Assembly: GCA_026397515.1 (NCBI GenBank)
Contig: JAPLUU010000022.1
Location: 1 to 51,055, forward strand
Source of the DNA: a candidate division SR1 bacterium
GTDB lineage: Bacteria > Patescibacteriota > Gracilibacteria > Absconditabacterales > Absconditicoccaceae
Reading direction: 5' to 3'
DNA length: 51,055 nt
In this document: positions 1 through 51,055 of the stretch, in pieces
Layout of the letters: every line of letters begins with the position of its first letter
Numbering within the stretch: position 1 is the first letter of the stretch
The notes under the pieces: generated by a model
Seen by the model: only the letters and a program-made list of their open reading frames with translations
The model's database searches: none
Told to the model about the DNA's origin: nothing
Translations under genes and position numbers: made by a program

Positions 1-899
1 CTATGAGCTTTTACGCTTCCTGGTTTACAAAGAACTTGTCCTCTTTCGATTTGGTCTTTTTCAATACCTCTCAAAAGCAATCCAACGTTCATACCAGCTT
101 CAGCAGTATCAAATTGTTTGTGGAACATTTCGATTCCTGTAACAACTGTTTTCTTTGGTTCAGCACCAAGTCCAAGAATTTCAAATTCATCATTCATTTT
201 GATAACCCCTCTTTCAATTCTTCCTGTTGCAACTGTACCTCTTCCTTTGATAGAGAATACATCTTCTACTGGCATAAGGAAAGGTTTATCGTTATCTCTT
301 ACAGGAACTGGAATATATTCATCTAATGCTTTGAGAAGATCCCAAACACATTTAGCATCACCAGCTTCATCAGTAGGATTGTTCATAGCTTTAAGAGCAG
401 CTCCTATAATAATAGGAGCATTTGCATCAAATCCATTTTTCTTCAAAACGTCTCTGATTTCTTATCCTACCAATTCAAGTTCATCTGGACCCGCAACCAT
501 ATCGCATTTATTCAAAAATACAACGATTCTAGGAACGTTAACTTGTTTAGCAAGAAGAACATGTTCTCTTGTTTGTGGCATTGGTCCATCAGTAGCAGCT
601 ACTACAAGTATAGCTCCATCCATTTGAGCAGCACCAACGATCATGTTTTTAACATAGTCGGCATGTCCTGGACAATCAATGTGTGCATAGTGTCTTGTTG
701 CACTTTCATATTCTACATGTCTAGTATTAATAGTAATACCTCTTGCTTTTTCTTCTGGTGCATTATCGATTGCATCAAAAGCCATAGATTTAGCAAGTCC
801 TTCAGTAGATAATACTGCTGTCATAGCAGCGGTCAATGTTGTCTTTCCATGATCAACGTGACCAATAGTACCAACATTTACATGAATTTTGTTAGCCAT
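1..899 (-). CDS. tuf: Elongation factor Tu, partial, with in-frame TAA at codon 146
   Basis: EF-Tu carries aminoacyl-tRNA to the ribosome as a GTP complex. The N-terminus holds the GTPase P-loop ([10 protein letters not shown]), switch II ([12 protein letters not shown]) and the NKCD motif. Below codon 146 the same frame continues with EF-Tu domain sequence ([43 protein letters not shown]) to the window edge, so the C-terminus lies outside. Codon 146 (462-464) is TAA, at a position where homologues have Met or an acidic residue. GAA to TAA is one base change. It may be a sequencing or assembly error or a real nonsense mutation. The reading frame on both sides is intact. tRNA genes lie upstream on the same strand. 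Confidence 0.93.
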
Positions 900-1251
900 T
901 AGATAAATATATTAAAAGTTAAAATAAATATACATTTTTAGACAAAAAAAAAGATGTGGACAACCAAGATACAAATTTCGTTTAAGATTGCAAGTGTTTT
1001 TTTAACAATTTTAAACAAAATACTGATTTCGATCGACATGGTAGTCAATAATTTCCGAAGAAATTATGCTATCATTCTTTACGAAACCACAGTGCCGTAC
1101 ATAATTAATCCACAAAGGGACCATTGTATCTACAGCATAGTTTTAGGGTCACCTGGACCTTCAGGGGATATATCGCCAATACGAAGCACCTGTCTATTTG
1201 TTTTGACAATCCACCTAGTCAAAACTTACAATTGTCGAAATCTTCAAAATT
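900..1251. other. tuf upstream region, no gene recognised
   Basis: About 350 bases between tRNA-Pro and tuf. The half next to tuf is very AT-rich, as expected of a leader. The half near 1090-1240 is more mixed in composition and contains a short hairpin (GGTC, five-base loop, GACC, near 1147-1160 on the minus strand). A structured leader or small RNA is possible, but I do not recognise a family and see no convincing protein. Confidence 0.3.
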
Positions 1252-1325
1252 TCGGGGATGCGGGACTCGAACTCGCGACCTCTTGGTCCCAAACCAAGCG
1301 CTCTAGCCATCTGAGCTAATCCCCG
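1252..1325 (-). tRNA. tRNA-Pro (TGG anticodon)
   Basis: Cloverleaf by eye: acceptor CGGGGAT pairs with ATCCCCG, leaving A73. The C1-G72 pair is characteristic of bacterial tRNA-Pro. The anticodon loop TTTGGGA between stems CTTGG and CCAAG gives UGG. The T arm GCGAG/TTCGAGT/CCCGC has one A-C mismatch at 52-62. CCA is not encoded. It lies upstream of tuf on the same strand. Confidence 0.9.
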
Positions 1326-1375
1326 ACTAGACTTGAATTGATATCGACCAATTGTAATGTGAGTTAGTAATGTAA

Positions 1376-1435
1376 TGGTGCCAGGAGACAGAATTGAACT
1401 GTCGACACATCCCGATTTATCGGGACTGCTCTACC
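1376..1435 (-). pseudogene. Partial tRNA-Phe-like copy (3' part with encoded CCA)
   Basis: From the 3' side of the D arm to the encoded CCA this copies the intact tRNA-Phe at 1697-1771. The block at 1377-1409 is identical to the tRNA-Phe 3' end (T arm, 3' acceptor strand, A73, CCA). The anticodon arm differs in sequence but still folds: TCCCGA, loop TAAA, TCGGGA. The 5' acceptor strand and the first half of the D arm are missing, so no normal tRNA can form. The stop codon of the neighbouring GIY-YIG gene lies inside its D-arm remnant (GGTAGAGC). It is a duplicated 3' tRNA part, probably a scar of insertion. Confidence 0.75.
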
Positions 1436-1688
1436 ATAGTCATGACATGAATTCTTCAATAATTTTTCTACTTTTCATTTTCTTTAATTTTCTTTCTGTT
1501 TTTTGAGCTTCTGTTTTTTCTCAATATTCTTTGGAAAACAAAAGTTTTAATGGTCTATAATGTCTTGTAGACTGAACACTTCAAACATTATGCCAATATA
1601 ATCTTTTATCAATATTTTGAGTAGATCAACAATAATAACTGCCATCAGATCTCTCTAAAATATACACATAATACATCTTTGTTTTCAT
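1431..1688 (-). CDS. Stand-alone GIY-YIG nuclease domain protein
   Basis: An 85-residue protein made of little more than one GIY-YIG (URI) domain. It has YYVYILERSDGSYYCGST at residues 6-23 (GIY and YIG elements), the catalytic Arg in DKRLYWHN, and the downstream Glu region EAQKTERKLKK. Several glycines are TGA. Start is ATG 1688; ATG 1676, directly before YYVYIL, is an alternative. The gene sits exactly between intact tRNA-Phe and a partial copy of that tRNA, and its TAG stop lies in the partial copy. Members of this small-protein class (COG2827) are often annotated as putative endonucleases. The context suggests a role in duplicating or invading the tRNA gene, which is inference. Confidence 0.85.
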
Positions 1689-1696
1689 GAAATAAT

Positions 1697-1773
<77 letters not shown>

Positions 1774-1776
1774 ATC

Positions 1777-1853
1777 TGGTGGGCATGGGAGGACTCGAAC
1801 CTCCGACCTCGTCCTTATCAGAGACGCGCTCTAACCAACTGAGCTACATGCCC
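1777..1853 (-). tRNA. tRNA-Ile (GAT anticodon), CCA encoded
   Basis: Acceptor GGGCATG pairs with CATGCCC, then A73 and encoded CCA. Anticodon loop CTGATAA between CGTCT and GGACG reads GAU. T arm GGAGG/TTCGAGT/CCTCC. It lies a few bases upstream of tRNA-Phe on the same strand, probably in one transcript. Confidence 0.94.
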
Positions 1854-2019
1854 GTAGCATTATAAGATATTTTGTGAATACGAAAAAAACAAATCTGGTT
1901 GACTATATAACAATCTCATTTTCAATTTCAAGTAAAAAAGAGTTAAAAAGAATTAGTGACAATAGTAATTTCGAAAAATCAATGCATAAAAAAAAATCTT
2001 GCCAATATTTGAGAGGTTT

Positions 2020-2144
2020 TCCTTGAAAAATATGTTTCAGTATTTTTCATTGAAAAATGGGTAAAATTAAGTCCATAAAAAAGTTCTCAAAAATTTGATT
2101 TATCAAATTTTAATAAGTAGTAAAAAAGTTCTCAAAAATTTGAC
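2020..2144 (+). repeat. Leader repeat, copy 1 (upstream of the 1245-aa surface protein)
   Basis: An AT-rich leader whose core (2093-2144) contains TTTGATTTATCAAATTTTAA, then AATAAGTAGTAAAAAAGT and CTCAAAAATTTGAC. The same core occurs at 6057-6110 and 6188-6242 before the next giant gene. The preceding sequence around AAAATATGTTTCA and AAATTAAGTCCA is shared as well. Its last bases supply the -35 box of the promoter. The rest of 1854-2202 holds no recognisable gene. Confidence 0.8.
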
Positions 2145-2167
2145 AAGAAAACATTTCTGAGTATAAT
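2140..2167 (+). promoter_or_regulatory. Consensus sigma70-type promoter of the 1245-aa surface protein
   Basis: TTGACA (2140-2145), a 16-base spacer, TATAAT (2162-2167), 35 bases before the ATG. The -35 box is the end of the leader repeat. The neighbouring giant gene has the same boxes and spacing. Confidence 0.8.
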
Positions 2168-2202
2168 TATAGTACTTCTTTTATTGATACGGCATAAGAT
2201 CA

Positions 2203-5200
2203 ATGAGACATAGAAAATCACTACTATTATTTTTGGCTTTACCACTCATTGTATTGCTGTGCACCAAGGCATTTGGTCAAGGAGTATGGAATAATGATAA
2301 TTTTCTTGATACTACATTTTGGGATGCAAGTCCAAGTACAGGAGATATCATTGCCGCTCTCTATGGAGATGGGAGTGGATGAGTAGATACAACTGCATAT
2401 ACCCAGACACGATCTAGTATCTCTTGTGAGACAGGGAACATGTCCGTGGAATATATCACACCAGGAGAAGATACGTTACCAGAAAATTTATCAGATAATA
2501 CAATCTATGTCTTGGAAGCAGGAGACTATACGACGACTACAGAAAGAACCCTCTGAACCTGTACAGCTATACTAGGAAAATGAACGGTAAATATAACGGC
2601 TAATTTTACTACAGATAATGCACTAATTTCTAGTTCTAGTAAAATAAATATAATCGTCGACAATCTTATATTGGATAGGAATGATTATACGTACTTAGGA
2701 CATACCCATACCGACGTCATCCGTATATCATATACGCCTTCTGTCACCATACATAGTACTCAAACTCATAATGGTCGAAATGGCATACTCTTTGATCATT
2801 CAAACTATGGAACGGTAGTTAATGCAAATAGCTATCATAATTCAGCATCAATGGACTATTCTAGTAATCTAGCAGCTGGGATTTGATTTAAATATTCACA
2901 TTACTGAAAAGTAATCAATTCTCAGACTAGCTACAACAACGATGCGCAAACAACAGTTGGGATCTGATTCTACAATTCAAACTACGGAACTGTTCATGAT
3001 AGTCATAGCACCAGAAATGGTGGTCCAGCAATATGGTTCTACTATTCTGACTATGCAACAATAGATGGGAATAATGCAAGCAAAGGGAGTAATAGTTTCG
3101 ATACGTGTTCTCAGGATCAAACAAACAATATAGGTATTACCTTAAGAAATTCGAGATATGCATCAATACATAATAATACTACTGATAGGCTATGTATATC
3201 GAATTCCAATTATACAATGTTTAATAATAATTATAGTAATTCTTTATCTGTTACATATTCTCACAATAGTGAAATTAGTAATAGTATCGTATCTAATGGA
3301 TATGGTATTGTGATCTCCGACTCCTCACATGTGATTGTAAATAATACTCAAAGCTTCAACAACGCGACTAGTTATTCTGATTATGATTATACAATGGGGA
3401 TTTCCTTTTTTAATTCTCCCTATGGGATCGTAAACAATTCTCAGAGTCATAATAATTATGGATGAATAATATTTTCCTACGATTCACAGTATGGTGTCAT
3501 ACATAATTCTCAAAGTTATAATAATACGACTGAAGGGATAAAAATCGATAATTCATCCTATGGTACTCTCATACATAATGTCCAAAGCTACAACAATGGG
3601 ACCGTAGGCATAAATTTCTGAAATGATGGATATCAGAATACAAAATACTATGGACAGAATAAGGTTTTTGGTAATGTAACGAATCTATCAATGGTGAGTA
3701 GTCCTATCACCTGATCTGATGGACTTCTTGGATGGGACAATGGAGTATTAGACACATCACCTACTATGTCACGAGATTATGTCACTAACCCCCTAAATGT
3801 ATCTGGTACCTATCTCTTAAGTCGATCACAAACATTTACATGAATGAGGGGACAGAAAGTCTCTGTCGTTTTTACTTGATGAGCACAATACAGCTTCGGA
3901 AGTGGAATACTTCTACAACAGCCTCCTGTATTTTATAGTGGAGCAGATCTTATGTTTTCTGGTACATATACAACATGAGCTTATATCGGATGATCCGTCC
4001 TCCAAGCTACGGGAGATTTACTTAATAATTTATGAGCATATATATATAATCAAATAACTACGGTTGTTGTGACATGAATCGCACATAACCCAGCAACACT
4101 TTACAATCTTTATGGAAATATTATTTCTGCGGTGACGGGAGTATCTAGCAATACAAGTGTTTCTATCACACTCTCTTGATCTATGAATAGTAATATCATC
4201 ACCCAGATATATGATCCTATAAATAACTTTGCCACACACTTTGTCAAAAAGTTTGATATGAATACCGTACCACCTACCGTGGGTACCTGATATATTTCTA
4301 CATGAACTACATGATATGCTAACTCAAATTATTACTATACTTGAACAATTAGCGTCAGAGCAAACGTAAGTGATGCTATAGTATGACTAAGCGGAGCTAC
4401 CTGTGAATACTCACTATGAACTGGTTGGTCCAGCGCTACGTATCATACTACTTACTGTGAAGTCAGCAATCTCAATCTTCAAACAAATATTGCTATTAGA
4501 TTTAGAATTACCAATCTAGTAAATAATGTATGAACATGAGGTATCTGAATATATCTCTATGATACTGCTCCACCTACCTGATGAAGCGTAACGATAAACA
4601 ATAATACTACCTATACCACTGGATGAAATGTTACACTCACCATGAACTGCCCTGTAGATACAGGTATCTGATGAGTACAAATAGCCTATGGCAATACGAG
4701 CTGAGCATCCAACTGGACCTCCTGTTGATCAAAATCATTAGATCTTTCTGCTGGAGACTGAGTAAAAACCGTCTATATGAGAGCTAAAGATGCTTGGGGT
4801 AATATATCATCAGAATATACAGACACCATTATACTAGATACCCAGAAGCCGACTGCACAAATTCAATATACTATTCCAACAGCAACGTATCATGATGTCG
4901 TAGCAACACTTTCTGGAAGCGAGACGCTTGTAGGACAAAACACAACTGAACATACATTCACGAGCAACTGAACTTTCTTATTTACCTTCTTCGATCTTGC
5001 AGGAAATACAGGTAGTGCAACTGCTACCGTTAATCGAATTGATAAAACACCTCCTACCTTCTCATGAGCTATTACGTGATCCGGTACTGTACGTGAACTA
5101 CATATCTATTTTGCTGATGACGTTACGTGAGTTACTGCAAAACTTAATGGAGAAAATTATATCAGCGGAAGCCCAATCACTGGTACAAGTACATATGTTT

Positions 5201-5940
5201 TGGCCATAATCGATCAAGCATGAAATGCTATTTATGAAATATTTGCAACGAATTTTGCTCCATGAATAGTTAACCCGGTAATTATTACACAAACAACAAA
5301 CAATAATTGATGAGGTACCCGAATAATAAAGGACAATTGTCCCAATGGAGATTTCTCTTCTTGATATTATGATGGTAGCTGCGGGACAGTGCATTGATCT
5401 GCTTCTACTTGTAGCATTGAAAATTCTTCATATACTACAGAATATAATATATCGTATGTTTGGGCATGTGGACTATGAATAACAACACAACCTACTATCC
5501 AACAAGCCAATCTAGACTCTCTTATTCAGAGAAAAATTTTGGCAAAGATGTTAAGTCAATTTGCTATTAAGGTCATTTGAAAAACTCCAGACACTACTAA
5601 GTCATGTATATTCACTGATATTTGATCTCAGACGCAGGAGATGAAAAATTATATCAAACTAGTTTGTCAGCTATGACTTATGTGATATCATGGAGATGGA
5701 GTGACACAAAAAGATGTATTTAATCCAGACAATACATTAACGAGAGCTGAGTTTGGTACTACGCTTTCTAGATTGATATGGTGAACAAAATATGCCAATG
5801 GCAATCCGTATTATAGTAAACATTTGTCTGCACTCAAAGAACACAATATTATGACACTCATCAGCACTCCTTCTATCCAAGAAAAAAAATGATGGGTATT
5901 GCTTATGATGCATAGGGTATATGAATATATTATAAAGTAA
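2203..5940 (+). CDS. Giant secreted beta-helix protein with C-terminal SLH-like domain
   Basis: A 1245-residue protein under code 25, with dozens of TGA glycines. A signal peptide is visible at residues 1-26 (basic MRHRK, a Leu-rich core, AFGQ). From about residue 150 to 510 short repeats of the type SHNNYG, SYGTVVNA and NSQSYNN recur about every 20-25 residues, as in right-handed parallel beta-helix proteins. Ig-like segments rich in Thr/Ser/Gly follow (DTQKPTAQIQYT, IDKTPPTFSG). The C-terminal ~115 residues resemble an S-layer homology domain (FTDIGSQTQEM, FNPDNTLTRAEFGTTLSRLI). It is probably surface-anchored and may act in host attachment; binding partners are unknown. It is followed by a strong terminator and a second giant gene with a related leader. 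Confidence 0.88.
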
Positions 5941-5960
5941 ATACTATATATGAAATAAAA

Positions 5961-5983
5961 AAAAACCGCTCAAGCGGTTTTTT
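5961..5983 (+). terminator. Rho-independent terminator after the 1245-aa gene
   Basis: AAACCGCT, loop CA, AGCGGTTT followed directly by a T-run. Confidence 0.9.
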
Positions 5984-6056
5984 CACAAAAACAATTAATA
6001 ATTTTTTTTACAAATATTTTTTTACTCACTTTAGCATATAAAAAAAATCCCCTAAA

Positions 6057-6242
6057 TATTTGATTTATCAAATTTTAATAAGTAGTAAAAAAAGTCCTCA
6101 GAAATTTGACCTCTTCATTCTTTAAAAATATGTTTCAATAATTTTAATTGAATGATGAGTCAAATTAAGTCCAAATAAAAGTCCTCAGAAATTTGATTTA
6201 TCAAATTTTAATAAGTAGTAAAAAAGTCCTCAAAAATTTGAC
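6057..6242 (+). repeat. Leader repeat, copies 2 and 3 (upstream of the 1728-aa surface protein)
   Basis: Two tandem copies of the core found at 2093-2144, at 6057-6110 and 6188-6242, separated by a segment that matches 2025-2080. Each contains TTTGATTTATCAAATTTTAA followed by AATAAGTAGTAAAAAA and ends in AAATTTGAC. The last copy runs into the -35 box. No gene was found in 5984-6302. Confidence 0.8.
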
Positions 6243-6265
6243 AAATATATTTTTTGGGTTATAAT
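6238..6265 (+). promoter_or_regulatory. Consensus promoter of the 1728-aa surface protein
   Basis: TTGACA (6238-6243), 16 bases, TATAAT (6260-6265), 38 bases before the ATG. Spacing is identical to the promoter at 2140-2167. Confidence 0.8.
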
Positions 6266-6302
6266 ATATAATATTATAATTTATTTTATTATAGATTTCC
6301 TC

Positions 6303-9300
6303 ATGAAATCCAAAAAAAAATTGTTTTTATTTAATAATTCCTCTCTCATGAAAAATGTTCACAAGCACATTACTTCGCTTGGCGATTTTTATATGAGACA
6401 TCGAAGAATGTTCGTTATGGTAAAAGTTGTCATACTTGCATGAATCATGACATTTGCTTTTTCTATACAAAACGATAATGGCAAAATTGTCTATCATGGA
6501 GCTGCTAGCACATATGCGGATTCATTATGTGGAAATGGAAAATGTGATAACAATACTGCATATTGTAGTCTAAGTTATACTGATTGTACAAAAATTAATA
6601 CAGGTAGTTGTGCCGGAATAACATGATGTTCCGTCGATAGCAAAAGTGTGAGTACTTGTGCAGGGACTATTTTCAGTTGTTCTGCTATTATAGATAGCAC
6701 TGTATGTAGTGATGTTTGATGTAATCGAAAAAATAATACTTGTAATGTACCTCTCGATAGCAAAGGAAATCCAATTTCTGAAACTTGTGATTCTCGTTCA
6801 GCAGCTCAATGTACTGTACTCAAGAATAAAAATATTGGGACTTGTTCTCCATCAGTCATAACTACTGAATCTTGTATTGGCACCATATCTACACCAAAGA
6901 ATGAAAATGATTGTATTAATTTAAATAATACACCTTTTGCCCCTACAACTAAACGATACCCTGAATATATAGAAAACCAATCTTCTTGTGCTATAGACTG
7001 TACTTCTAGTATTGCAGCCTGTATGGGAAACTGAGCAGAAGTTTTCTGAAAAGGATCATGTGAAGAACTTACTATAAATTATCCTGAAACATCATGTGCA
7101 ATGTACCATTCATCTTCGTACCAATGTGCGTATGATAGTAAAAATAACAAATGCATGGATTGAGTTTCTTGTAAAGCTACACCTACACAAATATGTGGTA
7201 ATGGAAAAGAAGAATGAACTGAAGTTTGTGATAATGGAGTAAATAATTCAGACACTAATCGATGAGCATGTAAAACTGATTGCAAAAGTCGAGTCATACC
7301 ACCAACTTGTACATGAACACATGTATCTACAATGTTCTGTAGTGATATAGCCACAGCAAATCCAAAAACTGACTGTGCAAATTATTATAACATGATGAAT
7401 CAACAATGTACGTATGATAGTGCAAATAATAAATGTATGAATAGTACTAGTTGTATGGTGCCAGCTATCCCCACTCCGATAAATATATGACTCTCTACTA
7501 CTATCTGTTCTGGAGTTACAGAAATTCCTGAATCAGAATGTGTACAGTTAATCAACTTGTATAATAGTACAAGTGGCTCAAATTGGACTAATTCTAACAA
7601 CCGATGAAACACAGGAAATATCTGTCGAAACGGATGATCAAAATGATTTGATTATAGTGGAGCCTACTATACAGGAAATATGAGCGGACGATATGGTATC
7701 ATGTGTATAGATAATCATGTAGCTGGATTAGCATTCAAAGACAATAATCTTGTCGGAAATTTTGATGTAGATTTTTATCAACTTCCCAACCTTGTTGGAC
7801 TGGCCATTCCAGGAAACACAGGTCTAGAAACAATTAGTCCATCTATTAGTGGAGCACAATCACTGACTATACTTAAACTTGATGGATGAATGGGAGAATT
7901 TCCAGCTGGTATTGCATATTTGCAAAACTTAGAATATATTCGAGTAGATAATTTTGGAGTGGATGATATGCGATATATTCCATGATTATTTCCTAAACTT
8001 AAATGAATCTCTCTTGTAGGAAATCATTTGATTACCGTATCTGGAGCACTAGCAACACTACGACCAAATTTAGAATATGTTGATCTCTCAAATAACTGTA
8101 TCGACACTAGCACATTAAGTGCATCACTAATTAGCTTTATCAACGATAAACAAGCAGAAACTAATCCTGATCGAGCAAGTCAACAAAATAATTGTAAAAT
8201 TACTGTCACTTGTGGAAACGGAATAATGGAATGAACAGAAAACTGTGATAATTGAAGTAACAACGGACACCTATGATACTGTAATGCTACATGTAATGGA
8301 TATACACCATCAGAAACTTGTGGTAATTATGCATGTGAATCGAGAGGTGGTAATTGCTGGAGCAACTTTGGCTGTACTCAGTTAAATACTGGTTCTTGTT
8401 CTACGGTACCTGGATGTACAATCGCCCCTACAAATGTCTATGCCTGTACAGGAACAACTTTTAGTTGTAGTACTATCAAAGATCAATGATCTTGTCAAAG
8501 TATTGGTTGTGACCGGAATAAAGATAATTTAAAATGTTCTGATAGTGATAGCAAAGGAAATACTGTGTCTCAACAAACATGTTCTACTCTCTCAGAACAG
8601 CAATGTAGCGCTGCCAAAAAATATAGTATAGGAGATTGTTCACAAGCTGTAGTTGGAACTAAAGATATTTGTGAATGATGATTACTATTACCCAACAATC
8701 AATCTGACTGTGATGCATTAAATAAAATTGTAACTAAACTTGGATACATTGTTGGTCGAACACCTTGATATAGTGAGGATGTAAATACATGTACACAAGA
8801 TTGTGGTTCTGTCTGCGGAAATGGAGTGAAAGACTGAACAGAATATTGTGATAATGGTATAAAAAACTCAGATACTCAACCAGGTGCATGTAATACAAAA
8901 TGTACTAGTTATACACCTATAACCCTTTCTTGTGGAAACAATATAATAGAAGGAGGAGAAGCTTGCGATGACGGAATGAATAATGGTAAGCCAGGACAAT
9001 GTAACAAGACATGTAATGGACGAGAAACACTTAATCTCTTCTGTGGAGACGGTATGTGTAGATCTTCATGTTCATTGACTGGTTCACTAACATGTGCAAA
9101 CCTTAATAGTATCAATGGATGAAAAGATTTATGTACTGCACTCGGATGTTCTCTCCAATATTTAGATAATTCTAACTGTGAAGGTACCGTAAGTTGTTCT
9201 GATATTACTCCAGAAAAATTTTGGTGATCACTAGAAGGTGCTGAAAAATATTGTAGCATCGCATGATGTGGTTGGGATAAAACGAAATCAGTATGTACAC

Positions 9301-11489
9301 TTCCAAAAGATAACAAAACACCTAGCTGTGGTAATATTGGAGTTTCCTTATGACTTACTAACACTACAGAATATTGTCCAAGATTGCCTGGATGTAATTT
9401 ATTTAAGAATAACAAAACACCAAATACTATCTGTGTATGAGGTATTTTACCTAGAGCAGACAAACTCAACCAGACACAATGTAAAACCCTAGAATGAACA
9501 CGAAATACAGAAGATGTGGCAAGTTGTAATGTTGATTGTAAATGAATATGTAGTGGTTCACCAACAGACAATAAAAAATGTAATGAACTTTCTGTTGCAG
9601 AATGTACTAATACCTATGCTCTAGGTGAGGGTGTTAATGGAATAAATTGTGTCGTTCAAGAAGAAAAATGAAAACAAATATGTACTAATGGACAGTATGC
9701 ATGTACCACGTGTGGTAATAAGATTTGTGATGGTAATGAGTCAGAAAATTCTTGTCCGAGCGATTGTTTGGGTGAAGTTGACTGGCCAAAAATATTATAT
9801 TCTTCTAGTGCACCAAAAGATGGAAGTTTAATAACAGGTAAGGTAGACGTAAGTGTGTATCTTCCACCACACAAAAATTGTCAAATCATTAATAATGATA
9901 AGGAACGATCATATAGTTTCAAATACAATGGGTATTATATATTCCAAGTAAATTGTCCTTGGTTTGATAAGCCTTGGGATCTTGTAGCTAAAGTATATTG
10001 GTTACAAGGAGATACTATCGGAGCAATTAATACCAAAGATATTGCTTCAGGTACTTCTGGATCAAATATTTACTATGAAAATAAGGCAAACCTTATGACA
10101 GATGTTACAACAAACACTACGATGGCCACAACAACCAAAAAATATATTTATGAACAAGCACTAAACACATCTGCTTCTCCAAGTACAACTGCGCCACAAG
10201 TTAGTAAGGAAATTGTCTTAAGTAAAAACATATCATTTTTCAATGATCCTAAAGTATATCAAAAAGTTTTGCTTGAGGGAAATCTTACCAATGCAACAGC
10301 TACCCAAGCAACACTTACTATACCTGCTGATGTGACAATAAAATCTGAAACAAATGGAACACAGACTGACTTCAAGGGAGTACTTGTTGCTCCGACAACA
10401 GTTACCTGATCTATCTTGAATGCTTTTTCATCTTCATCAGGGGTAGAAAATGTAGATACAGTAATCAAAGTGGGAGATCAAAATAACAGTAAACTGGTTG
10501 CAGTAGATGGTTCTGGAACAACAACAGAGTTTAGTCTTACCATAGAAACGAAGGCACAAGTAGGATCAACCATCCAAGTATATTCTTCTCAAGATGGTAA
10601 AACACGAACGTATTATGGAGAAGGTATTGTCAAAACTGATGGAATAATCAACTATATAATTGTATCAGTACCTCACTTGACCTACTATGGAATTACTACT
10701 CCAACATCAGAAGAGAATCCTGAATGATGACAAGAAGAACCTGGTACTAATAATGGTGGAAACACTAATCTTGGTGGTGGCTGAGGTGGTGGATATTCCG
10801 CACTAATTAAAGATATTTGTCCAGCACAAAGAGATTGCTCATCTGGTTATTATGATCATCTCTGTGGATCGTGCCCTACAACAGGAACAGAAATACATCC
10901 TTCTGCAAATCCTTATTGTCCTAAATATTCACGTGAATTAAATCAAGCATATAGTTTCGCTTTTGATAATAGCATTACCACTATCGATGATTGTGACAAA
11001 GTAAATCTTGATGGTCAATTATTGAGATCTCATATGGCGAAGATGATAAGTAATTTTGCAATAACAACACTTGGATTGAAACCAAATACATGAACAGTGT
11101 GTAATTTTACTGATATGAGCAAGGAATCTGATGAGATGAAATTCTATAGTAAAATAGCATGTCAACTTGGTTTGATGGGTATGAACGATCAGTGAATAAT
11201 TAATGGAACATTCAATCCAAATGAAACAGTAACGAGAGCTCAATTTGGTACAGTTCTTTCTAGACTTATTCGACAGAACGAAAATAATGGTGGTGTTCCT
11301 TATTATACAAAGCATTTACAAGCATTAAAGACTGCTGGTATAATGACCAAAATAGATGAACCTAATGCCAAAGAATTAAGATGATTTGTGATGGTGATGT
11401 TACAGAGAGTAACGAGTCAGGTTTCTCCTACGGAAAATTGAAGCAAGACATTACGAGAATTGGTCAAAGACTTCTTCAGAAAAAAATAA
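6303..11489 (+). CDS. Giant Cys-rich surface protein with LRR region and SLH-like C-terminus
   Basis: A 1728-residue protein under code 25. One hydrophobic segment near residues 36-55 (VMVKVVILAGIMTFAF) looks like a signal or anchor. Many Cys-rich modules follow. Four have the pattern CGNGxxEGxExCDNGxxN, near residues 298, 637, 838 and 877, like the Cys-rich repeats of myxobacterial surface proteins. A leucine-rich-repeat-like region lies near residues 410-630 (LPNLVGLAIPGNTGLETI, LRPNLEYVDLSNNCID). A Gly-rich linker (mixed GGN and TGA codons) follows near residue 1480. The last ~130 residues resemble an SLH domain (FTDMSKESDEM, FNPNETVTRAQFGTVLSRLI), matching the upstream giant protein. It is probably an adhesin-like cell-surface protein. 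The high Cys content implies disulfides formed outside the cytoplasm. Confidence 0.88.
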
Positions 11490-11512
11490 ATACTATTCCA
11501 CAATAAAAAATT

Positions 11513-11544
11513 AGAGATCTGTTAAAACAGGTCTCTTTTTTTTT
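11513..11544 (+). terminator. Rho-independent terminator after the 1728-aa gene
   Basis: GAGATCTG, loop, CAGGTCTC (one G-T pair) followed by nine T. Confidence 0.88.
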
Positions 11545-11666
11545 ATAAGATAAAAACAAACAACTCTACCTATAAAAAAAACAGCAAGACAAAAGCAGTA
11601 AAATTTACTTGTTTCAAAAAAAGAAATAGGTAAATACTAAGTAAGCATCTTATTTTTCCATGAACC

Positions 11667-13286
11667 ATGAAATCTTTTTGAATCACCCAAGCGACAAAAA
11701 AAACCTGGAAAAGCTATATAAAATATATGAATGGAGCATTTGTAGCACTTATCCTCATATGTTTTATTATTTTCACGTTTTTTGCAAAAATAAGTGACAT
11801 GGTATTTAGTAAAGACAAAATAGATGTCTTCCAACAAAATCTTGGGCAGATAGCATTTTATTTTTGGGCTTTTGACAAAGATCTCTCAAACTTTTTGCTT
11901 ACCTTAGATGATATTATTCAAGGATATAATAAGGGAGAAAATATTTTTATCACCAAAGAAAAAGAAATTAATCTCTGCTGGGAATATATAGAACACAATA
12001 AAGAATATCTCAAAAAAGTATGATTCTCCAACTACGATAAACTCATAAATTTTTTGTCAGATATAAAAGTGTATCAAAAAGAATTTTTTGAACTCTTAGG
12101 AAAAAATCAGTCATTCAATTATTTGGTTATATTACAAAATACCAACGAAAAAAGGCCGAACGGATGATTTTTTGGATCATTTGCATTCATCAAAGTAGAT
12201 CAATGACATATCAAAACATTGGAAATTGTAGATTCATATTATCCAGATTTCATCGCATATAGGACGCGTATCATTGCGCCAGAACGAACTGCACCATTTT
12301 TGCCAGACCGCAAGATTTGATTTATCGCAGGAAACAAATTCTGATTTTCTGATATCGACGGAAAAAACCTCAAAGACCTCTACGAATTGATGTTCAACAA
12401 AACATTTGAAATGTCAAAAGTCCAACAGACTATGCAACCAGATTTATACAATAAATTGTTACATCAAGATATCAAAGGAGTCATATTTATCAGATCAGAT
12501 CTATTGGAAAGTTTCTTTACAACGTTCAAACAGAAAGTACAAGAACGACAATTTTTGAACGCATCGGTCGACCTGATCAGGAAGCAAGTTCGTGGAAATA
12601 AAAAAGAATTATACATCAAAGAAATCAAACAGTATTTTGATAGTCAGAAATGAAATATTATAAAAAATGTCGTAAACAGGTTTGATGAAATAGCCAACAA
12701 GCAATTTGTGACGATGTATCTCTCAAACGTTTCTACAGGACTTAATGCTGTACTTACCAAGCACAATCTGACGAATATTTTCGACCCAAATTATATATAT
12801 TTCTGGGACACCAACACGAGTTATAACAAAATCGACGGATTCCTCACCAAACACATCCAGATCAATAATGAACAATGAATGATACAAAAAGATAGTAAAA
12901 GCGATATCGTAGATATCCGTGATTTGAAGAACGGAAAATACACTATCAACATCTATTATAAATTCTGAATACCCGACTACTATCCCGCACTTATCAAGGA
13001 ATTTGAAAAGAAATATGAAATTCAGATCACCGATAGAGAGATGGCGATTTTAGGGTTGAAATCAGGAATGTATGATGAACCAGGACAAGGAAAAGTCAGA
13101 AAGCGACGAGAAACCAAAGCAACTATTTACTTCCCACAATATATAAAAGTAACTAATGTCACCGGAGATATTTACTATCAAGCACCATTTTACGCACCAT
13201 TCGCCAATGGACTATTTTATCAGATGGGAAGTATAGAAAACAATAGTACCAGAGTCATAAAAATAAATATCGAAGTAAATAAATAA
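11667..13286 (+). CDS. DUF4012-type membrane-anchored protein
   Basis: 539 residues. One N-terminal transmembrane segment lies at about residues 22-42 (GAFVALILICFIIFTFF). The central stretch LLVILQNTNEKRP-type followed by GGFFGSFAFIKVDQG matches the DUF4012 signature (QN.E.RP.GGF). This family is widespread in Gram-positive and candidate-phylum bacteria, often near envelope polysaccharide genes; its biochemical role is unknown. The first in-frame ATG after the upstream terminator was chosen. An ATG seven bases earlier is in another frame. Glycines are a mix of TGA and GGN, as in resident genes. Confidence 0.75.
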
Positions 13287-13303
13287 CTATGTCCGTTTAC
13301 CTA

Positions 13304-13352
13304 CCACAACTCGTCACTTATCAGACATATGTCTGACAGCGACGAGTTAGAT
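13304..13352 (-). other. attC-like palindrome 1 (inverted orientation)
   Basis: A large imperfect palindrome: AACTCGTC, then CAGAC/ATAT/GTCTG, then GACGAGTT. Read on the minus strand it begins with ATCTAAC, the R''-type box also present at 16668. It is preceded there by AATCCAAATGGGGATA (13357-13372), nearly identical to the motif 5' of the 16668 site. The other end (GTTGTGG) fits the attC consensus poorly. It lies directly after the DUF4012 gene and has no T-run, so it is not a simple terminator. Confidence 0.4.
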
Positions 13353-13502
13353 GATATATCCCCATTTGGATTAAGTAAATAAGAAGAAAATGAAGGAGCC
13401 CTCTTTTTATTTTAGTTTAATTTTTTTTAGAAGAAAACGAATGGAAATCAAGGGTACAATGACTATATTCAAATCGTTTTATTCATTCATAGATATCAAC
13501 AT

Positions 13503-14348
13503 ATGAAAAAATGCCCTTATTGTGCTGAAAAGATTCAAGACAATGCCATTAAGTGTAAACATTGTGGAGAATGGTTAGAAAAGAAGAATGATATCAAAGA
13601 AGCAACAACCAAAAATGCTACGAAAAAGTTAGATAAAACAGCTTCAAAGAAATTAGACGAAGCAACGATAGAAATACGATTGGCGCTGGGTTCTTCTATA
13701 CTCATTACTGTATTTTCATTAGTTGCATTATTTAAAAGCGTAAGTTTGAATTGATCATATACAAACATACTAAGTATAATCTATGTTATAGCACTATGAG
13801 GCTTATCCTACGGGATATATAAGAGAAGCAAAATATGTATAATTGTATTTTTTACCCTGTTCTTATTAGAAAAATTAATCACATATGCATTTCTACATTC
13901 ATTCGGTTTCTGATCATGACTTCTATTGATTTTCCTCTTTGGAGGAATTAGATGAATAGGGAAATATCGCAAATTAGAATGAATAAAATGAGCTGAGACA
14001 CGAGAAATAATAGCAGGAATTATAGGCATTTTTGCTCGAACTGGAAGTTTTCTTTATGGTATATATCAGCAGATACCAGATAATACAACAACCCAAACTT
14101 CCACACAAACAACGAATCCATTTGATACGCTTTTTACTACTAATAAGCTTTTAAAAGATATTCCAGATCCATTGTGCTGGCATGCTAAAGAAGAACAATG
14201 TAAAAAAAGTAATGAAGAGTGTCAAAAGACTTTTTGATCAAATAGTTTTTGAAATTGAACAACAACAGATAACTGATGATATAATTGTCGCTGCGGAGGA
14301 TATCAAATTCCAAATAGCAACTGAACGGCATGTATTGATCAAAAATAA
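13503..14348 (+). CDS. Zinc-ribbon membrane protein, function unknown
   Basis: 281 residues. It begins with a zinc ribbon (Cys4, Cys7, Cys18, Cys21: CPYC and CKHC). A Lys/Thr-rich linker follows, then about four hydrophobic segments (residues ~58-155) and a Ser/Thr/Asn-rich tail with a Cys cluster (CWHAKEEQCKK, CQKTF, NCRCGG). The tail uses many TGA glycines. The architecture of an N-terminal zinc ribbon followed by membrane helices is common in uncharacterised bacterial proteins. No enzymatic motif was seen. It may be cotranscribed with the next two genes (gaps of 46 and 58 bases). Confidence 0.7.
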
Positions 14349-14394
14349 GTTAAAAAGGAATTTAATCTTTTATCTATTACAAGAGTTCAATTAA

Positions 14395-14739
14395 ATGATT
14401 AAACCTAGTTATCATAAGATGTATTTGATTTTAAAAAGATTCAATAGTTCAAGATCTTTTGAAATTCCAACAAGAACTGAATTAAATATTGAACAACAAG
14501 AAATTAAAAATTTTCATATCGAGAATGAATATGTATTTTGTTATCTTGTGGACGAATGATACATAAAACACCAACAATGAAATTCTTATAGTTTAGAAAT
14601 CAAATGAATAATTTTCTTAAAAAATTGGAGAAATTGGATAAAGATATTTGAGTACTATGTTGAAGATTATCCGACCTTATTGTGATGAATAATCTGATGA
14701 ATAATTTGAAGCGTAATAACATTTATAATCACGAAATAA
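14395..14739 (+). CDS. Small protein with C-terminal transmembrane segment
   Basis: 114 residues. The N-terminal ~90 look soluble, with helical and possibly winged-helix character (KMYLILKRFNSSRSFEIPTR, GYIKHQQGNSYSLEIKG). The C-terminus is a Gly-rich membrane segment (LLGGIIGGIIGSVITFIITK) whose glycines are all TGA. The adjacent position before the AlbA_2-type gene suggests one accessory unit. Function unknown. Confidence 0.6.
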
Positions 14740-14797
14740 AATAGTTTTTAAAATTCAGACAATATTAAGTAATTTTATCAAATAAGCATTTAGTAAC

Positions 14798-16474
14798 ATG
14801 CAAGAATCAGATCTCAATCAAATATTACAAAATAGAGAACATGAAAACTTAGAATTTAAAGAAGCAAAAAATAGTTTCTCTGTTTTATGATGAAAACAAA
14901 GAGATAGAAGATGTATCTACTGATATTGTGTGGCGATATGAAATATGTTATGAGGAAAGCTCATTTTATGAGTAAAAAATGATTGAACTATTTGCTGAAC
15001 TACTACAGAATTACCACACGACATCAAAACGAGTATTTTCAATCAAACAGGACAACATATAGAAATTCACGAGATTGAAACAGAAAAAGGAAGAGTTGTC
15101 GTTATAGATATTCCTTCTCGTGATAAATGACAATATTTTACCTTTTATTGAGTGCCATTGATAAGGGTAGATGACAGATTAGAAGAAATCGATTCTGCTA
15201 CTTTGAGAAATATTGTGAACGAAATTCATCCTGACTGGAGTGCTTATATATGTACAGAAGCAACAATCGAAGATTTAGACAGACCAGCTCTTAATAAGGC
15301 AAAAGAAAACTATATAAAAATTCAGAATGCTAGATTGTCCACCAAAAAGGACATTACAAGAGAAGAAATAGAAAAACATATAGAGGAAATGAAGTCACGA
15401 GATGATGAAACATTTCTCAAAAAAGCTCGTATCATTACACCTAATTGATGAATAACTCGCACCGCCTTAATTTTGCTAGGGAAACCTGAATCGAAATATT
15501 TTTTGAATCCTAACGATATTTCATTATTACGAAAGTATATTGATGAAAAGGGGAATCCAACAGACTATCAACATTTTGAGATTCCTTTCTTATTCGCAAT
15601 AGATGAATTAATGTCGAAAATAAACAATAAAACATATCGCTATTTTGCTGATGAATCACTGATTCCAACTCCAATACCAACTTATGATACTTGGGTCATC
15701 AGAGAAGCATTGAATAATGCTATAGCTCACCAAGATTATCATAAACAACAAAGAATAATTGTCTTAGAAATACCACACAAAATAACATTTGAAAATGCAG
15801 GAAATTTTTATGATAATAAGCCAATAGAAAAAATATTGGAAAATTGATATACTCCATGATGATATAGAAATCCTTGGCTGAAAGACGCGATGGTAAACAT
15901 TTGAATGATTGATGCAGTAGGAAGCTGAATAAGAAAGATGTTTGAGAAACAAAAGGAAAGATATTTCCCATTACCAACTTATGATAGAAGCAATCCAGAA
16001 AAAGTAATTATTAGCTTAGATTGATGAATAATCAATGAAGCATATACAAAGATTTTGATAAATAATAAAAATTTCACTCTACAAAGAGTAATCCTTTTAG
16101 ATAAGGTACAAAAAAACATCAAAATATCGAAAACAGAAGCCGATGAATTAAAAAGATTACACCTTATTGAAGGCAGATATCCGAATATTTATCTTGATCG
16201 AAAACTAGCGTGAACGACTGAAGAAAAAAAATCTTATCTTAAAAGAGCTATAGATGACGATCACATAATATCTATCCTACTAAAAATAATCAGCAAAGAG
16301 CCAGGGATCCAAAAATCAAAAATAATAGAATTTGCTAGTGATAAATTATCATGAAATTTAAACCAAAAACAAAAAGACGCAAAAATAGGATATCTTTTAC
16401 AAAAGCTGAAAAAGACGTGAAAGATTAAATGTTTATGAGCGACTAACTCATGAAAACGATATATAGAAGATTAG
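14798..16474 (+). CDS. AlbA_2 (Schlafen-like) ATP-binding regulator, COG2865 type
   Basis: 558 residues. The N-terminus (residues ~8-130: ENLEFKEAKNSF, KLILGVKNDGTICG, VVVIDIPSRDKGQYFTFYG) matches the AlbA_2 domain of Schlafen-like and RecG-like regulators. The middle (WVIREALNNAIAHQDYHK, ITFENAGNF) matches the HATPase_c_4 module that usually follows. The C-terminal ~150 residues contain helical segments of winged-helix type (LQRVILLDKVQKNIKISKTE, GIQKSKIIEFASDKL). Such proteins are annotated as ATP-dependent transcriptional regulators, often in defence or mobile contexts. An attC-like site follows 194 bases downstream, so it may be cassette-borne. Confidence 0.82.
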
Positions 16475-16667
16475 ATAAATAATATCATTTTACTTAATAG
16501 TTAGTTAATTAATTTCATAATTATTGGCTGTTATATGCCAATTTCTAGTTAAATTTTATCTAATACTTATTTAATTTATCTTTTTTTAACTTAATTTAGG
16601 AGGGCTCCTGCGATTAAGCGGTTGAGTCAATCCAAATTGGGGATACATACCCTCGCAAAGCTCGGTC

Positions 16668-16723
16668 ATCTAACAGACTCTACTGTACATCTGATGACGT
16701 CCAGCCAGAGTCAAACGTTAGAG
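16668..16723 (+). other. attC-like site 2
   Basis: 56 bases bounded by ATCTAAC (fits RYYYAAC) and GTTAGAG (GTTRRR, last base atypical), which pair at 6 of 7 positions. Inside, GACTCT pairs with AGAGTC, and CAAAC precedes the right box as in many integron attC sites. It is preceded by AATCCAAATTGGGGATA and CCTCGCAAAGCTCGGTC; the latter is nearly identical before the site at 17377. Sequence after it (GACATTTATATTATT) resembles the flank of that site. Confidence 0.5.
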
Positions 16724-16749
16724 GACATTTATATTATTTCTTAGTAAAC

Positions 16750-17346
16750 ATGGAAAACGAATTAAAAACAATAGAAAAAACTTCTTCTTTGGAAAACATG
16801 GACAATATTTTTGCTCATGATGCCCTAGCTCATTTTAATAAAAATATATTTCCTGGGATAAAGGAAAGGTTTTTTTGAGTACCAAAAAAAGTCGAAGAGA
16901 CGAAAAAAACCATACGAAATTTATTTTGAAAAAAGTCAAAAAGTATCGCTAAGGCAGAAGAAAAGATGACAAATGAAGATGAAATTAATATGTATCAACT
17001 TTTCTGAGCAGAAATTGCAAAATGAATTTTTGAATTTGTTGTTTGAAACAATACCAATGATTTAAAAAGGATTAATTTATTTCTAGAAGTAATGTATCTA
17101 GAAATGACAAATAGTGCCTACATGAATTCTCGATTAGATTTCAATAACTGTGCAAAAATGTATGAATGAAATAATGAGAAAGATAAAGCAGGCATTATCC
17201 ATAAATCATTGAAATTATGTGATCAAAAATTCTATAAATGACTAACAACAATAACATTTACAAAAGATAATCTTATCTTCGAAAATGGTTATTGAACAAC
17301 AATTCAAAGCAAAGAAGATTTTTTCAAGAAAGAAGAAAAGAAATAA
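16750..17346 (+). CDS. Hypothetical protein between two attC-like sites
   Basis: 198 residues, predicted soluble, with no signal peptide or membrane segment. The N-terminal third is Lys/Glu-rich and helical (GVPKKVEETKKTIRNLFG). The rest contains MYQLFGAEIAKGIFEFVVG and a Cys-containing helical region. I recognise no family. Start ATG 16750 lies 26 bases after one attC-like site, and the stop lies 30 bases before the next, which is the layout of an integron gene cassette. It uses TGA glycines freely, so it has been expressed under the host code for some time. Confidence 0.65.
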
Positions 17347-17376
17347 TATAAACGTAAACCTCGCAAAAGCTCGGTC

Positions 17377-17462
17377 CTCTAACAGCTTCTGCACAACACG
17401 CCGCCTGCCATATCGAATTTCAAGGAACGGCGTCTGCGTCGTTACAGCAGCAAACGTTATAC
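17377..17462 (+). other. attC-like site 3
   Basis: 86 bases from CTCTAAC to GTTATAC. It forms a long imperfect hairpin: outer boxes, CTGC/GCAG, AAC/GTT, and an inner ACGCCG/CGGCGT stem. CAAAC precedes the right box. The upstream flank CCTCGCAAAAGCTCGGTC matches that of site 2. It is followed by a further small palindrome (TCCG, CGAAAA, CGGA). Higher GC than its surroundings. Confidence 0.5.
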
Positions 17463-17639
17463 GACATCCGCGAAAACGGACGTTATATTATTACTGGTTC
17501 AACTTCGTTTCCGCTTCGCTTCACTGAACACAATATTGAACAAACTATGATTGAATTGTATATAATTTTTCCCTTGGGAAATTTGTGTTTTAAAAAAATC
17601 TGGATATACTTATATTGCATTTTATCCACGTGATGAGTA

Positions 17640-18473
17640 ATGCAAAACAAGCCTACCAAACAAGAAATGAAAAAAAGACTCGCAGAGTTGGAATTTTTAG
17701 AAAAAAAAGAACATGAAAAGTTAGAAAAATTACATAAGAATTTGGAATTATTATATGCTATAGAAGACAGCGAAACGAAAAAATTAAAAATATTGCTCCA
17801 AAAAAAAGCACAACAAAAGCAGAAACAATCAGAAAAAAATACATCAAAAGATGTTATAAAAAAATCATCAATAACAAATAAAATAATAAAAGTTATGACA
17901 GCTGCAGCATTGATAACCTTATTGATTGCATGAGGACAACAAATGATAAAATCCAATGGAAAAGACACATACAAAAAAGAAGAAAAAAAAGAAATATCAG
18001 TACCAGAGAAAAAAATTACTCAGACAAAAGATACTACTATGAAAATCAATGAAAACAAAAAACAACCAGAAGAAAAAAAAATAGTTATCACACCTCAAAA
18101 AACAGTAACAGATAAATATACATGAGAAGATGAAGTTTTTACCACCATAGAAACAATACAATCAGATCCAAACGACAACAATAGAAATATGAATGACAGA
18201 TACACCTATTGGAAATCATTATCAAAAGTAGATCAAAATACCGTAAAAGCGATATATATAAACATAACCAGTATAGACGAAAAGGCAAAAATAAATGCTA
18301 TTATAAATTGATTAGACAAAAAAATACTTTTATGACTCTACGACATCTGCGTCAAAAAATCATTCATACTCAAAAAACAATGACACGATACCCAATTAAA
18401 GAAAATGATGGTAATAACGCAAATATTAGTGGGCAAGCAAGATGAGCTCCTCAAAAATACCAAAACCATATAA
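17640..18473 (+). CDS. Coiled-coil protein with one membrane segment
   Basis: 277 residues. Residues 1-75 are Lys/Glu/Leu-rich and probably a coiled coil (EMKKRLAELEFLEKKEHEKL). One membrane segment lies at about 84-100 (VMTAAALITLLIAGG). The C-terminal side is very hydrophilic and Lys-rich, then becomes more ordered after residue 190. No family recognised. It follows the attC-like region by 178 bases and ends before a clear terminator. Confidence 0.65.
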
Positions 18474-18592
18474 ACACGAAAAAAAGATAACCAAACCACT
18501 ATAAAGATCACAAAGGGCTATTTGGTGAGTAATTATCACCCAAAAAACAAACTATATATAGATTTTACAAAAAGAGAAGTAAATAACAGAAG

Positions 18593-18619
18593 AAAGCCAG
18601 GAATTTTTGGCTTTTTTTT
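18593..18619 (+). terminator. Rho-independent terminator
   Basis: AAAGCCA, loop, TGGCTTT followed by more T, downstream of the coiled-coil protein gene. Confidence 0.85.
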
Positions 18620-18686
18620 GGTTGAAGTATATAATTAGAGTATACAAAGCATATACTTATAAATTTTACCATATTATCACAAGATC

Positions 18687-20771
18687 ATGACTACAAATTT
18701 AGAAATACTAAAATCAAAAGATTTGGCTCTAGAAAACGAAGTCAACCAAGCGTTGAAAGATTTTTCAGCAGAAGCAATGCAGCTCCAAAATGAAATCATT
18801 AAAAATAAGGATCTAAAAGTGTGGACAAAAGAAGAAATGGAAGCATATCTTACAAGCTGAGAGCTTCTAAAAAGGATAGAGTGATATATCCAAATAAATG
18901 GAGACAAAATCTCTATATCAAAACTAGAAATGGATGCCACAAGTGGTCTACTTAAGATGAAATATAAAGTAAAATTTTGAGCAGTAGAAAAAGAACTTAT
19001 TTCATATTTCCAAGTAGTAGGAGAAACAAACAATAGTTATCTTCAATTCAAAACAAATCCAGTAACAAACGTAGATTTTAGCAGTTTAGAAGTCTATGAA
19101 AAAGATGGAACAACCATAGTCGCACCAGAAGACGGGTATAGAAATGGAAAAATGTATGACATAAATATTGTCAAAACAGCAAGCAAAGGAATCGATATCA
19201 GAATTCTAGAAAACGAAAAGAAAACAAAAGAAAAAGTCATAGAAAATATCAAAAAATATGAACTAACGGGAGATTTTAAACCAGAAGATTTTGTGGATAT
19301 AACACTTGAAAATACAAAAATAGAAACATTACAATATACACAACTTGGAAAAGAAGTAATAGCTGAATGAACAGGATATTACAGAGCTATTTTTATGAGA
19401 GAAGGAGAAAAATATCGTGAAATCGGTAAAGTATATTTCGATGAAAAAGGAAAAATTGACATAATAAAAACACAAAAATCACAAGAATTCAAACTCCTCA
19501 ATATAGCAATGAAGATAACAGTAGATACAGACAAAAACACATTTAAAATAGAGAACATAGACCTTCTCAAGAAACAGATTATTGCTCAAAGAGAGGTATT
19601 AAAAACGTATATTTCAAACTCTGAATTCGGTGATAACACTATTTTTGAAGGATTCAATAGAGCAAAGGGAGGAGAATGGAAACAGACTAAACTTCTTTGA
19701 TTAAAATTGATAGATGATATGTATACATTCAAACGATGAGGAGATAAAAAAGAAGAAAAACTCAACTTCTGATTTAGCACTAGCAATGAATTGTCACTCA
19801 AAGATGAGGCAGGTAAAGATAAAGATCCCGTGACTATAGAGATAGAAAAAGCAAACGGAAAAAAAGAATTAAAAGATATAAAAAAAGATGTAACAAAGAA
19901 AAATCTTACAATAGATAAACCAAGTAATGAACTTACCAAAAACCAAGACAAACCAACACTTGAGGATGAACCAGATCTATTGAAAAAAGACTATCTCTAC
20001 AATCAAAATGGAACCAAATTAGAATATCACAATAAAAAAGGTACTTTACTCACCAGCATTCCAGCAAGTAAGACAGATACAAACGAATGGAAACTAGACA
20101 CATTATCTGAAGATGTAAAACTAGATGATCTCTTCAAATATCTCAAAAAGAATACGATAGATAAGGATATATGGACCAGAATCAAAGCCACAAATCTCTT
20201 GGAAAACGACATATCTACAGCATTTAGCAATGTACGGACAAAAAGAAATAAAGTAAATATTTCCTGAAGAGAAGTAGTAAGAGTAGTAGATAATGAAAAA
20301 GATGGTATATATACATACTACAAAGTCGATCAAAAAAAAGATGGAGACCCATTTGCTTTTGAAAAGGATGAAGAATTATATACAGAAGCTCAAACAGTTA
20401 TGGATGGTATATTAGAAAATTTTGTTACTATAGAAAAAATAGAAAATACAAAACTTTCCTACAAAGACAAAAAAGAAAAAATAGAAAAACCATTCACACA
20501 ATTCGTAGGATGATGTGCATTATTACCATTAACTACTATAAGCAAGACAGCATTTTTAGAAGATACCGATACAAAAAAAGCACCATTAACCAAAACATTC
20601 ATCCGAGGATTAAAAACAGATAATATCCAGACATTCGCTATTCAGTTAAATATCAAAAATACAAAAATAACAGCCAACGAAAAAAAACAAACCATCAATA
20701 CTATAGAATACAAAACAAGATTAGAAGAAAAAGATGGTGCACTTACGTTATGGTTTGATGATATAGAATAA
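18687..20771 (+). CDS. Large hypothetical soluble protein
   Basis: 694 residues, highly charged (Lys/Glu/Asp) with long beta-rich stretches, no signal peptide and no obvious membrane segment. Segments such as EGYIQINGDKISISKLEMDA and a Lys-rich linker near residues 385-430 separate possible domains. The C-terminal region contains FTQFVGGCALLPLTTIS. No catalytic motif or known family was seen. TGA glycines occur throughout, so this is a resident gene. A terminator follows, making it monocistronic. Confidence 0.65.
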
Positions 20772-20800
20772 TAGTAAAAATAAATATATAAACATAAGAA

Positions 20801-20836
20801 AAAATTCTCTTCACTACTACGAGGAGAATTTTTTTT
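20801..20836 (+). terminator. Rho-independent terminator
   Basis: AAATTCTC, a 12-base loop, GAGAATTT followed by a T-run. Confidence 0.85.
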
Positions 20837-20871
20837 GATAGGAAGCTAAAAAATATTTATCGACACTATAC

Positions 20872-20899
20872 TTGACATTTTATAGTAAATAAATATACT
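20872..20899 (+). promoter_or_regulatory. Promoter of the exported 172-aa protein
   Basis: TTGACA (20872-20877), 16 bases, TATACT (20894-20899), 41 bases before the ATG. The stretch TTGACATTTTATAGTAAATA recurs at 28377 and, with two changes, at 31348. Confidence 0.75.
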
Positions 20900-20940
20900 A
20901 ATTATAAGAAACATAAAAAATAACATAAAGAAGAATAGCT

Positions 20941-21459
20941 ATGAAAAAATTTGCAATAATCGTAATGGTACTTTGCCTTGCTATAAGCAGTAGCTACGCA
21001 CAAAAAGAAGAAAAAGCAAAGAGTTCTACACAGTCGGCACTTTGTACAGCTCAATCAAAAGTATTTACACAGATTTTTGACAGCGTCTACACAATCGAAA
21101 ATAAAATAGACGTGAACAAGTCATATAAGGAAGCCATCACAACAGAGATTATCAAATGTCTCGAGGCCGACTTAACTTTATGGGGGGAAAGTGTTATAGC
21201 AGATGCAAAGAATGGAGAATTTAATAGATATGCTATCTCATTCGAAAAACCCGAAAAAAATACTTTTGAAGTGCCAAGAAAGGCACAAAAATTCTACACA
21301 AAAGCTTTCAACAAAGCAAGACAAGACTTCATTGCAGGAAGAAAAACAAAAACCCTCGATGAAATGTTTGCAAAGGATTACCTTAAGAAATATATCAGTA
21401 AGGTAGTTGATGCTTTTGTAGCGCAAAAAGACAGTTACTTGAAAACAATAAGCAAGTAA
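20941..21459 (+). CDS. Small exported protein, function unknown
   Basis: 172 residues with a clear signal peptide (MKKFAIIVMVLCLAISSSYA, cleavage before QKEEK). The A-Q cleavage site is typical of Bacteroidetes-type exported proteins. The mature part is helical and Lys-rich with two Cys (ALCTAQSK, IKCLEAD). It contains no TGA codon, but only about three glycines, so this is weak evidence of recent acquisition. Own promoter and own terminator, hence monocistronic. Confidence 0.75.
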   Translation: MKKFAIIVMVLCLAISSSYAQKEEKAKSSTQSALCTAQSKVFTQIFDSVYTIENKIDVNKSYKEAITTEIIKCLEADLTLWGESVIADAKNGEFNRYAISFEKPEKNTFEVPRKAQKFYTKAFNKARQDFIAGRKTKTLDEMFAKDYLKKYISKVVDAFVAQKDSYLKTISK

Positions 21460-21482
21460 TAGTTGACTACAAAAATACGAGT

Positions 21483-21514
21483 AAGGTGACCGTTATTACG
21501 GTTGCCTTTTTTTT
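21483..21514 (+). terminator. Rho-independent terminator
   Basis: AAGGTGACCG, loop TTATTA, CGGTTGCCTT (two G-T pairs) followed by a T-run. Confidence 0.85.
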
Positions 21515-21597
21515 ATAAAACCATATAGTCTCAAAAAACGGAAATAACACAATATGTCGTTGTATCGTTTGAGCGTTTTATCGTTTCATCGTTCAAT

Positions 21598-22062
21598 ATG
21601 AAAGTAAAAATACCAATCACCACCAATGCACTCTGTGTGGATGCTTCGTGTACAGGCAACCCATGAGTGATGGAATATAGAGCCGTAGACCTCAAATCAC
21701 GGAAAGAAGTGTTTCGTTCACCTATTTACTCGATGGGAACAAATAATATTGGAGAGTTCTTGGCTATCTATGAAGCTATCAGATATATAGAAAAATTAGA
21801 AAAAACACACAAATCGCATGCACCTAGTTCGTCATCACCAAATAAATACGAATGCATATTCAGTGATTCTGAAACTGCTATCGCGTGGATGAGATCAAAA
21901 AAAATTAAGACGACCCTAACATACACAGAAGAGACAAAAGAGCTTCTAGAAAAGTTACAAGAAGCAGTCACATGGGTTAAAACTCATGATTTCACAATAC
22001 CTATCCGTAAACGAGAAACAGAGATACGAGGAGAAATTCCAGCAGATTTCGATAGAAAATAA
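21598..22062 (+). CDS. Ribonuclease H-like protein (RNase HI fold)
   Basis: 154 residues. RNase H-fold acidic residues are visible: Asp in CVDASCTGNPG, Glu in TNNIGEFLAIYEAI, Asp in IFSDSETAIAW, and a late Asp near the C-terminus (PADFDRK or THDF). This matches bacterial RNase HI, which degrades RNA in RNA-DNA hybrids, or the related ligand-gated and reverse-transcriptase-type RNases H. It is slightly shorter than E. coli RNase HI and lacks the basic handle. Start ATG 21598 keeps the first Asp motif. The leader has repeated ATCGTTT units. A palindromic repeat follows. Confidence 0.8.
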
Positions 22063-22070
22063 ATGCTTCG

Positions 22071-22212
22071 CAAATTAAAAATTAATAATTAAGAATGAAC
22101 AATGTGTGAATTGTTTTATCATACACTATTGTAAATTACAATAGTTCATCAAGACACAAATCCTACATTATTCACTATTCATTTTTCATTATTCATTAAT
22201 TTATTATTCAAC
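22071..22212 (+). repeat. MITE-like palindromic repeat, copy 1
   Basis: About 140 AT-rich bases centred on the perfect palindrome ACTATTGTAAATTACAATAGT (22125-22145). Arms include AATGTGTGAATTGT and CATTTTTCATTATTCATT. The same unit occurs in reverse orientation at 38412-38554. It sits directly before the exonuclease gene. Confidence 0.75.
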
Positions 22213-22221
22213 TTTGATACT

Positions 22222-24372
22222 ATGATACTAAATAGCAAATATAGATATATCTGATTAGATTTTGAAACAACTTGACTCGATATCACAAAAGATGAGCCTA
22301 TTCAGATAGGAATCATAGAATTTGATGCTAGCGGAAGAATTATCGGTGAATATCAATCACTTATCAAACCAGATAAGAAAACAGATGAATTAAAACACAT
22401 AGTTGGATTCATTACAGGACTCTCAATAAGTGAGCTGGAAACGGCCCCTACAAGAGCAACAGTAGAAAAGGAAATACAGAAATTTTTCTGAGAAAATTCA
22501 ATAATCATCTGACATAATATCAACTTTGATCTCGATTTTTTGAAAAAATATTTTCCCACACTCACCTACCACGACAAAATCGATACTATGCCACTCGCTC
22601 AGACTATAGTACATTATGCACCGAGTTATGCATTAGAAGTATTGATAGAAAATCTCAAATCTGAAAAATTATTTACAAATATTTTTAATGATGAAGATCA
22701 TGGCGAAGAAAAAAATCATGACGCATTTTTTGATACCAAAAATAGTAATAAATTATTTCTCTATTTTGTACAATATCTGTATGAATTGATTAATACCTAT
22801 CCCAACCTAGTACATATTATCAAACAGACAGAAGGGATTTGGAAAGAAATGTTGGATTTAAGCGCATATCAAAATGTGCCACAAATTAAAATAAATTTCC
22901 CTCCATTGGAAAAAATCATGCCAAGCAATACCAATATGGTGAAGAAAGCCGAATGAATCGATACGAACGATTTAGAAAATCAGAAAAAATATTATATTGG
23001 AAATATAGCGATCAAAGATCTCCTTACATCTCTGGCGGCGAATAAAAACATTATTTTAACGTTTCAAAACATCCAAAAACTCGATATCGCCAAATCAGTA
23101 CTCAACGATATGGGAGTAAAAAATATCGGATTCACAAGAGAAGAACAGATGATTAATCAAGAAACATTCCAGAAATTTTTGAACAAAGGAATATTTAGTC
23201 AGGAAGAATGTTTTTTTATAATCAAGTATATCTCACATCTCAAGAGAGGTCTCGGAGTATTGCACTTAAATAGTCAAAGCGATTATAAAATTTATTATTA
23301 TATCAAAGATACAAGAAATCAGATAAAATACCCGATTATTCTGACAACACACCACGGATTATTTGCTGCGATGCAGGACAACGAAGAAATATATAAAGAT
23401 TATGACATCTGTTTTTTTGACACAGAACAACGATACAAAACCTACAACTTCTTTCTTTCAAGCCCCTGTGATTTGTATTACACATTGAATATTTTAGAAT
23501 CTTTTCTCTACCAAAAAAACGTAGATAATCAGATCAAATGAATCGCAAGTGAATCGAATGAATTGCAAGAATTCGTAAATACATTCCAAGTATATATAGG
23601 TATCTTGTTTAGTGAAAGTACGAAGCTCTTCATAAAAAAAGAAGTCACTATGGTACAACACGATCCCATCAGAGATCACGGAGATTTTTATCAGAGTAAT
23701 CTCTTGCGAGAACAATTACTTGCAAAAAAAGAGGGACTTAAAAAGATACTCTCAGAAGAAAATTATGCAATATTGGAAAAACACATCGACCACATACAGA
23801 AAGTATTTGATGGGATAGTAAATGTATTCAAAAAAATGTACGGTAATGGAGAATTTTATTTCACCTATGGTGAAGCACAGAAATTCACTGATTGGAAAGA
23901 ATTTACTGATGTGTTTAAAAATAAAGTAGTATTTTTTACCAACACAAATACTCAAGGTATCAAGCTCAGCGATAAGGAAACAATTACTACGCAAAATATC
24001 AAAGTCATTCCCCCATTTGTAGATAAATTAGTAACATATATCATCGATGAAGTCAAAAAATCACCAGAAGATATCTCGTATTTCATCTTTTCACCCAAAA
24101 AAGAAGAATCCAAAAAAATATTTGAAGATTTGTGTAAAAACGGTATAAACAAACAAGCGACATTACTTGTGGAAAATATCACCGGTGGTATAGGAAAGAA
24201 TATATTCAAAGCAAAACAATCCAAAAACAAAATAATAATCTGATGATATAATTTTATTTTATTTCTCTATGCAAACAAAGTTTCACTCAAAGAGATAATT
24301 CTTTTCAACGCAAGATGACCGAGTGAACAGAATATTGTAGATGATATTAAGTGGTATAATATAGTCAAATAA
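22222..24372 (+). CDS. DnaQ-like 3'-5' exonuclease with DinG-like but degenerate C-terminus
   Basis: 716 residues. Residues 1-180 form a DEDDh exonuclease: Exo I GLDFETTGLD, Exo II IIGHNINFDLDFL, Exo III HDAFFDTKNS. About 530 residues follow with no Walker A motif. The arrangement recalls Gram-positive DinG proteins (DnaQ exonuclease plus helicase), but I see none of the helicase motifs, so the C-terminal part is either degenerate or a different domain. Probable role: DNA proofreading or repair nuclease. The gene begins 10 bases after a MITE-like repeat. TGA glycines occur in key positions (GLDFETTGLD, IIGHN), confirming the code. Confidence 0.8.
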
Positions 24373-24444
24373 TCATCATGCTAGAAAAAAAATATGAATA
24401 TAATATACAAGTATCTGAGTAAATATTTATCACATGGAATATAT

Positions 24445-25374
24445 ATGAAGAAAAAAATGATTGCACTCATTAAACTTATAGGTATAGCAGCAGTATTCTA
24501 TCTACTATTAGTATTCAATATTTTTCATTTATGAGAAAAGTTGGCACCAAAGAGTAAAGACTATGTAGAGATAAATGTACCGCAAGACAATAAAGATTTG
24601 GAACAAACATATCTAGACGAAAATGATACTACACAGTCACAAACATGACATTTTGCAGCAAGCAATGGAATAGATTTTGAAAGCTTATGTAATAATATAA
24701 GCATCTGCAATAAAATACAGTTCAATGGAAACTTTATTGATAGTGAAAAATATAGTTACGTCAAAATAATCAATAAAATAATACAATTTATTGATACCAA
24801 TAGCAATCAAGGACAAGAGATAGAAAACGTTATGACAAATATAGAGATCAACAAAGGTAATGGAGAAAGAAGATGATATGCAGATCGAACGAGTATTGTA
24901 TTTAATCTCTGATCTGTACAATCCAAAAAAGAATTTATCGAGCTTTCAACACATGAAATGGGGCATATTACCGACCTCTGATATATCCAATGATCATCAT
25001 CTCAAAAAGACAAAAATTACACAGAATTTAATAAAATAAAATTTGCTATCGATGATATTTCTCTATCATTTTATAAACTCTCACGAGACAAAGAAACGAT
25101 TAGAAAGGCTATAGCAAAACAAAAAGATTTTTGTAGCGGATATGGAATGAGCGATCCATTCGAAGATTTTGCAGAATGTTTCAACCTCTATATCAACCAC
25201 AATAGCTTCTTTAAACAAATAGCCAAAACAAATACGGTAATGAAAAAAAAATACAACTTCATAGCAGGTATATTTGCTGGAATGTACATAAGTTCAAATA
25301 GCCAAGATCTTACCCTAATAAAAAACAATACCGTACGAAGACCACGAGATACTACAAAAATCAGCATAAACTAA
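24445..25374 (+). CDS. Membrane-anchored putative zinc metallopeptidase (HExxH)
   Basis: 309 residues. An N-terminal signal anchor (MKKKMIALIKLIGIAAVFYL) is followed by an extracytoplasmic domain. The zinc motif HEMGH is at residues 170-174 (STHEMGHITDLG). A candidate third ligand Glu244 lies in DPFEDFAECFNLY, a gluzincin-like spacing. This suggests a cell-surface or envelope peptidase of unknown substrate. An in-frame ATG at 24394 would add 17 residues; ATG 24445 was preferred because it gives a standard K-rich signal anchor. It is followed 35 bases later by ftsW. Confidence 0.72.
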
Positions 25375-25408
25375 AAAAAATAATCGTTTTATCGTTTCGT
25401 CGTTTAGT

Positions 25409-26545
25409 ATGCCTATCATCATAGCATGAATTATTTTAACGGTTTTTGGATTGCTTTCCATTTTTAGCGTAAGTATCTACGAATCATTTTCACTAACGGT
25501 AGCGTTGATAGCAAAAGGAGCCAGACAAGGAGATCCTTCAAATTATTTCTATTTTTTAAAGCAATTGACAAACGCAGTAATAGCGCTTGTGGTAGCTTGT
25601 ATCACCTATGCTGTTCCCATAAGATTTTTTCAAAAAAATAAAAATATAACTACCATAGCAGTATTTCTAATGATATTACAACTATTAGTATTTATACCAG
25701 GGGTAGGTATGGTGCTCAATGGTTCTAGAGGATGGATAAATATACCGCTTCTCGGAAGTATGCAACCAGCAGAATTCTTCAAATTAGGATACGTTCTCTT
25801 TCTGTGAGCATGGTTGATAAGAAAACGCGACAAAATAAATACTAAAGAATTCTTCACTTCTTTCATCATACTCAATGCATTATTTTTCTTTATTTTCTTG
25901 TTAATACCAGATCTCTGAACATTGATGATTCTAGCAATAGTAGGTTTGATTATGTGTCGATACGCAGGAGCCAAAATAAAATATGTAGTATGGATATTGT
26001 TCTGATGATTATTGGCATGACTTTTAGCAGGAAGCATAGCAGGTATGGTAAGTGATAAATTTGCTTACATCCAAAAAAGGTTTACCTACTTCATAAGTTC
26101 AAGCGTTGATCCACAAGCAAAACAAATTTGATGGCAAAATCAGCAAGCATTACTAGCAATCGGTGGTGGTTGATTGCTTGGTAAATGATATGGGAAATGA
26201 TTACAAAAATTTTGATTTATTCCAGAAGCACAAAGTGACTTCGTATTCGCAGCATTCTCAGAAGAAATAGGATTTATGGGAGATATGTTTTTATTGGCAC
26301 TCTATCTCTATATCGCATATTATTTTCTTACTCGTGTCCGCCACATAAAGGATGATTATGGTAAGATTATAGGAATAGGAATTCTTTCATTGATTCTCGT
26401 CCAAGCATTCGTAAATATTTGAGTGAATATAAAAATACTTCCCAATACTGGACTTACACTTCCCTTTGTTAGTTATTGATGAACAGCATTGATGGTGAAT
26501 TTTATAGAAATAGTTCTCCTCTACAAAATTTTAAAAAGAAAATAA
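25409..26545 (+). CDS. ftsW: FtsW/RodA/SpoVE family peptidoglycan polymerase
   Basis: 378 residues with about ten membrane segments. Family landmarks: GSRGWINIPLLGSMQPAEFF (conserved loop), IPDLGT, GIGGGGLLGKG-type loop (AIGGGGLLGKGYGKG), FIPEAQSDFVFAAFSEEIGF and the C-terminal GLTLPFVSYGGTALMVNF. SEDS proteins polymerise glycan strands with a class B PBP. FtsW (division) and RodA (elongation) cannot be separated safely; SVSIYESF in the N-terminus favours FtsW. The next gene starts 4 bases after the stop, so the two are probably translationally coupled. The leader carries ATCGTTT repeats. Confidence 0.9.
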
Positions 26546-26549
26546 CCGC

Positions 26550-27404
26550 ATGAACATCCAAAAAGACAACAACAATCTTCTGACCATCTTCAACGAAAAA
26601 ATCCCTCAAACAAAGGAATATACCTACCATGTGAGCGGATATACATTTTCTGATTTTGATAAATGAATCATCGTATTACACAAAAAAGAATGGAAAATTA
26701 TCAGTCTAAAAAATCTTGGAGACAATATGAGTGTAGTCTATATGAAAAACACATCGTCAAAAAAAATAATCCTGGATGAAATAAGCATGAAACAAGCATT
26801 TTGATTGTTTGATTCTTTTGATGAAATATCAGGACAGACATATTTCTTCATTCCGAATATGAGTGAAAAAGAAATGTGAGAAAAAAATCAGATATTAGAA
26901 AAATTACATATAAAGTATAGATTAAAAAAAACAGATAAATGAATAATAACGGACGGTATAGCATTTACAGAGACAGAAAAAAGAATCAGCCTGTTGTTTG
27001 GATTGCTTCTACTCTATGGAAAAATAGACGCTAAAAAAAATGAACTGTCTTCTATAAAGATCCAGATACCTTTGTTTGGACAATATGGAAAACACATAGA
27101 TATTTTGGATAATAGTATGATAAAACTCCAAGAACATGGATTTTTCATGAAAATCAACAAACTACCAAACAAGAACGGAATCGTCTACCAGATAAGTAGT
27201 AATGATTATGAATTACTGGAAATATTTGCTCAATGGTACGAAGCTGTTGAAAAATTTGAGAAAATAACTAAACGTGAGTTCACACAAGAAATGAAAACAA
27301 AATTGATAGAATGTATTGAGACAAATCCAGAAATTCCACAAGATGGAAAAGCTGAAGTTTTGAAGCAATTACAAGAATGAACAATCAAGCTATTAACAAA
27401 ATAG
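26550..27404 (+). CDS. Hypothetical protein downstream of ftsW
   Basis: 284 residues, soluble. The N-terminal half is beta-rich (KGIIVLHKKEWKIISLKN). The C-terminal half contains LLFGLLLLYGKIDAKKNELS, then IKIQIPLFGQYGKHID and a final helical region ending near EVLKQLQEG. The middle weakly resembles a LAGLIDADG-type half domain (hydrophobic helix ending in a polar turn, then a beta sheet), but the acidic catalytic residue is not clear. It starts 4 bases after ftsW. Function unknown. Confidence 0.6.
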
Positions 27405-27411
27405 CTGGAAC

Positions 27412-27474
27412 GGGGCGTTGGTGTAGTGGTTAACATAGCGGTCTCTCGGTCCGCTTTAGCGGACTCCGAACCGT
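27412..27474 (+). pseudogene. Damaged tRNA-Arg copy A with palindrome in the anticodon loop
   Basis: The first 33 bases are identical to the 5' half of intact tRNA-Arg (27871-27942), up to GCGGTCT. Then a 20-base palindromic insert (core GTCCGCTTTAGCGGAC) sits between anticodon-loop positions 33 and 34, followed by TCCGAACCGT, which closes the anticodon stem. If the insert were removed the loop would read UCC rather than UCG. The T arm and 3' acceptor strand are absent; sequence leads into the GIY-YIG gene. Confidence 0.75.
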
Positions 27475-27502
27475 AGCAAAAATTTTATCTTTACAAACAG
27501 AT

Positions 27503-27745
27503 ATGTATTACGTATATATCTTAAAATGAAAAAGATATTATTGTTGATGTACAAATGACATTAAAAGAAGATTACAAGAACACAAAAGAGGAAAGACAAA
27601 AACAACAAAAATATCAAAAACATATGATCTTATTTGATATTATATTCTCGAGACACAAGAAAAAGCTTTAGAACTAGAAAGAAAAATAAAAAATAGTGGA
27701 CATATAGAAAGATGGACGGAGAATAAAGAGTTTATTGTTATATAG
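27503..27745 (+). CDS. Stand-alone GIY-YIG nuclease domain protein
   Basis: 80 residues: MYYVYILKGKRYYCGCTNDI contains the GIY and YIG elements, KRRLQEHKRGK the catalytic Arg and conserved His, and EKALELERKIK the Glu. All but about two glycines in the domain core are TGA. It belongs to the same small class as the gene at 1431-1688 (COG2827-like), but the two are quite different in sequence. The gene is flanked by two damaged 5' copies of tRNA-Arg and followed by the intact tRNA. That context suggests it targets the tRNA gene, which is inference. Confidence 0.83.
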
Positions 27746-27749
27746 TTAT

Positions 27750-27837
27750 GGGGCGTTGGCCCAGCTAAAGCGGGGTAAATGTCGTGATTAACATAGTGGT
27801 ATGAACCCCGCAAGGCGGGGTCGGAACTATTGTCGAG
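27750..27837 (+). pseudogene. Damaged tRNA-Arg copy B with two palindromic inserts
   Basis: Begins GGGGCGTTGG like intact tRNA-Arg. A ~20-base insert containing CAGCTAAAGCGGGG lies in the D arm, then ATTAACATAGTGGT resumes the tRNA. The anticodon loop carries an 18-base insert GAACCCCGCAAGGCGGGG; without it the loop is ATTCGGA, keeping UCG. The anticodon stem changed on both sides (C28-G42 to T28-A42), so pairing was maintained. After TGTC the T arm is lost. Confidence 0.7.
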
Positions 27838-27870
27838 ATTATTTATACAAATTATTAACGCATGAATTAT

Positions 27871-27942
27871 GGGGCGTTGGTGTAGTGGTTAACATAGCGG
27901 TCTTCGGAACCGTTGTCAGGGGTTCGATCCCCTTACGCCCTG
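27871..27942 (+). tRNA. tRNA-Arg (TCG anticodon)
   Basis: Acceptor GGGGCGT pairs with ACGCCCT (outer pair G-T). D arm GTGT/ACAT. Anticodon arm GCGGT/CTTCGGA/ACCGT gives UCG. T arm AGGGG/TTCGATC/CCCTT. CCA is not encoded. It is the only intact copy at this locus and is followed by a terminator. Confidence 0.85.
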
Positions 27943-27950
27943 AACTAAAT

Positions 27951-27977
27951 AAATTAGCGTAATTGCTAATTTTTTTA
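27951..27977 (+). terminator. Terminator after tRNA-Arg
   Basis: AAATTAGC, loop GTAATT, GCTAATTT followed by T-rich sequence. Confidence 0.8.
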
Positions 27978-28068
27978 TATATAAAAAAAACAAGGAAAAT
28001 ATTGCATTAAAGTATCAATTTGCTACTATCTGACTGTTATACTTTTTACTTTATAACAAATTTTCTAA

Positions 28069-28311
28069 ATGAAAGTGCTTAATTGGATTATGTTAATTCT
28101 TTTAGTGGTTGGATGAGTAAATCGAGGGTTATATGCTTGGTTAGATCTTAATCTTGTTGCATTAGTATTTCCTGATGTAGTAACAAAAAGTATGGATGTT
28201 ACAGGAGTAGAAACTACTGTTACAACTATAAGTATGATGGCTAAAATCGTATATTCATTGGTTACTATAGGAGCTCTTCGAACTCTTATCGGAAATTTCA
28301 AAAAAGCATAG
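28069..28311 (+). CDS. DUF378 family small membrane protein
   Basis: 80 residues, two membrane segments. WIMLILLVVGGVNRGLYAWL followed by LNLVALVF matches the DUF378 pattern (INWGLVG..FNLV), and the second helix IVYSLVTIGALRTL completes the family's usual ~70-80 residue length. Function of the family is unknown. It has its own terminator. Confidence 0.78.
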
Positions 28312-28332
28312 TAATTGCTGGTATAAAGTAAG

Positions 28333-28361
28333 AAAAACTCCTATTAATAAAGGAGTTTTTT
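28333..28361 (+). terminator. Rho-independent terminator
   Basis: AAAACTCCT, loop, AGGAGTTTT followed by T, downstream of the DUF378 gene. Confidence 0.85.
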
Positions 28362-28376
28362 CATTATAAGAAAAGG

Positions 28377-28404
28377 TTGACATTTTATAGTAAATATATA
28401 TTAT
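28377..28404 (+). promoter_or_regulatory. Promoter of the 94-aa protein and acpP
   Basis: TTGACA (28377-28382), 16 bases, TATTAT (28399-28404). The first 20 bases, TTGACATTTTATAGTAAATA, match 20872-20891. Confidence 0.7.
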
Positions 28405-28440
28405 ATACAACATATATATTTTAGATAATCATCATACATA

Positions 28441-28725
28441 ATGAATTTATTAATGTTTGAACAAGAAGATTATTTTCATGGATCACAAAAAAGAACACCA
28501 AAATATAAAAATGAAACACCGACATGAACAACAAAGAAATGATATGATGTAGAAGCAATAGCAAAATTTTTTGGTAAAGATGTACTTTGATTACTGGGAC
28601 AAGGACCTATCAAAAAAGATCCAGTCAGAAAGACTAAAGAAACTGTAGAAGAACCACTCTCAGAAGAAGACATTAAAGCGATGAAAGAATTGTGGGGAGA
28701 TGACTACATGTCATTTAAAATGTAG
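28441..28725 (+). CDS. Small hypothetical protein upstream of acpP
   Basis: 94 residues, hydrophilic, no membrane segment. Notable segments: YDVEAIAKFFGKDVLGLLGQ and an acidic C-terminus EEPLSEEDIKAMKELWGDDY. TGA glycines present. It is preceded by a good promoter and followed 101 bases later by acpP. No family recognised. Confidence 0.6.
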
Positions 28726-28826
28726 AATAAGAAGTATTACATTCTAATATGGTAGATTTTAAATGGAATTTTGATTATATTACTATACTATACGAGAATA
28801 AAAACAAACAAAACAAAAAAAACAAC

Positions 28827-29069
28827 ATGGAACAAGACAACATTAAAACAAGAGTACACGCAATCATCATTGGGAAACTCAATGTTGATGAAAAAGAACT
28901 AACACCAGAAGCTAATTTCAGCAATGATTTGGGAGCAGACTCCTTGGATATTGCTGAATTAATTATGGAGTTTGAGAAAGAATTTAACATCGCCATCACA
29001 GATAGCGATGCAGAAAAACTGAACACCGTAGGTGAGGCAATCGATTACATTGAACAGAATGCAAAGTAA
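28827..29069 (+). CDS. acpP: Acyl carrier protein
   Basis: 80 residues, the usual ACP length. The phosphopantetheine site is Ser39 in [19 protein letters not shown], and the C-terminal helix is [18 protein letters not shown] carries acyl chains for fatty-acid or other acyl-transfer reactions. No fatty-acid synthesis genes lie near it; its neighbours are a small unknown protein and tgt. Its role here is therefore unclear. A terminator follows. Confidence 0.93.
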
Positions 29070-29090
29070 ACAAATCGTGAATACGATGAT

Positions 29091-29120
29091 AAGGCGTGGT
29101 GTATCAACCACCCTTTTTTT
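29091..29120 (+). terminator. Terminator after acpP
   Basis: AAGGCGTGGT, loop, ACCACCCTT with an extra base, then a T-run. Confidence 0.8.
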
Positions 29121-29135
29121 AATAAACAAAAAAAA

Positions 29136-30281
29136 TTATTTGAGCATAGCTGTTTTCCAATCCTCCACAATCTTGTGGAGATACATGATGTTGTGTAATG
29201 AAAGAAGAATACCTCACAGCATCTCTTTTTCTTTTATAAGATGATGGAGATATGCTTTAGTAAAGTTTTTACAGGTATAACATCCACAATCATTCGTGAG
29301 CGGAGTGAAATCTTTGGTATATTTTGCATTATTGATTTTTACATTTCCACCGGTAGCAAATGCCTGTCCGTGTCTACCCAATCTCGTCGGTAATACACAG
29401 TCGAACATATCGAATCCTTCTTCGATAGCATGGGTAATATCTTCAGGAGTTCAGACTCCCATCAAATATCTTGGTACATTAGTAGGTAATTTTGATGCGG
29501 TATACGAAACTACTTCACGAATAAGTTCTTTAGATTCTCACACACTCACACCACCAACAGCGATACCATCTCGCGCATAGTTGGAAAGAAAATCTACGGA
29601 CTCTTGTCTCAAGTCTAAATATGTTCATCATTGTACGATAGGAAATAATACTCCACGAACATCGTTGTATTTTGGTTTCAAATGATCGAACGCTCTTTTT
29701 GCTCGACGATGAGTCATCTGCATATGTTTTTCTATAATCTTTTTATCTGCACCAGAAGGTGAACACACATCCAAAACCATCATAATATCTGATCAAAGAT
29801 TACATTGGATATCGACAACTCATTCAGGTGTAAACATATGTTTTGATCCATCATAGGGTGAACGAAATGTTACCCCATCTTCCGTAAGCTTCATTTTTAC
29901 ATCATGATTTCCTCCTCCATCTTGAATGATAGATCATTCGACATTTTTTCCCAATCATAAAGAAAATACCTGAAATCCTCCACTATCAGTCAGAATAAGT
30001 TTATCCCAATTTTCAAATGTATGTAACCCTCACGCCTCTTTTATCAGCTCATCACCAGGGCGCAAATACAAATGAAAGGTATTTGCCAAAATAAGTTTAA
30101 TCTCAGGCAAATCTCAGATATATGTAGGATCTTTGAGCATATCCAAAACTATTCACTTGATAGTCGCCTTAGTTCACACAGGCATAAAAACTGGCGTTGT
30201 CAAGGTGATTCCATTGAGTGTTATCTGTCAAACTCTTGCATTTCATTTTTGTTTGAGTATCTTAAAATCAAGTTTAGACAT
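29136..30281 (-). CDS. tgt: Queuine tRNA-ribosyltransferase (tRNA-guanine transglycosylase)
   Basis: 381 residues, normal length for bacterial Tgt, which exchanges guanine 34 for a preQ1-type base in GUN anticodon tRNAs. Landmarks: LILANTFHLYLRPGDE, KLILTDSGGFQVFSLG (catalytic Asp), [69 protein letters not shown] and the zinc site CGCYTCKNFTKAYLHHL. The start ATG 30281 gives MSKLDFKILKQKGNARVGQI. Several conserved glycines are TGA. It is encoded alone on the minus strand, convergent with acpP. Confidence 0.95.
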
Positions 30282-30375
30282 AGAAATATTTGTAATATTT
30301 AAAGTGAAGAACTTATAGGATTATAGTACAAAATTTCAACATCGTTTAGCCATTTAATCATTTCATCATTTACCC

Positions 30376-30822
30376 ATGCTAGAACAAATAAAAACAGAAC
30401 TCGTGAAATATTGTAAACCAGAAGAAAAAAAATGACTTTTTTTCTCACTTTTTGACGTACACGGAAAACTTCTCACATCCAACGGAACTGTTGAAACAGA
30501 TAAAACGACAAACCAACTCACTGATCTTATTTACAACGGATTACTTGCTAAATATGAACATATTACAAAAACTATCGTAATCGATATCATCCAATCATAT
30601 ATCCAAGAGACAGATGTGAATAAATTAATTTCTCTTCCGACAAAAGATTACGGGGTTTTTCTTATAAACAATGAAACCAAAAAATCATGAGCAATTCTTC
30701 CAAACACCAAATGAGTAAATGATATAAAAACCGCACTCGGACTGATAAAACAAAAATACGGTATCAGTGGTAATGTGAGTATGTATAGTTTCAGAACAGA
30801 AAGAATTACGATAGGATTATAA
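30376..30822 (+). CDS. Hypothetical protein, possibly AMMECR1-like
   Basis: 148 residues, soluble. The C-terminal half (YGVFLINNETKKSGAILPNT, then IKTALGLIKQKYGISGNVSM and FRTERITI) resembles AMMECR1-type domains found in some candidate-phylum proteins, but the family hallmark LRGCIG is not evident. The leader has ATCGTTT/ATCATTT-type repeats like those before RNase H and ftsW. Monocistronic with a terminator. Confidence 0.55.
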
Positions 30823-30845
30823 TGCTACAAAAAAAACAGAGACAT

Positions 30846-30873
30846 AAAAAAAGTGATGAATAATCACTTTTTT
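30846..30873 (+). terminator. Rho-independent terminator
   Basis: AAAAAGTGAT, loop GAAT, AATCACTTTTTT, downstream of the 148-aa gene. Confidence 0.8.
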
Positions 30874-30980
30874 GATATATACATTTTTTAAAACATATAC
30901 AATAATAACAAAAGATAAAATTAGACTTGACTTTAATTTACGAATTCGTATTAATGTCAATACACCAAAGTAAATGAAGT

Positions 30981-31229
30981 ATGAATACATTAACGATTAT
31001 GATCGTTATGTGGACATTCTTTATCGCTACGGATCACGTGCAAATGCAAATATCGGAAAAAACAAATTTTGGGTATACTGTCGAGAACAGTGAAGCCATC
31101 TTACAGAATCATGAGGTAATACTTATGAAAGCTGAAGAGAGCAAACCAATCTTTATTCGGCTCATTGAGCCTACACCGATGCGAAACGACCACGACCTGC
31201 TGAAAGATAAAGAACTGCCCGCTACTTAA
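30981..31229 (+). CDS. Small membrane-anchored hypothetical protein, composition atypical
   Basis: 82 residues. The N-terminus TLTIMIVMWTFFIATDH is a weak membrane or signal segment; the rest is hydrophilic and ends in DHDLLKDKELPAT. Codons such as CTG, CGG and CCC are more frequent than in neighbours and no TGA occurs (only one Gly). An upstream TTGACT...ATTAAT promoter near 30928-30950 argues against the in-frame ATG at 30954. A GC-rich hairpin follows. May be a transferred gene; function unknown. Confidence 0.5.
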   Translation: MNTLTIMIVMWTFFIATDHVQMQISEKTNFGYTVENSEAILQNHEVILMKAEESKPIFIRLIEPTPMRNDHDLLKDKELPAT

Positions 31230-31297
31230 ATGGGGGCCACTGATAGAGGTCCCAAAAGCAAATTAATTTGCAATCTATCAAAACCCTGTAAAAAATT

Positions 31298-31321
31298 AGC
31301 CCGGCAAAGATTGCCGGGCTT
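31298..31321. terminator. GC-rich hairpin, terminator-like
   Basis: AGCCCGGCAA, loop, TTGCCGGGCT. The U-run is better on the minus strand (AATTTTTT), but position suggests it ends the 82-aa gene; possibly bidirectional. Confidence 0.6.
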
Positions 31322-31347
31322 AACCTTTATCTGAAAAAATCAATGTG

Positions 31348-31373
31348 TTGACATTTTGGAGTAAATATATACA
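31348..31373 (+). promoter_or_regulatory. Promoter of the 291-aa protein
   Basis: TTGACA at 31348-31353 followed by TTTTGGAGTAAATATATACA, closely matching the promoters at 20872 and 28377. The -10 is less clear here (TATACA 31368-31373, spacer 14). Confidence 0.55.
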
Positions 31374-31408
31374 AAAAAAATATATAATTTAATTATCAAA
31401 TCATTGAT

Positions 31409-32284
31409 ATGAACAACAATATTTCATATGGTCCACATCTTTTTCCTGGTGGTCCCGAATATTACATCAGAAGTAATAAACCGGAAATGCTCATCAAAGA
31501 AACACATGAAAAAATCAGAGATACATTGATTGCATCTTTTAGTAATGACGTACCAGAGTCTCTCATTCATCAGGTATCACAACAATTAGGAATTGATAGC
31601 AATGCCGAGACAAAAATCGCATTTATGAATTACGGAGATACACAATTAGTATATTTAGCTACTATCAACAATAAATATAAATTTGCGACATTAATCAACC
31701 AACCACATACACCACTCGGTAAAGTAAAAGAAGAATTTGAAAATTTAAAAAGGATGACGGAAATAGATCCTCGTTTTGTGGTAAAACCATTCGCATATTT
31801 TATCAGAGAAGAAAAATGACATGAACTGTATATGTCTGAATATATAAACAACGCCTTATGTATAGCACATAATGAAGAACATGGTATCTATGATCCACTA
31901 CCATATTATCATTTTGAAACATTTTCACCCAAAACAAGTAGTATAATCCACAAAAACATGATAGCTTTATTGGTACATTACTATGATAAAGAAAGAGGAA
32001 AATGATTGGCAGAAACACAGGTTTCCGGCAACGATTTTTTATTAACCAGAGAAGCAGAGATGAAAATAATCTGAGCAAGAAAATACATGGATATTTCATT
32101 TAACGAATATCTAGATCTTTTGAGAAAAGAATTTGTTATCGGAACAAATCGTACAGAAAGCACAATTTGAAAAGACATACTCATCAACCACAGATCCAAA
32201 AAATCTATGACACCGACAGAGATAGAAGAAGGAATACAAATAGGAATACAATTAAGTGAACAACATCAAGAAAAAAAATTATAA
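31409..32284 (+). CDS. Hypothetical protein, possibly kinase-like fold
   Basis: 291 residues, soluble. Segments recall the N-lobe of aminoglycoside-phosphotransferase-type kinases: QLVYLATINNKYKFATLINQ, then FENLKRMTEIDPRFVVKPFA and HELYMSEYI (hinge-like). No clear HxD or DFG motif is seen, so the assignment is tentative. TGA glycines occur in the second half. The gene converges with the ASCH gene; their last codons overlap (32279-32284). Confidence 0.5.
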
Positions 32285-32713
32285 TCTGATTTTTTCAATA
32301 CTCGGCAAACTGATCCACGCACATGCATTACCATATCACGTCTTATCTATAGAGAAGGGCGTGATTTTTTTTGGATGCTTTAAAAAAACTAAGATACAAT
32401 ATGTTTTCGGTTGAGCCCATTTGTATGCTCAGTCCAAGGATCCATGAAAAGCTATACCTCCAGATCATCAATAGGTTGTAATTATTTCATGAAGCTCTTC
32501 ATCGGTATAGTGATCATATTGAAGTACCTTAGCGACAGTAGCCGAAGCAGTAACCGGTTTAGCGGCATCTTTAAAATATACCGTATCTCAAGCCTTGATT
32601 TTATTCCACGGTGCGACTTTCATCATATATCGTCTAGATTCTATCGTCTTCTCTCCCGAAAGAATTTTTGGAATCAATTTCCGTTTAGGATTCATAATAG
32701 CAAGATGATCCAT
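32279..32713 (-). CDS. ASCH domain protein
   Basis: 144 residues. MNPKRKLIPKILSGEKTIES, then WNKIKAGDTVYFKD and ASATVAKVLQY match the ASCH fold (GEKTIE.R motif, GD.V..., A.V), an RNA-binding beta barrel related to PUA. It starts 3 bases after the stop of the upstream methyltransferase gene, so the two form an operon. The C-terminal ~35 codons run through the terminator hairpin of the convergent 291-aa gene (32335-32374) and end on its stop region; the real protein has no earlier TAA/TAG. Confidence 0.75.
32335..32374 (+). terminator. Terminator of the 291-aa gene, inside the ASCH gene on the other strand
   Basis: ATCACGTC, a long loop, GGCGTGAT followed by eight T. Confidence 0.75.
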
Positions 32714-32715
32714 GA

Positions 32716-33267
32716 TTATTTCTTGTATAAAAATATACTTGGCTTACCATGTTTATCTTTGATTACGTCATACGGTGTATGAACAGCAAATTGAAATGAA
32801 TTAGAAATTATTATGGAATGAGTATTCATATGTTTGAAAATTCGTGGTTCAATCTCTGCCATTTGGACAGGAAGAAGATACGTGTAAATGTAGTCATAAC
32901 GTTTGAGGTTAGCCTGAGAAAAATTTTGTTTATATAGGTTCAGTTTCTTATATCCTAAGACTCGATTAATCAGCTTCCCATAGAGATAGGGAAAGCGCTG
33001 GAGTTCGTACCCATCGCATTGCAATCAAAAGGTTTCAGCAAAAAATCTCATTGCCTTACCATCACCACATCATAAATCTATCAGCTTTTTTCAACGAACT
33101 AATTTTAAATGATGTTTCATCAGACGAATATGCCTATTGAATGAAGGAACATACATCGCTGACTTATCTTTTTTAAACATAAAAACGAGCAATCCGAAGA
33201 TCACCCGTCATGAAAAAAACATAATAGCAATAAGTAATAACGAAAGTATAATTTGTTTACCTATCAT
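32716..33267 (-). CDS. Class I SAM-dependent methyltransferase with membrane anchor
   Basis: 183 residues. An N-terminal hydrophobic segment (IILSLLLIAIMFFSG) is followed by motif I (KLIDLGCGDGKAMRFFAE) and a post-I acidic residue (CDGYELQRF). A later motif is YDYIYTYLLPVQMAEIEPRI. It is short for the family, as in small membrane-linked methyltransferases of the candidate phyla. Substrate unknown. It ends 3 bases before the ASCH start and follows yidC by about 39 bases on the same strand. Confidence 0.8.
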
Positions 33268-33305
33268 ATAACCAAGTTTTAAAATTGAAAATTAGAAATT
33301 GAAAA

Positions 33306-34124
33306 TTATCATTTATGATGTGGATTATGTACCACAACACCCTTTCCTCTACTGGTTCGTTCTCCTCGTTTAGCTTTGAGTAATACTCTATATTGTCGTG
33401 AATATTGTGCCACACTGAAAATCGTTGTAGTAACGATGTAGAGACCTACACCAGTCTGCATACTGTAAACGAATGAACCGATCATAATCACCAAAAAATA
33501 ATTCATCATTCACATCATCTTTCCCATATCAGGTACTTTCTGTCCTGGAATATCTGGTGTTGCTGGTTTAGCAATAGTAGTAAGTTTAGTTTGAAGAAAC
33601 GTAAATATTCAAGCCACAATAGCGAGGATAATATTTTTGGTTCATAAAAGATCGATACCAAAGAAATGAGTATTGATAGCTCCACTAGTAAGTGCATTAG
33701 ATTCTATATAACGAGCACCAAAACTATGGAAGAAACTATACAACCATTCTGGTGGAATAGTAGCAGCAGCCATATGTCTGATTACATAATACAACCCGAT
33801 AAAAACTGGGATTTGGATAAGCATCATCAAACATCATTTGAATGCTCACTTACCATCGGTTTTGAAAACTTTCATAGTTTCTGCAGACAATTTTTTTGGA
33901 TCGTCTTTATATTTTTCTTGAATCTCATTCAATTTTGGTTGAAGTGCTCCCATACCTTTTTGCATATCATTACCAGCAAGTGATTGTTTAATCATAAGCA
34001 ATCTAATGGTAAGCGTCAACAATATGATAGCAACACCCAAGTTACCACCAAATATAGCCAAAAATATCGCCAAAATATTGAAAATAGGACGGTACAAAAT
34101 CTCTGTAAACAACATTCCTAACAT
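33306..34124 (-). CDS. yidC: Membrane protein insertase YidC/Oxa1
   Basis: 272 residues, the short Oxa1-type form without the large periplasmic domain. Family landmarks: GNLGVAIILLTLTIRLLM, LQPKLNEIQEKYKDDPKKLS, MKVFKTDGKGAFKGCLMMLI with the catalytic-groove region QIPVFIGLYYVI, and GVGLYIVTTTIFSVAQ near the C-terminus. It inserts membrane proteins. The tail is basic (RGERTSRGKGVVVHNPHHKG). The last sense codon is TGA (Gly), directly before TAA. frr lies upstream on the same strand. Confidence 0.93.
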
Positions 34125-34197
34125 AATTTGATTTTATATAATAAAATTATTCTAAATTCTATTTTTTTGATTCTAAATTCAAAATTCTAAATTTTTA

Positions 34198-34746
34198 CTA
34201 CATACTCATAACTTCATCAGCTTTATTTTTGATAAGTTCATCGATTTTTTCGTTCATTGATTTTACCAATACATCGATATCTTTTTCATTTCTCTTACTT
34301 TCATCTTCACCAATTTCTTTGGCGTCGAAAATAGTTTTATTATCTTTCATAGCTTCTTGTCTAGCCATTCTAATACGTCATTTCATTTCTTCACCCATAC
34401 TTTTTACTTGTTTAGCTATTTCTATTCTTCTCTCTTGCGTCAATGCAGGTATTCTTACGATAACATAACTTCCTTCATTTTGTGGAGTCAATCATGCATT
34501 AGCATCATAAATAGCTTTTTCTACGTGTTTGAGTTCATTTTTATCTCGTGGTTCTATTTTGATTGTTTGTGCGTCCATGAGAGTTACATGAGCGATTTGA
34601 GGAACTTTCATAGGTCCATATGATGCTTCTACGGTAATATTTTCTACCAATCCAGCTGAAGCTCTTCCCACTTGTAAAGCCTTAAGTTCTCCTACTAAAA
34701 ATTGAATAGCTTTGTCCATTTGTTGACGATGTGGTGTCAAATCCAT
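34198..34746 (-). CDS. frr: Ribosome recycling factor
   Basis: 182 residues, standard RRF length. LKALQVGRASAGLVENITVE, YGPMKVPQIAHVTLMDAQTI, and LTQERRIEIAKQVKSMGEEM with VRIPA match RRF throughout, including the conserved Arg in VGRAS. RRF with EF-G splits post-termination ribosomes. Start ATG 34746. It precedes yidC on the same strand with a 73-base AT-rich gap containing ATTCTAAATT-type repeats. Confidence 0.95.
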
Positions 34747-35160
34747 ACGTTTATTCCAGTTACAAAGTAAATCAGGAAATATAATAACAAATCAGTTCGA
34801 ATTTGCAACAATAAAGAAACTAAAGTCTCCATTGTAATTTCAAAGGATTTCCTTAGTATATAGAAGTTATATAAAGCGTTCTCGCTCTTCATATGTCCTT
34901 CCAGCGTAATTACTCTAGGACATCCTAAGAGTGCCATGGATAGGCGAACAAGGTAGCTGAGACACAATAAAAATCCGATACTTTTTGAGGATTTTCATGA
35001 TGTCGAAGCTATAACGATGATTTTTGATACATAAAATACAAGCGTAAGCGAAGTAATGTATGATTTCAAAAACAATCGGTGTATGAAGAATCATGAGAGC
35101 TTTTTTTTATTAAGAAAAAACTCGACGCCATATATCATTTTATTAATTTCCAACAAAACA
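34747..35160. other. Intergenic region between frr and the DEAD-box gene
   Basis: About 410 bases between divergent genes. It holds a 70-base fragment related to the prsW-like gene (34957-35025). The rest (around 34880-34950) has mixed composition and no recognisable gene or RNA. Promoters for both flanking genes are expected but not clear. Confidence 0.4.
34957..35025 (+). pseudogene. Fragment of the prsW-like gene
   Basis: CTGAGACACAATAAAAA at its start and TCATGATGTCGAAG in its middle match 44703-44769 of the prsW-like gene with scattered changes. Only this ~70-base piece survives. Confidence 0.6.
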
Positions 35161-37113
<1,953 letters not shown>

Positions 37114-37159
37114 TAACGTAAGGGAGGGTTTAAAACGCTCCCCTACAAAAATAAAAAAT

Positions 37160-37187
37160 AACTCTGTTCAAACAACAGAGTTTTTTT
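37160..37187 (+). terminator. Terminator after the DEAD-box gene
   Basis: AACTCTGTT, loop, AACAGAGTT followed by T-run. Confidence 0.85.
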
Positions 37188-37201
37188 AATAATATCAACA
37201 A

Positions 37202-37447
37202 TCAGTGAGTAGAAAATGTTTTTTGTGCGTTGTGTTTTTTTTTAAAACAAAACCACCAAACAAGAAATGCGCTCCCAACTATCACAGCACAGATTTCAAT
37301 AACCCAAACACGCTGCTCATAAGCAGAAAGTAAGGGAAATTGATGTATAGCATGTATAAAAGCATATACATATGCTTTAGGGACAAACACTAAGAACACC
37401 AGCAAAAATAAGAGAACCAAGCCGATGGCTTGAAATAATTTTTTCAT
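37202..37447 (-). CDS. Small two-helix membrane protein, probably recently acquired
   Basis: 81 residues, two membrane segments (AIGLVLLFLLVFLVFVPKAY and VWVIEICAVIVGSAFLVWWF). Three features set it apart from the resident genes. It has a strong Shine-Dalgarno site (AAAGGAGG, 7 bases before ATG 37447), its frame ends at TGA, and its composition is more GC-rich. If TGA is read as Gly, translation continues 25 residues through the helicase terminator to a TAA at 37127. No family recognised. Best explained as a gene from a standard-code bacterium. Confidence 0.65.
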   Translation of the reverse strand: MKKLFQAIGLVLLFLLVFLVFVPKAYVYAFIHAIHQFPLLSAYEQRVWVIEICAVIVGSAFLVWWFCFKKKHNAQKTFSTH

Positions 37448-37552
37448 ATTTCCTCCTTTTGTTAGAACAATATATATACGGATTTCCTGATAAATTTCTA
37501 GAAAAAACACATAAAATAATTAAGATGATGACACTATAAAATCAGTGATATA

Positions 37553-37810
37553 TTATTTAGATCATGAAAAAAAAGTAGATGAATTAATGTTCAACAAACG
37601 TACAAGTTCTTGTTTATATGCACAAATAGTATGATCACATTGTGTTTGTGTGCGACAATGTTTTTGTAACCTTGTAGCAGCAGCAGCTCAATTAAAAAGG
37701 TTATCATGAGCAAGTACAGGGGTGTCTGTAGTCACGATAAATCAATGTCAAAAAGATGTATAGGAAAATCCAAGGGAACAATTTTTTTCTTCTTGAGGAG
37801 TACTTCTCAT
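37553..37810 (-). CDS. Small Cys/His-containing hypothetical protein
   Basis: 85 residues with five Cys and four His (NCSLGFSYTS, HCRTQTQCDHTICAYKQELV), possibly metal-binding. TGA glycines indicate a resident gene. It lies 79 bases downstream of the NDK-like gene on the same strand and is probably cotranscribed. No family recognised. Confidence 0.55.
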
Positions 37811-37889
37811 AATCAAATACTAGTAATTAAAATATATGAAGATATTTTTTATAAAGGAATCGGCAGCATTTGCTACCGAGTTTAAGAAA

Positions 37890-38297
37890 TTAGATACTAA
37901 TTTCAGGATAAAATAAATGCATTAATGTTTTTAAATGTTTCTCATCACGAGGACAAGCAACACTATTTTCCCCGAACAATTTCGTCAAGGTTCCCAAAGG
38001 AGCTTCTTCTATAGTATTCGGACCAACGAAAGCAATCAAATCTGTGAGTGCATGTTCTTTTTCTAGGAGGACAATTCTTACAGGAGATTTTATAAGTATA
38101 GCAACAGCCATATGATTAAGCTGACAATACGTATCTTTTAAAATTATCTCCAAATCACCCCTACTCAAAATAGTTTCTTTGATTAATGCTGGACGAAGAA
38201 CAAATGCCTTATCACGAAGTAATGCCTTAATTTTGGGGAAATCACTAGTAACACGATTAAAAACAAAAAGAAGTGTTTTTTGATCTCGCATAAACAT
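37890..38297 (-). CDS. Nucleoside-diphosphate-kinase-like protein lacking the catalytic His
   Basis: 135 residues, NDK length. The segment SPVRIVLLEKEHALTDLIAF, followed by VGPNTIEEAPLGTLTKLFGE and the C-terminal HLFYPEI, follows NDK (SGPVVV.VLEG.NAV....LVG.T.P..A..GT.R..F) closely. The active-site stretch that should read N.xHGSDS is NSVACPRDE, so the phosphate-accepting His is absent. The N-terminal KPD motif is also lost. It is probably a pseudoenzyme or regulatory protein, not an NTP-producing kinase. No TGA codons (four Gly only). A second start two codons later (MRDQ) is possible. Confidence 0.65.
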   Translation of the reverse strand: MFMRDQKTLLFVFNRVTSDFPKIKALLRDKAFVLRPALIKETILSRGDLEIILKDTYCQLNHMAVAILIKSPVRIVLLEKEHALTDLIAFVGPNTIEEAPLGTLTKLFGENSVACPRDEKHLKTLMHLFYPEISI

Positions 38298-38411
38298 GTT
38301 TTTTTATTGTTATTATTTTGTTTTTTGACAAAAAATACTATAAATATATAAACAACAAAGTCAAGAGATCTTAGTCAGGGTTTCTCATTGAAAAATTATA
38401 GTGAATAACTA

Positions 38412-38554
38412 GACTCGAAAAAACAATGAACGATGAATAATGAAAAATGAAAAATGAGGGATTTACTAGGAATGAACTATTGTAAATTACAATAGTCAAT
38501 AATGATACAATTCACACATTATTCATTATTAATTTTAAATTATTAATTAAGTTT
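38412..38554 (-). repeat. MITE-like palindromic repeat, copy 2
   Basis: Reverse-orientation copy of the unit at 22071-22212. It has the same central palindrome ACTATTGTAAATTACAATAGT (38476-38496), AATGTGTGAATTGT on the minus strand, and ATTTTTCATTATTCAT at the far end. It lies directly upstream of dnaX, as copy 1 lies upstream of the exonuclease gene. Confidence 0.75.
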
Positions 38555-38557
38555 GAA

Positions 38558-39562
38558 ATGTCATTAGCAAACAAGTATCGTCCACAAACCTTTGATACCA
38601 TCATCGGACAGAATCATATTACAGAAATTCTCAAAGCACAAATGAGCACACACAAACAAATGCATCATAATTTTTTGCTCTTCGGACCAAGAGGAACAGG
38701 AAAAACAACAGCTGCAAGAATCTTAGCCAAAGCACTCAACTGCTTAAACTTGCAAGACGGAAATCCGTGCAATACTTGTGCAAACTGCCAAATGATTAAT
38801 GAAGGAAAAACACTAGATTATGTAGAGATCGATGCCGCTTCACATACCGGAGTAGAAAATATTAGAGAAGAAATTTTGGATAAAGCTGCGTACCCACCCG
38901 CAAGTCTCAAAAAGAAAATCTACGTCATAGATGAAGTACATATGTTGAGTAAATGAGCATTTAATGCATTATTGAAAACTATCGAAGAACCGAGAGACAA
39001 TGTCTGTTTTATCCTTGCAACTACGGACATTCAAAAAGTCCCTGAGACTATTATTTCTCGTTGTCAGGTATTCAATTTCAAAAAGGTAGACAAAAACGAG
39101 ATGAGTAAACATCTCAAAAGCATAGTAGCACAAGAAGAGTTGATCGCAACAGATGAAGCGATAGATTTGATAGCAAAAATATCTGAATGATGCGTTCGTG
39201 ACGCGGTCAAATACATAGACCAAGTGAGCGTTCTCGGAAATATTGATGAAGCACATATTACAAAATTTCTCGGCGTAGCGTCAGAGACATTGATCAAAGA
39301 TTTCTTAGGATTGATACAAGGTGGCGATGCAAAAATTATTTTTGAAAAAGTAGATGAGATTCATAATCAAGGAATTGACTTGAATAACTTTGCAAAACAA
39401 ACGTTAATGCACATTGATGAAATTTTTCTTGAAGATATACAATTTTCTACCCAAATATCTGAAACATTCACGGATATTATTGGAAACATCAGATATTATC
39501 CATATCCTGCGATCGTCTACAAAGTCGCGATACATAAACATATTCAAAGAAACACAAAATAA
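38558..39562 (+). CDS. dnaX: DNA polymerase III gamma/tau subunit (clamp loader), short form
   Basis: 334 residues, covering AAA+ domains I-III only. NKYRPQTFDTIIGQNHI, Walker A GPRGTGKTT, the zinc cluster (CLNLQDGNPCNTCANC), DEVHMLSK, and the SRC sensor in IISRCQVFNFKK identify DnaX. It loads the sliding clamp. E. coli DnaX has 643 residues; the tau-specific C-terminus is missing here. A small downstream gene may supply part of it. Conserved Gly residues use TGA (LSKGAFNALLK). Confidence 0.93.
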
Positions 39563-39586
39563 ATTTAGATATATTATCTACTATCC

Positions 39587-39877
39587 ATGGAAGAAAACGA
39601 AAAAACGTTTGAAAATATTCTCGTTCAATTGATAGAAAAAATAGAGAAACCATCTATCAAAAACAGCCTCAAAGACACCCTGATAATAAACAAAATCACC
39701 AGTGATGGAGTGTATATTATCACCATCAGTAAAGTAGCACAACTGATTTTTAGTAATAATGAAAATATGAAACATATCGAAGATAAACTCAGTGAAGTCA
39801 TGGAAAAACCAATAGCTATCCACATAACATTTGAAAATAAAGACAGTTATTTTGCAAGGAAACTAGAAAACATCTAA
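39587..39877 (+). CDS. Small protein after dnaX, possibly detached DnaX C-terminal domain
   Basis: 96 residues. Beta/alpha pattern ITSDGVYIITISKVAQLIFS and a final EKPIAIHITFENKDSYFARK resemble the C-terminal KH-like segment of DnaX in many bacteria. The gene starts 24 bases after dnaX, on the same strand and without a terminator, consistent with a split subunit. No TGA, but very few glycines. The function is inferred from position and weak sequence character only. Confidence 0.55.
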   Translation: MEENEKTFENILVQLIEKIEKPSIKNSLKDTLIINKITSDGVYIITISKVAQLIFSNNENMKHIEDKLSEVMEKPIAIHITFENKDSYFARKLENI

Positions 39878-39904
39878 GCTATGAATATAATATTTTTTTG
39901 AATA

Positions 39905-39933
39905 AAAAAAATGCTACCGTCAATAACGGCAGC
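39905..39933 (-). terminator. Terminator of the 329-aa gene
   Basis: On the minus strand TGCTGCCGT, loop, ACGGTAGCA followed by eight T. It lies between convergent genes. Confidence 0.8.
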
Positions 39934-39969
39934 ACTATGATAAAAGTAATCTAAGAATACTGATTACAA

Positions 39970-40959
39970 TTATTCTTTATTAAAGGTAACGATTTTGAAT
40001 CCCTGGCGAACTCCTATAGTTGAGAAATCAGCCATCTGTTCTTGAGGAATATTACCCTTTATAAGGGTCCAGAAAAACTTATTCAAAAGGTCTATCTGGA
40101 ACTCCAATACATCAATTTCTTCAGAAAGATTTTTGACAGTAAGAACATCCGGATGGTTTTCATCTATAGGAACACATAAACGGTTAGCTCCCAAAGAACG
40201 AGGTCCGATAGATAGTACAATACCTGAAGTAAAGAATGCATCACCACCTTCAAGCGTATCCTTTTCTTTCTTTTTGGATTTTTGTTCTTCAAACAAGGTG
40301 GAATACACCGTCCAGAGAGCTTTTTCGAAATCCGTCATTTCACGAATAAATACTTCGCCGTCTTTGAGTTCAGCATCTTCATCAATGAATTGTTTGGATT
40401 CCATAATAGCGATTACCGGCTCCAGAAAGGTACCTTTTAACGAAACCTGCAGCATTTCTTCCAGCGACATCTCTTCAGCACCCGGGAACAATTCAAAGAT
40501 TTCAAGTGTATCAATCTCCGTTGAGGTGGTAACCTGAAAGTCTGAACATAACATGATATCTTCCAATCCCAATTTTTGTACATTCAACCGTGATTGAAGA
40601 AGACCGAACATGAGTTCATGAACCATTTCTCTGCCTTCGATTTCTTTTTTGATTTCAGTAATTTCCTTGATGAAAGGACAGTGATCTGGCTCCAATTCTA
40701 TCAATGTAAAACAGAGACGGCTAGGGATGCCACCAGTGCAACTACCCAACGCTTCCATCTTAGCAACGATACCATCAGATTCCAAAACCGTCAAGCAAGC
40801 TTTCTCCAAAGGAGACATTCTCCCGATAATAATAGAACCGGCAGGGATCTCATTTTTAGAACTTACGAACTCTTTGGACTCCATGATTGCCAAAACTTTT
40901 TCAAATGCGGGAACTCCTTTGAGGAGCTCAACCAAAGATAATTTTTTTTTCTCTTCCAT
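39970..40959 (-). CDS. Tandem-duplicated hypothetical protein, UGA-free and GC-richer
   Basis: 329 residues in two related halves: FEKVLAIMESKEFVSSKNEI / AGSIIIGRMSPLEKACLTVL and EPVIAIMESKQFIDEDAELK / DGEVFIREMTDFEKALWTV. Each half ends in a long helical stretch. No membrane segment or known motif. It contains about 20 glycines and none uses TGA, and base composition is clearly GC-richer than its neighbours, suggesting acquisition from a standard-code genome. A promoter resembling TTGACT...TATAGT lies upstream, with no Shine-Dalgarno site. Confidence 0.7.
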   Translation of the reverse strand: MEEKKKLSLVELLKGVPAFEKVLAIMESKEFVSSKNEIPAGSIIIGRMSPLEKACLTVLESDGIVAKMEALGSCTGGIPSRLCFTLIELEPDHCPFIKEITEIKKEIEGREMVHELMFGLLQSRLNVQKLGLEDIMLCSDFQVTTSTEIDTLEIFELFPGAEEMSLEEMLQVSLKGTFLEPVIAIMESKQFIDEDAELKDGEVFIREMTDFEKALWTVYSTLFEEQKSKKKEKDTLEGGDAFFTSGIVLSIGPRSLGANRLCVPIDENHPDVLTVKNLSEEIDVLEFQIDLLNKFFWTLIKGNIPQEQMADFSTIGVRQGFKIVTFNKE

Positions 40960-41066
40960 AAAAACTTTATTTTTTGTTTATTTTGTGAAAATACTATAAG
41001 TATTAGATAGATTAAGTCAAGAGAATATAAAAAAAGTAGCAATACAACTATTATAAGAAATACATC

Positions 41067-41588
41067 TTAATATTCTTCAGATTCAACTTCTTTTCCAAGA
41101 TCATCAAGCAAAAATGCTAATCTTTGAAAAGGATCTTGATATTTTTGTATATAAGGATGTTTGATATCAGGAGGTAATATAGCCCAAAGAAAACGAGCAT
41201 GAATTTTTCTTGTATGTCAGTCTTCAAATTCCAAGACAACAAAACTTTTTTCATCAATGACGTCGTTATCAATATTCTTTACTGTAATAATAACATTTTT
41301 TGCATTTACAAACTCGGTAAAAAACAGCTGAATATCATCTTTACTATTTTGATCTTTAAGTTTTTTGATAAAAATACGTCAAAAAAGTGGTGCATAAAAA
41401 TCCAGATCATAAGCTTGAATATCTGTATGTACATAAGCAATCTGCTGTAAAGTTTGGTCAGTAATCTTTTTAATAGGTGTCTCAGTATTTTTTTGTGTAT
41501 TAGAAAAATTATCAAGCGTAAGATATCAACTTCCAAACGCTTTCATGATAGTATTTTTACGTGCTCACTTTCATTTTCACATATACAT
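41067..41588 (-). CDS. Hypothetical protein, basic Gly-rich N-terminus
   Basis: 173 residues. It starts MYMGKGKGARKNTIMKAFGS, slightly reminiscent of ribosomal protein bTHX (MGKGDKKTRRGK), but the rest is an unrelated acidic, beta-containing domain (IQLFFTEFVNAKNVIITVKN). ATG 41582 is an alternative start. TGA glycines present. The upstream 190-aa gene ends 22 bases before, on the same strand, likely one operon. Function unknown. Confidence 0.55.
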
Positions 41589-41610
41589 ATCATCGTATAT
41601 AAAATTTTAA

Positions 41611-42183
41611 TTAGTAGAAACTATCAACATGATTATCAGAATCAGACTCTTGATTTAACTCATAATCATCAAGAGATTTTGGAGAAGGATTTCAGAAAGA
41701 GCTCTCGATATCGCGGTAATAATCTAACATTCCATGAAGATCAGACATACTTGGACCAAAGTCTCAGACAGAGGTAGCAGACAAGAGTTTTTGAGTAAGA
41801 TATCTTTCTATATACTTATGAGAAGCATTTTGAGTAAAACTAGTTTTTTCAAATGTATCAAGAATACTTTGGAAAAATTTTACGATATACGAATCTATAA
41901 ATAAAAGTTCTTCAAAAGAAAAATCATTGAGTTTTTTATCAGAATCAAAAAAATCAGGAAACTTTTCGGTAAGATTATGCTCCAAAAGAGATCAAAGCGT
42001 AGTATGTTTATCGTCTTTAAGAGTAATAGTAATTCCATACAAAAATTTTATATCTTTCCATATAGTATCGAATATTTCTCTCTTTTGGATAAAGTCAGGA
42101 GTAATAATTAACGTTGAAAATAATATATCACGTTCTGATGGTAGTTGATGTATTGATGATACAATAGGAGAGAGTTTTTCCAT
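41611..42183 (-). CDS. Hypothetical acidic helical protein
   Basis: 190 residues, mostly helical and acidic, ending in a Ser/Asp-rich tail (LNQESDSDNHVDSFY). No membrane segment, no motif recognised. A TTGACT...TATAAG promoter lies about 50 bases upstream on the minus strand. Start ATG 42183; it is the first gene of a probable two-gene unit with 41067-41588. Confidence 0.55.
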
Positions 42184-42340
42184 ATACAAAAAAAAATCAA
42201 ATAAAGTTTTTATCTTATAAACATTTAAACAGAAAAGTCAATACAACTATGTAAGGTATACTTTGAATATTCTGATAATGAAATACAAAAAATTATATCT
42301 TAGAAGATAAATATCTGATGAAAATCATGATACATATCAA

Positions 42341-42616
42341 TTAATGTAATACTTTTCTATATCCTCCTATATCACCTTTGAGAAATTTAGCGACTCTAGC
42401 TATAGTGGTTGAAGAAGCTCATGTGGTATGTTCAATTGCTTTGTAATTTTCACCAGCATGAAGTCTCTTTGCAATATCAAATCTAAGGGAAAATTCTGCG
42501 ATTTCATCCTCAGTGAGAAGGTCTCTCAAAAAAGAGAAAACATCATGTTTATTTTTCAACGAAAGAAATGCTTCCTGGAGATCCAAAGAGATTTTTTGTA
42601 AATGATGTGAGTCCAT
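42341..42616 (-). CDS. TrpR/YerC family DNA-binding protein
   Basis: 91 residues. The helix-turn-helix core (FLRDLLTEDEIAEFSLRFDI and TTGASSTTIARVAKFLKGD) matches the Trp-repressor/YerC family. These bind operator DNA as dimers; YerC-type members are not always tryptophan-responsive. The protein starts near the tRNA-His gene on the opposite strand. Targets unknown. Confidence 0.83.
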
Positions 42617-42725
42617 AAGATATTTTTATAGATAAATATACGTATATATACTGATTAAAAACTTTATTACAATAAAGTATTGCAATAGAATAAAAAATCA
42701 ATATACTTTACTCAGATAAAGTATT

Positions 42726-42803
42726 GGCGGTCGTAGCTCAGCTGGTTAGAGTGCTTGCCTGTGACGCAGGATGTCGCGAGTTCGAATCTCGTCGACCGCC
42801 CCA
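42726..42803 (+). tRNA. tRNA-His (GTG anticodon), CCA encoded
   Basis: G-1 opposite C73, the histidine identity pair, precedes acceptor GCGGTCG/CGACCGC. Anticodon arm CTTGC/CTGTGAC/GCAGG gives GUG. T arm GCGAG/TTCGAAT/CTCGT. CCA encoded at 42801-42803. Confidence 0.94.
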
Positions 42804-42911
42804 TTTCATTTATCATTATGTCAAAACTATGATAGTAACTATCAATAAGACACTTCATCTCCACTATGTCTTCCATCGCAGATAAGTTTTTCCGATAATA
42901 AATTTATATAT

Positions 42912-42939
42912 GCTCCCGGGAAGATGGGAGTTTTTTTAT
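42912..42939 (+). terminator. Terminator after tRNA-His
   Basis: CTCCC, loop, GGGAG followed by seven T. Confidence 0.8.
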
Positions 42940-42956
42940 ACTATAATTATATAAAA

Positions 42957-43112
42957 ATGTGTGAAAAAATAAGCGATATTTGAGAAGCCATAAATAAAAA
43001 CATTGATATAATACAAATAACAATTACACAAGATCTCAAAGAAAATATTGATAGTAATATATCCAAAGAGCAAGATGAAGATGAAGAAAACTATATATTA
43101 TGACTAGCATAG
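42957..43112 (+). CDS. Possible small acidic protein
   Basis: 51 residues (MCEKISDIGEAINKNIDIIQ, ending YILGLA), acidic, two TGA glycines. It converges with prmC with no gap. No Shine-Dalgarno (none expected). It may be a real microprotein or chance. Confidence 0.35.
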
Positions 43113-43988
43113 TTATTTCAACCACGCCTTCACTATTCTGATATTAAAATGAAAGGTTTTTACTTCTTCGAAAATGAATTTGTCATCATATAACTGACGC
43201 AAAACATCTACTTGCCACGTCATCATTTCTAGAAACATTACTAAATTTTTGGGGTGTAATCAGATAATCTGATCCAACATTATCTTGTAATAATCTAGTC
43301 CATCATCTCATCCAACAAAGGCGGGTTTTGGTTCTCGTTTTTTGACATTATCTGATACATTCGCTTCAAATGTTTCTTCTGGTATGTATGGTAAATTAGC
43401 TACAATAACCGTAGTGCCATCAGGCAATTCACTGATTCAGCGAACCAGGAAATCGAGCAAATCTGATTGGAAAAAATCTACCTTTCAAGAAAAGTCAGTG
43501 ATTAATTTTTGATAATTTCTTTTGGCAATTTCTAGTGCATCAGCAAAATAATCTGAAAATATTGCATGAGAAAAATACGTAGGATTTTGAAGTAAAACGG
43601 AAATTCAAAGCACCCCACAACCCGTTCAAATATCTAGAAGAAGATTCTCTCCTAATTTTCAATTTTCAATTTTCAATTTTCAATTAATATATTCCGTCGT
43701 TGCGGTAATCATGTACTCAGTTTCTGGCCTTGGAATAAGTGTCGCTTCATTAACGAAGAATTCTTTTCAGAAAAAATCTACATGACCAAGGATATATTCT
43801 AATGGTTTTTTGTCTTCTACATATGACTTGTAAGCAGCAAGTACTTTTTGTATAATCTCATCAGATAATTCCTGATCAGTATTGGTTCGCAATTCCTCTC
43901 TTGAACACTGCAAAAACGTACAAAGAAATTTTTGAAGAACAAATTTTTCTGTAAGATCAACACGTCACAATAACGCTCAAAGCTTCAT
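43113..43988 (-). CDS. prmC: Release factor glutamine methyltransferase
   Basis: 291 residues, typical length. It methylates the GGQ Gln of peptide release factors. Landmarks: KKPLEYILGHVDFFGKEFFV, IPRPETEYMI, motif I LLDIGTGCGVLGIS, catalytic NLPYIPEE (NPPY-type motif), and GDDGLDYYK. Several of the motif glycines are TGA. A 7-base tandem repeat (AATTTTC on the plus strand) encodes NGKLKIENGKLGEN just before motif I, a low-complexity insert. It is convergent with the small gene at 42957. Confidence 0.92.
43654..43685. repeat. Heptanucleotide tandem repeat inside prmC
   Basis: AATTTTC repeated about 4.5 times. The same heptad occurs in non-coding sequence at 33285-33310. Inside prmC it encodes a linker just before motif I; unit gain or loss in numbers not divisible by three would shift the frame. 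Confidence 0.75.
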
Positions 43989-44017
43989 AACTATCTTTAT
44001 AATAATAAAACGAATAT

Positions 44018-44410
44018 ATGAATACTAAATTTACCAAAACAAAAACCGTACACCATATTTTGCCAGAATTTCACAAACTGCTTTTAGAGATTGAAAAACA
44101 GCCGCTGATTTCTATATTTATTACCAGAATAAGTCCGAAATGATATAATGAGGAATTATCTTGGTAATAATTACATATGTTTCAATAAAAATATGAATTA
44201 CATTTTTAAGGAACATATGGAATAATACCAGGAAGAATCTCCAGACAACAAAAATGATCGTCTGAATTTCGCTTCAAAATATCATATACTACTACAAGCG
44301 GTATCAAATGCATTATGAGTAAAGGTGCAACGGCACAAGAACTCTTTATAGTTTGCAATGAAAAAGATACCGAAGAAGTTATACAATATTTACATAGTTT
44401 TATCGTTTAG
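44018..44410 (+). pseudogene. DUF2103-like gene interrupted by four in-frame TAA
   Basis: The N-terminal part (TVHHILPEFHKLLLEIEKQP) and the C-terminal part (YGIIPGRIS, GIKCIMSKGATAQELFIVCN) resemble the DUF2103 family (HTTHPGLI..., IIPGRI..., G.QE.F). Both lie in the same frame, separated by about 75 bases holding four TAA codons and unrelated AT-rich sequence, so an insertion or decay disrupts the gene. The tail overlaps the start of the prsW-like gene (ATG 44358). Confidence 0.55.
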
Positions 44411-45404
44411 TCGTACCTTCGTGAATATAGTTCGACCAATCATCACAAGTATCTTATTAGTATATGTACGAATCCGGATCATAAATACAATTTTTTCGCA
44501 AAAAAAAATCAAAATCCGAATAACCCTCAAAGTATTTGGACTCGGCATCATCATAGTAGGATCACTCTTCGCATATACGTATTTATTGTGATTTATGGGA
44601 CAGCAAAACCTAGCTTTAACAAATATTATAGACACCAAAAGTTTATTATTATTCGTAGCATATTGCACACTATTTGTTGTCCTCGTAACGATTTTCTTTA
44701 CTCTGAGACACAATAAAAACACGAAACTTCCTGAGGGTTTTTATGATGTCGAAGGTATACCGACGACTTTAGATACTTCAACTTTAAATGAAGTGCAAAA
44801 GTTGGAGATATCTAAAGCGGTTCGGTACAGAAACCGATACAAAAGAATTGCACAAATACTTCTTATCTGATCCATTTTTTTCGTAGCACTCGCCTACGGA
44901 GGATTCCTTGTAGGAATAAACACATTGATTCTCTATTACTTAGTTTCCGCTTATGCAGAGGAGTATATGAAATATTCGGCAGGAAATAATATGTTTCTCG
45001 CAAATAAAGAACCCAATGAAAGCAATCTAATCTTTTTCTGTATCTTAGTCTGATTGTGATTTAGTGCAGTGGAAAATGTGTTGTATATAGCAAATAGTAT
45101 CATCAATCATGAAAACGTAAACATTATAAATATGTTGATCGGTAGAGGATTGGTAAGTACATTGATTCATATCGTCTCTACAAGTCTGATTGCATTCATT
45201 ATGATCAAAACCAAAAAAACCAATAGCATTATTGTGCCCGTTATCCTAGGTATCATTGGAGGGTTTTGACTCCACAGCATCTATAATCTAAGTTTACAAT
45301 ATAGTCTAAGCTACATAACGATTCCGATAGTTATTCTTGCATTTTTCTTGATGACGTATCTGACGTTTCAGTCTGATATAATCTATAGTTCATCAACCAA
45401 ATAA
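44358..45404 (+). CDS. PrsW-like intramembrane protease
   Basis: 348 residues with about nine hydrophobic segments. The glutamic intramembrane protease signature is present: AEEYMKY (EExxK at 201-205), FSAVENVLYIANSI (E239, N240), a His in LIHIVSTSLIAF (about 271), and GFGLHSIYN near 305-309. In B. subtilis PrsW cuts an anti-sigma factor; the substrate here is unknown. A long cytoplasmic segment (residues ~120-165) is distinctive. TGA glycines lie in the membrane part. Fragments of paralogues occur at 34957, 46059 and 48441. Confidence 0.8.
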
Positions 45405-45449
45405 GTTCTCCTTGATAGGTAAATTGTTTCCAAAAAAAATAATATATAA

Positions 45450-45884
45450 ATGACTGATTTTATTCTATGACCTATTACTACCATGGAACAATCTTCTATG
45501 TCTTTCAAAGAGCTTGCAGAAAAATTAGATATATTCGACCAAGAACGTAAATGGATCAATCTCAGCCCTGAAGATTTAGCAAAATCAATTATGCTTGAAT
45601 GAGCAGAACTATTGGAACATTTTCAATGGGACACAACATTAAAAAACAAATGAAGAATTCCAATGGAAAAAAATAAGGAAGAAATGTGATATGAAGCTGC
45701 AGATATATTAATTTATTTGATGAAATTTTGTCGTGAAACACAGATAGATATTATAGATATAACACTAAAAAAAATAAAGAAACTACAAAAAAAATATCCT
45801 GTAGGATATAACAATACCAAAGATGATAAACCAAATCATGAAGCTTATCTTAAAATAAAGAAAGCCTATAGAGAAAATAAATAA
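45450..45884 (+). CDS. MazG-like nucleotide pyrophosphohydrolase
   Basis: 144 residues. EGAELLEHFQW (ExxE) and EEMGYEAADILIYLMKF (ExxD) form the MazG/DCTPP1 metal site that hydrolyses NTPs or dNTPs to monophosphates, and the C-terminal KKIKKLQKKYPVG is typical of the dCTPP1-like subgroup. ATG 45483 would remove 11 residues. It lies 45 bases after the PrsW-like gene. Confidence 0.82.
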
Positions 45885-45920
45885 AAATCAGATAGAAAAA
45901 ATAAGTAAAAGAAAAACTAA

Positions 45921-46058
45921 TTATTTTTTTGCTGATCTAAATATTTCCATAAGATCATATTCTGTTCCACCAGAAGTATACACAGATTTTAGTAGTAATA
46001 ATGTTTGGTGAATTCAACGTTTACACTCACGTTCTATACGTTGTTTGATAAGAATCAT
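45921..46058 (-). pseudogene. Truncated copy of the 64-aa gene at 48099
   Basis: 45 codons (MILIKQRIERECKRGIHQTL and onward) nearly identical to the C-terminal two thirds of the gene at 48099-48293, with few, mostly conservative changes. The in-frame ATG sits exactly at the breakpoint (46056-46058), so a short protein could still be made. It abuts a prsW tail fragment. Confidence 0.6.
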
Positions 46059-46200
46059 AGTTGGCTTTGGTTTGTATAGCTTATACAATATTGAATTGAA
46101 TTATAGTATTTCATATGTTACGATACCAGTTATCATAGTAGCATCTTTTTTATTAACATATCTATTCTTCAAATCAGATAGGTTGTATAGAAAGAGATAA
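46059..46200 (+). pseudogene. 3' fragment of a prsW-like paralogue
   Basis: Encodes VGFGLYSLYNIELNYSISYV followed by TIPVIIVASFLLTYLFF and a TAA, matching the last 50 residues of the PrsW-like protein (GFGLHSIYNLSLQYSLSYIT...). The rest of that gene is missing. The sequence is diverged but still reads open. Confidence 0.7.
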
Positions 46201-46282
46201 AACATTTCTATTACTATTGACATTTATTACTAAATAATTATAAAAATAGTAAATTTTATCATTTATTTGATAATTTATCATA

Positions 46283-48025
46283 ATGTCGCTAACAGAAAAA
46301 TCTTGAAATGAAGGACTTTTTACTCCAGATGAACTCAAAATTGTATACAACTCACTAAATGGGAAGTGAGATACTATCGCTAGTGGAAGAGAAATTACCA
46401 CGAAACATATAAGACGTGCTTTGAGTAGAGCATTTAAATATAACTCTACAAAAATTATTTCAGAAATTCAGAAAAATATAGAGAAAAAGAAACTTTCTGA
46501 AAAAGAAATTCATATATTAAGATATACGTTAATTGGCCAACTTGAAAAAAAATACAATATAAAGACTTCTTTTGTAACCTTTGAAGATATCACCAAAGAT
46601 GATGATGAAACTTTTATAAAAAAGATTTCCGAAGAAATATATCCTCAAATTAAAAAAGATACTGCTCAATCACATAGAAATTCCTCTGAAACAATGAAGT
46701 TTCGTAAATGAGATGATATCGAAATGAATAGAAAAGCAAATGATCAATATAATATCTCGAAAGCTTGAAGTAGAGGAAAAATAGTTGGTGTTAACAGTAA
46801 TAACTACTATCATGTAGAATTCTCATATTTTCCTGAACCTTGAAATAGAGTACCTCAAACATTTGAAATACATAAAGATTACATGATGCTTATGACACCC
46901 AGAACATTAGAAGACTTTTCTGCAATGGTTCGTATGTCACTGAAAGAAAATATAGACATATCTATTACAAAAAAAGAGATAAGAAAGTATGAAGAGAAAT
47001 ATGAAACTTTGGGTCTAGAAAAGTTAATTGCTGAGGGGATGTTTCTTCCGGTTGATAAAAAACATTATGCTCTAAATTTTGGGGAAGTAACAAAATTTGT
47101 GGCTCCAAAACTCCATGCGATGTATTCAGATCCCACGCTTTATTCATCAGCCGTCATGTTTGAGCCGCCAGCAGAAAGACAGCCAAATGTACTTAGATTG
47201 CAGCTTACTGATGGGTGTGATCACAATAAGTGTACCTATTGTAATGGATTTAACTGAATAAAACATTGTCAAAAGACTAAGGAAGAATTTATTCAACATA
47301 CAGATAAAGTTTTAAGCTCTTTGGATGGATATAAGGGAGAAATAAATAGAGTTTTTATTGGTTCATGAAATGGCTTAGACGTAGATCAAGAAACACTGAA
47401 GGCTTGTGTACAATATGTGAATAGAAAATTAAATCTAAAAAGGATAGCTATCTATGCAAATACTAAATCTATTTTGAGCAAAACTCGGAGAGAGCTAAGG
47501 GCTCTTAGAGAGTCATGATTGTCTTGTATTTATCGATGAGCAGAGACTTGATCTGATGGGGTACTTCAGTATGTGAATAAGGGATGTACATTTGAAGAAA
47601 TGCTTAAAGCCTGAGAAATGATAAATGATGCAAATATGGATTTGTCAGTTATGCTCATGCCAGGACTTGGAGGAAAACGTTATTCAGAGGAACACGTGAA
47701 ATGAATAATTACGTTGTTAAATTCAGTAAGGTTTAAATTTATCACCTTAATGGCAATTAATCCACCTGAGGAATCTAGATACAAAAAAATAATGGCCAAG
47801 GAAATAGCAGAGTGAAATAATAGACCATTAACCGATGTAGAAATTGTAGAACAGGTAAGGGAAATTATCAAAAACACATATCCCAACTGACAAAAAATCT
47901 GAATGTATGGGAAAGAAATAGATATTGTATGATCTAATCCTATCAATTTCAGTGAAACATTATATGACGATGGGAAAAGAGAAATTATAAAAACATGTAA
48001 TAATTATATAAAAGATAATCAATAA
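46283..48025 (+). CDS. Radical SAM protein with long N-terminal extension
   Basis: 580 residues. The cluster motif is CDHNKCTYCNGF (C-x4-C-x2-C), the spacing seen in COG1032-type radical SAM enzymes. Following it are RVFIGSGNGLDVDQETL, a GAETGSDGVLQYVNKG motif and LMPGLGGKRYS. The N-terminal ~300 residues have no radical SAM features; KIVGVNSNNYYHVEFSYFPE may be a small beta barrel. Chemistry and substrate unknown. Codon 1 is ATG 46283. The gene sits between two sets of prsW-related fragments, as though it had been inserted into a decaying locus. Confidence 0.85.
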
Positions 48026-48098
48026 TTTCAGACAACAGTAAAGAGTGATGTAAGTAAATATAAAAAAGAATAACGATAGTATTTTCATTATTTTTGGT

Positions 48099-48293
48099 TT
48101 ATTCTTTTTTTGTTTTTCTAAATACTTCCATAAGATCATGTTCTGTTCCACCAGAAGTATACACAGATTTTAGTAGTAATAATGTTTGGTGGATTCAACG
48201 TTTACACTCATGTTCTATACGTTGTTTGATAAGCAAATACGATTCAAATAATTTGATGTCTTGATAGTCTTGAACTGCATTATAAGTAATCAT
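48099..48293 (-). CDS. Small hypothetical protein (full-length form)
   Basis: 64 residues: MITYNAVQDYQDIKLFESYL followed by LIKQRIEHECKRGIHQTLLL and an acidic-basic tail. No family known. A truncated copy is at 45921-46058, suggesting recent duplication. One TGA glycine. Confidence 0.6.
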
Positions 48294-48562
48294 AAAATAT
48301 AATTAAAATATAAAATATTTTCTTTTCAAAAAAAATCCACCCATGATTGGGGGACGTGTTTTTTTTTTGGAAACCTCCACCAGGATAATTTTAATCACCA
48401 AAAAAACAAGTGAAATGAAGTTTTTTTTGATGATTAAATTATACCGACGATTTTAGATGCTTCAATTTTAAAAATAATAAAAAATTGGAGATTTCTAAAA
48501 GAGTCGCGTATAAATTTCAGTGAATTAATTTCAAGAGTTTATTGTATAAAAAAGAGTAACTG
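48294..48562. other. Intergenic region with prsW-like fragment
   Basis: AT-rich sequence with an imperfect inverted repeat (AATTTTAATCA near 48389 and TGATGATTAAATT near 48428) and the prsW fragment at 48441-48515. No further gene seen. Confidence 0.45.
48441..48515 (+). pseudogene. Internal fragment of a prsW-like paralogue
   Basis: TACCGACGATTTTAGATGCT and TTGGAGATTTCTAAA match the middle of the prsW-like gene (from 44760: TACCGACGACTTTAGATACT, TTGGAGATATCTAAA). Flanks are lost. Confidence 0.6.
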
Positions 48563-48592
48563 AAAAAACTACCCGGCTAAAGGTAGTTTTTC
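48563..48592 (-). terminator. Terminator of the rRNA unit
   Basis: On the minus strand AAAAACTACC, loop, GGTAGTTTTTT, about 70 bases after the 16S 3' end. Confidence 0.8.
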
Positions 48593-48610
48593 TGATCATT
48601 TAATCAGTAG

Positions 48611-48635
48611 TAATAAAAAGAGATAAAGACATGGT
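48611..48635 (-). other. 16S processing stem, 3' strand
   Basis: The minus-strand sequence ACCATGTCTTTATCTCTTTT pairs almost perfectly with the 16S leader at 50193-50215 (one bulged base), forming the usual precursor stem that brackets 16S. Confidence 0.75.
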
Positions 48636-48663
48636 CGGGTAGTAGGTATTAAGTTCATTATAG

Positions 48664-50192
<1,529 letters not shown>

Positions 50193-50215
50193 ACCATGCT
50201 TTATCTCTTTTTAAT
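50193..50215 (-). other. 16S processing stem, 5' strand
   Basis: Minus-strand leader ATTAAAAAGAGATAAAGCAT, complementary to 48611-48635. It starts a few bases before the mature 16S 5' end. Confidence 0.75.
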
Positions 50216-50369
50216 GCTATTAATGATCTCTACAGACTAGTTGAATTGATCGATAAGCGTAAATTTTGAAAACAGTGAGAGGGATATGGGGGTTGAAGAG
50301 TTTATTTTAAACTTCTCAACTATCTCCACGAAGTCGCTTATTGCAATTTGATCTATTCATCTACTGTAA

Positions 50370-50488
<119 letters not shown>

Positions 50489-50573
50489 TAGAGTAAACGA
50501 AAAATCTACTATAATGAAAAGATCATTTAGTACAATAGCATAATATATTACGTACAAAAAAAACAATAAATCT

Positions 50574-51055
<482 letters not shown>

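Follow-up and report, generated by a model that had tools for sequence, protein, structure and literature searches.

A GIY-YIG nuclease gene and an intact tRNA gene lie together among hairpin-bearing remnants of the same tRNA gene, a design that recurs at many tRNA genes across bacterial phyla

Why should a small nuclease gene lie between two defective copies of a tRNA gene whose intact version is found just downstream? To address this, we analysed a 51,055-nt stretch of DNA (the window), a whole contig of a 1.21 Mb draft genome (G000; G numbers denote genomes and L numbers loci) that uses TGA as glycine. ARAGORN and Rfam placed an intact tRNA-Arg(TCG) at 27870-27943 on the plus strand (Rfam 27871-27942, 59.8 bits), the only copy of this isoacceptor found in the genome assembly. 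Upstream, and also on the plus strand, lie a 5' remnant of the same tRNA (copy A, 27412-27474), whose first 33 nt are 100% identical to the intact tRNA, an ORF of 80 aa (27503-27745) and a more degraded 5' remnant (copy B, 27750-27838). The ORF is open only with TGA=Gly (3 TGA codons) and matches the GIY-YIG family PF01541 at E=2.5e-11 (the search gave E values of 2.5e-11 and 3e-15). A companion locus on the minus strand contains an intact, single-copy tRNA-Phe(GAA) (1697-1771), a GIY-YIG ORF with the tRNA upstream of it (1431-1688) and a 3' remnant of tRNA-Phe (1376-1436). The two nucleases share 37% identity over 65 aa. The preliminary description of this arrangement, including the duplication of 5' parts at the Arg locus and of 3' parts at the Phe locus, was correct. 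Elsewhere in the window, the rRNA order on the minus strand (48666-51055) is 23S (3' end), 5S, then 16S, so that the 16S gene is downstream of the 5S gene, and the contig ends inside the 23S gene.

The preliminary description did not mention that each damaged copy carries a GC-rich hairpin in or near its anticodon arm. In copy A, GTCCGCTTTAGCGGAC (27449-27464) extends the anticodon arm and is followed by the 3' strand of the anticodon stem; the same hairpin occurs in the homologous element of a congener (L092). Copy B holds an imperfect hairpin (27760-27775) and the perfect hairpin ACCCCGCAAGGCGGGGT (27805-27821). In the tRNA-Phe remnant the hairpin at 1410-1425, TCCCGATTTATCGGGA, written TCCCGATAAATCGGGA where it stands in place of the anticodon arm, replaces that arm. 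The whole window holds only 7 hairpins of this strength, against 0-2 in shuffled sequences, and 3 of the 7 are these, which is well beyond chance.

To determine whether the association between tRNA and GIY-YIG genes is recurrent, as had been proposed from the two loci in 51 kb, all PF01541 matches of the genome were inspected. Of eight matches, four are next to tRNAs (Arg, Phe, Lys(TTT) and Trp); with roughly 2.2% of positions within 200 nt of a tRNA (our estimate), this has a binomial p-value of about 1.5e-5. The isoacceptors with an element are single copy in this genome. Three further tRNAs (Arg-GCG, Cys and Leu-TAG) have a hairpin remnant but no ORF and look like decayed or ORF-less copies. 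Such hairpin-bearing remnants beside intact tRNAs without any GIY-YIG ORF, likely decayed or ORF-less elements, were noted at L018, L217 and L013 of G000 and at several tRNA loci of G008. Among 99 matches examined in 31 genomes of the class, 35 lie within 200 nt of a tRNA, all on the strand of the tRNA and at 21 isoacceptors, with the tRNA upstream of the ORF in 17 and downstream in 18. A contig search seeded with one linked protein returned 79 loci from CPR bacteria, Bacteroidota (including isolates such as Belliella, Algoriphagus, Aquimarina and Sediminibacterium), Acidobacteria, Verrucomicrobia, Kiritimatiellae, Deltaproteobacteria and others, of which 50 have a tRNA within 400 nt, again all on the same strand; this second set is biased by its seed, while the first was not chosen for tRNA linkage. 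Remnants were detected in 28 of 35 and 40 of 45 loci of the two sets, with a GC hairpin in 25 and 33, respectively, against 6 of 67 unlinked tRNAs of two genomes (Fisher odds ratio 25, p-value 1.4e-10 for the first set). In 64 of 68 loci with a remnant, the ORF lies between the intact tRNA and a remnant. Hairpins are concentrated around the linked ORFs (1.87 per kb within 400 nt, against 0.37 for unlinked ones), although some GIY-YIG ORFs not within 200 nt of a tRNA (L051, L056, L060 and L085) also have strong GC hairpins close by and may be relatives using other targets. The proposed recurrent association is thus supported. The two loci of the window are independent in that they have different targets and different nucleases, but both belong to one wider element family.

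The most complete copies (L059 Tyr, L105b Glu, L068 and L095 Leu, and L098 Lys) consist of a 5' remnant, the intact tRNA and the ORF in either order, and a 3' remnant. The 5' remnant starts at the first base of the tRNA and typically runs to about nt 48-67, the 3' remnant starts at about nt 7-16 and runs to the last base, and both carry the same hairpin. The positions of the hairpins are not random: in about 14 loci with many different tRNAs, the retained bases stop at -8/-7 and resume at +9/+10 relative to the anticodon, which is an exact replacement of the 17-nt anticodon arm. A second group has a clean insertion at -13 to -11 (L074, L055, L230, L247 and, one-sided, L226), and a Bacteroidota Met group sits mostly at +3/+14. 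Among eleven 16-nt hairpins, stem pairs vary in compensated fashion. In the UvrC gene of G003 (L076) we noted the in-frame peptide DLPAGRQG, which by our reading is what the palindrome CCTGCCTGCCGGCAGGCAGG encodes; similar palindromes sit in Leu, Arg and Glu tRNA remnants, hinting that they also land in protein genes. At L113 (G025) the nuclease ORF reads on into the adjacent hairpin tRNA remnant, so that its C-terminus is partly translated tRNA sequence.

Comparison with element-free loci showed that the element is an insertion. The tRNA-Tyr element of G006 (L059) aligns to the element-free locus of G000 in two blocks, the upstream flank plus tRNA nt 1-59, and tRNA nt 16-85 plus 1.4 kb of downstream flank. 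Roughly 0.4 kb holding an intact tRNA-Tyr and the ORF is therefore inserted in the tRNA gene, with a 44-nt duplication. The Arg locus of the window is collinear with G008, which has an identical tRNA body but no ORF, while G004 keeps an ORF-less hairpin remnant there and G007 has the homologous element. A recent transfer of the Arg element between G000 and G007 was not supported, as the flanks are about as diverged as the element, and this pair looks vertically inherited.

The linked nucleases are single-domain GIY-YIG proteins, mostly 79-86 aa, with the catalytic-type residues Y5, Y15, G17, R25, H29 and E61 invariant in 17 linked proteins. In the pairs compared, dN (about 0.15-0.34) was well below dS (0.31 to about 2; for example 0.15 against 0.89), in line with purifying selection, although several dS values are near saturation and one pair is saturated. 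On a 93-column tree the linked proteins cluster away from the UPF0213-like and other unlinked proteins (6 label changes against 25.9 in shuffles), though deep forks are weak. Several same-target sister pairs exist (Arg-TCG, Lys-CTT and Leu-TAA), as do sister pairs with different targets (Tyr/Val, Lys/His and Gln/Leu), as expected of homing enzymes changing target. A series of longer GIY-YIG ORFs (about 217-275 aa open frames, no TGA) is clustered on two contigs of G007 (C55 and C44).

With moderate confidence, we favour the explanation that the locus is one copy of a widespread, compact family of homing-type mobile elements that invade tRNA genes and carry a complete copy of the target tRNA. 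In the proposed mechanism, which is inferred from the anatomy, as no cleavage or movement was observed, the nuclease would cut a tRNA gene lacking the element, and recombinational repair from an element-bearing chromosome, with remnants and flanks as homology arms, would copy the element in. The hairpins would destroy the cut site in the remnants, the co-copied tRNA, possibly co-transcribed with the ORF from the tRNA promoter, would keep the host alive, and the host would then depend on the element for an essential tRNA. The weak point is that the rescue tRNA is not consistently recoded against element-free alleles (11 isoacceptors were tested; Gln and Arg, for example, are nearly or wholly identical), so that how the nuclease spares it is unexplained. 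Moreover, the remnants overlap by about 40 nt, which a bare cut-and-copy at one site does not require. A further possibility, which remains tentative, is a natural cleave-and-rescue system, in which the nuclease destroys essential single-copy tRNA genes lacking the element, the element supplies the only functional copy, and the replacement of a tRNA arm by a DNA hairpin marks and immunises the broken gene; this would be a toxin-free addiction module that has diversified onto most tRNA isoacceptors across phyla.

The main rival, which we consider possible but less likely, is a hairpin-ended transposon, in which a Slx1-like GIY-YIG protein acts on extruded DNA hairpins, both its own and the anticodon-arm hairpin of the target gene, swapping hairpin for hairpin in the manner of REP/RAYT or IS200/IS605 systems but with a different enzyme. 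The hairpins are perfect palindromes with compensating stem variation, sit on both sides of the insert and exactly replace an arm, solo hairpin remnants occur without an ORF, and some GIY-YIG ORFs not near tRNAs are also flanked by hairpins. In addition, the closest solved relatives are UPF0213 proteins, one of which (1ywl) has been placed in the Slx1 cluster, so a structure-specific activity is possible. However, some loci have only one remnant and one hairpin, hairpins also sit elsewhere in the tRNA, such as the D-arm/anticodon junction or T-loop, the remnants continue past the hairpins, so that the ends of the insert are not simply at these, and no GIY-YIG transposase is known to us.

A SegB-like amplification, in which breaks in tRNA genes lead to local duplication of tRNA segments that then decay around an otherwise immobile nuclease gene, appears unlikely. 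It would account for the tandem arrays of remnants at L113, L116b and L124, and T6 SegB drives segmental amplification of tRNA-Tyr (PMC13096335), but amplification does not give hairpins replacing the anticodon arm at conserved positions, remnants on the outer side of the ORF, or the same design in many phyla. Still more doubtful is a domesticated host system acting on RNA, in which the protein and hairpin tRNA-like RNAs serve regulation or tRNA quality control. Same-strand linkage, purifying selection and an arm-for-arm replacement that keeps an RNA-like layout are compatible with this, but a different set of tRNAs is occupied in each genome of one genus, decayed relics are present and the target switches on the tree. 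Although tRNA genes are known integration sites, coincidence or an ordinary insertion hotspot is very improbable, given the enrichment, the complete strand agreement in both sets and the hairpin-bearing remnants described above, and no integrase was seen.

In the open literature searched, which did not include subscription journals and cannot prove absence, no description of a bacterial tRNA/GIY-YIG/hairpin element was found; a paper on hypervariation in Gracilibacteria (PMC6851277) is unrelated. If our interpretation is right, this is a large, apparently undescribed family of chromosomal selfish elements that live inside essential tRNA genes and hold the only working copy, a natural counterpart of synthetic cleave-and-rescue drives. 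It would give many small GIY-YIG nuclease family proteins a concrete role and offer dozens of sister enzymes with different natural tRNA-gene targets for studying how a single GIY-YIG domain picks its target.

Among known systems, a group I or II intron in a tRNA gene does not fit, as the intact tRNA is uninterrupted and no intron family match was found in the window. Neither does an integrase-type tRNA island, since the insert is about 0.4 kb in the Tyr case, its only ORF found is GIY-YIG and the duplicated segment is internal to the tRNA. REP/RAYT and Rickettsia palindromic elements, apparently likewise small GC-rich palindromes scattered by mobility and sometimes inside genes, differ in that the hairpins described here concentrate in tRNA remnants beside a GIY-YIG gene, and the only ORF found in the insert is not a Y1 transposase. 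The UPF0213/Slx1-like proteins (PDB 1zg2 and 1ywl) have the same single-domain architecture, but the UPF0213-like genes of these genomes are mostly not next to tRNAs and fall in separate groups of the tree. Phage SegB, a GIY-YIG homing endonuclease reported to cut within tRNA genes and co-located with many tRNA isotypes in phages (PMC13096335), shows that the target choice is biochemically plausible. However, SegB is phage-encoded, whereas four of five proteins tested here had no PHROG match and one had weak hits, one query had no hit in phage records, and two viral-contig scans (IMG/VR) gave one weak hit for one query and none for another; hairpin-marked remnants and an arm-replacing anatomy are not described for SegB in the text consulted. 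Fungal mitochondrial mobile endonuclease ORFs with duplicated gene ends (Allomyces atp6; Glomus atp6/atp9/cox2/nad3; PMC3630166) work most alike, in that a free-standing endonuclease ORF inserted in an essential gene brings a replacement part of that gene and leaves the native part as a displaced remnant. Here, by contrast, the target is a tRNA gene in bacteria, a complete tRNA is present, the replaced part may be 5' or 3', the remnants carry hairpins, the nuclease is a single GIY-YIG domain of roughly 80 aa, and 21 isoacceptors are targeted in one class.
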